64,000 nt of DNA from assembly GCF_017357225.1 (NCBI RefSeq), contig NZ_CP071604.1:3999501-4063500 (forward strand), read 5' to 3'. The DNA comes from Rhizobium binae (GTDB lineage Bacteria > Pseudomonadota > Alphaproteobacteria > Rhizobiales > Rhizobiaceae). Within the stretch, counting starts at the first letter, position 1; every line of letters begins with the position of its first letter. Below the pieces are notes generated by a model that was given only the letters and a program-made list of their open reading frames with translations, did no database searches and was not told the DNA's origin. Positions 1 through 64,000 of the stretch are shown in pieces. Both the position numbers and the translations under genes were made by a program.

Positions 1-712
1 GCTGGCCGGTCGCCGGCGTGATACGGTCGACCATAGCGTTCGGGAAGGCGACATTGACCCGGATCCAGTCGGCAAGGGCTGCGTCGGAAAGCGCCGCCGT
101 GCCGATCACGGCATTGGCGGTAACCACGCCGTTATGGGGAATGTTGTCGCAGGACATGACGGTGAAGGGCACGAGGCCTTGATCCTTGCGCGCCTTCAGG
201 CCGGCGACGATCAGCCCGAAGACGGTCTTCGGCGCATCCGGATTTTGTCCGTCGGCGGCAATCGCCGGGTGCGCCGGATTGAACGTGCCGGACGCGTCGA
301 TGAAATAACCGCCTTCAGTGATCGTCAGCGAGACGATGCGGATCTCGGGATCGGCGAGCTTGGCGATGATCGCGGCGGGATCGCCGATCGGCAGGATGTC
401 GATCATCGGCGCGGTCACGCGCGCCGCCGTCTTGTTGTTGTCCTGCTCCACCACAGTCGTCAGGAAATCCTGCGCCGCGAGCTTTTCGCGCATGGCGGCA
501 TCGGATGGCAGCACGCCGGCGCCGACGATCGCCCAGTCATGATCGGCGCCCTGGTTGAAGAGATCGTCGAGATAGATCGCCTGGTGGGCGCGGTGGAAGT
601 TGCCGACGCCAAAGTGCACGATGCCGGCTTTCAGCGACGCCCTGTCATATCCCGGGGTGGTAGCGGTACGCGCCGCGTCCGGAAGCGTTGCCAGCGATAA
701 TTTGCACGTCAT
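1..712 (-). CDS. mtlK: Mannitol 2-dehydrogenase, C-terminus cut by window edge
   Basis: Reading the minus strand from the ATG at 712 gives an open frame of about 237 residues that runs off the left edge without a stop. It begins MTCKLSLATLPDAAR and contains the long-chain polyol dehydrogenase N-terminal block GIVHFGVGNFHRAHQAIYLD, followed by TITEGGYF and the CDNIPHNG segment typical of mannitol/fructuronate dehydrogenases. The family oxidises D-mannitol to fructose with NAD+ in the cytoplasm. An AAGAGGA ribosome site precedes the start. It is the last visible gene of the polyol ABC operon, 82 bp beyond the ATPase stop, which fits uptake followed by oxidation. D-arabinitol or sorbitol activity is possible; the substrate is inferred from family and context. 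Confidence 0.88.
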   Translation of the reverse strand, partial: MTCKLSLATLPDAARTATTPGYDRASLKAGIVHFGVGNFHRAHQAIYLDDLFNQGADHDWAIVGAGVLPSDAAMREKLAAQDFLTTVVEQDNNKTAARVTAPMIDILPIGDPAAIIAKLADPEIRIVSLTITEGGYFIDASGTFNPAHPAIAADGQNPDAPKTVFGLIVAGLKARKDQGLVPFTVMSCDNIPHNGVVTANAVIGTAALSDAALADWIRVNVAFPNAMVDRITPATGQ

Positions 713-794
713 GTTCCAGTCCTCTTGAAGGTCTTGCCGAAACGGCCGGGGCCATCGCCCGGCTCGCATGCCTGCCCCCAGCCGGCCGCCTGCA

Positions 795-1793
<999 letters not shown>

Positions 1794-1809
1794 GTTTGTC
1801 TCCCTTTTC

Positions 1810-2640
1810 TTATTTCACTGCGCCGAAGGTCAGGCCGCGGACGAGTTGTTTCTGGCTGAACCAGCCGAGGATCAGGATCGGCGCGATCGCCATGGTCGAA
1901 GCCGCCGAGAGCTTGGCGTAGAACAGGCCTTCCGGGCTGGAATAGGAGGCGATGAAGGCGGTCAGCGGCGCCGCCTTGGAGGCGGTGAGGTTGAGCGTCC
2001 AGAAAGCCTCGTTCCAGGCGAGGATGATGTTCAGAAGCAGTGTCGAGGCGATGCCGGGCACCGCCATCGGCGTCAGTACGTAGACGATCTCCTTTACCAG
2101 CGACGCCCCGTCCATGCGCGCCGCCTCGAGGATCTCGCCGGGGATTTCCTTGAAATAGGTGTAGAGCATCCAGACGATGATCGGCAGATTAATCAGCGTC
2201 AGCACGATCACCAGCCCGATACGTGTGTCGAGCAGGCCGGAATTGCGGAACATCAGATAGATCGGAATCAGCGCGCCGACCGGCGGCATCATCTTGGTCG
2301 AGAGCATCCACATCAGCACGTCCTTGGTCCGCTTGGTCGGCGAAAACGCCATCGCCCAGGCGGCCGGGATTGCGATGATCAGGCCGATGAGCGTCGAGCC
2401 GAAGGAGATGATCACCGAGTTCGTGAAGTGGCTGAGATAGTTCGACCGGCTCTGCACCTCAGCGTAGTTCTCCGTCGTCCAGTGGAAGAACAGGAACTGC
2501 GGCGGCGAGGCGATGGCGTCGGCTTCCGACTTGAAGCTCGTCAGGAAGGTCCAAAGGATCGGGAAGAAGATCAGGATGCCGAGCGTCCAGGCGATCGCGG
2601 TGACGATGAGCTTGTGCTGCGTTGTGACTTTTCTGGCCAT
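1810..2640 (-). CDS. smoG: Polyol ABC transporter permease, MalG type
   Basis: A 276-residue inner-membrane permease of the carbohydrate-uptake CUT1 class. I start it at ATG 2640 ([14 protein letters not shown]), because the longer open frame upstream overlaps the preceding permease and is not membrane-like. About six hydrophobic segments are visible, starting with the [20 protein letters not shown] helix. The EAA loop that contacts the ATPase is seen as [20 protein letters not shown]. One base separates it from the upstream permease stop, so the two are translationally coupled. With its partner it forms the channel for the polyol delivered by the binding protein. Confidence 0.92.
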
Positions 2641-2641
2641 C

Positions 2642-3514
2642 TCAAGCCTCCAGATTCTTGCCGACGAGGCGCACGAGGAAGATCGCGACGATATTAGCCA
2701 GCACGACCGCGACGATGCCGCCCGCCGAAGCGCCGCCGATATCGAACTGCAAGAGCGCCTGCGCATAGACGAGATAGGTGAGGTTGGTGCTGTCTGTGCC
2801 CGGCCCGCCATTGGTGGTGACGAGGATTTCGGCGAAGACCGACAGCAGGAAGATCGTCTGGATCAGGATCACCACGGTGATGGCACGGGCCATATGCGGC
2901 AGGATGATATAGATGAATTTCGAGATCGCCCCGGCGCCGTCCATCTCGGCCGCCTCCTTCTGCTCCTCGTCCAGCGACTGCAGCGCCGTCAGCATGATGA
3001 GGGTGGCGAAGGGCAGCCATTGCCAGGCGACGATGAGAATGACGGAAAACAGCGGCGCATTCGCCAGCCAGTCGATCGGCTGCAGGCCGAGCGCCTTGGC
3101 AAGATGGGCGAAGAGGCCGTTGACCGGGTTCATGAACATATTCTTCCAGACCAGTGCCGCCACCGTCGGCATGACGAAGAACGGCGCAATGACAAGGATG
3201 CGCACGATGCCTTGTCCATACATCGGCTGGTCGAGCAGCAGCGCGAAAGCGATGCCGCCGATAACGGTGATGACAAGAACGCCGGCGACGAGCAGCAGCG
3301 TATTGAGCAGCGCCGCGATAAAGGCCGGATCGGACAGGAAATATTCGTAGTTGAGCAGACCGACGAAGCTCTCCATGCCGGGGCTGAGCAGATTGTAGTT
3401 CAGCGTCGAGAAATAGATCGTCATCGCAAGCGGAACGATCATCCACGCAAAGAGGAGCAGCACGGAGGGCGCAATCATCAGGCGCGCTGCGGAGCGAGTG
3501 TGCAAGGTTGCCAT
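2642..3514 (-). CDS. smoF: Polyol ABC transporter permease, MalF type
   Basis: A 290-residue inner-membrane permease pairing with the downstream SmoG-like protein. I use ATG 3514 (MATLHTRSAARLMIAPS); an in-frame GTG at 3523 would add three residues. Hydrophobic segments occur from about residue 15 onward, and the EAA motif reads EAAEMDGAGAISKFIYIILP near residue 190. Family members translocate sugar alcohols through a heterodimeric pore. It follows the binding-protein gene after a 136-bp gap that holds two strong hairpins, a usual arrangement for making less permease than binding protein. Confidence 0.92.
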   Translation of the reverse strand: MATLHTRSAARLMIAPSVLLLFAWMIVPLAMTIYFSTLNYNLLSPGMESFVGLLNYEYFLSDPAFIAALLNTLLLVAGVLVITVIGGIAFALLLDQPMYGQGIVRILVIAPFFVMPTVAALVWKNMFMNPVNGLFAHLAKALGLQPIDWLANAPLFSVILIVAWQWLPFATLIMLTALQSLDEEQKEAAEMDGAGAISKFIYIILPHMARAITVVILIQTIFLLSVFAEILVTTNGGPGTDSTNLTYLVYAQALLQFDIGGASAGGIVAVVLANIVAIFLVRLVGKNLEA

Positions 3515-3575
3515 GGCAATCACCGATCTGGTCTGACGCGGGGAGCGGCCGCAGGAAAGTTCTGTCTGGAAAAGA

Positions 3576-3635
3576 GGCCGCCGATGCGGTTCGGGCGATC
3601 GGCGGCCCAGAGGGGCGGATTGTCAAGGATCCGCC
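3576..3635 (-). terminator. Tandem hairpins between binding-protein and permease genes
   Basis: Two stem-loops lie just after the binding-protein stop in the direction of transcription. The first (3614-3620 with 3629-3635) pairs GGCGGAT with ATCCGCC. The second (3576-3585 with 3598-3607) pairs GGCCGCCGAT with ATCGGCGGCC perfectly and is followed on the minus strand by TCTTTTCC. They probably act as a partial terminator or 3'-end stabiliser that lowers permease expression relative to the binding protein. The effect is inferred from position and structure. Confidence 0.55.
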
Positions 3636-3650
3636 TCTTCTCAGGAGGTT

Positions 3651-4961
3651 TTACTTAATGTAGCCGGCCTTGGTCATTTCCCGGGTTGCCAATTGCTGTG
3701 CGCTCTTCAACGCCTGATCGACCGAAATCTGGCCGGCAAGCGCTGCCGAGAACTGCTGGCCCACCGCCGTGCCGATGCCCTGGAATTCCGGGATCGCCAC
3801 GAACTGAACGCCGACATAGGGGACCGGCTTGACGGTCGGCTTGGTCGGATCGGCCGAGTTGATCGAGTCGAGCGTCATCTTGGCGAACGAAGCCGCCTTC
3901 TGGTAGTCCGCATTCGCATAGAGCGACTTGCGGGTGCCCGGAGGTGCATTCAGCCAGCCTTCTTTCTCGGCGACGAGGTTGCTGTATTCCTTGCTCGTCG
4001 CCCAGGCGACAAACTTCTCGGCAGCTTCCGCTTTCTGCGTACCTGCCGGGACGGCGAGGCTCCAGGCCCAGAGCCAGTTGCCACGCTTGCCGAGGCCCTT
4101 GTCCGGGGCGAGCGCAAAGCCGACCTTGTCGGCGACCTGCGACTGCTTCGGATCGGCGACGAAGGAAGCGGCAACCGTTGCGTCGATCCACATGCCGCAC
4201 TTACCAGTCTGGAAGAGTGCCAGGTTTTCGTTGAAACCGTTGGAGGAAGCGCCCGGAGGGCCGGCGTCCTTCATCAGCTTGACGTAAAAATCGAGCGTAT
4301 CCTTCCACTCCGGCTGATCGAACTGCGGCTTCCACTTCTCGTCGAACCAGCGCGCGCCGAAGGAGTTGGACATGGCTGTCAGGAAGGCCATGTTCTCGCC
4401 CCAGCCGGCCTTGCCACGCAGGCAGATGCCGTAGATTTCCTTGTCCTTGTTGGTGACCTTGCGGGCTGCGTCCGCGATGAAGTCCCAGGTCGGGGCATCG
4501 GGCATCTTCAGCCCGGCGGCGTCGAACAGGTCCTTGCGGTACATCACCATCGAGCTTTCGCCGTAGAATGGCGCCGCATAGAGCTTGCCGTCCACGGTCA
4601 GGCCGCTTCGGATCGCCGGCAGCAGGTCGTCGACGTCGTAATCGGCGCCGAGATTGTCGAGCGGCAGCAGCCAGCCCTGCTTTGCCCAGATCGGAACCTC
4701 ATAGGTGCCGATCGTCAGAACGTCGTACTGACCGCCCTTGGTCGCGATGTCGGTCGTGACCTTCTGGCGCAGCACGTTTTCTTCGAGGGTTACCCATTCG
4801 AGGTCGATGCCGGGATTCTTCGCCTTGAAGTCATCCGTCAGCTTCTGCATCCGGATCATGTCGCCGTTGTTGACGGTCGCGATTGTCAGCGTCTCGGCCG
4901 AAGCCATGCCGGCAAACGCCAGTGCCGAGCAGGCGCCCAGCAGAATAGTTCTCAATGTCAT
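3651..4961 (-). CDS. smoE: Polyol-binding periplasmic protein
   Basis: A 436-residue solute-binding protein (SBP_bac_1 family). The N-terminus MTLRTILLGACSALAFAGMA, followed by SAETL, is a Sec signal peptide, probably cleaved after MASA. The mature start ETLTIATVNNGDMIRMQKL resembles sorbitol/mannitol-binding proteins of rhizobia. It would capture the polyol in the periplasm and dock on the SmoFG permeases. It is the first structural gene of the operon. The 145-bp gap to the upstream regulator carries repeated TTTGCTCA-type half sites, so the operon probably has its own promoter there. Confidence 0.92.
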   Translation of the reverse strand: MTLRTILLGACSALAFAGMASAETLTIATVNNGDMIRMQKLTDDFKAKNPGIDLEWVTLEENVLRQKVTTDIATKGGQYDVLTIGTYEVPIWAKQGWLLPLDNLGADYDVDDLLPAIRSGLTVDGKLYAAPFYGESSMVMYRKDLFDAAGLKMPDAPTWDFIADAARKVTNKDKEIYGICLRGKAGWGENMAFLTAMSNSFGARWFDEKWKPQFDQPEWKDTLDFYVKLMKDAGPPGASSNGFNENLALFQTGKCGMWIDATVAASFVADPKQSQVADKVGFALAPDKGLGKRGNWLWAWSLAVPAGTQKAEAAEKFVAWATSKEYSNLVAEKEGWLNAPPGTRKSLYANADYQKAASFAKMTLDSINSADPTKPTVKPVPYVGVQFVAIPEFQGIGTAVGQQFSAALAGQISVDQALKSAQQLATREMTKAGYIK

Positions 4962-4985
4962 ATCTTCCTCCCAGAAGACGAGGTG

Positions 4986-5023
4986 TGAGCATTCGCTTTG
5001 CTCATGGGCAATTACTCAGCAAA
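4986..5023. promoter_or_regulatory. Candidate SorC-family operator upstream of smoE
   Basis: Two overlapping dyads are seen. TGAGC (4986-4990) faces GCTCA (5000-5004), and TTTGCT (4997-5002) faces AGCAAA (5018-5023). The same TTTGCTCA half site recurs as a perfect palindrome at 5101-5123. Placement just before the binding-protein gene and after the regulator gene suggests the regulator binds here. The assignment is inferred from symmetry and position. Confidence 0.4.
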
Positions 5024-5100
5024 CGGCATAAAATGTCAATCGACAATCGTTGCTGCGGTGCCGAACATCCTATCTATCCATCTGATTCAGAAGAAGAATT

Positions 5101-5123
5101 TTTTGCTCAGTTCTTGAGCAAAA
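5101..5123. promoter_or_regulatory. Perfect 9-bp dyad TTTTGCTCA at the regulator stop codon
   Basis: TTTTGCTCA (5101-5109) and TGAGCAAAA (5115-5123) are exact inverted repeats with a 5-bp centre, overlapping the stop codon of the SorC-type regulator. The half site matches the dyad at 4997-5004. It could be a second operator for the polyol operon, or a weak stem-loop at the end of the regulator mRNA. No U-run follows on either strand, which favours a protein-binding site. Confidence 0.4.
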
Positions 5124-6060
5124 ACTCAGCGGTCTCTTCGTCGGTGATCAATCCATTGATTTGATGGCCCACAACAGCCGCCCTGATCGCCTTGAATTTG
5201 CGTTTTCCCTTGGCGAGCCCGATGACCATCGATGCCTCGCGCGACGGGATCGGCGCGGACGCGACGCGCTCGTTGATCGGGTTGTCAAGCAACCTGCCGT
5301 CGGCATCGAAGATCCAGCCGCAGATCTCGCCGACCGCGCCGCCACGCATCAGCTCCATCATCTCGTCCTTCTCGAGGAAACCGTCGACGCAAAGCGGACC
5401 GTCGATGCCGAGCTCGCCGATGCCGACGAAGGTGACGTCGGCCTGGGCGCTCATGTCGAGCGTCGAGCGCACCAGTTGCTGGCCGTGCAGCAGTTCCCGC
5501 TCCTCGGCCGAGGAAACGAGCACCGGCAGCGGCATCGGATAATGCCTCGCCTTCACCGCATCCGCCATGCTGAAGATGACGTTGTAATAGGCGGCCGAAC
5601 CGTCCGGCGCGATATTGCCGGTCAGCGAGACGATGCGGTGATTGGGACATTCGATCGCCGGGAGCTGGTCGACCGCCGCCTTCAGCGTGCGGCCGGTGCC
5701 GACCGCAAGCACGATCGGCTCCGTCCGCTTCAGCCAGCGCTCGATCTCGGCCGCCGCCGCCTCGGCAATGCCGATGGTGGTCGAGGAGGAGCCGGGGTCG
5801 CTCGGCACCACCTCCACATGTTTCAGCCCGAATTTCCGCCGCAGCTGACTGCCGAGTTCAAGACAGGCGGCGATCGGATGATCGAGCCGCACCTTGATCA
5901 GGCGCTCGGCGACCGCAAGAGACACTAGCCGCTGCGCCGATTGTCGCGAGATCCCCATCGCGGCGGCGATTTCGTCCTGCGTGCGCCCGGCGACGTAATA
6001 AAGCCAGCCGGCACGCGCCGCATCGTCGAGCCGTGCAGGGGTCTCGGATCTTTTTGCCAT
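5107..6060 (-). CDS. SorC/DeoR-type sugar-binding transcriptional regulator of the polyol operon
   Basis: A 317-residue cytoplasmic regulator. The N-terminal 60 residues hold a helix-turn-helix (GRTQDEIAAAMGISRQSAQRL). The rest is the SorC sugar-binding domain, with VLAVGTGRTLKAAVDQLP near residue 125 and VGIGELGIDGPL near residue 210, related to the GlcN6P isomerase fold. Such proteins switch sugar or polyol operons in response to a (phospho)sugar ligand. It lies directly upstream of and codirectional with smoEFGK-mtlK, so it is very likely their regulator. Whether it activates or represses cannot be told from sequence. Confidence 0.88.
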   Translation of the reverse strand: MAKRSETPARLDDAARAGWLYYVAGRTQDEIAAAMGISRQSAQRLVSLAVAERLIKVRLDHPIAACLELGSQLRRKFGLKHVEVVPSDPGSSSTTIGIAEAAAAEIERWLKRTEPIVLAVGTGRTLKAAVDQLPAIECPNHRIVSLTGNIAPDGSAAYYNVIFSMADAVKARHYPMPLPVLVSSAEERELLHGQQLVRSTLDMSAQADVTFVGIGELGIDGPLCVDGFLEKDEMMELMRGGAVGEICGWIFDADGRLLDNPINERVASAPIPSREASMVIGLAKGKRKFKAIRAAVVGHQINGLITDEETAEFLLKN

Positions 6061-6197
6061 CTACTGCCTACCACGCAAAGTGCGCCGGCTTGCCGCCGCC
6101 GAATATGATGTCGAGTCTGTACCGCGCCAGATCAAAACAAAAATCCTGAAAATGTCGAGCCTGTTGACAGAGGCCCTGCCCGAATAACCGCTTCTAT

Positions 6198-6857
6198 TCA
6201 GGCAAACCACTGCATGACGAGATAGATCCCCGCCTTGACGAGGCCGTAGATCACGCTGCCGGCGACGGCGAGCGACACCGCCGTCATGATGAAGCCGATG
6301 AGCGCGAAGAGTCCGTCGCGGCCCATGATGCCGAAGGCGAAGACCGAGATCGTGACCGCCGGCAGGATGTTGCCGAGCGGAACCGGCAGCACCAGCACGA
6401 TCGACAGCAGCAAGCATGCGAGACCGGCGAAATACTCTGCCGGCGGTTCGGCGAAGATGGCAAGCCTCGGCTTCAGCATGCGTTCGGCCCAGGCGAGCCA
6501 GCCATGGATGCGGATGACGATGCTTTCGAAATTCTCCCGCCGCACCGAACGGTCGGCGATCGCCTTCGGCAGCCAGGGTCTCAGCCCGAAGGTCAGCTGC
6601 GCCGCCAGGAACACCAGCGGCGCACCAAGCAGCGCCGAGGTGCCGGGCGGCGTCGGAAAGGCATTCGGCAAGGCAAAGATCAGCATCAGCGCGCTGATCG
6701 CCCTGTCGCCCATCGTCTGGAACAGATCCCCGATCGAAATCCGCTCCCGGCTGCGGTCGGCGGCCAGCTGCCGCAGGATGGCTGAGAGGCGCCGGCCTTT
6801 GGGACGTGGCGGACGTGGTCTTCTGCGTCTTTGGGAATTGGCGTTTTCGATGGTCAT
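6198..6857 (-). CDS. exoD: ExoD-family membrane protein
   Basis: A 219-residue inner-membrane protein matching the exopolysaccharide synthesis ExoD family. A basic N-terminus is followed by ISIGDLFQTMGDRAISALML and the proline-rich FALPNAFPTPPGTSALLGAP motif, then four or so hydrophobic helices, including PVPLGNILPAVTISVFAFGI. In Sinorhizobium, ExoD affects exopolysaccharide production and alkaline tolerance; its biochemical activity is not established. It stands alone, divergent from the ROK kinase across about 180 bp, so it probably has its own promoter. Confidence 0.85.
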   Translation of the reverse strand: MTIENANSQRRRRPRPPRPKGRRLSAILRQLAADRSRERISIGDLFQTMGDRAISALMLIFALPNAFPTPPGTSALLGAPLVFLAAQLTFGLRPWLPKAIADRSVRRENFESIVIRIHGWLAWAERMLKPRLAIFAEPPAEYFAGLACLLLSIVLVLPVPLGNILPAVTISVFAFGIMGRDGLFALIGFIMTAVSLAVAGSVIYGLVKAGIYLVMQWFA

Positions 6858-7035
6858 GATACCGGTGAATGATGCAAGTGCAGGCTTCGATTTTGGTCGC
6901 GCAATATGCCAAATGAATGACTTATGCGGTCAGAAATTGCGGCACGACCCTGAACCCGATGCGGGAAGGAAGGCTTGTAATTCCCCGCCAACAGTGCGAG
7001 CAGACGGCATAGACCAGGAAAGCGGCAGAGCAAAA

Positions 7036-7953
7036 ATGATCATTTCGTTCGACATCGGCGGCTCCGCAATCAAGGGCGGCATCGCCCGCTCCGAGACAGA
7101 TATCGTTCCCCTCGGACGCCGGCCGACGCCGAAGGACGACTTCGCCGCGTTCGTCGACACCCTTCGCGCCATCATCACCGAAACCGGGCAACAGCCGAGC
7201 CGCATTGCGCTGTCCATCGCCGGCGTCGTCGATCCCGACACGCAGCGGCTGATCTGCGCCAACATTCCCTGCATCCATGGCCGCACGCTGGCCGCCGATC
7301 TCGAAGCCGAACTCGGTCTGCCGGCACTGATCGCCAACGACGCCGACTGTTTTGCAATGGCGGAAGCCGGCCTCGGCGCCGGCCTTGGCCACCGCATCGT
7401 TTTCGGCGCCATTCTCGGCACCGGCGTCGGCGGCGGATTGGTTGCCGATGGGCGACTCGTCAACGAAACCGGCGGCTTTGCCGGCGAATGGGGACATGGT
7501 CCGATCATCGCCGCCGCAGCCGGCAATCCGCCTGTCGCGATTCCCGCCTATACCTGCGGCTGCGGCCAGAAAGGCTGCGTCGATACCGTCGGCGGCGCCC
7601 GCGGCCTGGAGCGCCTGCACAAGACGCTGCACGATCTCGACTTTTCCAGCGAAGAGATCATCGGCCAATGGCGGCAGGGCGAGGAAAAGGCGACACGCAC
7701 CATCGACGTCTATGTCGATCTCGTCGCCTCGCCCTTGGCGCTAACGGTCAACATCACCGGCGCGACCATCGTGCCGGTCGGCGGCGGTCTGTCCAACGTC
7801 GAGCCCTTGCTCGCCGAACTCGATCGCGCCGTGCGTGCCCGGATCCTGCGCAAATTCGACCGCCCGCTGGTAGTGCCCAGCCAATGCCGTATCGAACCCG
7901 GTCTGATCGGCGCTGCATTGTTGGGGCTGAAAGCAGAGGCAGCCGCTCTTTAA
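7036..7953 (+). CDS. ROK-family sugar kinase, probably N-acetylglucosamine kinase
   Basis: I start this 305-residue protein at ATG 7036 (MIISFDIGGSAIKGG), where the ATP-binding phosphate-1 motif lies. The longer frame upstream is antisense to exoD and not real. Visible ROK features are the catalytic aspartate in ANDADCFA, GTGVGGGL, the GEWGH sugar-contact motif, and the zinc motif CGCGQKGCVD, with Asp where the family usually has Glu. It would phosphorylate GlcNAc or glucose in the cytoplasm. A hexosaminidase remnant lies directly downstream, convergent, which supports an amino-sugar role. Confidence 0.87.
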   Translation: MIISFDIGGSAIKGGIARSETDIVPLGRRPTPKDDFAAFVDTLRAIITETGQQPSRIALSIAGVVDPDTQRLICANIPCIHGRTLAADLEAELGLPALIANDADCFAMAEAGLGAGLGHRIVFGAILGTGVGGGLVADGRLVNETGGFAGEWGHGPIIAAAAGNPPVAIPAYTCGCGQKGCVDTVGGARGLERLHKTLHDLDFSSEEIIGQWRQGEEKATRTIDVYVDLVASPLALTVNITGATIVPVGGGLSNVEPLLAELDRAVRARILRKFDRPLVVPSQCRIEPGLIGAALLGLKAEAAAL

Positions 7954-8806
7954 AGAGTTGGCCACATCCGCACGATCGCTGCGAACCGATCCCAGTCCTT
8001 GCGTGTCAACGGCGTCCACGCCGCTTCGGCGATTGCCGGGAGGCGCGGAAAAACCAGCCGGTTGAACGTGGCCCGCGAAGCGACGTTGCCGCTCCAGATG
8101 CAGGCCTGGATGCCACGTATCTTGTCGCTCAAGGCCTCGGGCAGCTCCGCCTCGGCCTCATAGGCATAGGTGCGTTCCGGTGGCGTGACATCAGCCCAAC
8201 TCGCCCCGCCCCAGGCCTCAGCCTGGGCCATGTCGAGATAGTAGGCCTGTCCCGGCGTCACCACCACGTCGTAGCCGTCTTCAGCGCCTTGATCGCATCC
8301 GGCCGGGTCTCTTCAGCGGCATAAAGGATGGCAGCCAGATCTCCCGCCTTCAGCCCGAGCGACAGTGGCCGGGGCAACAGCGCATAGGGTTGTTCGACCC
8401 TGCCCCGCGGCAGCAGCGGCGGCGCCGCACCGCCATCCCGGCCTTCGAGCATGAGACCGCCGAAACCGACCGCGACGCGACGGCCGTCGCCGAGCGTCAG
8501 CCAGGCCGATCTGATGCCGTCGGTCCGATGTTTTGGTTCGTCGGCCAGCCCATCGACGGTGAACCGCCAGCGTCCGCCCGCAGGAATGCTCAGCCCCTCG
8601 GGCGGCAGGAATTCGTGGAAGCTCGCGACCTGCCGCGTTAGGCTGGCACCGTCGCAGACATGGGCGTCGGCAATTCGCGTCTGCGACCGATAGGCAAGCG
8701 AGAAGCCGGAAAGCGGCTCGGACGAAGGATTGAAGAGCGTCAGGGTCAGGCGTCCGGCACCCCCTTCGACCGGGTTCCAGCTCGCTTCCAGATGGTAATC
8801 GGCCAT
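7950..8806 (-). pseudogene. GH20 beta-N-acetylhexosaminidase remnant with internal deletion
   Basis: Two minus-strand pieces form one broken gene. The 5' piece (8806 to about 8270) encodes the N-terminal carbohydrate-binding-like region, MADYHLEASWNPVEGG to RPDAIKAL. The 3' piece (about 8275 to 7950) encodes the GH20 C-terminal end, YDVVVTPGQAYYLDMAQ, WGGASWADVTPPERTY and LPAIAEAAWTP. The two meet around 8268-8278 in different frames, so the join is a deletion plus frameshift. Family enzymes are about 600 residues or more; only about 280 remain, and the catalytic DE-containing barrel is missing. It should be inactive unless a full copy exists elsewhere. It abuts the ROK kinase stop. Confidence 0.82.
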
Positions 8807-8984
8807 GATCGTGCCTCCCCGCCCATTGATCCGCGGCTATGCATGCCCGGATCGCTGCGAGTCGCTCGGCATGTTTTCGCAAGCTTAGCTTTTTCGAGAC
8901 GGCAATGGAATCGGCTGCCGGAGTTCAAGGCGGAACGACCTCAGCAGATTTGCGGGAATTACAGCGCAACCCCCGCAAAGGAAA

Positions 8985-9008
8985 ACGGCGCGGCTTTCGC
9001 CGCGCCGT
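8985..9008 (-). terminator. Rho-independent terminator of the RND pump operon
   Basis: ACGGCGCGGC (8985-8994) pairs perfectly with GCCGCGCCGT (8999-9008) across a 4-nt loop. Read on the minus strand, the stem starts three bases after the pump's TGA and is followed by TTTTCCTTT. This is a convincing intrinsic terminator for the three-gene efflux operon. Confidence 0.85.
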
Positions 9009-9010
9009 CC

Positions 9011-12000
9011 TCACTCGGCTGCCAACGCCGGCGGATGTCTGTCATCCGCCTCTTCCTGGATGGCGTCGGCATCTCGGCCTGGCTCGTCCTTTGCCTTCGG
9101 CTCCCGGCCGAAGAAAAGGGCGTAACCGGCGGGCAGAACCAGAATGGTGAGCACTGTCGCAACCAGGATGCCGCCCATCATCGCGTAGGCGAGCGGCCCC
9201 CAGAAGACGCCGCGCGAGATCGGGATCAGCGCCAAGACGGCGGTCAGCGCCGTCAGCATGATCGGCCGGAAACGCCGCACGGCAGCACCAACGATCGCCT
9301 CCTGCCGGTGCATGCCGGCCTTGATATCCTGGTCGATCTGATCGACCAGGATGATCGAGTTGCGCATGATGATGCCGAGCAGCGCGATGACGCCGAGGAT
9401 CGCCACGAAGCCGAAAGGCGCGCCGCTGATCAGCAAGGCGGCCGCAGCACCTATGATGCCGAGCGGACCGGTGGCGAGCACCAGCATCGCCTTGCCGAAA
9501 TGCTGCAGCTGCACCATCAGCAGCACGATAATGACGGCAAGCATGATCGGCGCCTTGGCGGCGATCGACATCTGGCTTTCCGCCGCATCCTCGGCACCGC
9601 CCTGGATCTCGACCTTGTAGCCGGTCGGCAGGCTGTCGCGCAGGTCCTTCATGTCGGCATACATTTTCATCACCACGTCGTTCGGCTGCACGCCATCGGG
9701 CAGCGTCGCACGGATGGTGATGGTCGGCAGCCTGTTGCGCCGCCATTCGATGCCCTGCTCCATGACAGGCACGACCTTGGCAACCTGCGAGACCGGCACG
9801 AAGCCGCCGAAATCCGTCGGGACATAGACCGAATTGACCGCCGATAGCAGTGAGCGGCTGGCATCCGGCTCACGGGCGACGATCGAGACTGTCTCCTCGC
9901 CGTCGCGGAAATCGTCGAGCGGGGCGCCGGACATGGCGGTCTGCAGCATCTGCCGTACCCGCTGCGAGGTGACGCCGAGCGCCCGGGCGCGATCCTGGTC
10001 GATCACCAGCTTCATCGCCGGCACCTGTTCCAGCCAGTCGTCGTGGATGGCTCCAAGCATCGGGTTGGCTGCAAAGCGAGCCTTCACCTGGTCGGCGATT
10101 TCACGGACTTCCTGACGGTCAGGGCCCATGACGCGCATCTGCACCGGCCAACCTGTGGGCGGGCCAAGGAACAGGCGGTCGACCTTGCCGCGGATCGAGG
10201 GGAAATCTTCCGCAAGAATCGTGCGCAGCTTGAGGATCAGCCGTTCGCGCGCCGGCTCGTCCTTCGCCATGACCAGAAGCTGGGCGAAGTTCGGGTTGCG
10301 CAGCTGCTGGTCGAGCGGCAGGAAGAAGCGCGGCGCGCCTTCGCCGATATAGGTGGCGATGAACCGCTTGTCGGGATCATCCATCATCTTCGCTTCCAGC
10401 GCCTTGGCCTGAACCTCGACCTCCTTGATGCTGGTGCCCTCGGGCAGCCAGAGATCGACGAGGATTTCCGGTCGCGAGGATTGCGGGAAGAAATTCTGCG
10501 GAATGAACTGGAAGGCCCAGAGGCTGGTGACGAAGGTGCCGAGCGTCAAGAGCAACACGATGACCCGGTGGCGAACCGCCCAGCCCACCGTGTCGCGCAG
10601 CCGGCGATAGAAACGCGTGTCGAAGGCGTCGCGATGCTCGCCTGCGTGATGGCGCTGCTTGAGGATCATATAGCCGAGCCACGGCGTGAAATAGACCGCG
10701 ACGAACCACGAGGTCACCAGCGCGATGCCGACGACGTAAAACAGCGAACGCACATATTCGCCGGCCGTCGACGCCGCGAAGCCGACGGGAATGAAGCCGG
10801 CCGTGGTGATCAGCGTGCCCGTCAGCATCGGGAAGGCGGTCGAGGAATAGGCGAAGCTTGCCGCCTCGATCTTTACGAGCCCCTCCTCCAGCTTCCGCTC
10901 CATCATCTCGACGACGATCATCGCATCGTCGACGAGCAGGCCGAGCGCGATGATCAGCGCCCCGAGCGAGATGCGCTGCAGGTCGATGCCGAGTTCGTTC
11001 ATCAGCGCGAAAGTGGCGGCGAGCACCAGGGGAATGGCGATGGCGATGACAAGGCCCGAGCGCCAGCCGATCGACAAGAAGGAGACGACAAGCACAATGG
11101 CAAGCGCTTCGCCGAGCGCATGCATGAACTCGCTGATCGCATCGGTCACCACGTCGGGCTGGTTAGCGATCTGGTCGACGGCCACACCGTAAGGCAGCGC
11201 TTCCTCGAAGCGCTGATAGGTCGCCTCGACGTCCTTGCCGACATCGGTCACGTTGAAGCCCTTGGCCATGACGACGCCGACCTGAACGCTATCATGACCA
11301 TTGAAACGGTACTTGCGTTGATAGGGGTCCTCCAGGCCGGAGCTGACGGTGGCGATATCGCCGAGGCGCGTCACCTGGCCGCCGGCGCGAAGGCGCAGCT
11401 CACGGATATCGGCCGCCTTTTTCACGTCGCCTTCGACGGAGATTCGCACCGAGCGCAGGCCGGTATCGACGGAGCCGGCCGGATCGACATTGTTCTGGCC
11501 CTTGACGGCGTTCTGCAGGTCGAGAATCGTCAGACCCCGCTCGGCGAGCGCCTTGGACGAGACGTCGATATAGATCTTCTCCGGCTGGTCGCCGATGATG
11601 ACGGCCTTCTCGACGCCCGGCGTCGTCAGCAGCATGTCGCGTGCCTGAATGGCGAATTTCTTCAGTTCCGGATAGGAATAGCCGTCGCCGCTGATCGAAT
11701 GCAGCGTGATGAAGGTATCGCCGAATTCGTCGTTGAAATAAGGGCCGAGCAAACCCTGCGGCAGTTCGCTGGAGATGTCGCCGACCTTCTTGCGCACCTG
11801 ATAGAAGGCATCCGCCACGTCCTTCGAATTCGTGTCGCCCTTGACCTGCAGGGTGATGATCGCGCTGCCCGCCCGCGTATAGGACTTGACCCAGTCGATA
11901 TGCGGGGTTTCTTGCAGCTTTCGTTCGATCTTGTTGACGACCTGGTCTTCCATCTCCTGGATGGAAGCGCCCGGCCAGATCGCCTGGACGACCATGACGC

Positions 12001-12157
12001 GGAAGGTGAATTCTGGATCCTCGCGCTGGCCCATGCGCATCAGGCCGAGCACACCGGTAATGATGATCAGGCCGAAGAGGAAGCGGGCGATGCTCGGATG
12101 GCCGATCGCCCAGCGCGACAGATTGAAGGGCCGCTTTTCAGTGGTGGTGGCATCCAT
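9011..12157 (-). CDS. RND efflux pump inner-membrane transporter
   Basis: A 1048-residue proton-driven pump of the AcrB/MexB superfamily, full length. It shows the two halves expected: TM1 near residue 25, a large periplasmic loop, then TM2-7 with the proton-relay motif LGLLVDDAMIVVEMME in TM4 (about residue 400), and the second half repeated with TM8-12 ending at ATVLTILVLPAGYALFF. It lies 24 bp after the membrane-fusion protein gene and ends at a strong terminator. No outer-membrane factor is encoded nearby, so it must use one from elsewhere. Substrates are unknown; control by the linked TetR protein is likely. Confidence 0.94.
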   Translation of the reverse strand: MDATTTEKRPFNLSRWAIGHPSIARFLFGLIIITGVLGLMRMGQREDPEFTFRVMVVQAIWPGASIQEMEDQVVNKIERKLQETPHIDWVKSYTRAGSAIITLQVKGDTNSKDVADAFYQVRKKVGDISSELPQGLLGPYFNDEFGDTFITLHSISGDGYSYPELKKFAIQARDMLLTTPGVEKAVIIGDQPEKIYIDVSSKALAERGLTILDLQNAVKGQNNVDPAGSVDTGLRSVRISVEGDVKKAADIRELRLRAGGQVTRLGDIATVSSGLEDPYQRKYRFNGHDSVQVGVVMAKGFNVTDVGKDVEATYQRFEEALPYGVAVDQIANQPDVVTDAISEFMHALGEALAIVLVVSFLSIGWRSGLVIAIAIPLVLAATFALMNELGIDLQRISLGALIIALGLLVDDAMIVVEMMERKLEEGLVKIEAASFAYSSTAFPMLTGTLITTAGFIPVGFAASTAGEYVRSLFYVVGIALVTSWFVAVYFTPWLGYMILKQRHHAGEHRDAFDTRFYRRLRDTVGWAVRHRVIVLLLTLGTFVTSLWAFQFIPQNFFPQSSRPEILVDLWLPEGTSIKEVEVQAKALEAKMMDDPDKRFIATYIGEGAPRFFLPLDQQLRNPNFAQLLVMAKDEPARERLILKLRTILAEDFPSIRGKVDRLFLGPPTGWPVQMRVMGPDRQEVREIADQVKARFAANPMLGAIHDDWLEQVPAMKLVIDQDRARALGVTSQRVRQMLQTAMSGAPLDDFRDGEETVSIVAREPDASRSLLSAVNSVYVPTDFGGFVPVSQVAKVVPVMEQGIEWRRNRLPTITIRATLPDGVQPNDVVMKMYADMKDLRDSLPTGYKVEIQGGAEDAAESQMSIAAKAPIMLAVIIVLLMVQLQHFGKAMLVLATGPLGIIGAAAALLISGAPFGFVAILGVIALLGIIMRNSIILVDQIDQDIKAGMHRQEAIVGAAVRRFRPIMLTALTAVLALIPISRGVFWGPLAYAMMGGILVATVLTILVLPAGYALFFGREPKAKDEPGRDADAIQEEADDRHPPALAAE

Positions 12158-12181
12158 CGTTTTCTTCCCTTTGCGACGCGA

Positions 12182-13321
12182 TCAGCGGACCGCCTGGTCC
12201 GTGGCGGCCAGGGCCGATTGCTGGTCCGGCACCTTCACCTTCAGATTTTCGCTCATGAACTGCGTACCGGCGGCAACGACGAGATCGCCGGTATCGAGGC
12301 CTTCGGTTACATGCACACCGTCGCCGGTGAAATCGGCGACCTTGATGTCGCGGCCATGCACGGTCGCCGTGTCGCGGTCGACGGTCCAGACCATCTTCTT
12401 GCCGTCCTTTTCAGCCAGCGCGCTGAGCGGGATCGAGACATAGCTGTTGCCATTGCTGATATCGGCCTCGATCGTCGCCGTCATGCCGAGAAGCACGCGC
12501 GGATCGTTCGGCAGGCTCACCCGAACCGCAAAGGTGCGCGACTGCTGGTCGGCGCTGCCGGAAACCTCGCGCACCTTGCCGTCGAGCACCAGCTTGTCGT
12601 CGGCCCAGAAGCTTGCCTTGACCGTCTTGCCCGGCTTGAATTCGGCGATGTCGTTTTCCGGGACCGCAATCTGCACTTCCTTCTCGCCATCGACGGCAAC
12701 GGTGACGACGGGGGTGCCGGAGCCGACGACCTGGCCGATATCGGCGTTGATCGCCGTGACGATGCCGTTCTGGCCAGCCTTGAGTTCGGTATAGCTCACC
12801 TGGTTCTTCGCCTGGTCGAGCGCCGAGAGCGCGGCATCGCGCTGCGAAATCGCCTGGTCATGGCTAAGGGCTGCCTGTTCGAGCTGCGACTTGGGGGCGA
12901 CGCTCTTGTCGAAGAGCTGCTCGGCGCGTTTGTTGGCGAGATCGGCGGTTTCGACCCCACGTTCGGCCGCCGCGAGATTGGCCTCCGCCGTCTTGACCGC
13001 CAGTTGGTAATCCGTGGCATCGATGCGGGCGAGCGTGTCTCCCGACGTTACCCGATCGCCGATATCGACGAGGCGTTCGGTAATCTTGCCGGCGACGCGG
13101 AATCCGAGATTCATCTCCGTGCGTGCCTTGACCGAACCGGAATAGTCGAGCTTGCGTGTGTCGCCGGCCCTGGCGATCTCGACGACCTTCACCGGCCGGA
13201 TGACCTCTTTCACCTCGGCCTTCTCCTCCGAGCAGGCGGAAAGGCCGATGCCGACCACGCTGACGAGCGCCAGGCTCAGAGCGGACGGCATGCGATGGCT
13301 GAGGGTCTTGAGCGAAAACAT
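12182..13321 (-). CDS. RND efflux membrane-fusion lipoprotein
   Basis: A 379-residue periplasmic adaptor. I start it at ATG 13321 (MFSLKTLSHRMPSAL), giving a lipoprotein signal ending in the lipobox IGLSAC; the longer frame upstream runs into the regulator gene. The first lipoyl half is VKARTEMNLGFRVAGKI, the long helical hairpin covers roughly residues 95-160 (AEANLAAAERGVETADLANK), and the second lipoyl half is VTAINADIGQVVGSGTPV. It bridges the pump and an outer-membrane channel. It sits between the TetR gene and the pump in one operon. Confidence 0.92.
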   Translation of the reverse strand: MFSLKTLSHRMPSALSLALVSVVGIGLSACSEEKAEVKEVIRPVKVVEIARAGDTRKLDYSGSVKARTEMNLGFRVAGKITERLVDIGDRVTSGDTLARIDATDYQLAVKTAEANLAAAERGVETADLANKRAEQLFDKSVAPKSQLEQAALSHDQAISQRDAALSALDQAKNQVSYTELKAGQNGIVTAINADIGQVVGSGTPVVTVAVDGEKEVQIAVPENDIAEFKPGKTVKASFWADDKLVLDGKVREVSGSADQQSRTFAVRVSLPNDPRVLLGMTATIEADISNGNSYVSIPLSALAEKDGKKMVWTVDRDTATVHGRDIKVADFTGDGVHVTEGLDTGDLVVAAGTQFMSENLKVKVPDQQSALAATDQAVR

Positions 13322-13371
13322 CGTCCGCACTCCTGGATCGTTTCGGGGGTATCGACGGCGGCTGCCGTCGG

Positions 13372-13989
13372 CTATTTCTTGAGCGCCCTGATGACGTAGT
13401 CGATCAGTTCGTCGACGGCAGCACGGTTGGTTTTCGCAAGACATTGCGCCACCATCTGCGGGTGGCAGAGGTTGACCGTCGCCGCGCCGAAGCAGCGCGA
13501 GGCGACCACCGGATCCTGCTCAGCGAACTCGCCGGCGGCGATGCCTTCGGCGATGATTTCGGCAATCAGATCATGGACGCGATCGATATGTTTCTCGATG
13601 ACATGCCAGTCGCGCTCGATCGCGACCACGATCATCTCGTGCACCTTCATCTCGTCGAGCATCGTATCCATCGTCCATTGATACTGAGTCTCGACATAGA
13701 GGCGCAGCCGTTCGCTGGCGCTGAGCGGCTGGTGGCGGACGTCATAGGCGAGCTGATAGCAGGTGGCGAGCATGCGCCCGCAAAGTGCCTGATGGATCTC
13801 CACCTTCGAAGCGAAGAACCGATAGATATTGGCGGGAGACATGCCAAGATCGCGGGCGATATCGGCAACTGTCGTCTTGCTGTAGCCGTAGTGACGGAAC
13901 AGCCGCTCGGCCGCGTCAAGAATGCGCGTGACATTCTCCTGCCGCGTGACATCGAGCGTATTTTCCGCGATGTCGTTCATGAGTTTCAA
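13372..13989 (-). CDS. TetR-family repressor of the RND operon
   Basis: A 205-residue regulator. Residues 15-65 form the TetR helix-turn-helix (RILDAAERLFRHYGYSKTTVADIARDLGMSPANIYRFF), and the C-terminal two thirds is a helical ligand-binding domain. It is the first gene of the operon with the adaptor and pump, so autorepression would control all three. A perfect 13-bp inverted repeat lies 10 bp before the start at 13999-14034. An in-frame ATG three codons in (13980) is an alternative start. The ligand is unknown but probably a pump substrate. Confidence 0.9.
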   Translation of the reverse strand: MKLMNDIAENTLDVTRQENVTRILDAAERLFRHYGYSKTTVADIARDLGMSPANIYRFFASKVEIHQALCGRMLATCYQLAYDVRHQPLSASERLRLYVETQYQWTMDTMLDEMKVHEMIVVAIERDWHVIEKHIDRVHDLIAEIIAEGIAAGEFAEQDPVVASRCFGAATVNLCHPQMVAQCLAKTNRAAVDELIDYVIRALKK

Positions 13990-13998
13990 AGCCTCGAC

Positions 13999-14034
13999 TT
14001 ACGACTGACGATTTTTGAATTTCGTCAGTCGTAA
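13999..14034. promoter_or_regulatory. TetR-type operator, 13-bp perfect inverted repeat
   Basis: TTACGACTGACGA (13999-14011) and TCGTCAGTCGTAA (14022-14034) are exact inverted repeats around a 10-bp AT-rich centre, immediately upstream of the tetR-like gene. Length, symmetry and placement are what is expected of an autorepressor operator covering the promoter. It is the most regular dyad in this intergenic stretch. Confidence 0.75.
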
Positions 14035-14132
14035 AACATCAGGAATCTCTTGTCAATGCACCTACTGACCCTGACGGCTTGAGCATGATCAATTTCGAAG
14101 CGAGGTGGCTACGAACGTCAACACAACGAAAA

Positions 14133-14158
14133 GTGCCGCGACGTCAGACGCGCGGCAC
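14133..14158 (-). terminator. Terminator downstream of the OsmC-like gene
   Basis: GTGCCGCG (14133-14140) pairs with CGCGGCAC (14151-14158). On the minus strand the stem follows the osmC-like stop by about 20 bases and is trailed by TTTTCG. It probably ends the monocistronic osmC transcript before the divergent TetR operator region. Confidence 0.65.
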
Positions 14159-14176
14159 GTCGTCGACGCAAATAAA

Positions 14177-14608
14177 TCAAGCGAGCTTGACGTCCAGCGT
14201 GATCGGAACGGCTGCGAGCGCCTTGGAAATCGGGCAGCCGGCCTTGGCCTTGTTGGCCAGTTCGGTGAAGGTCGCCTCATCGGCACCGGGGATGCGGCCG
14301 GACAGCGAAAGATGGATGGCGGTGACGGCAAAGCCGCCCTCGACGCTTTCGAGCGTCACCTTGGCCGAGGTTTCCATATGTTCGGCCGTGAAGCCGGCTT
14401 CCCCGAGGATCAAGGACAGCGCCATGGTGAAGCAGCCGGCATGGGCGGCACCGATAAGTTCTTCCGGATTGGTGCCGGGAATGCCTTCGAAGCGGCTGGC
14501 AAAGCCGTAGGGATAGTCCGTCAGCGCGCCGCTCTGCGTCGAGATCAAGCCTTTGCCGTCCTTGAGTCCGCCGGCCCAATGAGCCGAAGCCGTACGATTG
14601 ATCTGCAT
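14177..14608 (-). CDS. OsmC-family peroxiredoxin
   Basis: A 143-residue cytoplasmic protein of the OsmC/Ohr fold, usual length. The peroxidatic cysteine is in GAAHAGCFTMALS (about residue 60) and the resolving cysteine in KAGCPISKALAAVPI (about residue 125). The family reduces organic hydroperoxides with dihydrolipoamide or thiol partners. The FASRFEGIPGTNPEELIGAAH stretch matches OsmC rather than Ohr. It appears monocistronic, with a terminator behind it. Confidence 0.92.
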   Translation of the reverse strand: MQINRTASAHWAGGLKDGKGLISTQSGALTDYPYGFASRFEGIPGTNPEELIGAAHAGCFTMALSLILGEAGFTAEHMETSAKVTLESVEGGFAVTAIHLSLSGRIPGADEATFTELANKAKAGCPISKALAAVPITLDVKLA

Positions 14609-14754
14609 GCCGTCCTCCTGTTTTCGATTGTGCTTTCAGGAAGCGGCAGGGCGCCGCTCCGTGCCTGCGGGAGATCAGATTGCCCGCGATGGGCAATATA
14701 ACGCTCTATCTTCGGAAGACGACAGGCTTGTAAAAGTCGACGTGCCTGAAGTGT

Positions 14755-15537
14755 TCAGACGGAATGCTGCAGGACGCTGAGGCCACCATCGATCGTCAGG
14801 CAGGTGGCGTTCATGAACGGGCATTCGTCGGAGATCATGAAGACGGCCGCCATGGCGATCTCCTCCGGCGCAGCAATACGCCCGCCCGGATGCAGTTTCA
14901 TCGTCTCGGCCTTGGCGGCCTCCGGATCGGGGAAGCTGTTCCAGTAATCGATCACCTTCTGCGTCGAGACATAACCCGGCGCCAGCGCGTTCACGCGGAT
15001 ATTGCGGGCCGCATATTCGAGCCCGAGAGATTTCGTCATTCCCAGCAAGGCGTGTTTTGCGAGAGGATAGGGAAATGTGTGCGGGATGATGGTGAAGGCA
15101 TGCGTCGAGGCGATGTTGAGGATGACGCCGCCGCCCTGTTCGATCAGGCCCGGCAGCACCGCCTTGCAGCAATTCCACGCGCCCTTGAGGTTGATGTCGA
15201 AACAGCGGTTCCATTCGTCGTCGCTCGTCGCAAGCGGCTCGGCGAAAACATTGACGCCGGCATTGTTGACGAGCGCGTTCAGCTGTCCGATTTCTTCCTT
15301 CGCCTCGGCAACCACCCGCGTGATCGTTCCGGCATCGGTTATATCGGCCGGCAGATAACCCACCCGGGCGCTGGTGCTCGCGAGATCTGCCGCCGCCCGA
15401 GCCAGCAGCGCCGCATCGCGGTCCACGAGATAGACGGCCGCATCCTCGCTGATAAACGCCTTCGCGATCGCAAGGCCGATACCCTGCGCAGCGCCCGTTA
15501 TCAGGATGTTCTTGCCGTGCAGGCGGTTGCTCATCAT
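14755..15537 (-). CDS. SDR-family sugar/alcohol dehydrogenase
   Basis: A 260-residue NAD(P)-dependent short-chain dehydrogenase. The cofactor motif TGAAQGIG is at about residues 14-21, NNAG near 92, and the catalytic Tyr-Lys is in FPYPLAKHALLG (about residues 157-161), after a serine in NIASTHAF. It ends with the common TIDGGLSVL. It overlaps the aldose 1-epimerase gene by 4 bp at the end of the AraFGH-like transporter operon, so it likely oxidises the imported aldose (for example galactose or arabinose) at C1. The substrate is inferred from context only. Confidence 0.87.
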   Translation of the reverse strand: MMSNRLHGKNILITGAAQGIGLAIAKAFISEDAAVYLVDRDAALLARAAADLASTSARVGYLPADITDAGTITRVVAEAKEEIGQLNALVNNAGVNVFAEPLATSDDEWNRCFDINLKGAWNCCKAVLPGLIEQGGGVILNIASTHAFTIIPHTFPYPLAKHALLGMTKSLGLEYAARNIRVNALAPGYVSTQKVIDYWNSFPDPEAAKAETMKLHPGGRIAAPEEIAMAAVFMISDECPFMNATCLTIDGGLSVLQHSV

Positions 15538-16424
15538 CTTCCCTCCGGTTGAACCGGCAGCGCCGACAGATCGATCGTCACCTTGCCGGAAAGTACCTCA
15601 CCCCTCGCAAGCGGCATGAGGCCGCCGAATTCCGGCAGGTGATGGCCGTTCGGCAGATGGCTCATCGGCTCGAGACAGAAGAAATCCGTGCGGTCGATCC
15701 GCATATACAGCATGAACCGGCCGAGCGCGGCGTCGGCCTCCAGCGCCGCCTGAAATCCAAGTTCCGGCCAGGCGATGGCCGCTCGCCCGTCCCATCCCTC
15801 GAAGGCATTGTTCATCCACAGCCGCGGCAACGGCTTGCCGGAGCTGAAATCGAAATCATCAGGGACCGCACCGGGTTCTCCGGGGAGATGGTCGTGCCGC
15901 TCGTTCCAGAAGCGGTCGGCGGCAATCGTCAATCGCGTTTCCGGCGTCCTGACGAAGAAGGGATGCTGGCCCAGCCCGAAAGGCAGAGCCGCCTCACCTC
16001 GGTTCTCCACGGAGAGCGTCAGCGCCAGCCGATTGCCGGCAAGACGGATCTCCTGCCGGGTGAGATAGGCGTAGGGCGAAATGCTGTCGGCATCTTTGGA
16101 AAAGCTGAGTTGCACATGCTCGGGGCTCGATTCCTCCAGCCGCCAAAGGCTGATCCAGCCGTCGCCGTGCAGGTAGAGAGAATCGTGACAATTTCGCTGG
16201 AAGGCATAGTCGCGTCCACCGAAGGACATGGCATTGCCTCCCACCCGATTGCCGAACGGCACCATTGGAAAATTCGCGAAGATCCCGTCTGGGCCGCCGG
16301 CCGGAAGGAGAAAGGGCTTGCCCCGAAACGTTGCGGCGGTGACGGCAGCGCCCCAGAGGCTGACCCGGACCGAGAGGTCGCCGTGACTGAGCTCGATTTC
16401 ATCTCCGCCATGTCCGTTGCTCAT
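15534..16424 (-). CDS. Aldose 1-epimerase family protein
   Basis: A 296-residue protein starting at ATG 16424 (MSNGHGGDEIELSHG), which overlaps the permease stop by 4 bp (ATGA). The longer open frame upstream is an out-of-frame shadow of the permease. Galactose-mutarotase features are GNRVGGNAMSFGGRDY with catalytic-type histidines in NCHDSLYLHGDGW and LGQHPFF, and a late acidic residue in the FFCLEPMSHLPNG block. It would interconvert alpha and beta anomers of the imported sugar before oxidation by the adjacent SDR. Confidence 0.88.
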   Translation of the reverse strand: MSNGHGGDEIELSHGDLSVRVSLWGAAVTAATFRGKPFLLPAGGPDGIFANFPMVPFGNRVGGNAMSFGGRDYAFQRNCHDSLYLHGDGWISLWRLEESSPEHVQLSFSKDADSISPYAYLTRQEIRLAGNRLALTLSVENRGEAALPFGLGQHPFFVRTPETRLTIAADRFWNERHDHLPGEPGAVPDDFDFSSGKPLPRLWMNNAFEGWDGRAAIAWPELGFQAALEADAALGRFMLYMRIDRTDFFCLEPMSHLPNGHHLPEFGGLMPLARGEVLSGKVTIDLSALPVQPEGR

Positions 16425-17371
16425 CCACGCCGTCCTACCGCCGAAGACCTCAGATTGTCGAGCAGCACCGCGATCAACAGGATCAGCCCGCGCACGACAT
16501 ACTGATAGAATGCCTGGATATTGAGGAGATTCATAACGTTTTCGGCAATGCCCATGATCAGCACGCCGACAATGACGCCGCTCATCGCCGCCCGGCCGCC
16601 GGCCAGCGACACCCCGCCGAGGACGCAGGCCGAAATGACCGACAGCTCGAGCCCCGTCGCCGCGTTCGGCTGGCCGGAGGTGATGCGTGAGGCGAGCAGG
16701 ATGCCGGCAATGCCGCAGACGAGGCCCTGCAACGCAAATATCCAGATGCGCGTGTTGACGACATTGACCCCGGCAAGCCGGGAGGCCTCGGGATTGCCGC
16801 CGATCGCCAGCGTATTCTTGCCGAAAACGGTGCGATTGAGGACGAAACCGAAGACCACGAAGAGGATCAGCATGATCCAGATCGGTGTCGGCACGGTGAA
16901 GAAGCGCGACAGGGCAAGCTGATAGAAGGCGGGATCGTTGATGCCGACGGCGCGGCCATCCGAGGCGATTAGCGACAGCCCGCGCACGATCTGCATCGTC
17001 GCAAGCGTGGTGATCAGCGCATTGATGCGAAAGCGGGCAATGACGATCCCGTTGACGAAGCCGACGACGGCGCCGCACAGCAGGGCGGCGAGCAATCCGA
17101 CTGGAATCGAGCCCGTCGCGTTCGAGACCATCACGGCAACCATCCCGGAGAAGGCGACGATCGAGCCGACCGAAAGATCGAAATCGCGCGATGCCAGGCA
17201 GTACATCATCGTGCAGGCGACGATGCCGATGGTAACGACCGACTGCAAGAGCCCCAGCATGTTTCGCTCGGTCAGGAAGTTCGGGACAAAGAGCGAGACG
17301 ATCACGAAGGCGGCGGCGAAGATCACCACCAGCCCCTGTTCGCCGAGAAGGGTTTTTTTCAACGCATTCAT
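16421..17371 (-). CDS. Sugar ABC transporter permease, AraH/RbsC type
   Basis: A 316-residue inner-membrane permease of the CUT2 class with 8-10 hydrophobic segments. The start is ATG 17371 (MNALKKTLLGEQGLVVIF); the longer frame overlaps the ATPase gene in another frame. Family signatures are YCLASRDFDLSVGSIVAFSGM, RINALITTLATMQIVRGLSL and VLGGVSLAGGRAAMSGVIVG. It forms a homodimeric channel energised by the two-domain ATPase upstream. The best-matching system is L-arabinose AraFGH, judging from the binding protein. Confidence 0.91.
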   Translation of the reverse strand: MNALKKTLLGEQGLVVIFAAAFVIVSLFVPNFLTERNMLGLLQSVVTIGIVACTMMYCLASRDFDLSVGSIVAFSGMVAVMVSNATGSIPVGLLAALLCGAVVGFVNGIVIARFRINALITTLATMQIVRGLSLIASDGRAVGINDPAFYQLALSRFFTVPTPIWIMLILFVVFGFVLNRTVFGKNTLAIGGNPEASRLAGVNVVNTRIWIFALQGLVCGIAGILLASRITSGQPNAATGLELSVISACVLGGVSLAGGRAAMSGVIVGVLIMGIAENVMNLLNIQAFYQYVVRGLILLIAVLLDNLRSSAVGRRG

Positions 17372-17388
17372 TATCCGTATTCCTGATC

Positions 17389-18894
17389 TTAAATGGTGCC
17401 GGCGGCATTCTTGTCGGGCAGTGCCGCGGTCAGGATGCTGCGCTCGTCGAACGCCTGCCGGGCGACATTGGCCGCCACCCTGCCCTGGCACATCACCATG
17501 ATGCGATCGCAGATGCCCATGACTTCCGGCAACTCGCTTGATATCACCACGATCGCCATGCCGGCGGCCGCCAGCTCATAGAGGATGTCGTAAATCTCCG
17601 ACTTCGCCCCGACGTCGATACCGCGGGTCGGCTCGTCGATGACGAGGACCTTGATCCCCTGCTCGGAGAGCCAGCGCCCGAGAATGACCTTCTGCTGGTT
17701 GCCGCCCGAGAGATTGACGATGTCCTGCCGGCGCGACGGTGTGCGCACCCGAAGCTTGGCGATAAATTGGTCTGCCTGTGCTGCCTCCATCTTCGGCTTC
17801 AGGATGCCGAAGGGCGAAAAGTGCCGGCGGGATGAAATCGCGATATTCTCCTCGATCGACCGACCTTGGACGATGCCGTCGAACTTGCGATCCTCGGGGC
17901 AGAGCACCATGCCGGCCTTGATCGCCGCTTTCGGATTGTCGGGCGAGACGGCAACGCCGTCGATCGTCACCTCACCCTGATGCCTGGCATCGGCGCCGTA
18001 AAGCAGCCGCGCCATCTCGCTGCGGCCAGCCCCGATCAGCCCGAAGAAGCCGAGAATTTCACCCTGGCGCACTGAAAAACTGATCGGATTGCGCAGCTTT
18101 GGCCCGGAGACGCCCTTGACCTCCAATCGGATGTCACCGAAGGCGCGTTCGCGCCGTCCCCAGACATTGCTGATCTCGCGCCCCACCATTTCCGAAATGA
18201 TCTGTTCGCGCGTCGTCTCGGCGATCTTCGGGTGATGGGCGGCAAGCTTGCCGTCGCGCAGCACCGTCAGGCTGTCGCAGAGCCGGAAAATCTCGTCGAG
18301 ACGATGCGAAACGTAAAGGATGACGGCTCCCCTCGCCTTCAGCCTGCCGATCAGCGAAAACAGGATTTCACTTTCACGCGAGGAAAGCGAGGAGGTCGGC
18401 TCATCGAGCGCGATCACCCGCGCGTCGAGCATGACGGCCTTGGCGATCTCGATCATCTGCCGCGCGCCGATCGAAAGCGAGCTGACCTTGGCGGAAGGAT
18501 CGGCGTCGATGCCGATCTCCTCGAGCTTCGCGCGCACCGTCTCGATCAGCGTCTTCGACTGGATGATGCCGCCCCTGGCCGGAAAGCGGCCGAGCCAGAG
18601 ATTTTCGGCAACCGTCAGCTCCGGAACGAGTTGCAGTTCCTGGTGGATGACGACAATGCCGGCATGGAAGGCGTCGCGCACCGAGCCGTATTTCTGCTCC
18701 TCCCCATCGATGAAGATGTTACCATCATCGGCCGCCTGATCGCCGGAGAGGACGCGAATCAGCGTCGATTTGCCGGCGCCGTTTTCGCCCATGAGGCCGT
18801 GGACGGTGCCCTTCTCGACGGTGAAGGAAATATTCGCCAGCGCCTGCACGCCGGGATAGCCCTTGGAGATATTGTTGAATTCGAGGAAAGCCAT
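17389..18894 (-). CDS. Sugar ABC transporter ATPase with two nucleotide-binding domains (AraG type)
   Basis: A 501-residue ATPase with duplicated nucleotide-binding domains, as in AraG, MglA and RbsA. I begin at ATG 18894 (MAFLEFNNISKGYPG). Walker A1 GENGAGKST is at residues 36-44 with signature LSIGARQMIEIAKAV. The second domain has the usual degenerate P-loop GLIGAGRSE and signature LSGGNQQKVILGRWL. It lies between the binding protein and the permease, and 17 bp separate it from the latter. Confidence 0.92.
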   Translation of the reverse strand: MAFLEFNNISKGYPGVQALANISFTVEKGTVHGLMGENGAGKSTLIRVLSGDQAADDGNIFIDGEEQKYGSVRDAFHAGIVVIHQELQLVPELTVAENLWLGRFPARGGIIQSKTLIETVRAKLEEIGIDADPSAKVSSLSIGARQMIEIAKAVMLDARVIALDEPTSSLSSRESEILFSLIGRLKARGAVILYVSHRLDEIFRLCDSLTVLRDGKLAAHHPKIAETTREQIISEMVGREISNVWGRRERAFGDIRLEVKGVSGPKLRNPISFSVRQGEILGFFGLIGAGRSEMARLLYGADARHQGEVTIDGVAVSPDNPKAAIKAGMVLCPEDRKFDGIVQGRSIEENIAISSRRHFSPFGILKPKMEAAQADQFIAKLRVRTPSRRQDIVNLSGGNQQKVILGRWLSEQGIKVLVIDEPTRGIDVGAKSEIYDILYELAAAGMAIVVISSELPEVMGICDRIMVMCQGRVAANVARQAFDERSILTAALPDKNAAGTI

Positions 18895-18962
18895 CACTGC
18901 TCCGACGAGAAGGATCCGGCAGCACACTCGGGTGCCGCCGAATTGACATCATCCGGAGATGA

Positions 18963-19946
18963 TCACTCGATGCCAAGATCCTTGCGGACCTTCTCGTAGT
19001 CGCCGCGCAGCGCCAGCGAGCCGGAGGTCAGGGTCAGCTTTGCCGGCTTCTTGCCGTTGGCGATCCAGTCGTACATGTTCATCGCCGTCTCGTAGCCATG
19101 ACGCTTCGGCGAGATGATGACGGTGCCGAAGAAGCCTGTCGCCGACGGCTTCTTGAATTCGTTGATCGCCGATTCCGCGCCGCCGATGCCGACGCCGATG
19201 ATGTTGGTTGCCGGGATGCCGACCGACTCGGAAGCACGGACGGCGCCGAGGACGGCTTCGTCGTTGAGGCCGAAGGCGACCCAGTATTTCACATCGGCAT
19301 GTTTGTTGAGAACCGTGGTCGCGGCATTGAGCGCAGCCTCCGTATCGGTCTTCGCCTGCGGCGCGTCATAAATATTATCGGCCGAGAACCCGGCGGATTT
19401 CAGTACCGAGATAGCGCCCTCGACGCGGTCGACGGCGGTCGGCAGCTGATCGTAGGAAATCCGGATCGCGCCGACATTCTTCATGTCCCAGCCGCGTTTC
19501 TTGATCTCGTCGACGATCGCCTGGCCGACGGTCTCACCGATCTTGGTGGCCGAAATGCCCATATGCGGAACGTCTTCCAGCGGCTTGCCGTCGGCGCTGA
19601 CGAGCCGGTCGTCGACCGTCATCAGCTTCAATTGGTTGGCTTCCGCTTTGGCGACAATGCCGGGCCCGAGCTTGACGTCCGGCGTGCAGACAATGAAGCC
19701 CTGCGCACCCTGGGCGCCGAGATTGTCGATCGCCGATTGAACCTTCTCGCCGTCTTCAGCGCCGATCTTGACGACAGTGAAGCCTTTTTCTTTTGCTGCC
19801 TGGTCGGCGAATTTCCATTCGTCCTGGAACCACGGCTCCTCCGGCTGCTTGACGATGAAGCCGATCTTCACATCCGCGGAAAATGCCGAGCCGGCTGTCA
19901 GGATGGCGAAAGCGCCAGCCACAATAGCTGCTTTGAACAAGCGCAT
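18963..19946 (-). CDS. Periplasmic sugar-binding protein, AraF-like
   Basis: A 327-residue periplasmic protein with a signal peptide ending at AFSA (about residue 23). The mature N-terminus KIGFIVKQPEEPWFQDEWKF and the later ICTPD-like, VDDRLV and GLNDEAVLGAVRA segments closely resemble E. coli L-arabinose-binding protein as I remember it, including KQPEEPWFQ at the sugar-contact edge. Arabinose or galactose is therefore the likely ligand. It is the first gene of the transporter operon and is transcribed away from the FadR-type regulator and dgoD. Confidence 0.91.
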   Translation of the reverse strand: MRLFKAAIVAGAFAILTAGSAFSADVKIGFIVKQPEEPWFQDEWKFADQAAKEKGFTVVKIGAEDGEKVQSAIDNLGAQGAQGFIVCTPDVKLGPGIVAKAEANQLKLMTVDDRLVSADGKPLEDVPHMGISATKIGETVGQAIVDEIKKRGWDMKNVGAIRISYDQLPTAVDRVEGAISVLKSAGFSADNIYDAPQAKTDTEAALNAATTVLNKHADVKYWVAFGLNDEAVLGAVRASESVGIPATNIIGVGIGGAESAINEFKKPSATGFFGTVIISPKRHGYETAMNMYDWIANGKKPAKLTLTSGSLALRGDYEKVRKDLGIE

Positions 19947-20011
19947 GTCTCTCTCCCTAAACTCTGAAGTCGAGTAACTGCCTCCCCGGCAGTGTCCAAT
20001 GAATTAAGTTA

Positions 20012-20048
20012 AATCATCATACCAGTCAATTGCCAATGTATGATGATT
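20012..20048. promoter_or_regulatory. Candidate GntR (DgoR-type) operator in divergent region
   Basis: AATCATCATAC (20012-20022) and GTATGATGATT (20038-20048) are exact 11-bp inverted repeats separated by 15 bp, lying between the divergent araF-like and regulator genes. Internal TGGTATGATGAT sequence resembles half sites used by FadR-subfamily GntR repressors. It could control both directions. Confidence 0.6.
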
Positions 20049-20155
20049 ATAATAATAGGATAGCAATGGGAGTCCGGAGGGTCCGTCGCAAAGGCGATCG
20101 AATTCGGATAATGAGGTTCGGTTGCTTCCCAGGAGAAAGTTGTGGAGAGGTGAAG

Positions 20156-20911
20156 TTGGAATCTGAGGGACAGGGCCGAGCGGAAAGCTCCGACAGCAGT
20201 GGACGCCGGCCGCGCGTACGCCGTAACGTTACGGCGGCGATCGCTGAGGATATCTGTGCGGATCGCTATCCGTCGGGCTCGCCGCTGCCCCGCGAGAACG
20301 ATCTCTGCGAGCTCTACGGCGTCAGCCGCACCGTCATTCGCGAATCGCTGAAAGTGCTGGAGTCCAAAGGGCTTGTCCGCGGCAAGCCGCGGGTCGGAAC
20401 GACCGTTTGCGACAGGGACGAGTGGAATATCCTGGATGCCGAAGTGCTCGACTGGATGGGGCCCTACATCAAGGACTTCGACCTGTTGGGCTGCATTCTC
20501 GAGGCCCGGCGCACCATCGAACCGGCAGCCGCCGAGTATGCCGCCGAACGAGCCAGCGCCCAGGAGATTGCCGATCTCGACAAGGCATGGCGGCAAATGC
20601 GCGACAGCGCCGGCGAACCGGAAAGCTTTACCGATGCCGATGTGATGTTTCATACGGTGCTGCTGACGGCCAGCCACAACCAGGTCTTCCGCCGCCTGTC
20701 GAGCGCCATCCATGCGGCGCTGAAATATGCATTGCATGCCTCCAATATCGCCGTCGAAAACCGGGAGGATGCGGTACGCGTTCACGGCCAGCTGGTCGAG
20801 GCCTTGCGCATGCGCGACAAGGCGGGCGCCCGGGAATGCGCCAACCTCATGCTCGATCTTGCAGTGCGCGACCTTGCCGCCGCCGAAAAGGTGATCGGCA
20901 GGACCAAATGA
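20156..20911 (+). CDS. FadR-subfamily GntR regulator (DgoR-like)
   Basis: About 251 residues. An N-terminal winged helix covers roughly residues 20-85 (PLPRENDLCELYGVSRTVIRESLKVLESKGLV), and an FCD ligand domain follows, with the metal-type D-x3-H pattern in TDADVMFHTVLLTASHN. I choose TTG 20156 because GGAGAGG lies five bases upstream; ATG 20111 and GTG 20150 are in-frame alternatives without a well-spaced ribosome site. It precedes dgoD by 65 bp in the same direction, and DgoR-type proteins respond to galactonate. It probably represses both dgoD and the divergent transporter. Confidence 0.85.
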   Translation: MESEGQGRAESSDSSGRRPRVRRNVTAAIAEDICADRYPSGSPLPRENDLCELYGVSRTVIRESLKVLESKGLVRGKPRVGTTVCDRDEWNILDAEVLDWMGPYIKDFDLLGCILEARRTIEPAAAEYAAERASAQEIADLDKAWRQMRDSAGEPESFTDADVMFHTVLLTASHNQVFRRLSSAIHAALKYALHASNIAVENREDAVRVHGQLVEALRMRDKAGARECANLMLDLAVRDLAAAEKVIGRTK

Positions 20912-20976
20912 TGTTTCCCAAGGAATGAGCGGCGATGCCGCCGTTTGAAACATGAGAAAAGACTGAAAGAACCGCA

Positions 20977-22125
20977 ATGAAGATCACCAAACTCACTACC
21001 TATATTGTTCCGCCGCGCTGGCTGTTTCTGAAGGTCGAGACCGACGAAGGCATTGTCGGCTGGGGTGAGCCGGTCGTCGAAGGCCGCGCGCTGACGGTCG
21101 AGGCCGCCGTCCACGAGCTCGAAGACTATCTGATCGGCAAGGATCCCTTCCTGATCGAGGACCACTGGACCGTGATGTATCGCGGCGGCTTCTATCGCGG
21201 CGGCGCTACCCATATGAGCGCCATCTCCGGCATCGACCAGGCGCTGTGGGACATCAAGGGCAAGGCCCTCGGCCAGCCGATCCATTCCCTGCTCGGCGGC
21301 CAGCTGCGCGACCGCATCAAGGTCTATTCCTGGATCGGCGGCGACCGTCCTGCCGACGTCGCCAACAATGCCAAGGAGGTGGTTGCCCGCGGCTTCCAGG
21401 CGATCAAGCTCAACGGCTGCGAGGAAATGCAGATCGTCGACACCAACGAGAAGGTCGAGAAGGCAGTCGAGACCATCGCCGCCATCCGCGAGGCGATCGG
21501 ACCGCATATCGGCATCGGCGTCGATTTCCACGGCCGCGTCCACAAGCCGATGGCCAAGGTGCTCGCCAAGGAACTCGAACCCTACAAGCTGATGTTCATC
21601 GAGGAGCCGGTGCTTTCCGAAAACAAGGAAGCGCTGCGCGATATTGTCAACCATACCTCGACACCGATCGCGCTCGGCGAGCGGCTCTACTCGCGCTGGG
21701 ACTTCAAACAGGTGCTTGCCGACGGCTACGTCGACATCATCCAGCCGGATCTTTCGCATGCCGGCGGCATCACCGAATGCCGCAAGATCGCGGCGATGGC
21801 GGAAGCCTATGACGTGGCGCTGGCGCCGCATTGCCCGCTCGGCCCGATCGCACTCGCCGCCTGCCTTCAGGTCGACGCCGTCAGCTATAATGCCTTCATT
21901 CAGGAGCAGAGCCTCGGCATCCACTACAACACCGGCAACGACATCCTCGACTACATCTCCAACAAGGAGGTGTTCAAATATGCCGATGGTTTCGTCTCGA
22001 TCCCCCAGGACCCAGGTCTCGGCATCGAGGTCGACGAGGCCTATGTCATCGAACGCGCCAAGGAGGGTCACCGCTGGCGCAATCCGATCTGGCGCCATGC
22101 CGACGGCAGTTTCGCCGAGTGGTAA
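20977..22125 (+). CDS. dgoD: D-galactonate dehydratase
   Basis: A 382-residue enolase-superfamily enzyme, the same length as E. coli DgoD and very similar along its whole length ([14 protein letters not shown] at the start, [12 protein letters not shown] at the end). Metal ligands are visible in [15 protein letters not shown] and ALGERLYSR, and the catalytic histidine in [11 protein letters not shown]. It dehydrates D-galactonate to 2-dehydro-3-deoxygalactonate in the cytoplasm. No DgoK or DgoA is in the window, so the rest of the De Ley-Doudoroff pathway must lie elsewhere. A good terminator follows. Confidence 0.95.
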
Positions 22126-22135
22126 AAACTGCAGG

Positions 22136-22159
22136 GGGTCGCGCAAGCGGCCCTTTTTT
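22136..22159 (+). terminator. Rho-independent terminator after dgoD
   Basis: GGGTCGC (22136-22142) pairs with GCGGCCC (22147-22153), with one G-T wobble, around a GCAA tetraloop, and is followed by six T. It lies 11 bases after the dgoD stop and should end the dgoR-dgoD transcript. Confidence 0.85.
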
Positions 22160-22223
22160 GTTCGCGGTGTCGGATATCGCGCGTCTCATCCGTCATAGTG
22201 GAAACTCAAAGAGGAGATTGAGC

Positions 22224-22619
22224 ATGGCCAAAGCAATCGCAATCATCGTCGCCCGCATCATCTTCAGCTTCATCTTCTTCATGGCCGCCGGCTTCAAGTT
22301 CGCCGATATCGGAGCGACGGCTGCCTATATCACCGCTGCTGGCTTTCCGATGGCGACATTCCTTGCCTGGGTCGCAGCCATCTTCGAGATCGCGCTGGCG
22401 CTCGCTTTCATATCCGGAGCCTTCTTCACCGAAGCCAGCCTGCTCGCAGGCGTCTACGTCATCTTCCTCGCCTTTGCCTTCCACGGACCATCCCATTGGC
22501 AGCAGAACCAGGCCGAATTCGGCTTCTTCGTCGATCACTTCACTTTCTTGGCCGGCCTGCTCTTCGCAGCCGTCCATGGGCCGGAGAAATGGACGCTTCG
22601 CCACAGCCTCGTCAAATAA
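22224..22619 (+). CDS. DoxX-family small membrane protein
   Basis: A 131-residue inner-membrane protein with four hydrophobic helices, begun at ATG 22224 behind a GAGGAGA ribosome site. The sequence IFSFIFFMAAGFKFADIGATAAYITAAGFP is the DoxX/quinol-oxidase-like N-terminal block, followed by AAIFEIALALAFISG. Family members occur in oxidoreductase or stress loci but have no single known activity. It sits between dgoD and an SDR gene, both on the same strand. The dgoD terminator separates it from dgoD. Confidence 0.85.
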   Translation: MAKAIAIIVARIIFSFIFFMAAGFKFADIGATAAYITAAGFPMATFLAWVAAIFEIALALAFISGAFFTEASLLAGVYVIFLAFAFHGPSHWQQNQAEFGFFVDHFTFLAGLLFAAVHGPEKWTLRHSLVK

Positions 22620-22697
22620 CGCATCGGTCCGATACCGTTCCGGAACCAAGAGCCGCTGCGATCATTGCTTCTCCACCAATTGGCAGAGGAGCGATTC

Positions 22698-23477
22698 ATG
22701 GCATTCGAGGGAAAGAGCGCCTTGGTGACGGGGGCGGGTTCCGGCATTGGCAAAGCGACCGCATTGAAGCTTGCCGCCGGAGGGGCAAGGGTCGCGGTCC
22801 TCAGCCGCACGGAAAGCGAAGTGCAGCAAACCTGCTACGAGATCGTCGCCGCCGGCGGCCAGTCGATCGCGCTGACCGCCGACACAAGCGACGAAGCCCA
22901 GATGCGGGGGGCGATCGAAGGGGTGACGAAGGCCTTCGGCGGTATCGACATCGTCGTTGCAAATGCCGGCATCAACGGCGTCTGGGCGCCAATCGACGAT
23001 CTGAAACCTGACGAGTGGGATCAGACGATGGCCGTGAACCTGCGCGGCACCTATCTGACGCTGCATCTGACCGTGCCCTGTCTGAAGGTTAACGGCGGCT
23101 CCATCGTCGTCGTCTCCTCGATCAACGGCACGCGCACTTTCACCACACCGGGCGCAACCGCCTATACCGCAACCAAAGCAGCCCAGGTTGCCATGGTCCA
23201 GCAGCTCGCGTTGGAGCTTGGAAAACATCGCATCCGCATCAATGCGGTCTGCCCGGGGGCGATCGAAACCGGCATTGCCGCCAACACCACCATGCGCCAC
23301 CGCGAGGAGACCGAAGTGCCGGTTATCTGGCCGGAAGGCGAAATCCCGATCACCAACGGCAAGAAGGGTTCGAGCGACGATGTCGCCGAGATGATCCTTT
23401 TCCTCGTATCCGACCGCGCCCGCCACATCACTGGCACGCCCATCTGGATCGATGGCGGTCAAAGCCTTTTGCGATAA
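22698..23477 (+). CDS. SDR-family oxidoreductase
   Basis: A 259-residue short-chain dehydrogenase starting at ATG 22698 behind AGAGGAG. It shows the cofactor loop TGAGSGIG (about residues 11-18), NAGIN near 90, the serine in VSSINGTRTF, the catalytic YTATKAA (Tyr-Lys about residues 155-159), and the terminal WIDGGQSLL. The substrate is unknown. The 78-bp gap after the DoxX gene allows a shared transcript. It is convergent with the adenylate cyclase, with only 12 bp between stops. Confidence 0.88.
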   Translation: MAFEGKSALVTGAGSGIGKATALKLAAGGARVAVLSRTESEVQQTCYEIVAAGGQSIALTADTSDEAQMRGAIEGVTKAFGGIDIVVANAGINGVWAPIDDLKPDEWDQTMAVNLRGTYLTLHLTVPCLKVNGGSIVVVSSINGTRTFTTPGATAYTATKAAQVAMVQQLALELGKHRIRINAVCPGAIETGIAANTTMRHREETEVPVIWPEGEIPITNGKKGSSDDVAEMILFLVSDRARHITGTPIWIDGGQSLLR

Positions 23478-23489
23478 AGGTGCCGGAAA

Positions 23490-24707
23490 TCAGCCGTTCA
23501 GTCGGGCACTGTCAAGCGTATACAGTTCTTGCGCGCGCTGGACGCCGCGCAACGCATAACGTCCGACACAGGCGAGCGCGGCGCGCTCTTCCTCGGGTAT
23601 GGCCGCAGCGAAATCAGAAGAGATCAGCAGGTTGAGATCGACCGAACGACACATCGAGGCGATCCGGCTGACCTCGTTGACGGCGGGGCCGATGACGGTG
23701 AAGTCCAGCCGGTCCTGGCTGCCGATATTGCCGTAGAAGACATCGCCGATATGCAGGCCGATATAGACGTCGGTCGTCGCCCGGCCGTCGGCCGCGCGCG
23801 CGGCATTCAGCGCGGTGAGCTTTTCCCGCAGCAGCGATTCGGCGCTAAGCGCCGCACGGCATGTCTCAGCCGGCACCTCGCCCTTGAAGATCGCGAGCAC
23901 ACCGTCTCCGATCAGCTTCAGCACGTTGCCGCCCGCCTCGTGGATCGCCGAGATCGCCACCTCGCTGTAGTCGTTGAGCAGCGGAATGATTTCCTCAGGC
24001 GGCACACGGTCGGAAATCTTGGTGTAGTTCAACAGATCGGAAAACCAGAGTGCGGCGGAAATCCGCTCCGATTTGCCGCGGCTGATCTTGCCTTCCATCA
24101 CCTGGCGCGCGGCGTCCTCGCCGAGATAGACTTCGGCAATGGTGCGGGCGATGCGCCCGAGCGCGATACATTTGATCGCCAGTCCGAGGACCGGCACGAG
24201 CTTCCGCAGGATGGCGAGATCGTGATCGGAAAACCCCTCGGGATGTTTCGTCGCGAAATGCGAGAAGAAGCAATCCATCTCACCGATCGTGCCAGCTTCG
24301 CTGAAACGATGCATCATCGCCACGAAATCCGTATGGCCGGCTTCGGCAATCTTGTCGAGCATCGTGAAATCGACCGGATCGCCGAAGCCCAGGCGTCGGC
24401 GTATCTCGCGCTCGTTGCCCGACCAGAGATGATAGAAAGCCGAACGCTGCCAGTTCGACGCCGCTTCACCGGAGCTCGTCGGGCCATATTCGAATTCGGT
24501 TTCGATCTCTTCCACGCTGTCCCAGCGGAAGGCGCGGCCCTCATGCACGGGGTGCAGCGTGTCCATCAGCGCCAGGCCGCGGTCGAGCGGCAGGCCGGCA
24601 TTTCGGCAAGCCGCGCAGAAGCCGGTCATCAGCTCGGCTTCCGAAGCGCCCTTCAGTCCCTGCTCCGTAACCCAGGCCGCAATTGTGCTGACGTCGCTGT
24701 AATCCAT
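23490..24707 (-). CDS. Class III adenylate cyclase with rhizobial N-terminal domain
   Basis: A 405-residue soluble cyclase. Residues 1-205 form a non-catalytic domain shared with the second cyclase at 35356-36618. The catalytic domain (about 215-395) keeps both metal aspartates (D224 in WFSDLLNYT, D268 in LIGDGVLAIF), K264, the adenine-specifying D335 in [11 protein letters not shown], and N344/R348. It should therefore convert ATP to cAMP. No transmembrane helix is evident. Rhizobia carry many such cyclases; the signal sensed by the N-terminal domain is unknown. Confidence 0.88.
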   Translation of the reverse strand: MDYSDVSTIAAWVTEQGLKGASEAELMTGFCAACRNAGLPLDRGLALMDTLHPVHEGRAFRWDSVEEIETEFEYGPTSSGEAASNWQRSAFYHLWSGNEREIRRRLGFGDPVDFTMLDKIAEAGHTDFVAMMHRFSEAGTIGEMDCFFSHFATKHPEGFSDHDLAILRKLVPVLGLAIKCIALGRIARTIAEVYLGEDAARQVMEGKISRGKSERISAALWFSDLLNYTKISDRVPPEEIIPLLNDYSEVAISAIHEAGGNVLKLIGDGVLAIFKGEVPAETCRAALSAESLLREKLTALNAARAADGRATTDVYIGLHIGDVFYGNIGSQDRLDFTVIGPAVNEVSRIASMCRSVDLNLLISSDFAAAIPEEERAALACVGRYALRGVQRAQELYTLDSARLNG

Positions 24708-24771
24708 GCCGCTTTACCTCGCTGATATCAAGCTTTAGCCTAAATTCGGCCTCGATGGAAAGCCGATTGCC

Positions 24772-25135
24772 TCAATCGCCGGCCGGCATGTTGTAGGGCG
24801 TGATGATTTCAACCGGTGAAAGCAGGCGGGAACCGTCTGCCGTGAGACTTCGCGGCTCATGATCGCCCTGAAGGGCGAACGCGCAGCGGTTCTGAGATCA
24901 TGATGTAGCACGAAACCGATCCGGAGTGCCGCAAGCAGAGCCCGATTGCATCGAGAGCACGGGCGACGAAGTCGCGCACGGGACGGACGGCCGCCTCGAA
25001 GACTGCCGGCTCGGTTGCCGCCGCCGATCGAATAAACGGCATTGATCCCGGAATCGGCCGCAAGCGCTGCCGCCGCACGTGCTTCCTTCGCCGCATCGCT
25101 GCCGTGCAACGCGCTGGTCAAGCCGCTGCCTGGGT
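24772..25135 (-). pseudogene. LacI-family regulator remnant (C-terminal part, several frameshifts)
   Basis: Three minus-strand frames join into one LacI/periplasmic-binding-like C-terminus. AADSGINAVYSIGGGNRA (about 25065-25010) continues in a second frame as VFEAAVRPVRDFVARALDA (about 25005-24948). A third frame gives NRALLAALRIGFVLHHDLRT and FRAIMSREVS (about 24950-24845). The first frame class returns as ADGSRLLSPVEIITPYNMP and ends in TGA at 24772-24774. No DNA-binding N-terminus is found upstream, where the divergent lactonase gene starts. The order and motifs match sugar-responsive LacI proteins of rhizobia. It is probably a dead repressor of the lactonase/GH2 locus. Confidence 0.75.
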
Positions 25136-25268
25136 GTTTACGACGACCGCCGCATCCGGTCGCCGCCCTTTGGAAAAACTGGAGCCCGGCATTTCCCATC
25201 ACCGGGCTCTGGCACCTCCTCCCGTTTGTCGCTAGGAAAAGGACGGCAGCATTCAGGGAGGAACCAGC

Positions 25269-26177
25269 TTGGCCGACAATCTGCTTTACGACATCCGCGA
25301 TGAACGTTTCGGCGCCCTGGTCATCGGCAGCGCAGGCCTCGAGGAACTCTATTCCGGCTGCCGCTGGACGGAAGGCCCGGTCTGGTTTTCCGACCTCAAC
25401 TGCCTGCTCTGGAGCGATATCCCGAACGAACGCATGATGCGCTGGACGCCCGACGGTACGGTCTCGGTCTTCCGCTCGCCCTCCAACTACGTCAACGGCA
25501 ACACCCGCGACATGCAGGGCCGGCTGGTTTCCTGCGAACATGGCGGCCGCCGTGTCACCCGCACCGAACCGGACGGCAGCATCACCGTCCTGGCCGATAG
25601 CCACAAAGGCAAAAGGCTGAACTCACCGAACGACGTCGTCGTCCGCTCCGACGGTTCGATCTGGTTTACTGATCCGACCTACGGCATCCTGTCGGATTAC
25701 GAAGGGCACAAGGCCGAGCCCGAGCAGCCCACGCACGTCTATCGGATCGACCCTTCAAGCGGCACGATCGAGGCCGTCGTCGAGGACTTCATCCAGCCGA
25801 ACGGTCTTGCCTTCTCGCCCGACGAAACAAAGCTCTACATCGCCGATTCCGGCTCGGCAAAACATGAAGTGCCACGCCACATTAGAGTTTTCGACGTCGT
25901 CGACGGCAGAAGGCTTACGAACAGCCGCTATTTCTGCAGCCTCGATGTCGGCAATCCCGACGGCTTCCGCTTCGATGTCAACGGCAATCTCTGGACGAGC
26001 GCGGGGGACGGCGTGCACTGCTTCTCGCCCGACGGAACGCTGCTCGGCAAGGTCAAGGTGCCGCAGACGGTCTCCAACCTCACCTTCGGCGGCCCCAAGA
26101 AGAACCGGCTCTTCATCACCGCGACGCGCTCGGTCTATTCGATCTACACGAAGACCAACGGCGCGCAATTTCCGTGA
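25269..26177 (+). CDS. SMP-30/gluconolactonase family lactonase
   Basis: A 302-residue six-bladed beta-propeller enzyme. I keep the TTG start at 25269 because GGGAGGAA is well placed before it. Family motifs are the metal-binding glutamate in RWTEGPVWF, LNSPNDVVVRSDGSIWFTDPTYG, PNGLAFSPDETKLYIADSG and GNPDGFRFDVNGNLWT. It hydrolyses sugar lactones produced by dehydrogenases to aldonic acids. It is next to a decayed LacI gene and 250 bp upstream of a GH2 glycosidase, suggesting a locus for plant oligosaccharides or sugar acids. The true substrate is not evident. Confidence 0.88.
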   Translation: MADNLLYDIRDERFGALVIGSAGLEELYSGCRWTEGPVWFSDLNCLLWSDIPNERMMRWTPDGTVSVFRSPSNYVNGNTRDMQGRLVSCEHGGRRVTRTEPDGSITVLADSHKGKRLNSPNDVVVRSDGSIWFTDPTYGILSDYEGHKAEPEQPTHVYRIDPSSGTIEAVVEDFIQPNGLAFSPDETKLYIADSGSAKHEVPRHIRVFDVVDGRRLTNSRYFCSLDVGNPDGFRFDVNGNLWTSAGDGVHCFSPDGTLLGKVKVPQTVSNLTFGGPKKNRLFITATRSVYSIYTKTNGAQFP

Positions 26178-26234
26178 GGTTCTGGACACCGCTCGAAGAC
26201 CGTCATTCCGGGATGACGACTTGGACAAAAAAAG

Positions 26235-26325
26235 CTAAAGCGCGTCACACGAATGAGATTCGATCTGCGTGCTTCAAAGCATGATGCCGAAACCTGTGAG
26301 CGATTTTCGGACAACATCCTGTTCT
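26235..26325. repeat. Rhizobial intergenic repeat with short dyad
   Basis: The stretch starting AAAGCGCGTC and including GCATGATGCCGAAA, TGTGAGCGATTTTCGG and CAACATCCTG resembles a dispersed intergenic element common in Rhizobium genomes. CCGAAA (26287-26292) pairs with TTTCGG (26305-26310). It fills the gap between the lactonase and GH2 genes. Recognition is from memory of the family, so copy number is not claimed. Confidence 0.5.
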
Positions 26326-26428
26326 GGCAACTCGCAAATTATTGCATCAAGAAGGAATACGCCGATGATCCGATTTTCACGCGCCGAAAGGTGCCGCACC
26401 GCTGCTGCGACGACCAGGAGAGCCTGAG

Positions 26429-28675
26429 ATGCGGTCCGTCGTTTCCTTCAACGAAGGCTGGAGTTTCCACGAGGGCTTCGGCCAGCGTCTGCTCGAAAGC
26501 TTCGATGCCGCCAGGTCGGTCAGTCTGCCCCATACCGCTGTCGAACTGCCCTTCAACTATTTCGACGAGAAGAGCTATCAGCGCGCCTTCACCTATCAGA
26601 AAGTGCTGCGCTGGCTGCCGGAATTCGAGGGCCGCGAGGTGTCGCTCGTCTTCGACGCCGCCATGGCCGACAGCGTCGTCTATCTGAACGGCGAAGAAAT
26701 CATCGCCCACAAGGACGGCTACACCCCCTTCGAAGCCCGCCTCACCGGCAAGCTCATCAAGGGCGAGAACCTCGTGACCGTCAAGGTCGACGGCAGCGAA
26801 AACCCCGCCATTCCGCCTTTCGGCGGACGCATCGATTATCTCACTTATGCCGGTATCTACCGCGACGTCTGGCTGAAAGTCACCGACCCGGTGTCGATCC
26901 GCAACCTGAAGATCGAAACCACAGACGTTCTCGCTCCGGAGAAGTCGGCAACCATCCGCGTCGATATCGCCAATCCCGAGGGCCGCAGCTTCTCGGCGAC
27001 CGTCACCGCCACGCTGAAGCAGGCCGACGGCACGGTGATCGCCACCGCAGCAACCGAGACGATCGGCGATTGCACCAGGCTTTCCTTCGGCGGCCTTACC
27101 GGCATCGCGCTCTGGGACATTACCGATCCCACGCTCTACGACGTCACCGTCGAACTCCGGACCGAGCACGGGTCCGACCGTGTTTCGAACCGCTTCGGCT
27201 TCCGCACCGCCGAATTCACGCCGGAAGGTTTCTTCTTGAACGGCAGGCCGCTGAAGTTGCGCGGCCTCAACCGCCATCAGTCCTTCCCCTATGTCGGTTA
27301 TGCCGCCGGCCGCTCCGCCCAGGAGCGCGACGCCGATATCATGAAGAGCGTGCTGAAGTGCAATATCGTCCGCACCTCGCATTATCCGCAGTCGAAATGG
27401 TTCCTCGACCGTTGCGACGCGATCGGCCTGCTGGTCTTCGAAGAGATCCCGGGCTGGCAGCATATCGGCGACGCCGACTGGCAGAAGGAATCGATCGAGA
27501 ACGTCCGCCGCATGATCGAGCGCGACTGGAACCATCCCTCGATCATCATCTGGGGCGTACGCATCAACGAGTCCCAGGATAGTCACGATTTCTATGTCGA
27601 GACCAATCGCCTCGCCCGTGAACTCGACAGCACCCGCCAGACCGGCGGCGTGCGTTATATCACCGAGAGCGAATTGCTCGAGGACGTCTACACGATGAAC
27701 GACTTCATCCTCGGCAATGAGGAATTGCCGGGCGCCAACCGTCCGCGCACCGTGCTGCGCGGCCAGCAGGAAAATACCGGCCTGTCCCGCAAGGTGCCGT
27801 ACCTCATTACCGAGTTCAACGGTCACATGCACCCGACGAAGATCTATGACCAGGAACAGCGCCAGGCCGAGCACGTGCGCCGTCATCTCGAGGTGCTGAA
27901 CGCCGCCTATGGCGATCCCGATATCTCGGGCGCCATTGGCTGGTGCATGTTCGACTACAACACCCACAAGGATTTCGGTTCCGGCGACCGCATCTGCTAT
28001 CACGGCGTCATGGACATGTTCCGCGAGCCGAAATTTGCGGCCTATGCCTATATCAGCCAGTGCGACCCGTCCGACGAGATCGTCATGAAGCCGGCGACCT
28101 TCTGGGCGCGCGGCGAGCGAAATATCGGCGGCGTGCTGCCGCTGATCATCCTGACCAATTGCGACGAGGTGGAGCTGCAATATGGCGGGCTCAGCAAACG
28201 CATCGGTCCGGACCGCGAGAATTATCCGCATCTGCCGCATCCGCCCGTCGTGCTCGATCATCGTCACTTCACCGCCGATGAACTCGGCACCTGGGGTCTC
28301 GAATGGATCGACGGCACCTTGACCGGTTATATTGGCGGTGAGCCGGTAACGAGCCTGACATTGGCCGCCGATCCGCTACCGACGACGCTGGAAGTCGTCG
28401 CCGACAGCTCGACGCTGAAGGCCCGCGAACGCGACAGCACCCGCGTCATCATTCGCGCTCTCGACCAGTGCGGCCAGCGCCTGCCCTTCATGAACGACAG
28501 CATTTCGCTGAAGGTGCATGGGCCCGCAAAGATCGTCGGTCCCACCAATGTGCCGCTGCAGGGCGGCACCGCCGGCTTCTGGCTGGAGGCGACGGGACTG
28601 GTCGGCGAAATCACTGTCGAAGCGGTCTCCTCGCGTTTCGCGCCGGTTACATTTACTGTGACGGCCACCGCCTAA
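26429..28675 (+). CDS. Glycoside hydrolase family 2 (beta-galactosidase/beta-glucuronidase type)
   Basis: A 748-residue enzyme with the GH2 order: sugar-binding jelly roll (about 1-150, with FDAAMADSVVYLNGEEI), immunoglobulin-like domain (150-260), TIM barrel (260-560) and a C-terminal beta-sandwich extension from about 600. The acid/base glutamate is E381 in WGVRINESQD and the nucleophile E462 in LITEFNGHMH. RTSHYPQSKWFLDRCD is the usual barrel motif. No signal peptide is seen, so it is cytoplasmic and acts on imported oligosaccharides. The codirectional lactonase and the convergent sugar ABC operon support a shared role. Confidence 0.9.
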   Translation: MRSVVSFNEGWSFHEGFGQRLLESFDAARSVSLPHTAVELPFNYFDEKSYQRAFTYQKVLRWLPEFEGREVSLVFDAAMADSVVYLNGEEIIAHKDGYTPFEARLTGKLIKGENLVTVKVDGSENPAIPPFGGRIDYLTYAGIYRDVWLKVTDPVSIRNLKIETTDVLAPEKSATIRVDIANPEGRSFSATVTATLKQADGTVIATAATETIGDCTRLSFGGLTGIALWDITDPTLYDVTVELRTEHGSDRVSNRFGFRTAEFTPEGFFLNGRPLKLRGLNRHQSFPYVGYAAGRSAQERDADIMKSVLKCNIVRTSHYPQSKWFLDRCDAIGLLVFEEIPGWQHIGDADWQKESIENVRRMIERDWNHPSIIIWGVRINESQDSHDFYVETNRLARELDSTRQTGGVRYITESELLEDVYTMNDFILGNEELPGANRPRTVLRGQQENTGLSRKVPYLITEFNGHMHPTKIYDQEQRQAEHVRRHLEVLNAAYGDPDISGAIGWCMFDYNTHKDFGSGDRICYHGVMDMFREPKFAAYAYISQCDPSDEIVMKPATFWARGERNIGGVLPLIILTNCDEVELQYGGLSKRIGPDRENYPHLPHPPVVLDHRHFTADELGTWGLEWIDGTLTGYIGGEPVTSLTLAADPLPTTLEVVADSSTLKARERDSTRVIIRALDQCGQRLPFMNDSISLKVHGPAKIVGPTNVPLQGGTAGFWLEATGLVGEITVEAVSSRFAPVTFTVTATA

Positions 28676-28724
28676 TTTGGTGAAGGGCCCGCGCATCTGA
28701 TCAGGCGCGCCTAGCCTCTGGTCA

Positions 28725-29840
28725 TCACGCGATGCGCATCTGGCTGTCGGGATCGAAGAAGACGGCCTTGTCGAGATTGAAGGCGAGGCGTGTGTTCTGG
28801 CCTGGAGCGATGCCGGCATCGGCGCGCAGGCGGGCGACGACGGATTTGCCGCCGAGCTTGGTGACGGCGAAGGTGTCGGAGCCGGCCGGCTCGACGACCT
28901 CGATCAGGCAATCGTCCTCGGTCAGCGAGCGCGCCTTGCGGTCGGCACCGTCAGGGTCGGTCAAGGCCTCGGGGCGGATGCCGAAGATCACCTGCCTGCC
29001 GGCATAGGCGGAGAGACCGTTGGCGCCGGCAACGACCGGCAATCGCAGCGGCGCGCCGTTCGGCCGCTCCAGCGACACGGCAAGCCCTGAGGCGCCATTC
29101 TCGACGGTGGCGGCAAGCAGGTTCATCGCCGGCGATCCCATGAAGTCGGCGACGAAGAGATTGGCGGGGCTGTTATAGATCTCGGCCGGCGTGCCGAACT
29201 GCTGCAGCACCCCGTCCTTGAGCACGGCGATCTTGGTCGCCAGCGTCATCGCCTCGATCTGGTCGTGGGTGACATAGACGAAGGTGGTGCCCATGCGCTG
29301 GTGCAGCCGCTTGATCTCGGTGCGCATATCGACGCGCAGCTTGGCGTCGAGATTGGACAAGGGCTCGTCGAACAGGAAGACCTGCGGATTGCGCACCAGA
29401 GCCCGGCCCATGGCGACGCGCTGGCGCTGGCCGCCCGACAACTGGCTTGGCTTGCGGTCGAGCAGATGGCCGATCTGCAGCATGTCGGAGACCTGCTTGA
29501 TCGCCTTGGCCCGCTCCTCCTTCGGCACGCCGCGGATCTCCATGCCGAAGGCGATGTTGCCCGCCACCGTCATGTTCGGATAGAGCGCATAGGACTGGAA
29601 CACCATGGCGATGTCGCGCTTGGACGGGTGCAGGCCGTTGATGGCGCGGCCGTCGATCCGGATATCGCCGGAGGTGATCGTCTCCAGCCCGGCAATGGTG
29701 TTGAGCAGGGTCGACTTGCCGCAGCCGGACGGGCCGACCAGCACCAGGAAGCCGCCCTTTTCGAGTTCGAGATCGATGCCCTTGAGGATGTCGACGGCGC
29801 CGAAGCGTTTTCTGAGACCGGAGATTTCGAGGAAGGCCAT
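28725..29840 (-). CDS. Sugar ABC transporter ATP-binding protein (MalK/UgpC family)
   Basis: A 371-residue ATPase. Walker [10 protein letters not shown] is at residues 36-44, the signature [16 protein letters not shown] near 136, and Walker [12 protein letters not shown] near 158, with the regulatory OB-fold domain from about 240. It is the last gene of the four-gene sugar importer operon and starts 3 bp after the permease stop. It converges on the GH2 gene with about 50 bp between stops. Confidence 0.92.
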   Translation of the reverse strand: MAFLEISGLRKRFGAVDILKGIDLELEKGGFLVLVGPSGCGKSTLLNTIAGLETITSGDIRIDGRAINGLHPSKRDIAMVFQSYALYPNMTVAGNIAFGMEIRGVPKEERAKAIKQVSDMLQIGHLLDRKPSQLSGGQRQRVAMGRALVRNPQVFLFDEPLSNLDAKLRVDMRTEIKRLHQRMGTTFVYVTHDQIEAMTLATKIAVLKDGVLQQFGTPAEIYNSPANLFVADFMGSPAMNLLAATVENGASGLAVSLERPNGAPLRLPVVAGANGLSAYAGRQVIFGIRPEALTDPDGADRKARSLTEDDCLIEVVEPAGSDTFAVTKLGGKSVVARLRADAGIAPGQNTRLAFNLDKAVFFDPDSQMRIA

Positions 29841-29843
29841 GAC

Positions 29844-30779
29844 TTACCCTTTGACTGCGCCCGCCATCAGACCGCGCACGAAGTAGCGGCCGGCGAGGAT
29901 ATAGACGATGAGCGTCGGCACGGCCGCGATCATCGCCGCCGCCATGTTGACATTGTATTCGACCACCCCGGTCGAGGTGTTAACGACATTGTTGAGCGCC
30001 ACCGTCATCGGCATGGAGTCGCCGGTGCCGGCATAGGCCGAGGCAAACAGGAAGTCGTTCCAGATGTTGGTGAACTGGTAGATGACGGTGACGACGATGA
30101 TCGGCAGCGAGTTCGGCAGCATGATGCGGCGGAAGATCTGGAAGAAGCTGGCGCCGTCGACCTGGGCGGCCCGGACCAGCTCGGTCGGGAAGGCCTCGTA
30201 GAAATTGCGGAAGAACAGCGTCGTGAAGCCCAAGCCATAGACGACATGGACGAAGACCAGGTTGACCGTCGAATTGCCGAAGCCGAAGGAAAAGCCGGTG
30301 GCGTTCTGCAGGGTGACGCCGAAGCGGCCGAGCGAGCCGAGGATGGTCGCCATCGGCAGCAGCACCGACTGGAACGGGATGAAGCAGGCAAACAGCATCA
30401 GCCCGAACACCAGCGTATGGCCGGGAAAGCGCCACTTGGTCAGGATATAGCCGTTCAGCGCTCCCATGATGGTGGAGATGGCCACCGCCGGCACCACCAT
30501 CTTGATCGAGTTCCAGAAGTAGCCCTTGATGCCGGCGCAGGTCAGCCCGACGCAGGCCTCGCCCCAGGCCTTGATCCAGGGATCGAAGGTCGGGGCCTCA
30601 GGCAGCGCCAGCATGTTGCCGCCCTGGATCTCGTCCATCGTCTTGAACGAGGTCACGAGCATGACGAAGAGCGGCATCAGGTAGAGGATGGCGAAGATCA
30701 CCAGCAGGCCGTAGATGACCAGCCGGCCGATCCAGCGGGTGTTGTTGGAATGGGAGGGAGAGGAAGCCGAGATGCTCAT
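29844..30779 (-). CDS. Sugar ABC transporter permease (GtsC/MalG type)
   Basis: A 311-residue inner-membrane permease with six predicted helices; the first is LVIYGLLVIFAILYLMPLFVMLVTSF. The EAA loop is RAAQVDGASFFQIFRRIMLP near residue 205. The long loop between the first two helices (ALPEAPTFDPWIKAWGEACVG) is typical of glucose-type CUT1 permeases. It overlaps the upstream permease by 4 bp, showing translational coupling. Confidence 0.91.
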   Translation of the reverse strand: MSISASSPSHSNNTRWIGRLVIYGLLVIFAILYLMPLFVMLVTSFKTMDEIQGGNMLALPEAPTFDPWIKAWGEACVGLTCAGIKGYFWNSIKMVVPAVAISTIMGALNGYILTKWRFPGHTLVFGLMLFACFIPFQSVLLPMATILGSLGRFGVTLQNATGFSFGFGNSTVNLVFVHVVYGLGFTTLFFRNFYEAFPTELVRAAQVDGASFFQIFRRIMLPNSLPIIVVTVIYQFTNIWNDFLFASAYAGTGDSMPMTVALNNVVNTSTGVVEYNVNMAAAMIAAVPTLIVYILAGRYFVRGLMAGAVKG

Positions 30780-31729
30780 CGCGCCTTCTCCTTCAGTTCG
30801 GAATAGAGATAGGGAACGATGATCGCCGAGATCGTCATCAGCATGATGATGGCGCTGGCCGAGCCGACGGCCATCTCATTGCGCTTGAAGGTGTATTCAT
30901 ACATGAAGTTGGACGGCAGCCAGGCCGAGCCGCCCGGCCCGCCCGAGGTCAGCGCCACCACCAGGTCGTAGGACTTGATCGCCATATGGGCGAGCACGAT
31001 GAAGGCGGAGAGAAAGATCGGCCGTAAGAGCGGAATGACGATGCGGCGATAAAGCTGCAAGGGCGAGGCGCCGTCGATCTGCGCCGCCTTCATGATCTCG
31101 CCGTCGATGCCGCGCAGACCCGCCAGGAACATTGCCATGACGAAGCCCGACGCCTGCCAGACGCCGGCGATGACGACGGTATAGATGACGAAGTCCTTGT
31201 TCTTGATCCAGTCGAAGTGGAAGCTCGTCCAGCCGAAGTGGTGCAGCGTCTGCTCGAGCCCAAGGCCGGGATCGAGGAACCACTTCCAGGCAACGCCTGT
31301 GACGATGAAGGAAAGCGCCATCGGATAGAGGAAGATCGGCCTGAGCAGCCCCTCGCCGCGGATCTTCTGGTCGAGCAGGATGGCGAGCAGCAGGCCGAGT
31401 GCCAGGCAGATGCCGACATAGAGGAAGCCGAAGATCGCCATGTTGGTGATCGAGGTGTACCAGGAGGATGGCGGATCGCTCTCGAAGGTCCAGCGCCACA
31501 GCCGCTGATAGGCGCGTGGCCCCGTCAGCGCATAGGACGGGAAGGTCTTGGAATTGGTAAAGGACAGATAGGCCGTCCAGACGATGAAGCCGTAGACGAA
31601 GACCAGCGTGATGACGAAGCTCGGCGCCAGCACGATCTTCGGCAGCGCATCCTGCAGCCGGCCCCGCAGCGAGATCGGCGTCGCTTGCCCGGGGGTCAGA
31701 ACCGGATCGGTGGTGGCAACTGTGCTCAT
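30776..31729 (-). CDS. Sugar ABC transporter permease (GtsB/MalF type)
   Basis: A 317-residue inner-membrane permease. A cytoplasmic N-terminus of about 35 residues precedes the first helix (LAPSFVITLVFVYGFIVWTAYLS). The EAA loop reads KAAQIDGASPLQLYRRIVIP near residue 215. With the next gene product it makes the heterodimeric channel of the importer. It is separated from the binding-protein gene by 128 bp containing a 10-bp hairpin. Confidence 0.91.
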   Translation of the reverse strand: MSTVATTDPVLTPGQATPISLRGRLQDALPKIVLAPSFVITLVFVYGFIVWTAYLSFTNSKTFPSYALTGPRAYQRLWRWTFESDPPSSWYTSITNMAIFGFLYVGICLALGLLLAILLDQKIRGEGLLRPIFLYPMALSFIVTGVAWKWFLDPGLGLEQTLHHFGWTSFHFDWIKNKDFVIYTVVIAGVWQASGFVMAMFLAGLRGIDGEIMKAAQIDGASPLQLYRRIVIPLLRPIFLSAFIVLAHMAIKSYDLVVALTSGGPGGSAWLPSNFMYEYTFKRNEMAVGSASAIIMLMTISAIIVPYLYSELKEKAR

Positions 31730-31812
31730 GGATATCGTCTCCCTCCTGCATCATCGGCCCGGCATGATCGAGCCCGCATGATGATCCGCGCATGGTCGGC
31801 GCGGAGCTTGAA

Positions 31813-31840
31813 GCTTCCCCGCGAGAACGCGCGGGGAAGC
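31813..31840 (-). terminator. Hairpin between binding-protein and permease genes
   Basis: GCTTCCCCGC (31813-31822) pairs exactly with GCGGGGAAGC (31831-31840). It lies 18 bp after the binding-protein stop on the transcribed strand, with no U-run, so it probably slows or protects the 3' end of the binding-protein message and gives it higher abundance than the permeases. Confidence 0.55.
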
Positions 31841-31857
31841 ATTTGTCATCGACAGCC

Positions 31858-33117
31858 TCAGCGGGCGTCGTCGATCGCCTGGACGAGCTGCTTGACGGCT
31901 TCGTCGGAGCTTTTGATCTGGCCGTGGACGAACTTCGAGACGACGTCCTTATAGGCATTGGCAATCGCCGGAGGCGCGCCATAACCCTGGGCGAGCGAAC
32001 CAAACAGCGTGCCGCCCTCATTGGCCGCCTTCAGGTCGGCGATGCCCTTCTTGCCGCAGGCGTCGAAGTCGGTGTCGGGGACGTCGGTACGGGCCGGCAC
32101 CGAACCCTTGACGACGTTGAAGGCCGACTGGAAGCTCTTCGACAGCGTTGCCGTTGCCAGCGCCACCTGCGCTGCCTTGCGGTCGTCGGGGACGTTGAAC
32201 ATGCCGAACATGTCGGAGTTGTAGATGACGCTGCCGTCGGTGCCGGGGAAGCGGTAGCACAGGAAGTCCTTGTCCGGGGTCTTCTTGGCGGCGACGAATT
32301 CGCCCTTGGCCCAGTCACCCATCACCTGCACCAGCGCATCGCCCTTGATGACCATGGCGGTCGCCAGGTTCCAGTCGCGGCCGGAGAAGTTCGGATCGAC
32401 GTATTGGACGATCTTCGCCAGGTTGTCGAAGGACTTCTTCATCGTGTCCGACTTCAGCGCTTCCTCGTCGAGGTCGTTGAAGGCCTTCTTGTAGAATTCC
32501 GGGCCGCCGGTCGACAGCACGATGGAATCGAACATCGTCGCTTCCTGCCAGTTCTGGCCGCCGAGCGCCAAGGGAATGACACCGGCCGCCTTCGCCTTGT
32601 CGAGCAGCGCCATCAGATCGTCGAAGCTCTTCGGCTGGCTGCCGCCGATCTTGTCCATCACCGCCTTGTTGATCCACAGCCAGTTGACCGAGTGGACGTT
32701 GACGGGAGCTGCGACCCACTTGCCGTCATAGACCGAGAACTTCTGCAGGGCCGCCGGCACCGACTTGTCCCAGCCTTCCTTCTTGGCCGTCTCCGTCAGG
32801 TCGCCCATGACGCCGGCCTGGGCATAATCGAGCACGGTGTAACCCAGCATCTGCGAGGCCGTCGGATAAGTGCCCGCCGCCACCATCGCCTTCAGCGCCG
32901 TCATCGCCGCATCACCGCCGCCGCCGGCAACCGGAACGTCCTTCCAGGCAAAACCTTCCTTCGCAAGATCCTCCTTCAACACGTTCAAAGCCGCAGCCTC
33001 GCCGCCAGACGTCCACCAGTGCAGCATCTGCACTTCCTTGACGTCGGCTGCGTGGGCGCCACCGAGGCCAGCCGTCATCACGACAGCAATAGCCGCCGAG
33101 CTCAAAAACTTGCGCAT
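31858..33117 (-). CDS. Sugar-binding periplasmic protein, GtsA (glucose/mannose) type
   Basis: A 419-residue binding protein with signal peptide [20 protein letters not shown], cleaved near AHA. Its mature N-terminus [20 protein letters not shown], the [20 protein letters not shown] block and [20 protein letters not shown] match the GtsA family that binds glucose or mannose in pseudomonads and Thermus. It delivers sugar to the two permeases and MalK-like ATPase downstream. An AAGCGCTT LacI-type core lies about 120 bp upstream. Glucose or mannose is the best guess; other hexoses cannot be excluded. Confidence 0.91.
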
Positions 33118-33235
33118 GAATTCCTCCCGTTTGAAATTCGGCGGCGGGCCCTCCCAGCCGCCCGATGTTTACCGCCGTTGCAGCGGTCGACATACGGCCG
33201 CGCTTCTCCGCGCGGTCGCTAATTTAAAACGGTAT

Positions 33236-33243
33236 AAGCGCTT
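33236..33243. promoter_or_regulatory. LacI-type operator core AAGCGCTT upstream of the GtsA-like gene
   Basis: The palindrome AAGCGCTT sits about 120 bp before the binding-protein start, in an otherwise unassigned 430-bp gap (33118-33549). AAGCGCTT is the typical centre of LacI-family operators in rhizobial sugar operons. No intact LacI gene is in the window; the only one seen is the remnant at 24772-25135. Confidence 0.35.
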
Positions 33244-33549
33244 GGTCGTCAAGCCCTTTCTCGACTCCCGAGAAAAATATGCCTATTCCTCTATCCAACT
33301 GAATTTACAGCTTTTTTCATTGCGAGGGCAGATCGCCGAAACTCGACACAATCCTTAAGGCGTAGACACCGGCCGGCGAGGATCCGGGACGCTGGCCGCG
33401 TCGGCGCATCAGCCATCCTGACGCCGAGGCCTCCGCCTCCCGCTGCCGGCGCAAATCAATTCCCGATCGGCAAGACCGTACAACTTTCGAGGCCGACATC
33501 TTAAAACTGTTTGCATCACGCGCGATTTGGCCTAGAACCACGCCGTAAT

Positions 33550-33580
33550 CCGGTCGCAGCCCACCCGGTCAAAACAAGGG
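33550..33580 (+). ncRNA. preQ1-I riboswitch controlling queCDE
   Basis: CCGG (33550-33553) pairs with CCGG (33565-33568) around a loop TCGCAGCCCAC, and the A-rich tail AAAACAAGGG follows (33571-33580). This is the compact preQ1-I architecture: one hairpin with loop cytosines free to pair with the AAGG tail in an H-type pseudoknot. The tail includes the AAGGG ribosome site 11 bases before the queC ATG at 33591, so ligand binding should block translation initiation. The gene context (queuosine precursor synthesis) fits exactly. Confidence 0.85.
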
Positions 33581-33590
33581 AATCCAAAAT

Positions 33591-34301
33591 ATGAAGACTC
33601 TCGTCGTCTGCTCTGGCGGACTCGACTCCGTTTCGCTTGCCCACAAAATGGCAGCGGAACAACAGCTGATCGGCCTCGTCTCCTTCGACTACGGCCAGCG
33701 GCACCGCAAGGAACTCGACTTCGCCGCCCAGTGCGCCGCGCGTCTCGCCGTTCCTCATCATGTCATCGACATCGCCGCCATCGGCGGCCATCTTGGCGGA
33801 TCGGCGCTGACCGACAATGTCGAGGTCCCGGACGGCCACTATGCCGAGGAGACCATGAAGGCCACCGTGGTGCCGAACCGCAATGCCATCATGCTGGCAA
33901 TCGCATTCGGCTTGGCCGCCGCGCAAAAGGCCGATGCCGTCGCCGTCGCCGTGCATGGCGGCGACCACTTCATCTATCCCGACTGCCGGCCGGGCTTCAT
34001 CGACGCCTTCCAGCGCATGCAGAACGAAGCGCTGGACGGTTATGCCAGCGTCCGATTGCTTGCACCCTATGTTAATGTTTCCAAGGCGGCGATCGTCGCC
34101 GACGGCGAAAAACACGCGACGCCGTTTGCCGAGACCTGGTCATGCTACAAAGGCGGCAGGCTCCACTGCGGGCGCTGCGGAACCTGCGTCGAACGCCGCG
34201 AAGCTTTCCACCTTGCCGGCATTTCCGATCCGACGGACTATGAAGACCGGGACTTCTGGAAAGCGGCGGTGTCGCAATATTCCGCGGCGGAGGTACGTTG
34301 A
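33591..34301 (+). CDS. queC: 7-cyano-7-deazaguanine synthase
   Basis: A 236-residue cytoplasmic enzyme making preQ0 from 7-carboxy-7-deazaguanine with ATP and ammonia. The PP-loop SGGLDS is at residues 9-14. FDYGQRHRKEL, VVPNRNAIMLAIA and the C-terminal zinc site of four cysteines in CYKGGRLHCGRCGTC are all present. It is first in a tight queCDE operon under a preQ1-I riboswitch, and its TGA overlaps the queD ATG by one base. Confidence 0.96.
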   Translation: MKTLVVCSGGLDSVSLAHKMAAEQQLIGLVSFDYGQRHRKELDFAAQCAARLAVPHHVIDIAAIGGHLGGSALTDNVEVPDGHYAEETMKATVVPNRNAIMLAIAFGLAAAQKADAVAVAVHGGDHFIYPDCRPGFIDAFQRMQNEALDGYASVRLLAPYVNVSKAAIVADGEKHATPFAETWSCYKGGRLHCGRCGTCVERREAFHLAGISDPTDYEDRDFWKAAVSQYSAAEVR

Positions 34302-34657
34302 TGTACCGCATCACCAAGGAATTTCACCTCTCCGCCTCCCACCAGCTGGATCATCTGCCGGTCGACCATCAATGCGCCAGGCTCCACGGCCATAACTATA
34401 TCGTGGTCGTCGAACTCTCAGCCGAAAGCCTGAATGACGACGGCTTCGTTCGCGACTATCACGACCTGTCGCCGCTCAAGCGTTACATCGACGAAGCTCT
34501 CGATCATCGTCACCTGAACGAGGTCTTCGGTCATTCGAAAGTCACCTCCGAGTTCCTGGCAAAGCACTTTTACGACTGGTGCAGAGAGCGCTTCCCGGAG
34601 ACCTCGTCCGTCCGCGTCAGCGAGACGCCGAAGACCTGGGCGGAGTACCGGCCATGA
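34301..34657 (+). CDS. queD: 6-carboxy-5,6,7,8-tetrahydropterin synthase
   Basis: A 118-residue enzyme converting dihydroneopterin triphosphate to carboxy-tetrahydropterin, the first dedicated queuosine-precursor step. I use ATG 34301 (TGATG overlap with queC, GGAGG nine bases upstream). Zinc-type histidines are in FHLSASHQL and LHGHNY, with the catalytic cysteine in HQCARLHGH, and a late glutamate in [13 protein letters not shown]. The gene is full length for the family. Confidence 0.94.
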
Positions 34658-35382
34658 GCGGAGAGACTATTCGCGTCAGCGAGATCTTCGGCCCGACCAT
34701 CCAGGGCGAAGGCGCTTTAATCGGACTGCCGACGGTGTTCGTCCGGACAGGCGGCTGTGACTACCGCTGCTCCTGGTGCGACAGCCTTCACGCGGTCGAC
34801 AGCGCCTTCCGGGATCAGTGGATTCCCATGTCCCCCGAGGCGATCTGGCAGGAGGTCACGAAGCTCTCGGCAGGTCGGCCGTTGACGGTTTCCCTATCCG
34901 GAGGCAATCCGGCGATCCAGCCGCTGGGACCACTGATCGAATTCGGCCATTCCCAAGGATACCGGTTCGCGCTGGAAACGCAGGCGAGCGTCGCCCGGGA
35001 CTGGTTTCGCGATCTCGACATCCTGGTCTTAAGCCCCAAGCCGCCGTCGAGCGGAATGCTGACGGATTGGGATCAGGTCGACAGCTGCCTTCGGCTCGCC
35101 GCCGGTGGCCCGGAGATCGGGTTGAAAATCGTCGTCTTCGACGATGACGATTACGCCTTCGCCCAAGAGGCGGGCCGGCGCTATCCCTATATTCCCTTGT
35201 TCCTTCAGCCGGGCAACCATACGCCGCCGCCGCCCGATGATGACGACGCCCGCATCGATATCGACGGGGTGATGGATCGGATGCACTGGCTCGTCGAGAA
35301 GGTGACGACCGACGGATGGTTTGCCCCGCGCGTGCTGCCGCAGCTGCACGTGCTGCTATGGGGAAACAAACGCGGCGTCTGA
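34654..35382 (+). CDS. queE: 7-carboxy-7-deazaguanine synthase (radical SAM)
   Basis: A 242-residue radical SAM enzyme. It starts at ATG 34654, overlapping the queD stop by 4 bp. The 4Fe-4S cluster cysteines are in CDYRCSWCD (CX3CX2C, about residues 32-39), preceded by [22 protein letters not shown] supplies the SAM-binding glycine motif, and SPKPPSSGM is typical of QueE. It makes carboxydeazaguanine from the QueD product. Its 3' end overlaps the convergent cyclase gene by 27 bp. Confidence 0.94.
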
Positions 35383-36618
35383 ACCTGCCTGCGCCCACCG
35401 CTCAGGAAAAGCGAAGACATCGACAGGCTCTCCGAGCCCGCGCAGCGGGAAGGTGCCGAGACTGTCCATGTCTTTCGCGCAGCCCGCCATTTCGACGAAG
35501 GCCCGCGACAGGAGCACCGGACGCTTGACCTCCTTGGTCAGGCTTTCCAGCCGCGAGGCGATATTCACCGCCGGGCCGATGACGGTGAAATCCAGCCGCC
35601 GACGCGAACCGATATTGCCGTACATGACGTCGCCGACATGCACGCCGACACCGTAGCGCAGCGGTTCGCGCCCCGCCCGTGCATGCTGCTCGTTCAGCTC
35701 GGCCATCGACGCCTGCCCTTCGCGGATCGCCTGCAGCAGATCGGCGCAGGCCGTTTCCTTGCTTAAGGGGAAGATTGCCAGCAATCCGTCGCCCATGAAC
35801 TTGAGGATTTCCCCGCCATAGCGTTCGATCGGATCCGACATCGCGTCGAAATAATCGTTGAGCAAATGGATGACATCGTCGCGCGGCCAGAGATCGGAGA
35901 TCGCCGTAAAGTCGCGCAGGTCGCAGATCATGATCGCCGCGCCGACGGTGGCGCCGCTGCCGCGTGTCGTCACGCCCGACAGGATTTGCTCGCTCGCATG
36001 TGGTCCGACATAGGTCTGCAGCAACGTTCGCGCCATGATGTTCTTCAGGCGAATTTCGCTGATTAAGGTCAGGGCCGGAAGGAGATCACGCAGGAAATCG
36101 ACATGTTCGCTCGTAAAGCCGCCCGGCCGGCTGGTGGAAAATGTAGCCACATGCCGTTTGCCGAAGGTGTGTTCGAGCGGCCAGGCGATATACTCGGTCA
36201 GGCCGTCGTCGCGCAGCTCCCGATAGAAGGAATCCAAGTCGGTGTCGACTGCGCCTTCCAGCCGCCTGCGCACCTCCTCCGCACCCTGATGGATCGCGTT
36301 GACCGGGCTGGTCAGGAACTCCGGCGTGTTTTCGACGCCATAGGCGAATGTGTTGATCTTCGCCTCTGTGAGCCCTTCCTTCCAGAGGATGCGGGCACCG
36401 ATCCATTGCGGATGGTTCGTCCGGAAATGCAATGTCGCCCGGGCCACCGGCACCCCGGCCGAAAGCAGCTTCCCGCACATCTCCACCAGAATGTTGTCGA
36501 TGAAACGCTCGTTCCGCGTCTCGTTCACCAGCCAGTCGAGAATCCGTCTCCTGCGGATCGGCCAGACACCCTCGTCCGCTTCAACGGCAGTCCCGGTCTT
36601 GTTCAAAAAAGGCGACAT
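35356..36618 (-). CDS. Class III adenylate cyclase, paralogue of the cyclase at 23490-24707
   Basis: A 420-residue soluble cyclase started at ATG 36618 ([12 protein letters not shown]) with GGAG upstream; the longer frame has no better ribosome site. Residues 1-215 form a non-catalytic domain similar in layout to the other cyclase ([26 protein letters not shown]). The catalytic core keeps D233 (ICDLRDFT), K273, D277 ([10 protein letters not shown]) and [17 protein letters not shown], so activity on ATP is expected. It ends inside the queE 3' end on the opposite strand. Confidence 0.88.
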
Positions 36619-36720
36619 CGAAAACTCCGCTACATCACGCCATCGGCGAGGATCGAATTCAGTTTCCGCTGAATGTGGGCGACAGGGAAGCAAATGATAA
36701 GGGCAGACTGCGAGAAAGCC

Positions 36721-37719
<999 letters not shown>

Positions 37720-37734
37720 CTAACGGAGCGTGGA

Positions 37735-37839
37735 GCCCCCTCACCCTGCCCTCTCCCCGCCGGGGAGAGGGGAACGCCGTGTAATCGGCTTGTCTCTTCT
37801 CCCCAGCGGGAGAAGCTGCTGGCGGGCGGATGAGGGGGC
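37735..37839. repeat. Palindromic intergenic element inserted between nrdE and nrdF
   Basis: Outer repeats GCCCCCTCA (37735-37743) and TGAGGGGGC (37831-37839) are exact inverts. Inside are two further stems: CCTCTCCCC with GGGGAGAGG (about 37749-37769) and CTTCTCCC with GGGAGAAG (about 37796-37815). The whole 105 bp can fold into a branched structure. It resembles the small C/G-rich mobile palindromes scattered in Rhizobium intergenic DNA. Being inside an operon, it may alter nrdF expression. Confidence 0.75.
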
Positions 37840-37871
37840 CATTCGCCCAAAGGCTCGCGGCCCAATTCAAC

Positions 37872-40076
37872 TCAAAGCGTACAAGAGACGCAGCCCTGGA
37901 CCTCGGTGCCGGACAGCGCCATCTGGCGAAGGCGGATGTAGTAGATCGTCTTGATGCCCTTCTTCCAGGCATAGATCTGCGCCTTGTTGATATCGCGCGT
38001 CGTTGCCGTGTCGCGGAAGAACAGGGTCAGCGACAGACCCTGGTCGACATGCTGGGTCGCCGCCGCATAGGTGTCGATGATCTTCTCCGCGCCGATCTCG
38101 TAGGCGTCCTGGTAATAATCGAGATTGTCGTTGGTCATGAACGGCGCCGGATAATAGACGCGGCCGATCTTGCCTTCCTTGCGGATCTCGACCTTCGAGA
38201 CGATCGGATGGATCGAGGAGGTCGAGTGGTTGATGTAGGAGATCGAGCCAGTCGGCGGCACAGCCTGCAGGTTCTGGTTATACAGGCCGGAAGTCATGAC
38301 AGCCGTCTTCAATACCGCCCAATCCTCCTGTGTCGGAATATGGATTCCTGATTTGTCGAACAGCGCCTGCACCTTCTCGGTCGCCGGCTTCCATTCCGTT
38401 TCGATATATTTGTCGAAATAGTCGCCGGAGGCATATTTCGAATTCTCGAAGCCCTTGAAGCTTTGGCCGCGTTCGACCGCCAGCAGGTTCGAGGCGCGAA
38501 TCGCGTGATAGGTCACCGTATAGAAATAGATATTGGTGAAATCGACGCCTTCCTCCGAGCCGTAGAAGATGCGTGCGCGGGCGAGATAGCCGTGCAGGTT
38601 CATCTGGCCGAGGCCGATCGCATGGCTCTCGTCGTTGCCCTTCTCGATCGAAGGGACCGAGGCAATGTGGCTCATGTCCGAGACGGCCGTCAGCGCCCTG
38701 ATCGAGGTCTCGACCGTCTTGCCGAAATCGGCGGAATCCATGGCCGCCGCAATGTTCAGCGAGCCGAGATTGCAGGAAATATCCTTGCCCAGATGCTTGT
38801 AGGAGAGGTCGTCGTTGTATTCGCTCGCCTCGCTGACCTGCAGGATCTCCGAGCAGAGGTTGCTCATCGAAATGCGGCCGGCGATCGGGTTTGCCCGGTT
38901 CACCGTATCCTCGAACATGAGGTAGGGATAACCGCTCTCGAACTGTATCTCGGCGAGCACCTGGAAGAATTCACGCGCCTTGATCTTCTTCTTCGAGATA
39001 CGGGCGTCCGCCACCATCTCCCGGTACTTTTCCGTCACCGAAATCTCGGTGAAGGGCATGCCGTAAACGCGCTCCACGTCATAGGGCGAGAACAGATACA
39101 TATCCTCGTTGTTCTTGGCGAGCTCGAAGGTGATGTCGGGCACGACGACGCCGAGCGACAGCGTCTTGATGCGGATCTTCTCATCGGCATTTTCGCGCTT
39201 GGTGTCGAGGAAGCGCATAATGTCGGGGTGATGGGCGTTGAGATAGACAGCACCCGCTCCCTGACGGGCACCGAGCTGGTTGGCATAGGAAAAACTGTCT
39301 TCGAGCAGTTTCATGACGGGAATGATGCCCGACGACTGGTTCTCGATCTGCTTGATCGGCGCGCCGGCCTCGCGGATGTTCGTCAGCGACAGCGCCACGC
39401 CGCCGCCGCGCTTCGACAATTGCAGCGCCGAATTGATCGACCGGCCGATCGATTCCATATTGTCCTCGACCCGCAGCAGGAAGCAGGAGACAAGTTCGCC
39501 GCGCTGCTTCTTGCCAGCGTTGAGGAAGGTCGGCGTCGCCGGCTGGAACCGGCCGGAAATGATCTCGTCGACCACGTCGCGGGCAAGGGCCTCATCGCCA
39601 CGCGCCAGCGTCAGCGCCACCATGCAGATGCGGTCCTCGTAGCGCTCGAGATAGCGTTTTCCGTCGAAGGTCTTCAGCGTATAGCTGGTGTAATATTTGA
39701 ACGCACCGAGGAAGGTCGGGAAACGGAACTTTCGGGCATAGGCCTCATCGAACAGTTCGCGTACGAAATTGAAGGAATACTGGTCGAGCACCTCCTGCTG
39801 GTAGTAGCCCTCGGTCACGAGGTAATCGAGCTTTTCCCTGAGATTGTGAAAGAACACGGTGTTCTGGTTCACGTGTTGCAGGAAATACTGCTTTGCCGCC
39901 AAGCGGTCCTTGTCGAGCTGGATCCGTCCCTCATCGTCATAGAGGTTCAGCATGGCGTTCAGCGCATGATAGTCCAGCGTTTCCGCCGCTTTTACAGGGC
40001 GTTCGCCGGCGGGGTGAGCAAAAGTGCTATGCGGTTTTGCGCCCGCATCCCGCGTCAGAGTTGTTGCCGTGTCCAA
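37872..40076 (-). CDS. nrdE: Class Ib ribonucleotide reductase, large subunit
   Basis: About 734 residues, begun at TTG 40076 ([12 protein letters not shown]), which lies in the end of nrdI; the start is uncertain, and ATG 39954 would drop residues conserved in related NrdE proteins. No ATP-cone is present, as in class Ib. Active-site cysteines are in [16 protein letters not shown] and [10 protein letters not shown]. The C-terminal CVSCTL is the pair reduced by NrdH. It reduces ribonucleoside diphosphates to deoxy forms with NrdF. Confidence 0.94.
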
Positions 40077-40486
40077 AATCGTTCCATTCCGTGTTTGACG
40101 TTGGCGACATCTTCTTCCGTGCCCATGAGCTCGAACCTGTAGAGGTAGGGCACCTGGCATTTCTGCGAAATCACGTCGCCGGCGAGCCCGTATGTCTCGC
40201 CGAAATTGCTGTTGCCCGCGGCAATAACGCCCCGGATGTGTCCTCGATTCTCCGCATCGTTCAAGAAACGGATCACCTGCTTGGGAACGGCACCCTTGCC
40301 ACTGTCGCCGCTATAGGTCGGCACGATGAGAACGAAAGGCTCGCGGATACGCAACGCCTCTCCGCCGCTAGAAGGAATGCGCGCCGCGCGCAGCCCGAGC
40401 TTGGTGACGAATCGGTGGGTGTTCTCCGATCGGCTGGAATAGTAGACGATCAGCCCCACCGCCGTTTTCCGGTCAGGAGAGCGCAC
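40055..40486 (-). CDS. nrdI: Flavodoxin-like NrdI, cofactor activator of NrdF
   Basis: A 143-residue flavoprotein. The FMN phosphate loop is in [15 protein letters not shown], followed by [16 protein letters not shown] and [14 protein letters not shown]. NrdI supplies oxidant to assemble the manganese-tyrosyl cofactor of NrdF. It overlaps the nrdH stop by 14 bp if begun at ATG 40486; a GTG at 40459 is an alternative start. Its own 3' end overlaps the proposed nrdE start. Confidence 0.93.
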
Positions 40487-40694
40487 TGATCATATCGGGA
40501 CGGAAACCCGCCCAATGCCGCTCGCCGGCGATGACGACCGGCGCCTGCATGTAGCCGAGGCTGCGGACGCGATCGAGCGCTTCGGCGTCCTGCGAGATAT
40601 CGACGATATCGTAATCGACGCCCAGGCGGTCGAGGGCGCGATAGGTGGCGGTGCACTGGACGCAGGCAGGTTTGCTGTAGACGGTAACGCTCAT
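40473..40694 (-). CDS. nrdH: Glutaredoxin-like NrdH redoxin
   Basis: A 73-residue electron donor for NrdEF. It is begun at ATG 40694 with GAGGA five bases upstream; an adjacent ATG at 40697 is too close to that site. The redox motif is CVQC (residues 10-13) and the C-terminal WAGFRPDMI is diagnostic of NrdH. It is the first gene of the operon. About 270 nt of leader separate it from the end of the cobalamin riboswitch. Confidence 0.95.
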
Positions 40695-40867
40695 CATGTT
40701 CCTCGTGATGTCAAAGAATTCAGGACGCAATACTCGGATCGGACGCCTTGCGACGTCCGGGGCAACGCTTGATGGTGATCTGGCAAAGTCGGCGGCTTAA
40801 ACGCCCGATACGATCTCTTTCCGGATTTGTGCGGGCGGCGGCCTTGATGTTCTGGACATGACTTCAA

Positions 40868-40896
40868 CCCCGAAGTGCGCATGCGGACGTTCGGGG
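40868..40896 (-). promoter_or_regulatory. Hairpin in the nrdH leader
   Basis: CCCCGAA (40868-40874) pairs with TTCGGGG (40890-40896). It is in the 270-nt leader between the B12 riboswitch and nrdH and could take part in the expression platform. No U-run follows on the minus strand, so it is not a simple terminator. Confidence 0.35.
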
Positions 40897-40964
40897 CAGC
40901 GCAACAGGCGCGGATCATTCCGCTTCATGCACGCGACCTTCCGGACACCCCGCCCGTGGACGTT

Positions 40965-41170
40965 TCGTTCAAGGCAGGTCTCCTGGCTAGCGGGTCGAAG
41001 CACCCTGCCCCGGCCTTCCCGAGGCCTCATGCCTCAGTGACCTGAAATCGGACAGTTGCTCGCCGCTTACAGTTGCGGGGGCAGCTCCGGCCTTGTTGCG
41101 CCATCATGGCGAAACGCACCGTATTCCCATCTTCGCCCCCAGATCCTGACGAATCGAAGGCACCTCGAAC
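40965..41170 (-). ncRNA. Cobalamin (B12) riboswitch upstream of nrdHIEF
   Basis: Read on the minus strand, the element begins near GAGGTGCC (41166-41159) and shows GGGAATACGGTG, then CCGGAGCTGCCCCCGCAACT with GTAAGCGG, then GTCACTG, and ends with the B12 box AGCCAGGAGACCTGCC (40972-40987 region). These are the conserved blocks of the adenosylcobalamin riboswitch in the right order and spacing. It is oriented toward nrdH. Adenosylcobalamin should repress this B12-independent reductase when a B12-dependent class II enzyme can work. Confidence 0.93.
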
Positions 41171-41184
41171 ACTAGATATAGTAC
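41169..41184. promoter_or_regulatory. NrdR box overlapping the nrdH promoter -10
   Basis: ACACTAGATATAGTAC on the plus strand matches the NrdR consensus (ACACTATATATAGTGT type) with near-perfect dyad symmetry. It overlaps the proposed -10 element, so NrdR with ATP/dATP would block initiation. A second box at the usual helical spacing is not evident. Confidence 0.75.
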
Positions 41185-41205
41185 GCGAATCGAGAAAAGC
41201 GTCAA
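41178..41205 (-). promoter_or_regulatory. sigma70-like promoter of nrdHIEF
   Basis: On the minus strand TTGACG (41205-41200) and TACTAT (41183-41178) are separated by 16 bp. The expected start site near 41171 coincides with the 5' end of the cobalamin riboswitch, which supports the call. Confidence 0.6.
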
Positions 41206-41386
41206 TGGGTGGTTGATGCATCGCGTTACGAGCGGGCTGAAATCGCTGCGTTCCTGTGAAAAACATGGATAACGAATGTTTAAGCAAAATGGGCTGTGGA
41301 GAACATCGGAACGAATAGAGCCCGCCTGTAGCCGGCTCTGCGATCTTCAATTTCGAAGGCTCGAATCGAGCCGAATAGACAAGCGC

Positions 41387-43609
41387 CTATCCCCTTATTC
41401 GAAGCAGCCGGAGCGCGTTGAACGTCACCAGCACGGTGGCGCCGGTATCGGCGAGGATCGCCGGCCAGAGCCCGGTCATCCCGATGATCGTCGTCACCAG
41501 GAAGACAGCCTTCAGCCCGAGCGCAATGGTGATATTCTGAAAAATATTGCGCATCGTCCGCTGCGAAAGCGCGATCATTCGCGCCACGTCGCCGACGCGT
41601 CCGTGTAGCACGGCCGCATCGGCCGTCTCCAGCGCCACGTCGGTGCCGCCGCCCATGGCAATGCCGATATCGGCAGCCGCCAGCGCGGGCGCGTCGTTGA
41701 TGCCGTCGCCGACCTTGGCGACGATGAAGCCCCGGCGTTTGAATTCGCCGACGGCCTTCTGTTTGTCTTGCGGCATCATCTCGCCGCGCCAGTCGATGCC
41801 GAGCATGCCGGCGACGGCTGCCGCCGCCCGCTTGTTGTCACCCGTGAGCATCATCGCCTCTATCCCCGCTGCTTTCAGGGCCGACAGCCCGGCTTCAGCA
41901 TCCTCACGCGGCTCGTCGCGCATGGCGATCAGGCCGGCTGCCGCGCCATTGACGAGAAGCACCGACACGCTCTTGCCCTCGTCGTTCAGCGCACTGATGC
42001 AGGCGTCCTTTTCCCCATCAAGCGCCCCGCGCTCGCGAGCGGCGGACGGCGACAGCAGATCCAGAGTCTCGCCCCCGACTTTGCCCGTGACGCCCTTGCC
42101 CGGCAGCGCCTCCAGCTCGAAGGCCGGCGGCACGGGAACGCCGTCCGCCTTGGCGCGGTTGAGGATCGCAAGCGCCAAAGGATGGCTGGAGCCCTGCTCC
42201 AGCACCGCCGCGCGCGACAGGAGCTGCGCTTCGTTCAAACTGAAGGAAACGATATCGGTCACCTGAGGCTTGCCTTCCGTCAGCGTGCCCGTCTTGTCCA
42301 AGGCGACCATCGTCACCTTCCCAAGGCCTTCCAGCACCGCACCGCCCTTCATCAGCAGTCCGCGCCGCGCGCCTGCCGAAAGCGAGGCTGCGATTGCTGC
42401 CGGCGTCGAGATGACAAGCGCGCAGGGGCAGCCGATCAGCAGGATGGCAAGGCCCTTGTAGATCCATTCAGCCCACACGCCGGCGAGGAACAGCGGTGGA
42501 ACGACTGCAACCAACGCCGCGACCACCACGACGCCTGGCGTGTAATAGCGCGAGAACCGGTCGATGAAGCGTTCCGTCGGCGCCTTCGATTCCTGCGCCT
42601 CTTCCACCAGCTTGACCACCCGGGCGATGGTGTTGTCGGCCGCGGCCGCTGTGACGCGAACCCTAAGCACCGCATCGCCATTTACTGTCCCCGCAAAAAC
42701 CGCGGCATCGACGCCCTTTCGAACCGGCGTGCTCTCGCCCGTCACCGGCGCCTCGTCGATCGCGCTCTCGCCCGATACGATGACGCCGTCCGCAGAAATA
42801 CGGTCGCCGGGCCGAACCATGATGATCGCGCCAACGGCAAGGCTTTCCGCCGGCACCTCCCGCGTCTGGCCATTGTCTTCCAGCAAAGCATTCTTCGGCA
42901 CCAGGGCCGTCAGCGATCGAATGCTTTCGCGGGCCTTGCCGGCAGCCACGCCTTCCAGCAGTTCGCCGACGAGAAACAGGAAGACGACGGTCGCCGCCTC
43001 CTCGCCCGCATTGATGATGACGGCGCCGACCGCGGCGATCGTCATCAGCATCTCGATCGAAAATGGCGCGCCTGCAAACGCCGCCATTATGGCGCGCCGC
43101 GCGATCGGTACCAGACCGACCAGCATGGCGACGATGAAGGCATAGGCTCCGACCGCAGGCGCGAGATGGCCGACAGCGTAGGCGGCAAGCAGCGCTGCAC
43201 CCGAGAGGATGGTCAGCCGGCCCTTCCTGCTCTGCCACCAGGGGCCTGTCATCGGCCCATGGTCATGCCCGTGCAGGCCCTCGATTTCTTTTTCGGCATG
43301 GCGGTGATTGTGAACATGACCTTCATGCTCGTGCCCGGCGTGATCGTGATGATCGTACGATCCGTGATCTCCCCTCGGCGCAGCGCTTCCGGCAAAAGAC
43401 GAGACCGAATAGCCGAGCCCCGTCACCTTCTTCTCGATCGCCTTGAGGTCGCTGCTGCCGTCGTGCCGAACGATCATCGAACCCGCTACCACCGAGACGG
43501 AAACATCGACGACTCCAGCCACGCGCCTGACCGCCGCGTCGATCTTGCTCGCGCAGGCGGCACAATCCATGCCGCCGACCCGGTATCGTGTCTCGTTCGC
43601 CTCAGCCAT
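41387..43609 (-). CDS. P1B-2 type Zn/Cd/Pb-exporting ATPase
   Basis: About 740 residues, begun at ATG 43609 (MAEANETRYRVGG) behind AAGGAA. The N-terminal HMA domain has C16/C19 in GGMDCAAC, followed by a His-rich stretch around residues 80-120 (HHDHAGHEHEGHVHNHRH). The membrane metal site is CPC in IGCPCALV, the phosphorylated Asp is in DKTGTLTEGK, and the hinge is GDGINDAPALAAADIG. The last helices hold the Lys of LGLKAVF and the Asp of LADTGAT that mark Zn/Cd/Pb rather than Cu pumps. It is divergent from a MerR regulator that should activate it. Confidence 0.93.
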   Translation of the reverse strand: MAEANETRYRVGGMDCAACASKIDAAVRRVAGVVDVSVSVVAGSMIVRHDGSSDLKAIEKKVTGLGYSVSSFAGSAAPRGDHGSYDHHDHAGHEHEGHVHNHRHAEKEIEGLHGHDHGPMTGPWWQSRKGRLTILSGAALLAAYAVGHLAPAVGAYAFIVAMLVGLVPIARRAIMAAFAGAPFSIEMLMTIAAVGAVIINAGEEAATVVFLFLVGELLEGVAAGKARESIRSLTALVPKNALLEDNGQTREVPAESLAVGAIIMVRPGDRISADGVIVSGESAIDEAPVTGESTPVRKGVDAAVFAGTVNGDAVLRVRVTAAAADNTIARVVKLVEEAQESKAPTERFIDRFSRYYTPGVVVVAALVAVVPPLFLAGVWAEWIYKGLAILLIGCPCALVISTPAAIAASLSAGARRGLLMKGGAVLEGLGKVTMVALDKTGTLTEGKPQVTDIVSFSLNEAQLLSRAAVLEQGSSHPLALAILNRAKADGVPVPPAFELEALPGKGVTGKVGGETLDLLSPSAARERGALDGEKDACISALNDEGKSVSVLLVNGAAAGLIAMRDEPREDAEAGLSALKAAGIEAMMLTGDNKRAAAAVAGMLGIDWRGEMMPQDKQKAVGEFKRRGFIVAKVGDGINDAPALAAADIGIAMGGGTDVALETADAAVLHGRVGDVARMIALSQRTMRNIFQNITIALGLKAVFLVTTIIGMTGLWPAILADTGATVLVTFNALRLLRIRG

Positions 43610-43639
43610 GATCCGATTCCTTGTCAAATAGAAGCACCT

Positions 43640-43670
43640 CTCCTACATCCTCTAGCGACTAGAGGTGCAA
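43640..43670 (-). promoter_or_regulatory. MerR-type promoter with 19-bp spacer and dyad
   Basis: On the minus strand TTGCAC (43670-43665) and TAGGAG (43645-43640) are 19 bp apart, the overlong spacer of MerR-activated promoters. The spacer contains the dyad CCTCTAG (43649-43655), CGA, CTAGAGG (43659-43665). It drives the metal ATPase and lies about 11 bp before the regulator gene on the other strand, so it also allows autorepression. Confidence 0.82.
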
Positions 43671-43680
43671 GAGGAATGTC

Positions 43681-44103
43681 ATGAAAAAGATCACGATTGG
43701 CGTAGCCGCTCGCCGGAGCGGGGTCAAAGTGCCGACGGTGCGTTACTACGAGAGCATCGGCCTGCTCGCGGCGCCGAGCCGCAGCGAAGGCAACCAGCGC
43801 TCCTTCGAACCTGCCGATATCAACCGCCTCACCTTCATCCGCCATGCCCGCGAACTCGGTTTCGACATCGAGGCGATCCGCACGCTGCTCACCCTGCAGG
43901 ATGATCCTCACCAATCTTGCGCTTCGGCCGATGCCATCGCCAAGGCCCGTCTCGTCGAGGTCGAGCAGCGCATCCGCCGCCTGAAGGCGCTGAAGGCCGA
44001 ACTCGAAACCATGGTGGAAGGTTGCGGCCATGGCCGCGTCGACCAATGCCGTGTCATCGAGGTTCTCGCCGACCACGGCCAGTGCACGCATTCCCACCAC
44101 TGA
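43681..44103 (+). CDS. MerR-family metal-responsive activator (ZntR/CadR type)
   Basis: A 140-residue regulator. The winged helix covers residues 1-70 (GVAARRSGVKVPTVRYYESIGLL), and a dimerisation helix follows at about 80-112. Metal-binding cysteines are C80, C115, C123 and C135, with His117 and the terminal HSHH; the C80 plus CGH-x5-C pattern indicates divalent Zn/Cd/Pb sensing rather than Cu(I). It would twist the 19-bp-spacer promoter of the divergent P-type ATPase when metal binds. Confidence 0.92.
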   Translation: MKKITIGVAARRSGVKVPTVRYYESIGLLAAPSRSEGNQRSFEPADINRLTFIRHARELGFDIEAIRTLLTLQDDPHQSCASADAIAKARLVEVEQRIRRLKALKAELETMVEGCGHGRVDQCRVIEVLADHGQCTHSHH

Positions 44104-44170
44104 TCGCGCCCTTGCGGGCAAGGCGCAGCCGCGCCAAAACTGCACCGGAAAGAATCGGGCGAAGGCATCC

Positions 44171-45379
44171 ATGGACCAAAAGCGAATTGCGATCATCGGT
44201 GGTGGCCCGGCGGGCCTGGCGGCCGCCGAGCTGCTTTCGCTCTCCGGCCATGCGGTGACGGTCTATGACGCCATGCCGACCTTCGCCCGCAAGTTTCTTC
44301 TGGCCGGCAAGTCGGGGTTGAACATCACGCACTCCGAGGATTATGCCCGTTTCGCCACGCGCTTCGGCGCGGCCTCTGCCCGCCTGCGCCCCGCTCTCGA
44401 TGCCTTTACCCCTGGCGATATCAGAGATTGGGCGACAGGGCTCGGAACCAAGACTTTCATAGGCTCGTCCGGCCGGGTCTTCCCTGATGTGATGAAAGCC
44501 TCTCCCTTGCTGCGAGCCTGGCTCAAACGGCTGGAGGCGCAGGACGTCATGCTGCGCACGCGCCACCGCTGGATCGGTTTTGCCGATGACGGCTATGTTT
44601 TCGAAACGCCTGAAGGACGCAGCATCGTCCATTGCGACGCAGTCCTGCTGGCGCTCGGCGGCGCCAGTTGGCCGCGCCTCGGCTCCGATGCACGCTGGCT
44701 GCCGTGGCTATCGGAGAAGGGCGTCGCGATCGAGCCCTTCCGGCCCGCCAATTGCGGCTTCGTCGTCGGCTGGAGCGAAAGCTTCCGCGACCGTTTCGCC
44801 GGCGAGCCGGTGAAGTCGGCCACCGCCACCTCCGATGCCGGCACCTTTCCCGGGGAATTCGTCGTCACCGCAAACGGCATCGAGGGCAGCCTGGTCTATG
44901 CCCATGCGGCGAGCCTTCGCGATCGGCTGCTGAACTGCGGTAGCGCTGCCCTGACGCTCGACCTCGCGCCGGGCCGGACGCTCGAAAGGCTGACCCGCGA
45001 CCTCGCGCGCCAGGATGCCAAATCGAGTTTTTCAAACCGCCTGCGCAAGGGCGCCGGCCTCGACGGCGTCAAGGCGGGATTGCTGCGCGAACTCGCTGCC
45101 GAGCGCGACCGAGCCGATCCCGGCCGCCTCGCCGGCATGATCAAGGCCCTGCCGGTGCCGGTTCTCGAAACGAGGCCAATCGGCGAGGCTATCTCCTCGG
45201 CCGGCGGCGTCCGCTGGAGCGGCATCGACGATGGCTTCATGTTGAAGACGCTGCCGGGCACCTTCGTCGCCGGCGAGATGCTAGACTGGGAAGCGCCGAC
45301 CGGCGGCTATCTCCTCACCGCCTGTCTTGCGACCGGCCGCGCCGCCGCACGCGGCATCGAGGCTTGGCTGCGACGCTGA
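44171..45379 (+). CDS. HI0933/BaiN-like NAD(P)/FAD-dependent flavoprotein
   Basis: A 402-residue flavoprotein begun at ATG 44171 (MDQKRIAIIGGGPAGLAAAE); the longer frame overlaps the merR-like gene. The FAD dinucleotide motif GGGPAGLAAAELL is at residues 10-22. FLLAGKSGLNITHSE is the family-defining block of HI0933-like proteins, and the C-terminal FVAGEMLDWEAPTGGYLL with LATGRAAARG is the second flavin contact. The family is linked to unidentified reductive chemistry; no substrate is established. It follows the merR gene by 67 bp, but the link may be fortuitous. Confidence 0.87.
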   Translation: MDQKRIAIIGGGPAGLAAAELLSLSGHAVTVYDAMPTFARKFLLAGKSGLNITHSEDYARFATRFGAASARLRPALDAFTPGDIRDWATGLGTKTFIGSSGRVFPDVMKASPLLRAWLKRLEAQDVMLRTRHRWIGFADDGYVFETPEGRSIVHCDAVLLALGGASWPRLGSDARWLPWLSEKGVAIEPFRPANCGFVVGWSESFRDRFAGEPVKSATATSDAGTFPGEFVVTANGIEGSLVYAHAASLRDRLLNCGSAALTLDLAPGRTLERLTRDLARQDAKSSFSNRLRKGAGLDGVKAGLLRELAAERDRADPGRLAGMIKALPVPVLETRPIGEAISSAGGVRWSGIDDGFMLKTLPGTFVAGEMLDWEAPTGGYLLTACLATGRAAARGIEAWLRR

Positions 45380-45572
45380 CCATCGCCAGCAAAGCTGGGC
45401 GAGGATCGCGATCTAAATCAAAGACGTGGCGTATCCGTCGTGCAAGGATCGCGCATGCCTTTCAGCATCATGCCCTGATCGCCAGGCGAGGAGGAAGCTG
45501 GCCGTCTCTGCGTGCAATTGCAAACCGGCGGCTTTTCCATCAGATTATGCTGCAGTTCCGTGGGAGGAGCAG

Positions 45573-46532
45573 ATGCACGAACAGTCAGCACATGCGGAGC
45601 ATGTCTATAGCTCTGCGCAACGGAACTCGGCCGCCGCAAGTTCTCCGATTGTCGCCTCCTGGCGGCGTTGCATGACCATGCACCGGCTCGCGCCCGAGGA
45701 CGAACGTACGCCGCTGCGTCTGACCGACGAGGAATTTCACCGCGCCCGCGAACAGTCCGAACGGCTGGTCGCCGGTGCAAGCGAGGAGCTCGACCGGCTC
45801 TTCACCACGGTCGGGAAAGCCGGCTGCTGCATTCTTCTGACGGACAGGAACGGCATTGCGCTGGAGCGTCGGGGCGCTGCCGGCGACGATAAGGACTTCC
45901 GCCAACTCGGTCTCTGGACCGGTTCGGTATGGACCGAGGCGAGCATCGGCACCAACGGCATCGGCACGGCGCTTGCCGACGAGCGCGCCGTCGCCATCTT
46001 CCGCGACCAGCATTTCTTCTGCTCGAATATCCGCCTGAGCTGCACCACGGCGCCGGTGCGCGATCATCGCGGTGAACTCGCCGCCGCCCTCGACATTTCG
46101 ACCTGCCGCGATGACATCAATGAAGTGACGCTGGCGATCCTCACGCAGACCGTGCGCGATGCCGCGATGCGCATCGAACTCAACCTCTTCCGCTCGGCCT
46201 TTCCCGGCGCCCGCTTCCTGATGGTCCCGGCCGGCGCCAATTCCGCCGCCGCCCTGCTTGCCGTCGACAGGCATGATCTCGTGCTTGGCGCAACCCGCGC
46301 CGCCCGCATCGCGCTGCAGTTGGACGACAAGCGGATTGCGGCCGGCATACCAGCCGCCGATGCTCTGCGCGAAGCCGTCGTCTCACAGCAGGAAGAGATG
46401 GTCGAGGCGGAAAAGGCGGCCTTGCTGAGGGCGCTGTCGCGCACCAGCGGCAACGTCTCGCAGGCGGCGATCGCGCTCGGCATAAGCCGCGCCACGCTGC
46501 ACCGGAAGATGAAGAAGTTCGACCTGCATTAG
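45573..46532 (+). CDS. AcoR-like regulator: GAF domain plus Fis-type HTH, no AAA+ domain
   Basis: A 319-residue protein begun at ATG 45573 behind GGGAGGAG. The N-terminus SSPIVASWRRCMTMHRLAPE and the GAF region (about 75-180, with TEASIGTNGIGTAL) match acetoin/alcohol regulators of the AcoR group. The sigma54 AAA+ domain of that group is absent: residues 185-285 are a short linker with no Walker motifs. A Fis-type HTH closes the protein (NVSQAAIALGISRATLHRKMKKF). It probably works with sigma70. It is followed by paired palindromes and an aldehyde dehydrogenase, its likely target. Confidence 0.87.
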   Translation: MHEQSAHAEHVYSSAQRNSAAASSPIVASWRRCMTMHRLAPEDERTPLRLTDEEFHRAREQSERLVAGASEELDRLFTTVGKAGCCILLTDRNGIALERRGAAGDDKDFRQLGLWTGSVWTEASIGTNGIGTALADERAVAIFRDQHFFCSNIRLSCTTAPVRDHRGELAAALDISTCRDDINEVTLAILTQTVRDAAMRIELNLFRSAFPGARFLMVPAGANSAAALLAVDRHDLVLGATRAARIALQLDDKRIAAGIPAADALREAVVSQQEEMVEAEKAALLRALSRTSGNVSQAAIALGISRATLHRKMKKFDLH

Positions 46533-46576
46533 CCCGACCCGGAACATGTAACAGACAAGGCTATCATGACGCGGCC

Positions 46577-46616
46577 CTGTCGCATGACTGCGACAGTGTG
46601 CACTGCGGTATCGCAG
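46577..46616. promoter_or_regulatory. Tandem palindromes upstream of aldehyde dehydrogenase
   Basis: CTGTCGCA (46577-46584) and TGCGACAG (46589-46596) are exact inverts with a 4-bp centre. A second dyad, CTGCG (46603-46607) and CGCAG (46612-46616), has the same 4-bp centre. Their centres are 23 bp apart, about two helical turns, and 90-115 bp before the dehydrogenase ATG. They are good candidate activator sites for the adjacent AcoR-like regulator. Confidence 0.65.
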
Positions 46617-46700
46617 ACCTCCCCTGTTCGCTTCGACAAAACGCGCCCATTTTGCCTCCATTGGTTCACTTCGGAACCTGGTTCATCACGGGAGGATGAC

Positions 46701-48209
46701 ATGCTTCATCAGAAAATCGTCGAGTCGCCATTCAAGCTGAAATACGGCAACTATATTGGCGGCGAATGGCGCGAGCCGGTCGAAGGCAGGTATTTCGAAA
46801 ACCTGACGCCGGTCACCGGCGGCAAGCTCTGCGACATTCCTCGTTCCGATGAAAAGGACATCAATCTCGCGCTCGACGCCGCCCATGCGGCCAAGGAAAA
46901 ATGGGGCCGCACCTCCGCCGCCGAGCGCTCCAACATCCTCATGCAGATCGCGCAGCGGATGGAAGACAAGCTGGAATTGCTCGCCCAAGCCGAGACCTGG
47001 GATAATGGCAAGCCCATCCGCGAGACAATGGCGGCCGACATTCCGCTGGCAATCGACCATTTCCGCTATTTCGCCTCCTGCATCCGTGCCCAGGAAGGCT
47101 CCATCGGTGAAATCGATCATGATACGATCGCCTATCACTTCCACGAGCCGCTCGGCGTCGTAGGCCAGATCATCCCCTGGAACTTCCCGATCCTGATGGC
47201 GACGTGGAAGCTCGCGCCGGCGCTGGCCGCTGGCAACTGCGTCGTGCTGAAGCCTGCCGAACAGACGCCGGCCTCGATCCTGCTCTGGGCCGAACTGGTC
47301 GGCGATCTGCTGCCGCCCGGCGTTCTCAATATCGTCAACGGCTTCGGCATCGAAGCCGGCAAGCCGCTGGCGACCAGCCCGCGGATCGCCAAGATCGCCT
47401 TCACCGGCGAAACGACGACAGGCCGGCTGATCATGCAATATGCCAGCCAGAACCTCATTCCGGTGACGCTGGAACTCGGCGGCAAATCGCCGAACATCTT
47501 CTTCGCCGATGTGATGGCCGAGGATGACGACTTCCTCGACAAGGCGCTCGAAGGCTTTGCGATGTTTGCCCTTAACCAGGGTGAAGTCTGCACCTGCCCG
47601 AGCCGCGCCCTCGTTCAGGAATCGATCTATGACCGCTTCATGGAAAAGGCGGTCAAGCGCGTCGAGGCGATCAAACAGGGTAACCCGCTCGATCCTGCGA
47701 CGATGATCGGCGCTCAGGCTTCGACCGAGCAGTTGGAAAAGATTCTTGCCTATCTCGACATCGGCAAGCAGGAAGGCGCTCAGGTTCTGGCTGGCGGCTC
47801 CCGCAACGATCTCGGCGGCGAACTGGCAAAAGGTTATTACGTCAAGCCGACGATCTTCAAGGGCCACAACAAAATGCGCATCTTCCAGGAGGAGATCTTC
47901 GGACCGGTGGTCTCGGTCACGACCTTCAAGACCGAGAAGGAAGCACTCGAAATCGCCAACGACACGCTTTACGGCCTCGGCGCCGGTGTCTGGAGCCGCG
48001 ACGCCAATCGCTGCTATCGCTTCGGCCGCGAGATCCAGGCCGGCCGCGTCTGGACCAACTGCTACCACGCCTATCCCGCCCATGCCGCCTTTGGCGGCTA
48101 CAAGCAATCGGGCATCGGCCGCGAAACCCACAAGATGATGCTCGAGCACTACCAGCAGACGAAGAACATGCTGGTGAGCTACAGCCCGAAGGCGCTCGGT
48201 TTCTTCTGA
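46701..48209 (+). CDS. NAD-dependent aldehyde dehydrogenase
   Basis: A 502-residue ALDH-superfamily enzyme begun at ATG 46701 behind GGGAGGA. It carries the NAD-binding FTGETTTGR block, the catalytic base E258 in [11 protein letters not shown], the catalytic cysteine C297 in [11 protein letters not shown], and [13 protein letters not shown] with the C-terminal [12 protein letters not shown]. The sequence is of the AldA/ExaC-like class that oxidises acetaldehyde and other small aldehydes. An AcoR-like regulator precedes it and a DUF779 gene follows, a pairing seen in other proteobacteria. Confidence 0.93.
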
Positions 48210-48249
48210 GAACTTTCGTGTGGTGGGAGGGAGTCTCAAAAACCCCTCC

Positions 48250-48390
48250 CCAACCCCCTCCCCACCAGGGGAGGGGCTTAAACCTGCGGCGCTCGCCGTA
48301 TTCGTTTTTTGAGCGAAGTATATGCATCCGGCTCGTCGTTTTGCGGGCCGGTGCCACAGCCTAGCCCCTCCCCTTGTGGGGAGGGGTTGG
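48250..48390. repeat. Inverted pair of C/G-rich hairpin elements
   Basis: CCCCTCCCC (48255-48263) pairs with GGGGAGGGG (48268-48276) as one hairpin. A second hairpin of the same sequence, in inverted orientation, is at 48365-48373 and 48378-48386. Each arm carries an adjoining CCAACCCC or GGGGTTGG unit. The arms can also pair with each other over about 35 bp. It fills the 219-bp gap between the aldehyde dehydrogenase and DUF779 genes and resembles dispersed rhizobial palindromes. Confidence 0.65.
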
Positions 48391-48428
48391 GGAGGGGAAT
48401 TCCTCTTCCAAAACCTTGGAGAAGACCG

Positions 48429-48842
48429 ATGGAAATGACCGTCAACGGCGAACCGCGTGTTATCGCAACCGACGCAGCTCTTGACCTGATCGCTGAGATC
48501 AAGCGCGACCATCCCGATATCCTCTTCCACCAATCCGGCGGCTGCTGCGACGGCTCCTCGCCGATGTGTTATCCCGCCAATGAATTCATCGTCGGCGATA
48601 GCGACGTCAAGCTTGGCGAGATCGGCGGCGTGCCGGTCTATATCGGCGCCAGCCAGTTCGAGGCGTGGAAGCACACACAGCTGATCATCGATGTCGTGCC
48701 GGGTCGCGGCGGTATGTTCTCGCTCGACAACGGACGCGAGAAACGCTTCCTCACCCGCTCGCGGCTCTTCGGCGGCGGAGAGGCCTGTGCCGTCCCGGAT
48801 GCTACGGATAGGCGGTCTGGCGCGCAATATTCTTCCCGTTGA
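48429..48842 (+). CDS. DUF779 protein next to aldehyde dehydrogenase
   Basis: A 137-residue cytoplasmic protein begun at ATG 48429. It carries the family's cysteine motif, with paired Cys and a third Cys in QSGGCCDGSSPMCYP (about residues 36-50), and the GMFSLDNGREKRFLTRSRLF end block. The family is often encoded beside aldehyde dehydrogenases. No activity is known; the cysteines suggest metal or cluster binding (inference). The last 25 residues after SRLF look atypical and may reflect a small C-terminal frameshift. Confidence 0.85.
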   Translation: MEMTVNGEPRVIATDAALDLIAEIKRDHPDILFHQSGGCCDGSSPMCYPANEFIVGDSDVKLGEIGGVPVYIGASQFEAWKHTQLIIDVVPGRGGMFSLDNGREKRFLTRSRLFGGGEACAVPDATDRRSGAQYSSR

Positions 48843-48926
48843 GAATTTCGCCTGTAGTATTCCCATAGTACCTTCTGTCCGACGGTCTTTGTTAATCTTC
48901 GTCCGTTGGTTTCAAGGGAGGATACG

Positions 48927-49523
48927 ATGCCAGCTCCAAAGATCCTGATGATAACCGGTGATTTCACCGAAGATTATGAAACGATGGTGCCGTTCCAGAC
49001 GCTGCTCGCCTGCGGCTATACGGTCGATGCCGTCTGCCCCGGCAAGAAGGCGGGTGAGAGCGTCGCCACCGCCATCCATGATTTCGAGGGCGACCAGACC
49101 TATTCCGAAAAGCGCGGCCACAATTTCGCGCTGAACGCCACTTTCGACAGCGTGCGGGCGGAGGATTACGATGCCCTCGTCATCCCCGGCGGTCGCGCGC
49201 CCGAATATCTCCGCCTCAATGCCGACGTCATCAAAGCGGTCCGGCACTTCTTCGATGCCGGAAAACCGGTTGCAGCCATCTGCCACGGGGCGCAGCTGCT
49301 TGCCGCTGCCGGCGTCCTGAAGGGCCGCACCTGCTCGGCCTATCCCGCCTGCCGGCCCGAAGTCGAACTGGCCGGCGGCGTTTATGCCGATATTGCAATC
49401 ACCGATGCGGTCTCGGACGGCAATCTGGTCACGGCGCCGGCCTGGCCGGCGCATCCCTCCTGGCTGCGCCAGTTCATGGCGGTGCTCGACGCCACGTCGA
49501 TGCCTGAAACGAACGCCGCCTGA
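48927..49523 (+). CDS. DJ-1/PfpI family protein
   Basis: A 198-residue class I glutamine-amidotransferase-like protein begun at ATG 48927 behind GGGAGGA. The nucleophile-elbow cysteine is in [16 protein letters not shown] (about residue 115), preceded by [14 protein letters not shown]-1/PfpI relatives act as glyoxalases, chaperones or peptidases; an aldehyde-detoxifying role would fit the neighbouring dehydrogenase. It is 84 bp after the DUF779 gene and on the same strand. Confidence 0.88.
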
Positions 49524-49548
49524 CAAGGGGTGGCACCGGGAGGACGAC

Positions 49549-49899
49549 ATGTGTGAACTCTTCATCAAAGCGGATGCGCGGCTATGGGAAAGCGCCACCC
49601 GGTCGCTGCGTATCGACGGCATGGTCACCAGCGTCAGGCTGGAGAACTTCTTCTGGTCGAAGCTCGAGGAAATTGCCCGGCGCGACGGCATGAATGTCGT
49701 GCAACTGATCACCCGGCTGCATCATGAGTCGATCGACGCCGGTCACGATCTCGGAAATTTCACATCTTTCCTACGCGTCTGCTGTGCTCGCTATCTCGAT
49801 CTGCAGCTCACCGGCGATATCCCCGCCGATGTCAGCCGCCCGATCTCCGAGCTGGATGCGCCGGTCATTCTCGGCCGCGAACGGGAAAAATATCACTGA
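49549..49899 (+). CDS. Ribbon-helix-helix domain protein
   Basis: A 116-residue protein begun at ATG 49549 behind GGGAGGA. Residues about 20-80 match the RHH_4-type ribbon-helix-helix domain of alphaproteobacteria (SLRIDGMVTSVRLENFFW, then ARRDGMNVVQLITRLH and CCARYLDLQL). It probably binds DNA as a dimer, but targets are unknown. It is 25 bp after the DJ-1 gene, so the two are likely cotranscribed, and it could regulate the aldehyde locus. Confidence 0.82.
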   Translation: MCELFIKADARLWESATRSLRIDGMVTSVRLENFFWSKLEEIARRDGMNVVQLITRLHHESIDAGHDLGNFTSFLRVCCARYLDLQLTGDIPADVSRPISELDAPVILGREREKYH

Positions 49900-49928
49900 A
49901 GCCTGGCCTGGCGAACCGCCGATGATTG

Positions 49929-49958
49929 CGGCAGAGCTCTCCACGGGGAGCTCTGCCG
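49929..49958 (+). terminator. 11-bp hairpin after the RHH gene
   Basis: CGGCAGAGCTC (49929-49939) pairs exactly with GAGCTCTGCCG (49948-49958). It is 29 bp after the RHH stop. There is no U-run, so it may be a factor-dependent terminator or 3' stabiliser for the upstream transcript. Confidence 0.45.
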
Positions 49959-50072
49959 ACAATCCTGGGATAACTGAGCTTGGTGCGGCTGCACGGGGGT
50001 TGCGTTGCGGCGCAGCCTGGATCAACAATGCACGGCATCATCCAGCACCGGCACCTCAGGAGATCGATTGCC

Positions 50073-50780
50073 ATGAACGACCAGGGAGCCGTGATCGTCA
50101 CGGGAGCCGGCGGCAATCTTGGCAGCGCCGTTGTCCGCGAGCTTGCCGCAGGCGGCGCCAAGCTCGTCTGCATGAACCGGTCGAGCCAGGAACTGGAAAC
50201 CTTGGCCGGCGAGCTTCCGGCCTCCACGGAGTTCCTGTCGATCGCCGGAACGGAGCTCACCGATTATGCCTCCTGTGCTGCCGCCGTCGCTCGGGCCGTC
50301 AAGCACTTCGGCGGCGTCAGCGCCCTGGTCAATACGGTCGGCGGCTTCCAGATGGGACCGGTCGGGCCGGATGCGCCTTCCCAATGGGACACGATGATGA
50401 CCGCCAATGCCCGCACTGCGCTGACGATCAGCGCTGCGGTTCTCCCGACCATGAAGGCGGCAGGCTATGGCCGCATCGTTCACGTCGCCGCCGCCCCCGG
50501 CCTGAAGGCCGGAGCCAATCAGGCGGCCTACGCCGCCTCGAAAGCCGCCGTCATCCGGCTGACCGAGGCGATAGCTGCGGAAAACCGCGATCACCGCATC
50601 ACCGCCAACTGCGTTCTTCCCGGGACGATCGATACGCCTGAAAATCGCGCCGCCATGCCGAATGCGAAGACGGATGGCTGGGTATCGCCGCAATCGATCG
50701 CCCGCCTCATCGCCTTCCTGATTTCACCGGCCGCAGCTGTCGTCACCGGCGGCGCGATCCCGGCGACCGGGCGCGAATAA
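50073..50780 (+). CDS. SDR-family oxidoreductase
   Basis: A 235-residue short-chain dehydrogenase begun at ATG 50073. The cofactor loop is TGAGGNLG (about residues 10-17), NTVGG stands where NNAG is usual, and YAASKAAVIRL holds the catalytic Tyr-Lys near residue 150. The serine position is occupied by alanines (HVAAAPGL), so the catalytic triad looks incomplete and activity may be altered. The gene stands alone between the RHH gene and the antiporter. Confidence 0.82.
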   Translation: MNDQGAVIVTGAGGNLGSAVVRELAAGGAKLVCMNRSSQELETLAGELPASTEFLSIAGTELTDYASCAAAVARAVKHFGGVSALVNTVGGFQMGPVGPDAPSQWDTMMTANARTALTISAAVLPTMKAAGYGRIVHVAAAPGLKAGANQAAYAASKAAVIRLTEAIAAENRDHRITANCVLPGTIDTPENRAAMPNAKTDGWVSPQSIARLIAFLISPAAAVVTGGAIPATGRE

Positions 50781-50927
50781 AGCAGGGTCTGCCTGTCTGA
50801 CAGCGCCATCTGGCGTGCGGCATGGTCCTTTTGTATTCTCGGGCAGGAGACCGGGCTTAGGGGAGCGGCAGGACGTGATGGTGTTGATGATCGCATTGCG
50901 ACAGCAGGTGCGAAACGGCGGTGGTCG

Positions 50928-52058
50928 ATGACGGACGGGCCTGCAGTCCGCACCGCCGGCGTCACCGAACTGCGCGAGGAGTGGTTCCTCGGCGTCAGCA
51001 TCGCAACCAGCCTGATATTTTTCGCTTTTCCGGAGCAGCTCTTCCGCCGGCTTTCCGATCCTTTTTGGTTCGCCGTCATTTTCGGCTGGCTGTTTGCCGT
51101 CGTTCTCGGCTCCGCCTTGTCTGTCGTGCGGCATGCGGATCATCTGGCCGAACGGCTGCAGGAGCCTTACGGCACGCTTATTCTGACGCTCGCCATCACC
51201 TCGATCGAAGTCATGGCAATCTCCGCCGTCATGATTCACGGCGAAAACAACCCCACGCTTGCACGCGATACCTTGTTTGCTGTCGTCATGATCATCTTGA
51301 ACGGCATGGTCGGCCTGTCCTTGCTGCTCGGCGCGTGGCGGCGGCCGGAACAACAGCATAATCTGCAGGGTGCCAATGCCTATCTCGGCGTCATCGTGCC
51401 GCTGGCGACGCTGAGCCTCGTCATGCCGACATTTCTTGCCGGCCCGGACGGACAGCATCCATCGACGCCGCGGCAATTGATACTGGGCATCATCTCGGTG
51501 GGCCTTTACGCCACATTCCTGTTTCTGCAGGCCGGCCGCCATCACGACTATTTCACCACCGACGGCAACCGCCATCAGCATCCCGGCGAGCACACTCCTC
51601 CGCATGGCCCCCTCTGGCCCCATGCGGTTCTGCTCCTCGCCTACATGGGTCCCGTCGTCTTTCTGGTCGAACAGCTTGCGCGGCCGATCGACTACATCAT
51701 CGAAACCCTGCATGCGCCAACCGCATTTGGCGGCGTTGTCATGGCCATCCTTGTCGCAACGCCCGAGGCGATCAGCGCGGTGCGCGCATCCATCGCCGAT
51801 AATCTCCAGCGCTCGGTCAATATCTTTCTGGGTTCGGTTCTGTCGACAATCGGGCTGACCGTGCCGGCGATGCTCGTCGTCAGCCGCCTTTATGGGCACC
51901 CGGTCACGCTGGGCCTGGAACACGGCGATCTGGTGATGCTCGTGCTCACCCTGGCCGTCAGCATCATTACCTTTGCCAGCGGCCGCACCCATCTGATGCA
52001 GGGCGCCGTCCATCTGGTGCTTTTTCTGGCTTACGTGCTGCTCATCTTCCAGCAATGA
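50928..52058 (+). CDS. chaA: Ca2+(Na+)/H+ antiporter of the CaCA superfamily (ChaA type)
   Basis: A 376-residue inner-membrane protein with about ten or eleven helices. The two inverted alpha-repeats are visible as AITSIEVMAISAVMI in the first half and LVATPEAISAVRASIADNLQRSVNIFLGS in the second, each with a conserved glutamate. A His-rich loop between them (RHHDYFTTDGNRHQHPGEH) may bind metal. The family expels Ca2+ or Na+ in exchange for protons, often under alkaline stress. Confidence 0.9.
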   Translation: MTDGPAVRTAGVTELREEWFLGVSIATSLIFFAFPEQLFRRLSDPFWFAVIFGWLFAVVLGSALSVVRHADHLAERLQEPYGTLILTLAITSIEVMAISAVMIHGENNPTLARDTLFAVVMIILNGMVGLSLLLGAWRRPEQQHNLQGANAYLGVIVPLATLSLVMPTFLAGPDGQHPSTPRQLILGIISVGLYATFLFLQAGRHHDYFTTDGNRHQHPGEHTPPHGPLWPHAVLLLAYMGPVVFLVEQLARPIDYIIETLHAPTAFGGVVMAILVATPEAISAVRASIADNLQRSVNIFLGSVLSTIGLTVPAMLVVSRLYGHPVTLGLEHGDLVMLVLTLAVSIITFASGRTHLMQGAVHLVLFLAYVLLIFQQ

Positions 52059-52187
52059 CCTCCGCGCAAGAATAGGAAAGCAAAGACCTCCACGCTCGGT
52101 TGGTATTCCGCTATGATGACGATCGCTCTTGCACGGCTTGCCAGCATCGCGGCGCCTGCGGGGTGGCCAGACGATACGGAGAGGGAC

Positions 52188-52952
52188 GTGAGCTCACTGT
52201 TGCTTGGCGGGCTGGTATTTGTTTTTCTGGCAGCGGCGACATCGATAGGAATGATCGTTCGCGGTCGCTTGCCGGATCATCATCTCAGTTCGGAATCCAA
52301 GGATGTCATCAGGCTCGCGACCGCGGTCGTGGGGACGTTGTCGGCCTTGGCGCTCGGCCTCTTGATTGCATCCGCCAAATCGACTTACGACGATGCCGAA
52401 GAGGAGATGAGAACGGCCGCGGCTCGGGTTCTGCTGCTGGACCGCGTCATGGCGCAATACGGCTCGGAAACCGGCGATGCACGTCGGCTACTGCGCCAAC
52501 TCATCGAAAGACGACTGAGTCGCGGCTGGACTGCCGCAACCACCGACGAGGCATCCGGCAAGGCGCTGGGAGAATATCAGGATATCGAGGCCGTTCAGGG
52601 CGACCTTCGATCCTTGTCGCCGAAGAATGCCGTCCAGCACTCTCTCCAGACGCGTGCTCTCGATGTCAGCGGCATGGTGGCGGAAACGCACTGGCTGCTG
52701 GTCGAATCCGGCAGCGAAGGCCTGCCGTGGGCCTTCCTCGCGGTTCTCGTCTGTTGGCTCTCCCTGCTATTTGCGACCTTCGGGCTGCAGGCGCCGCCCA
52801 ACCCGACGGTGCTGTCCATTCTCTTTGTCTGTGCGCTTTCCGTCGCCGGCGCGGTCTTCCTGATCTCGGATATGGCCAATCCATATATCGGGCTCGTGCG
52901 CGTCTCCGATGCACCCTTGCAATCCGCCATGGAGCGGCTTGGAGAACCGTAA
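52188..52952 (+). CDS. DUF4239 membrane protein
   Basis: About 254 residues from GTG 52188, where GGAGAGG precedes and the sequence VSSLLLGGLVFVFLAAATS begins as in other DUF4239 proteins; ATG 52113 would add 25 residues with no ribosome site. Features are LPDHHLSSESKDVIRLATAVVGTLSALALGLLIASAKS and a second helical pair near residues 180-230, with a helical cytoplasmic middle. The family resembles bestrophin-like channels, but function is unproven. Confidence 0.8.
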   Translation: MSSLLLGGLVFVFLAAATSIGMIVRGRLPDHHLSSESKDVIRLATAVVGTLSALALGLLIASAKSTYDDAEEEMRTAAARVLLLDRVMAQYGSETGDARRLLRQLIERRLSRGWTAATTDEASGKALGEYQDIEAVQGDLRSLSPKNAVQHSLQTRALDVSGMVAETHWLLVESGSEGLPWAFLAVLVCWLSLLFATFGLQAPPNPTVLSILFVCALSVAGAVFLISDMANPYIGLVRVSDAPLQSAMERLGEP

Positions 52953-53238
52953 CTGCGATACGAACCCTCCTGCCCGCCTCTTCCGACTTCAACGCACTCC
53001 AATTGTGCACCAAGGGCTATTGCAATTTTTAGCAATGCCGCGACATAGTATCGCATGCCTTGAACCTTCGGCAGGCCATTGGGGGCAGCCGTCGAGGCAC
53101 GCATGAAGACCACAGCGCCGCGCGTCCTTCAGACGCGCAAAGACGCTGTTGCAGTTTGGATTGCTGCATAACTATCCTTCGATCGGCTCCGGTTTCGGGA
53201 ATTATGCGGTGGGCTCTAGACCTGTCGAGGCGGCGGCA

Positions 53239-54435
53239 ATGCGTGGGAGATTGCATCAGGGTCTGCGACTTTTTGTGACATTTGCCGGCACGGCAATGCT
53301 CGCCGGCTGCGAGGAGAGCGGCAACACCTATGTTCCCCCTCCGCCGCCTGTGGTTCGGGTCGCGCAGCCGGTCCAGGAGCCGGTGACGCTCTATTTCGAA
53401 CTCACCGGCAATACGGCGCCGCTCAATGCCGTCGATATCGAGGCGCGAGTTCAGGGCTATATCCAATCCATCGACTACCAGGACGGCATGATGGTGAAGA
53501 AGGGCACCAAGCTTTTCGGCATCGAGCGGGACACCTACGAGGCGCAACTCGATCAGGCGAAGGCATCCCTTGCCTCGCAGCAGGCCTCCCAGGTCGGCGC
53601 AAAGCAGGAATATGACCGGCAGGTCAATCTCATGAAGCAACAGGTCACCACCCAGACGGCGGTCGACAGCGCCAAGGCGACACTTGACGAGGCGAATGCG
53701 GCCATCCTCAATGCCCAGGCCAATGTCGCACTTGCGACGATCAACCTCGGCTATACGGAGGTGCTCGCTCCCTTCGACGGCATCGTCACGGATCACCTCG
53801 TCGATATCGGCACGCTGGTCGGCGTGTCCGGCCCCACCAAACTCGCCAGTATCGTCCAGACCGATCCGCTGTATGCCTATTTCAACGTCAGCGAAACGCA
53901 GGTTTTGATGATCAAGGAAACCCTGGCAAAGCAGGGACACACCTTCCGGCAGACGGACCTTCCGTCCATACCGGCGGAGATCGGCTTGCAGACGGAGGAA
54001 GGTTACCCGCACAAGGGACATCTCGATTACGTATCGCCTCAGCTCGACGCCTCGACGGGCACGCTTCAGGTGCGCGCCCTCTTGGACAACAAGGATCACG
54101 CCATGCTGCCCGGCCTCTTCGTCAGGGTGCGGGTGCCGGTCGGACACAATGACAAGGCCCTTCTGGTGCGCGACGACGCGATCGGAACGAACCAGCTCGG
54201 CAGCTACGTTCTCGTTCTCGGCAAGGACGACGTCGTCGAGCAGAAGCCCATCAAGACGGGTCAGCGTGAAGGCCCGCTCCGCGTCGTGGAATCCGGCCTC
54301 GACCCGGCCGACCTCGTCGTCATCCAGGGTGTCCAGCAGGCTATCCCAGGCAGCAAGGTCGCGCCCGAGAAGATGGAAATGAACCCGACGGCCAAAGCCG
54401 CGGGCGATGCCAAAGCCAATGCCACCACGCAGTGA
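53239..54435 (+). CDS. RND efflux membrane-fusion lipoprotein
   Basis: A 398-residue adaptor begun at ATG 53239 (MRGRLHQGLRLFVTF), giving a lipoprotein signal with lipobox AMLAGC; the longer frame lacks a signal peptide. The first lipoyl half is NAVDIEARVQGYIQSIDYQDG, the hairpin AKASLASQQASQVGAKQEYDR, and the second half VLAPFDGIVTDHLVDIGTLV. The Pro-rich YVPPPPPVVRVAQP linker is typical of MexE/BepF-type adaptors. It is 42 bp upstream of its pump. No regulator is adjacent. Confidence 0.91.
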   Translation: MRGRLHQGLRLFVTFAGTAMLAGCEESGNTYVPPPPPVVRVAQPVQEPVTLYFELTGNTAPLNAVDIEARVQGYIQSIDYQDGMMVKKGTKLFGIERDTYEAQLDQAKASLASQQASQVGAKQEYDRQVNLMKQQVTTQTAVDSAKATLDEANAAILNAQANVALATINLGYTEVLAPFDGIVTDHLVDIGTLVGVSGPTKLASIVQTDPLYAYFNVSETQVLMIKETLAKQGHTFRQTDLPSIPAEIGLQTEEGYPHKGHLDYVSPQLDASTGTLQVRALLDNKDHAMLPGLFVRVRVPVGHNDKALLVRDDAIGTNQLGSYVLVLGKDDVVEQKPIKTGQREGPLRVVESGLDPADLVVIQGVQQAIPGSKVAPEKMEMNPTAKAAGDAKANATTQ

Positions 54436-54477
54436 ATTCGCCACCGTGCTTCATCTGAACGTCCAAAGGACAACAGC

Positions 54478-57400
54478 ATGATCTCGCGTTTTTTCATCGA
54501 GCGGCCGGTACTCGCCAACGTCCTGGCATTGGTCTTCGTGCTTATCGGCGCGGTCGCCCTCTTCCAGCTGCCCGTGGCGCAATATCCGAACGTCGTTCCG
54601 CCGACGGTGCAGGTAACGACCCGTTTTCCCGGAGCCAGCGCCCAGACCCTCATCGACACCGTGGCGCTGCCGATCGAGCAGCAGGTCAACGGCGTGCAGG
54701 ACATGCTCTACATGCAGTCGACGAGCGCCAGCGACGGCACCTATTCCCTGACCGTCACCTTCGCCATCGGAACGGATCCGGATCAGGCGCAGGTTCTGGT
54801 GCAGAACCGTGTCGCCATCGCGATGTCGTCGCTTCCGGAAGCTGTCCAGCTTCAGGGCGTGACGACGCAGAAGAAATCGACGGCGATCCTCGGTTTCGTC
54901 AGCCTGACTTCGCCCGACAGTCGCTATGACAGCCTGTTCCTGTCGAACTACGCCGTCATCAACCTGCAGAACGAGCTCTCCCGCCTGCCGGGTGTTGGAA
55001 ACGTCACCGTATTCGGAGCCGGCCAATACGCCATGCGGATCTGGATGGATCCAAACCTGCTGCAGGCGCGCGGCCTGACCCCGCAGGATGTCGTCAATGT
55101 CGTACAGCAACAGAGCCAAGAAGTCGCCGCCGGCCAGATCGGCATCCCGCCGGTGCCGAAAGGACAGCTCTTCCAATACACGCTGAACGTCAACGGCCGG
55201 CTGAACGAGGCGGCCGATTACGAAAACATCATCGTCAAGGTCGAAAGCGGAGAGGGTGGCCGCATCACCCGAGTGCGCGATATCGGCCGCGTCGAACTCG
55301 GCGCCCAGACCTACAGTCAATCCTTCACGCAGAACGGCCGGCCGGCGGCTGGTATCGGCGTTTTCCAGCTGCCGGAGGCGAACGCCATTGCAGTGGCGCA
55401 GGCGGTGAATGCGAAGATGGAGGAACTCTCCAAGAGTTTTCCGCCGGGCCTCGAATACCACGTGCCGTTCGACACGACGAAATTCGTCAAGGCTTCCATC
55501 GACGAGGTTTACGTCACCCTGATCGAGGCGGGTGTGCTCGTTCTCATCGTCATTCTCATTTTCCTGCAGGATTGGCGGGCGATGCTCGTGCCTGCAACGA
55601 CCGTTCCTGTCACCATCATCGGCGCCTTCGCGGCCATGGCGGCATTGGGCTTCACCGTCAACCTGTCGACGCTGTTTGCCATCGTTCTCGCCATCGGTAT
55701 CGTCGTCGATGATGCCATCGTTATCGTCGAGGGCGTTGCCCGGCACATCGAGGCGGGCATGTCAGGTCGAAAGGCGGCCGAGAGGGCGATGGAGGAACTG
55801 CTTGGCCCGGTCATCGGCATCACGCTGGTGCTGATGGCCGTTTTCATTCCCGCCGCCTTCCTGCCCGGACTGACCGGCCAGCTCTACCGGCAGTTCGCGC
55901 TCGTCATCGCCGCGACCGCGCTGATCAGCGCCATCAACGCCGTCACCCTGAAACCGACGCAATGCGCCCTCTGGCTGCGCGCACCAGTGCCGCTCGAAAA
56001 ACGCAACGTCTTCTATCGCGGCTTCAACAGGGGCTACGATTGGGGTGAACGCCACTATGCCGGATTGATCGGCTCAATGACGCGCCGCAGCGGCATCATG
56101 GCCATTGCAGCGCTCGCGCTGATCGGGGTTGCCATTTGGGGCCTCACCCGCCTGCCGACCGCCTTCCTGCCGCTCGAAGATCAAGGCTATGTGCTGATCA
56201 GTGCGCAATTGCCCGACGGGGCCTCGAAGGAACGGGCGGATGCCGTGATGGAAGAGGTCGGCAAGATCGCCGAGGCCGCGCCCGGGGTCGATCAGGTGCT
56301 GACCATCAGCGGCATTTCGGTCCTCGACAATAGTGCCAGCCTGCAGAATGCCGGCGTCGCCTATGTCGTCCTCAAGGATTGGGATGAGCGCGGCAGGGAA
56401 AAGGGACAAGACCTGCTGTCGATCTACCAGCATCTGAACGACGCCCTGCAGCACGTGCTGACCGCCAAGACGCTGGTGGTCGTGCCGCCGCCGATCCAGG
56501 GCGTCGGCAATGCCAATGGCTTTACCATGCAGGTCGAACTTCGCAACGGAATATCCGACTATCCGTTGCTGCAATCGCTTGCCGATACGATCGTCAAGAA
56601 CGGCAACGCCCAATCATCGCTGCAAAGGCTCAGCACGCCGTTTCGCTCGAACGTGCCGCAGCTCGCAGTCTCCGTCGATCGCATCAAGGCGGAAACATTG
56701 GGCATTACCGTGGGGCAGGTCTTCTCCGCTCTCTCCGGCTATGTCGGATCGAGCTATGTCACCCAGTTCAACAAATTCGGCCGCACCTTCCAGGTCTATG
56801 CGCAGGCCGCTTCCCATTTCCGTATCAGCCCCGAAGATATCCGCAAGCTGAAGGTCAAGGCCGGCGACGGAACCATGGTGCCGCTCGGCACGGTCGTCGA
56901 TGTTACGAGAACGCAAGGTCCTTCGCTGATCAGCCTCTACAATCTCTACCCGACCGCGACCATCGTCGGCGGGCCGGCCGCGGGCTTCAGCTCCGGCCAA
57001 TCGCTCGAGGTCATGGAGCAGGTCGCCGATCATACTTTGCCGACGGGAACCGGTTTCGAATGGACGGCGCTCTCCTATCAGGAGAAGGCGGTCGGCGGGC
57101 AGATCTACTTCATCTTCGCGCTCGCCATGCTGCTCGTCTATTTCGTGCTCGCCGGCCAATATGAAAGCTGGATCCTTCCGCTGGCAGTGATCCTCGCTGT
57201 GCCGCTCGCTCTGCTCGGCACTGTAGCGGCACTCACGGCGGCGGGTGTGGCCAACAATCTCTATACGCAGATCGGCCTTATCCTGCTGATTGCGCTCGCC
57301 GCCAAGAACGCCATCCTTATCGTCGAATATGCGCGTGAGAAGCGGGCGGAAGGCATGGAAATCCTCGACGCCGCCGTCGAGGCCGCCCGCCTGCGTTTCC

Positions 57401-57660
57401 GGCCGATCCTGATGACGTCCTTCGCCTTTATCCTCGGGGTGCTCCCGCTCGTGCTGGCGACAGGCGCCGGCGCATCGGCCCGCAAGTCGATCGGCATATC
57501 GGTTTTCAGCGGCATGATCGCCTCGACCTGCCTCGCCATCCTCTTCGTTCCGTCCTTCTATGTGCTGCTGCAGCGCCTCGAGGAACACTGGAAGCGGCGC
57601 GGCGCGCCCGTAAGCACGGCCGCGAGCGTGGCGAAGGCGGAGATGTCGAACGTCCGGTAA
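54478..57660 (+). CDS. HAE1-type RND multidrug efflux transporter
   Basis: A 1060-residue proton-driven pump close to AcrB/MexF. It begins [21 protein letters not shown]4 has the proton-relay aspartates in [15 protein letters not shown], and the C-terminal half has [21 protein letters not shown]. Full length and intact. It exports amphiphilic compounds through the adaptor upstream and an outer-membrane channel encoded elsewhere. It converges with the next gene 14 bp away. Confidence 0.94.
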
Positions 57661-57674
57661 GACGATAACAGCAA

Positions 57675-58004
57675 TTATTGGACGATCACCTGCACATAGA
57701 CGTTGCCGCTTTTGGCATAATAATAACCGCCGCATCGATAATAATAGCCGCCGTAATAGGGACCATAGCGGCAGCCTGCCGGAAGCACGGCGATGGTCGT
57801 CGTCGTGCGTGTGACGACCCGCCGCGTCGTCCGGCGGGCCACGCCCGCGTAGGAGAGCGGCGTCAGCGGCCTGCCGATGACGGCGCCGGCCGGCGTGGCA
57901 AAGCCGATCGGCAATGGGAGGGATACCTGCTCCTCGATGTGAAAGCCGGTGATTGTCAGAACGCCGGCCAGACCGAGGGCGAAGAACAGCTTCCTATAGG
58001 TCAT
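57675..58004 (-). CDS. Secreted Gly/Tyr-rich small protein, unknown function
   Basis: A 109-residue protein with a signal peptide or N-terminal anchor (RKLFFALGLAGVLTITGF) and a tail rich in Gly, Tyr and Cys (CRYGPYYGGYYYRCGGYYY). I do not recognise a defined family. It overlaps the DUF2092 gene upstream by 4 bp (ATGA), so the two proteins are coproduced and both are exported. The Cys-Tyr repeat suggests an envelope or surface role, as inference. Confidence 0.75.
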   Translation of the reverse strand: MTYRKLFFALGLAGVLTITGFHIEEQVSLPLPIGFATPAGAVIGRPLTPLSYAGVARRTTRRVVTRTTTTIAVLPAGCRYGPYYGGYYYRCGGYYYAKSGNVYVQVIVQ

Positions 58005-58789
58005 TTTACCTCTCCCGTACTGGCAGCCTCAGGCAGTTCATCAAGAGATTGCAGTTCACTGAGATCGACCGTCTTTGCGCTGGCTGGAAGCTCGATCGTG
58101 TAGGAAACGGCCGCGACATCCGCACCGCTTTTGAAGTCGCTGATTTGGATCGTGTATTGCGGCGCCTGGACGACGTGCTTACTGGTGATGACGTAACGGC
58201 GGGGTATCGGTTGCGGGCCGCTCTGTATCCAGATCTGCCAGTCGATCTCAGGCGTTCGGAAGGCCAGATATTCGCATTCGACCCCATCCACGAAAGCGCT
58301 GGAAATATGCTTGGCCTCCGTCACATCCGACATGAGCACGTCATAGACGTTGGAGGAGAGAAGATCGGCCCCCGGCGCTTCGACGCCTGCAGTCATCAGC
58401 CTGTCAATCAGATCATCGAGCGAACCCTTGCCATCGATCTTGGCATAGGCGTCGAGGTTCTTGCCGTGAACCGTCAGGGACGAACCGTCGAAACTTACGT
58501 CGAGGTCGGCAAAGCCGCCGGTCCTCGTGACGCGCAACTTGTCGGGGCGGGTCAGGTTGGCAGTCCCGGAGCTTACGAACTGGAGTTTCTCGAAGGCGGG
58601 CGTCACGGCTTCGAGCGACGATTGATAGGTGAAGGAGATCGTCTTCTGCGCCGTCAGAAAATCGGACATCGTCTTCAAAAGTGCCTTCGCATCATCGGCC
58701 CGCGCGCTCGTCGGCGCTGCGAGGCTGGCGGCAAGCGAAGCGTAGAGGAGGATCCGCTTCAATCGCGGCAAAGGGAAAGTCGATGACAT
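58001..58789 (-). CDS. DUF2092 periplasmic protein
   Basis: A 262-residue exported protein begun at ATG 58789 (MSSTFPLPRLKRILL), which gives a clean signal peptide ending PTSARA. The domain follows from about residue 30, with DAKALLKTMSDFLTAQKTISFTYQ, VSFDGSSLTVHG and WQIWIQSGPQPIPRRYVITSK, as in DUF2092 and LolA-like lipid-carrier folds. It may bind lipid or lipoprotein in the periplasm (inference from fold resemblance). It is coupled to the small Tyr-rich protein downstream. Confidence 0.8.
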   Translation of the reverse strand: MSSTFPLPRLKRILLYASLAASLAAPTSARADDAKALLKTMSDFLTAQKTISFTYQSSLEAVTPAFEKLQFVSSGTANLTRPDKLRVTRTGGFADLDVSFDGSSLTVHGKNLDAYAKIDGKGSLDDLIDRLMTAGVEAPGADLLSSNVYDVLMSDVTEAKHISSAFVDGVECEYLAFRTPEIDWQIWIQSGPQPIPRRYVITSKHVVQAPQYTIQISDFKSGADVAAVSYTIELPASAKTVDLSELQSLDELPEAASTGEVK

Positions 58790-58992
58790 GGCAATGCCTT
58801 TCGTTCGTGTCATCATTGATCTCATCGAATTGCGGACGGCAGCTGGCGGACCTGCCGCAGCCGGCTATGAAATGTGAGAGATGCAATGCAGGCAGGCGGA
58901 CAAAGTGTCGTTGCCGGCCTCTGCGGCATCGCGCGCCGAATTTCTGGCTGGTGCGCGACGCTTTCTTTCTGAGATCAGGTTTCAAATGGGCG

Positions 58993-59790
58993 CTACAATC
59001 CCGAGGTCAGCACGCGATGGCAGGCAGGCGATACGCGCTGCAGATTGTCCCGCAGACAGGCAATGCCCCGCCCTCCTCCCAAGGGCACCATGCGGCACAA
59101 GGCCCGGAAGTCCGCACCGCAGGTTTCCCGCAGGATCATCACTTCCTCACGCGGGGAGAAGGCTGGCATCATCGCCGGAGGAGCCGGCGTGATCGCACTG
59201 GTAGCCGCCGCATCGCCGGCGGCGACCGGTGCCCCCGATCCCCCTATAGCCGCAACTGCTTGCTGACATGGCGCCGATAGAGCGGCATTATGCTGTTGCA
59301 GACAGCTGAGAGCCGCCGCACCGCCCGGCGCGACCCCGGAACATTGCGCCATGAAATCGCGCTGACAGGCCGATTTGACCGCATTGCGCTGCGCCTGCGT
59401 CGGCTGATGCGCCGGCGTAGCGGTCGTGGGCGCAGGGGTGGCCGTCGCGGTATTTGCAGGTGCCGCCGGCGTTGGCTCCGCAGATGTCGACTTGGGTTTG
59501 ACGTTCACCGCAGAAACCGCCTTCCGGCAGCCTTCCGAAAGCGCAGCGCTATGCTGCTGCAGGCAGGTCAGCGCCTCGATACCGCCCGGCGTCACCCCGG
59601 AGCATTTCGCCATGAAATCGGAACGGCACTCGGCCCTGATCGCCTCGCGCTGCTCTTCGGTCGGCGCTTGCCCGGATGCAATTCCGGCGAAGAACACAAT
59701 CGCGCAGAACGCGGGCAACGCGGAGATTGCCGATTGAAGACGATGCTTCCCGTGTGGAGAGGCTGTTGGAGAAGATCCCCATCTTCGCAT
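58993..59790 (-). CDS. Secreted protein with three Cys-rich (GLG1-like) repeats
   Basis: A 265-residue exported protein; a signal-like segment ends near GIASGQA and GGGGGGAA precedes the ATG. It contains three copies of one repeat, near residues 52-92, 139-180 and 222-263, each with the pattern C-x3-DF-x3-C, then G-G-x3-L-x-C-L, then a final Cys, giving four Cys per repeat. Ala/Pro/Thr-rich linkers join them. The repeat is like the cysteine-rich GLG1 domain. Disulfide-stabilised periplasmic binding is likely; the partner is unknown. Confidence 0.8.
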   Translation of the reverse strand: MRRWGSSPTASPHGKHRLQSAISALPAFCAIVFFAGIASGQAPTEEQREAIRAECRSDFMAKCSGVTPGGIEALTCLQQHSAALSEGCRKAVSAVNVKPKSTSAEPTPAAPANTATATPAPTTATPAHQPTQAQRNAVKSACQRDFMAQCSGVAPGGAAALSCLQQHNAALSAPCQQAVAAIGGSGAPVAAGDAAATSAITPAPPAMMPAFSPREEVMILRETCGADFRALCRMVPLGGGRGIACLRDNLQRVSPACHRVLTSGL

Positions 59791-60010
59791 GATTCCCCCC
59801 TGTAAATTTTTGATCTACTTCATGAAATCGACTGCCATCGAAATAGGAAAATAGGCGCCGCCGAATGGACGGACGTTACTTGCTACTATGGAAATATATG
59901 ATGCGCCCGAACTACGTATATTAGAATATTAACCTTTTAGCAACTATTTCGTTGTCACTCGAAAATCGATGAAAACTTGCACGGATATTGTTTCTACCAT
60001 CCAGAACGAC

Positions 60011-60035
60011 AAAAGCCCGCACGAGGCGGGACTTT
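60011..60035 (-). terminator. Terminator of the ribose-type ABC operon
   Basis: CCCGC (60016-60020) pairs with GCGGG (60026-60030), extended by AAAG and CTTT with one bulged A. On the minus strand the stem is followed by a short T run. It lies 38-60 bp after the permease stop and is likely the end of the three-gene transporter operon. The 280-bp gap 59791-60072 otherwise shows only AT-rich sequence with no gene. Confidence 0.7.
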
Positions 60036-60072
60036 CTGAGCTTTGCTTGCTGGGCAGGTTTTGAACCGTTCG

Positions 60073-61104
60073 CTACACTTGGTCCTGATTGGCAGCCACC
60101 GGCAATTTGCCCTCGTCCGAAACACGGGCTTCGGTCTGCCGGGCGGCAGAGACGAGTCGGCGCTGTGCGCGTATCGCGTTCCATTGTTGGTCGATCAGGA
60201 CGCCGATGAGGATCACGCCACCCATGACGGCGAAATTCAGCGACGACGGGATGCCAAGCAGATTCACGAGATTCTGCAATTCCTGGAGCAGGACTGTTCC
60301 GAGCACGGCGCCAACGATCGATCCCTCGCCGCCGCGGAGCGAAAAGCCGCCAAGGACGGCAGCGGCAATTGCGTAGAGTTCATAGAACTGGCCATGGCTG
60401 GCCGGCGAGATCGAGCGCGTGTACATGGCGAAATAGATTGCCGCGAGCGCCGTAAGCAGTCCGCAGATGACATAGGCCGATAGCACCATCCGGCCGGTGC
60501 GGATACCGGAATAGCGGGCCGCCTCCTCGTTCTTGCCGATCGCATAAAGATAACGCCCGAAGACAGAGCGATGCAGCACCACCCACATCACCACGGAAAT
60601 GATGACGAGCGCTATGAAGGTGTTGGGAACGCCGTACAACCGTCCCGCGGTCAGGAACTCTAGGTACGGGAAATTTTGGCCGAACGCAAAACCCGCCGTT
60701 CCGTCGGCCGTATAAAAGCGCGCTGCGCCGCGATAGATAAGGAGGCCGCAGAGGGTGACAACGAAGGGTTGCAGATTCAGCCGAGTGATCAGCCAGCCGT
60801 GAATGGCGCCGATGACCGCGCCGAGCACGAGAATGAGTGGTAGCGCCAGAATCCATGGCATATCTTGGACCGCGACGAAATCGACAAACAGCACACCAAG
60901 AAGCGCGACGAGCGAACCGACGGACAGTTCGATCCCGCCTGTAATGATGACGTAGGCCTGGCCAATCGACAGGATGCCGAACAGGCCGATCAGGTTGGCG
61001 GTATTCGCCAGGTTGATCGGCAGCAGGAAGCGCGGATTGATGATCGCGACGACGATGCCTACGACGACGATCAAAAGCAGCAGTCCAAGATCTTTTTTGA
61101 TCAT
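60073..61104 (-). CDS. Sugar ABC transporter permease, RbsC type
   Basis: A 343-residue inner-membrane CUT2 permease with 8-10 helices. The first is GLLLLIVVVGIVVAIINPRFL. Family motifs are IGQAYVIITGGIELSVGSLVALLG, LQPFVVTLCGLLIYRGAARF and AAVLGGFSLRGGEGSIVGAVLG. It forms the channel for the binding protein at 62767-63732. It is last in the operon, 42 bp after the ATPase stop. Confidence 0.91.
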   Translation of the reverse strand: MIKKDLGLLLLIVVVGIVVAIINPRFLLPINLANTANLIGLFGILSIGQAYVIITGGIELSVGSLVALLGVLFVDFVAVQDMPWILALPLILVLGAVIGAIHGWLITRLNLQPFVVTLCGLLIYRGAARFYTADGTAGFAFGQNFPYLEFLTAGRLYGVPNTFIALVIISVVMWVVLHRSVFGRYLYAIGKNEEAARYSGIRTGRMVLSAYVICGLLTALAAIYFAMYTRSISPASHGQFYELYAIAAAVLGGFSLRGGEGSIVGAVLGTVLLQELQNLVNLLGIPSSLNFAVMGGVILIGVLIDQQWNAIRAQRRLVSAARQTEARVSDEGKLPVAANQDQV

Positions 61105-61146
61105 TCCAGATCCATCCCCCGATATCTGACTATGTTGCCGCGGCGG

Positions 61147-62688
61147 CTATTTTACGCGTTTGCCGACGGCAAGCAAAAGGACGCTTTCCTGACTGAATTC
61201 GTCCTCATCGAGAATGCCGGAGATCTGGCCCTCATGCATGACGGCAATGCGGTCAGAAACCCCGATCACCTCTTCCATGTCGCTGGAGATCATCAGGATC
61301 GCGACACCGGCATCTGCAAGCGCCCGCATCAGGCCGTAGATCTCGTTCTTCGCACCGATATCGATCCCGCGTGTCGGCTCGTCGAAGATCATCACCTTTG
61401 GGCTCATAGACAACCATTTGGCAAGCACGACCTTCTGCTGGTTGCCGCCGGACAGAGTGCTGGTCCGGCTCGAAACAGAGGGCGCCTTGATGCCGAGGCG
61501 AACGCGCTGCCTTTCGGCGGCCGCCGTCTCGCGCTCGGCGGACAGCATGAAGCGGCTGGCGAGCGTGGGGAGATCGGCAAGGGTTATATTCTGGGCGATC
61601 GGGAAATCAAGAAGAATGCCGTTGCGCTTTCGATCCTCCGGCACCAGGAAAATGCCGCGAGCAACAGCGTCCCGCGCGGAACGGACGGCAATTTGCTGCC
61701 CGTCCTGCAGGATAACTCCGCCGTAACTGCGATCAATGCCAAAGAGCACCCTGGCAAGCTCGGTGCGGCCGGACCCGACAAGGCCCGCAAGTCCGAGGAT
61801 TTCTCCATACCTGATTTCCAGATCAACGGGATGGCCGGGATAAGCGGCAGTGCGCACGGCGCTGACCTTCAGCGCAACTGCGCCGGGTGCGCGCTGCGGC
61901 TTTGCGGTACGGGCCGCAAGCATCCGGCCAATCATCAGCTTCACCATTTGGTCGTGGCCGATGTCCTTCTTGGCGAGAGTGCCCGCAAGCGCGCCATCAC
62001 GGAGTACGACGACGCGGTCGGCCACGCGCTCAACCTCGTGGAGCCGATGCGAGATGAAAATAACGCTGATGCCATCCGCCTTCAGCAATTTGATGATGCT
62101 GAGCAGCCGCTCGGTTTCAGCCAGCGGCAGGCTGGAAGTGGGTTCGTCTAAGATGACGAGCCTCGCGTTAATGGACAGCGCCTTGGCGATTTCCACCATC
62201 TGCTGCTCGGCCAGCGACAGCGACGCCACAGGTGTGTCAGCGGAGAAATGCGCCCCCACGCGCCTCAAGAGCGGCTTCACCATCTCCCTTAGTCGATCGC
62301 GATCGACAAGCTTGAGAGGCCCCGCCTTCAGCGGTTCGCGCCCCAGGAAGATATTGGCAGCGACGTCGAGATTCTCAAAGAGATTGAGCTCCTGATGCAC
62401 GAAGGCGATGCCGGACGAGATGCTCGATTCCACAGTGAGGAAACGAAGCTCCGCCCCGTCGAGCCGGATCGTGCCCCGATCGGGTGCGACCACACCGCCG
62501 AGGATTTTCATCAGCGTCGATTTTCCAGCCCCGTTTTCGCCGACGAGGCCGATGACCTCGCCTGGCATGACGTCCATTGACAGGCCTTCGAGCGCAACGA
62601 CGCCTGGATAGGTCTTGCCAACGCCGGAAAGCGAAAGGAATGGCGTTACGGGCCCGCCCGGTGACGGCATGTCGGAACTATGGTTCAT
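61147..62688 (-). CDS. Sugar ABC transporter ATPase with two nucleotide-binding domains (RbsA/MglA type)
   Basis: A 513-residue duplicated ATPase. The first Walker A is in VGLVGENGAGKST (about residues 50-62) with signature LSLAEQQMVEIAKAL. The second domain has GLVGSGRTELAR and signature LSGGNQQKVVLAKWLS, with Walker B MIFDEPTRGIDIGAK. It drives the permease downstream. The gap from the binding-protein gene is 78 bp. Confidence 0.92.
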   Translation of the reverse strand: MNHSSDMPSPGGPVTPFLSLSGVGKTYPGVVALEGLSMDVMPGEVIGLVGENGAGKSTLMKILGGVVAPDRGTIRLDGAELRFLTVESSISSGIAFVHQELNLFENLDVAANIFLGREPLKAGPLKLVDRDRLREMVKPLLRRVGAHFSADTPVASLSLAEQQMVEIAKALSINARLVILDEPTSSLPLAETERLLSIIKLLKADGISVIFISHRLHEVERVADRVVVLRDGALAGTLAKKDIGHDQMVKLMIGRMLAARTAKPQRAPGAVALKVSAVRTAAYPGHPVDLEIRYGEILGLAGLVGSGRTELARVLFGIDRSYGGVILQDGQQIAVRSARDAVARGIFLVPEDRKRNGILLDFPIAQNITLADLPTLASRFMLSAERETAAAERQRVRLGIKAPSVSSRTSTLSGGNQQKVVLAKWLSMSPKVMIFDEPTRGIDIGAKNEIYGLMRALADAGVAILMISSDMEEVIGVSDRIAVMHEGQISGILDEDEFSQESVLLLAVGKRVK

Positions 62689-62766
62689 CGGCTGTCCATG
62701 GCTGCTGATGCTGACGGCATGAAACGCCTCTCGCGGCGGCGGTGAGTGCCGCCGCCGCGAAAGCGG

Positions 62767-63732
62767 CTATTTACCAGCCATGGCCTTCAGGTTGGCAGCA
62801 TATTTGTCGACGTCGTCCTTGCCGATGATGACAGTCGGGATGATGATCAAGCCATCGGCGGGGATGCCGGACTTGTCGCCCTTGAGGTAGGCGGCCATCA
62901 ATTTCATGCCCTGATAGGCCCATTCGAACGGCTGCTGAACGACGGTTGCCGCGATCGTGCCTTCCTTGACACCGCCAAGTGTGATCGGATCGTCATCAAA
63001 GCCGACGACAGTGATCTGGCCGAGTTTACCTGCGTCGCGCAGCGCCTCATAGATGCGCGGCGTGTTGTAGGAGTAGAAGCCGACCATGCAGGTCAAGTCG
63101 GGGCTGGCGACCAACGCATCCTCGACATTCTTCTTGGCGCGTGTCTGGTCGATGTCGTCACCGCGAACATCGACAAGCTCGATCTTCGTACCCTTGAGCC
63201 CTTCCTTCATTCCTTCGATGCGTTCGCGGGCGTTATCGGCACCCAGGAGACCGACGAAGCCCATGCACTTACCACCGTCCGGCATCGCCTTTTTGGCGAT
63301 TTCGGCGGCCTGTTTCCCGGCGTCGACGTTCGAAGAACCGATATAGGCGACCCGGTTGGTCTTCGGTGCGTCGCTATCAGTGGTGAAGAGAGCCGTCTGC
63401 GAGCCGATCTTGTTGAGGCCGTCTGTCTGGGTCTTGGGATCGACGGCGGAGACCATGATCCCCTTGACGCCGGCGCTGACAAGATCTTCCATGAGACGCT
63501 GCTGAATGGCGACAGCCGCCTGCTCAGGATATTTCAGTTCCATGTTGTAGTCTGGCATCTCGGCCTGCGCCTTCTTCACGCCTGCCTCGGCGGCTTTCCA
63601 GAAGTCGGAAGCGCCATTGACGACGAATGCCAATGTCGGCTTGTCGGCGGCGTATGATGCAGCCATCGGCGCCGCACTCAGCATCAACGCGGCGAAAAAC
63701 AAGGCAGCATTTTTCCGTTTCAGCTGTTTCAT
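62767..63732 (-). CDS. Periplasmic sugar-binding protein, ribose-binding type
   Basis: A 321-residue binding protein begun at ATG 63732 (MKQLKRKNAALFF) behind GGGAGGAG; the signal peptide ends near ASYAA. Typical periplasmic-binding features follow: LAFVVNGASDFWKAAEAGVKKA, VSAVDPKTQTDGLNKI, FTTDSDAPKTNRVAYIG and VVGFDDDPITLGGV. The ligand cannot be read from sequence; ribose, xylose or a rarer aldose are possible. Its upstream 157 bp are AT-rich and should carry the operon promoter. Confidence 0.9.
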   Translation of the reverse strand: MKQLKRKNAALFFAALMLSAAPMAASYAADKPTLAFVVNGASDFWKAAEAGVKKAQAEMPDYNMELKYPEQAAVAIQQRLMEDLVSAGVKGIMVSAVDPKTQTDGLNKIGSQTALFTTDSDAPKTNRVAYIGSSNVDAGKQAAEIAKKAMPDGGKCMGFVGLLGADNARERIEGMKEGLKGTKIELVDVRGDDIDQTRAKKNVEDALVASPDLTCMVGFYSYNTPRIYEALRDAGKLGQITVVGFDDDPITLGGVKEGTIAATVVQQPFEWAYQGMKLMAAYLKGDKSGIPADGLIIIPTVIIGKDDVDKYAANLKAMAGK

Positions 63733-63889
63733 AATACTCCTCCCAGGGGCCGCGATTGCGAGGGCCCGTTCGCGACTTGCGGCCGGCCGCATGCACGCCC
63801 CCTCCAAGGGCCGTCGCCAGGCGACTTGTGGCATAGATGCCGATCGCACATCGACGGTATACCAGAATCTGAATTAGTAAATAGTAATA

Positions 63890-64000
63890 TTAATACCGAT
63901 CGAAACATGTCGATGCTGGGTCAGATCGACGATCTTCGAGTTCGGCAATCAGACCCGCCGACGCCGCGACATCGCGGACCCCCAGAACAATATCGGAGCC
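63890..64000 (-). CDS. C-terminal end of an unrecognised gene, cut by window edge
   Basis: Minus-strand translation from the right edge to the TAA at 63890-63892 gives about 36 residues, GSDIVLGVRDVAASAGLIAE and LEDRRSDPASTCFDRY, with rhizobial codon bias. It lies upstream of and codirectional with the sugar-binding protein gene, where such operons often carry a regulator or sugar-metabolism gene. I cannot assign a family from this fragment. Confidence 0.35.
   Translation of the reverse strand, partial: GSDIVLGVRDVAASAGLIAELEDRRSDPASTCFDRY

Follow-up and report, generated by a model that had tools for sequence, protein, structure and literature searches.

In Streptomyces, the nrdABS operon is said to be controlled by both a B12 riboswitch and NrdR, as reportedly described by Borovok et al. 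in 2006. Repression of a B12-independent reductase by a B12 element, where the B12-dependent reductase NrdJ is also present, was proposed two decades ago, as told in the passage of PMC545781 that treats it and that cites earlier work. NrdR itself has been implicated in the control of all three classes of ribonucleotide reductase (RNR), according to the portion of PMC4009431 that concerns it.

We think it likely that nrdHIEF of Rhizobium is under two-layer control, by NrdR and by a B12 riboswitch with a short upstream open reading frame (uORF). In the first layer, on DNA, NrdR would act on a box over the -10 and the start site and would repress at high (d)ATP; the same type of box would control nrdJ. 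In the second layer, on RNA, the 5' end of the transcript would form an adenosylcobalamin aptamer. The B12-free reductase would then be made only when B12 is too short for NrdJ. We infer the ligand, the direction of the response, NrdR binding, and translation of the uORF from sequence.

The nrdHIEF promoter and its NrdR-type box

The window, which is the whole 64-kb stretch of DNA that we analyzed, lies within a genome of 7.06 Mb in 8 contigs. On its minus strand, the genes are in the order nrdH-nrdI-nrdE-nrdF, which identifies a class Ib reductase, and each of the four scores above the curated cut-off of the NCBIfam model that fits it best (Table 1). The closest named relatives of NrdE, among the best 80 of 589, are from Rhizobium lentis, R. 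johnstonii 3841, and other species of the R. etli/leguminosarum group (93-96% identical); records very near the window may be absent from this set of named loci. A protein with an adenylate/guanylate cyclase domain is encoded 3' of nrdF in the same orientation (35356-36693, minus strand), and the stretch upstream of nrdH (41387-44103) encodes a heavy-metal P-type ATPase resembling ZntA and, divergently, a regulator of the MerR family.

Table 1. Features of the nrdHIEF locus (window coordinates)
Feature	Position	Strand	Basis or remark
-35 hexamer TTGACG	41200..41205	-	sequence
-10 hexamer TACTAT	41178..41183	-	within the NrdR box; sequence and conservation in 68 promoters
NrdR-type box GTACTATATCTAGTGT	41169..41184	-	over the -10 and the presumed start site; 2 mismatches to consensus
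Cobalamin riboswitch aptamer, complete	40956..41182	-	RF00174, E 2.5e-28
L5 loop CCCCGC	41075..41080	-	presumed kissing partner of L13; nearly invariant in the alignment
P13/L13 with GCGGGG (40953-40948)	40941..40960	-	past the Rfam model; almost no variation among 56 aligned leaders
Anti-Shine-Dalgarno arm CCCCGAA	40890..40896	-	MFE hairpin in the window, with L13 blocked or not
uORF Shine-Dalgarno GGGG (CTTCGGGGTTGAAGTC-ATG)	40868..40871	-	sequence
uORF, 20 codons, MSRTSRPPPAQIRKEIVSGV	40797..40859	-	position-conserved ATG and stop
Second conserved hairpin HP2	40741..40758	-	between uORF and nrdH; RNAalifold on group alignments
GAGGA, Shine-Dalgarno of nrdH	40700..40704	-	sequence
nrdH	40473..40697	-	TIGR02194, above cut-off
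nrdI	40055..40459	-	TIGR00333, above cut-off
nrdE	37872..40160	-	open frame; residues 63-762 matched; TIGR04170, 1285 bits
nrdF	36721..37695	-	TIGR04171, 480 bits

An earlier note on this DNA had proposed that a complete cobalamin riboswitch is oriented toward nrdH. The covariance search agrees: when we scanned the 64-kb window with Rfam at gathering scores, RF00174 was the sole match, with 115.8 bits (the cut-off is 31.5), and the alignment covers positions 1-189 of the model, is complete with the B12 box, and is directed at nrdH. Across the genome, two more riboswitches exceed the Rfam cut-off, one before a gene that we take from its translation to be bluB and one before a gene cluster on the side of a presumed cobW, and another match is weak and below the cut-off (27.9 bits). 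None of these other riboswitches has an NrdR-type box. The genome does encode NrdR (TIGR00244, 149.6 bits).

The same note had read a TTGACG/TACTAT promoter with 16-bp spacing that is overlapped by an NrdR box. Both hexamers are present with that spacing (41205-41178, minus strand). The consensus for NrdR is the 16-bp box ACACWATATNTWGTGT, and the final bases of the 16-mer at nrdH are also part of riboswitch helix P1. If two mismatches are allowed, the NrdR pattern has just two matches in the 7.06-Mb genome, which are at the promoters of nrdH and nrdJ (C1:1871915-1871930, immediately before nrdJ); a control pattern, the consensus read backwards, has one match at the same tolerance. From the promoter sequence, we expect transcription to start at about 41173-41171, which is the foot of P1; the first positions of the Rfam model are an unpaired flank. 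The start site had been predicted to fall exactly where the riboswitch begins, and this holds if "exactly" is taken to mean within a few bases.

The layout of promoter, box, and riboswitch is above chance, since 68 distinct nrdH promoters keep the -35, the spacing of 16 bp, the box, and the point where the riboswitch starts (TTGACG or a near variant, the 16-bp spacer, and TACTATATNTAGTGTTCGAGGT). The exceptions are a 17-bp spacer at L215 and a poor -35 at L044 from Devosia. Across these promoters, most positions of the box carry about 2 bits of information; the least conserved are position 1 (0.5 bits), position 10, which is the N of the consensus (0.66 bits), and position 12, a W (1.04 bits for the second W). 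This profile is as expected for an NrdR box. At position 2, 67 of the 68 promoters have T where the consensus has C, and a T there suits the -10.

This last detail could also mean that the "NrdR box" is only core promoter and riboswitch start, with TACTATATNTAGTGT kept for the -10, the start site, and P1, and with no NrdR binding: a -10 would want T and not C at position 2. We consider this quite improbable. It would leave unexplained why the N and the second W vary while neighboring positions do not, why the pattern has so few matches genome-wide, and why the same box is found at nrdJ.

The number of boxes also bears on this question. Known NrdR sites are tandem and 32 bp apart, with an extended arrangement at nrdH of M. 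tuberculosis, at least as set out in the relevant text of PMC4428469. In our sample of nrdJ loci, 30 of 30 have a box, with 0-3 mismatches to ATACTATATTTAGTGT. When a model built from these 30 boxes was scored on the same nrdJ promoters, the mean score peaked at +31 bp (z 4.85), which is the tandem register; a few individual promoters fit +32 rather than +31. At riboswitch-bearing nrdH promoters, there is no +31 signal, for which reason we rejected a downstream tandem box inside the aptamer, and the score at -31 (z 2.07) is no better than at several other offsets. In other words, these promoters show one good box and no clear partner 31-32 bp away, which amends the earlier reading. A missing partner is what a promoter-only element would predict. 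However, nrdH promoters without the riboswitch do have box pairs exactly 31 bp apart in genus g81, in 4 of 4 loci (L214, L216, L217, and L219), with 2-5 mismatches in each box, and the upstream box ends in TTGACG in three of the four. At the riboswitch-bearing promoters, the A at position 6 of the matching upstream box (box A) is kept in 62 of 68, which also argues against a promoter-only element. We prefer to think that NrdR binds the box at nrdH, and the sequence over the -35 is suggestive, though only that, of a degraded remnant of an upstream NrdR box.

We also noticed a palindrome, CCACAAGATGTTGTGG, at 244 bp upstream of the nrdJ box (L123; G000, C1:1872174). A site resembling the NrdR box, with 1-4 mismatches, lies 244-269 bp upstream of the nrdJ box in all 24 loci whose start codon was found, of 30 (L157-L186). 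It is possibly a third NrdR box or a site for another regulator.

Retention of the riboswitch and possession of NrdJ

Among the named NrdE loci (the best 80 of 589), the B12-box motif together with the promoter places a riboswitch ahead of nrdH in 42 (L009-L044, L047, L048, L050, L062, L073, and L087). The other 38 comprise L045 and L046 from Devosia and L054 and L060 from Pseudochrobactrum, which were checked with Rfam, and 34 loci labeled as non-alphaproteobacteria, for which the check was for the B12-box motif over the locus. Conservation of the promoter, the box, and the riboswitch extends across Rhizobiales. A contig labeled as an Arenimonas MAG (L035) has a typical Rhizobiales nrdHIEF leader and is likely misbinned.

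If the riboswitch shuts off a B12-independent reductase, then the genome should encode a class II, B12-dependent NrdJ, as the earlier note predicted, and it does: nrdJ matches TIGR02504 with 574.5 bits, above the cut-off, and NF005736 with 2367 bits. We then considered 297 genomes of the family, 49 of which have NrdE above the cut-off. NrdJ was called present if its model had a match at E = 0 and absent if the model had no match or matched only NrdE, weakly (E about 1e-7 to 1e-11). NrdJ is present in 34 of the 49 genomes and absent from 15. The regions upstream of 50 other NrdE copies were scanned with Rfam; the window is the 51st. A riboswitch precedes nrdH in 32 of the 34 genomes with both NrdE and NrdJ (83.5-135.6 bits; the exceptions are G161 and G005), and an intact riboswitch precedes nrdH in none of the 15 without NrdJ. 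Fisher's exact test gives p = 8.6e-11, or 2.5e-9 if G273 is counted as a positive, and these values overstate the significance because relatedness is ignored. One genome, G178, has two nrdHIEF copies (L194 and L213), both with riboswitches above 114 bits.

Contrasts within g91 and g75 favor this link, and g81 speaks against it. In g91, riboswitch and NrdJ occur together in G282, and three other genomes have neither. In g81, G161 has NrdJ and no riboswitch and three others have neither. In g75, two genomes have both (G157 and G219), and G273 lacks NrdJ. G273 has two copies of nrdHIEF (L190 and L191), both of which keep TTGACG-16-TACTAT and the NrdR box. No B12 box is found in the aptamer of either copy, even with 4 mismatches, and each aptamer has decayed differently; Rfam misses L190 and gives L191 34.6 bits, just above the cut-off of 31.5. 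This amounts to a natural experiment, in which the aptamer is lost along with NrdJ and the NrdR box can stay. That both copies keep the box despite the decay is a further argument against a box that serves only promoter and P1.

Thus, retention of the predicted riboswitch is tied to possession of NrdJ. The comparison strongly supports cofactor-dependent isozyme switching as the reading of these sequences, and the first interpretation of this DNA, with NrdR and B12 controlling nrdHIEF, is supported. The NrdR signal and the B12 signal would both have to permit expression. We read the direction of the switch from sequence; on another view, it turns nrdHIEF on, or senses B12 for some other purpose, so that nrdHIEF is made with B12 and not instead of it. 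We consider this very unlikely: retention alongside NrdJ fits an OFF switch, as does the predicted platform that hides a Shine-Dalgarno sequence (described below), and both cobalamin riboswitches for which PMC6538847 gives reporter tests in Caulobacter, also an alphaproteobacterium, are OFF switches.

A uORF as the probable output of the riboswitch

The aptamer faces nrdHIEF, as the earlier note said. We amend that note in one respect: the output that is visible in the sequence is a conserved uORF and not the ribosome site of nrdH itself. Past the Rfam model, three elements are common to the leaders: P13/L13 (GGGCGGGGTG), the hairpin CCCCGAA...CTTCGGGG, and GGGGTGAAGTC-ATG, whose ATG opens the uORF. 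By rule, a uORF is found in 69 of 75 riboswitch leaders, with some species counted twice and a start at L187 that is doubtful and probably wrong. The rule finds none in L044, L062, L073, L087, or L225; the uORF of L198 was found by an earlier rule. A longer candidate, a 42-codon uORF starting at ATGAAGCGG, was rejected because its ATG is not conserved in the relatives' leaders that we compared.

Two lengths predominate among the 58 distinct uORF sequences: 11 codons in 16 of them and 20 codons in 23. It is possible that the riboswitch is an ordinary translational one and the uORF a by-product, its Shine-Dalgarno and ATG being left over from an ancestral start of nrdH, and that B12 controls nrdH by other means, such as direct Rho loading or RNA decay. 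In the Roseibium-type leaders (L073, L087, and L225), the same motif, TTCGGGGTG, is indeed the Shine-Dalgarno of nrdH itself. Also, the uORF peptide is poorly conserved between genera, and a test of entropy by codon position is weak (the R. etli group gives a marginal p = 0.048, and four other groupings give no significant result). We still think that a relic is unlikely. The frequency of stop codons would give about 2% each for 11 and 20 codons, or about 4% together, and these lengths account for 39 of 58, even though the 11-codon set is highly divergent (mean entropy of about 1.4 of 2 bits per site); this comparison ignores relatedness. The identity of the stop varies (TAA, TAG, or TGA) at a constant position, and the uORF of one member of the R. 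etli group (L028) differs by one whole codon. Finally, of the 16 distinct 11-codon peptides, 13 have RE or CE as their last two residues, and their codons vary synonymously. We claim that the frame and the length of this putative uORF are conserved; we do not claim that the peptide is.

Pro-Pro occurs in 21 of 62 distinct uORF peptides, as compared to 9.9 for shuffled ones; this pattern was noticed before it was tested and is therefore no more than a lead, and the count takes in the L187 peptide, whose start is probably wrong. Among cluster representatives, it occurs in 10 of 31 (3.4 expected). Pro-Pro in the uORF could stall ribosomes.

How might B12 reach the uORF? In our model, L13 (GCGGGG) would dock with L5 (CCCCGC) when B12 is bound, so that the CCCCGAA arm could mask the uORF's Shine-Dalgarno; without B12, L13 could pair with the surroundings of the arm, and the uORF would be translated. 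The L5-L13 kissing loop is presumed, by analogy to known cobalamin riboswitches (ppe2, as presented in the pertinent part of PMC11260477). Because both loops hardly vary, covariation is uninformative about it; the alignment of 56 leaders leaves out L042, which has an insertion, and L187, which has no ATG after the Shine-Dalgarno. One of the rules applied to the leaders excluded L198 and twelve more. In 54 of 55 leaders, some stretch upstream of the Shine-Dalgarno can pair with it, with a duplex energy lower than -6 kcal/mol, a count made without a shuffled control. The CCCCGAA/TTCGGGG hairpin after the aptamer has no U-run, and we rejected it as an intrinsic terminator on that sequence.

We folded 55 leaders from P13 to the ATG of the uORF with L13 either free or blocked, as it would be by a kissing loop. 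(This set leaves out L042, L187, L037, and L212, as well as L073, L087, L221, and L225, which have no match to L13.) On average, the predicted openness of the Shine-Dalgarno falls from 0.52 with L13 free to 0.24 with L13 blocked, a change of 0.28, as compared to 0.05 if the middles are shuffled. The change exceeds 0.1 in 40 of the 55 leaders versus 29% of shuffles, and just one leader changes by more than 0.1 in the opposite direction. The signal is in the L13-free state only. In that state, openness is 0.52 versus 0.32 for shuffles and pairing of L13 to the arm is 0.71 versus 0.60 (p = 0.05). With L13 blocked, neither pairing of the Shine-Dalgarno to the arm (0.66 versus 0.62 for shuffles, p = 0.63) nor openness (0.24 versus 0.27, p = 0.51) differs from shuffles. 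The leader in the window has a weak predicted switch (0.27 with L13 free and 0.19 with it blocked). We started folding at P13 because the 3' strand of P1 should be held in P1, and this choice gives the stronger result: with that strand in the fold, the change exceeds 0.1 in 17 of 56 leaders, and in none does it do so in the opposite direction. In these predictions, the hairpin may hide the Shine-Dalgarno of the uORF, although the hiding itself is no stronger than in shuffles.

The link from the uORF to nrdH is the least certain part of the model. The stop of the uORF is 102 nt from nrdH in the window, and the distance in relatives is mostly about 100-130 nt (extremes 59-224); the stop and the start of nrdH do not overlap in the window. 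We rejected termination-reinitiation as the main route because of this gap and because nrdH has its own Shine-Dalgarno. A structural relay, in which an occupied uORF opens the Shine-Dalgarno of nrdH, was also rejected: of 58 leaders, 13 go up and 13 go down. The spacer is C-rich (32.1% C and 24.8% G) and the part before it is G-rich; as a sign of a Rho site, we found no excess of C over G in the uORF-nrdH spacer beyond its composition. Rho-dependent polarity is favored because the alternatives that we tested did worse. Both parts of such a route have precedents, in uPPE2 (PMC11260477) and Mbox-rv1805A (PMC12810186), as far as the portions of these papers that describe them go. If the uORF were not translated, about 100 nt of leader would be bare and nrdHIEF would be cut off, probably by Rho and polarity. 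By this route, B12 would shut the uORF and thereby the operon. The sequence of the 3' arm of HP2 seems to have a second copy about 12 nt further downstream (GGACGTC...GCGTCC...GCGTCC), which hints at alternative pairings.

A more specific version of this model, which we offer tentatively and regard as possible rather than probable, is that translation of a dedicated leader peptide of fixed length (mostly 11 or 20 codons, often with Pro-Pro) is the actual gate. B12 would hide the start of the uORF, and the passage or stalling of ribosomes at its end would decide, via Rho or the second hairpin, whether polymerase reaches nrdH. Such a relay would have taken the place of direct control over nrdH, as in Roseibium and Devosia, and would act in addition to an NrdR box that has bases in common with P1.

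Comparison with known systems

The supply of cobalt and B12 is important to root-nodule bacteria. In this large group of symbionts and their relatives, one operon appears to read both a dNTP signal and the state of a cofactor. The Streptomyces nrdABS case reportedly has the same combination of a B12 riboswitch and NrdR on an aerobic class I reductase beside a class II enzyme, and it differs in being class Ia and actinobacterial. It is not known to have such a uORF.

Among the open-access papers listed by our searches, we recognized none that describes a cobalamin riboswitch ahead of Rhizobiales nrdHIEF or a uORF in that place, and an earlier mention is quite possible. As far as this search goes, what is new is the class Ib case across Rhizobiales, its loss or decay along with NrdJ, the overlap of box, promoter, and aptamer, and the uORF platform. 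The B12 elements at NrdDG in delta-proteobacteria, as they appear in the relevant section of PMC545781, are likewise riboswitches before a B12-independent reductase in genomes with NrdJ. Rhizobium differs from what that section describes in having class Ib nrdHIEF, an NrdR box that overlaps the promoter, and a uORF, and that section does not extend to Rhizobiales.

For the uORF, the nearest parallels are in M. tuberculosis. At ppe2, as we propose for nrdHIEF, a B12 aptamer with a platform that hides a Shine-Dalgarno faces a uORF, uPPE2, that relays to the operon; in the account given in the matching part of PMC11260477, the end of uPPE2 overlaps the start of the gene (AUGA) and the main mechanism is termination-reinitiation, whereas the uORF in Rhizobium is mostly about 100-130 nt from an nrdH that has its own Shine-Dalgarno. 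Mbox-rv1805A, in the corresponding part of PMC12810186, is another riboswitch on a conserved small uORF, with Rho-dependent termination that affects the operon, but its aptamer senses Mg2+, its uORF is unrelated, and the lineage is a different one. If the proposed uORF relay is correct, then uORF-mediated output of riboswitches would be a recurrent design that extends outside the mycobacteria.
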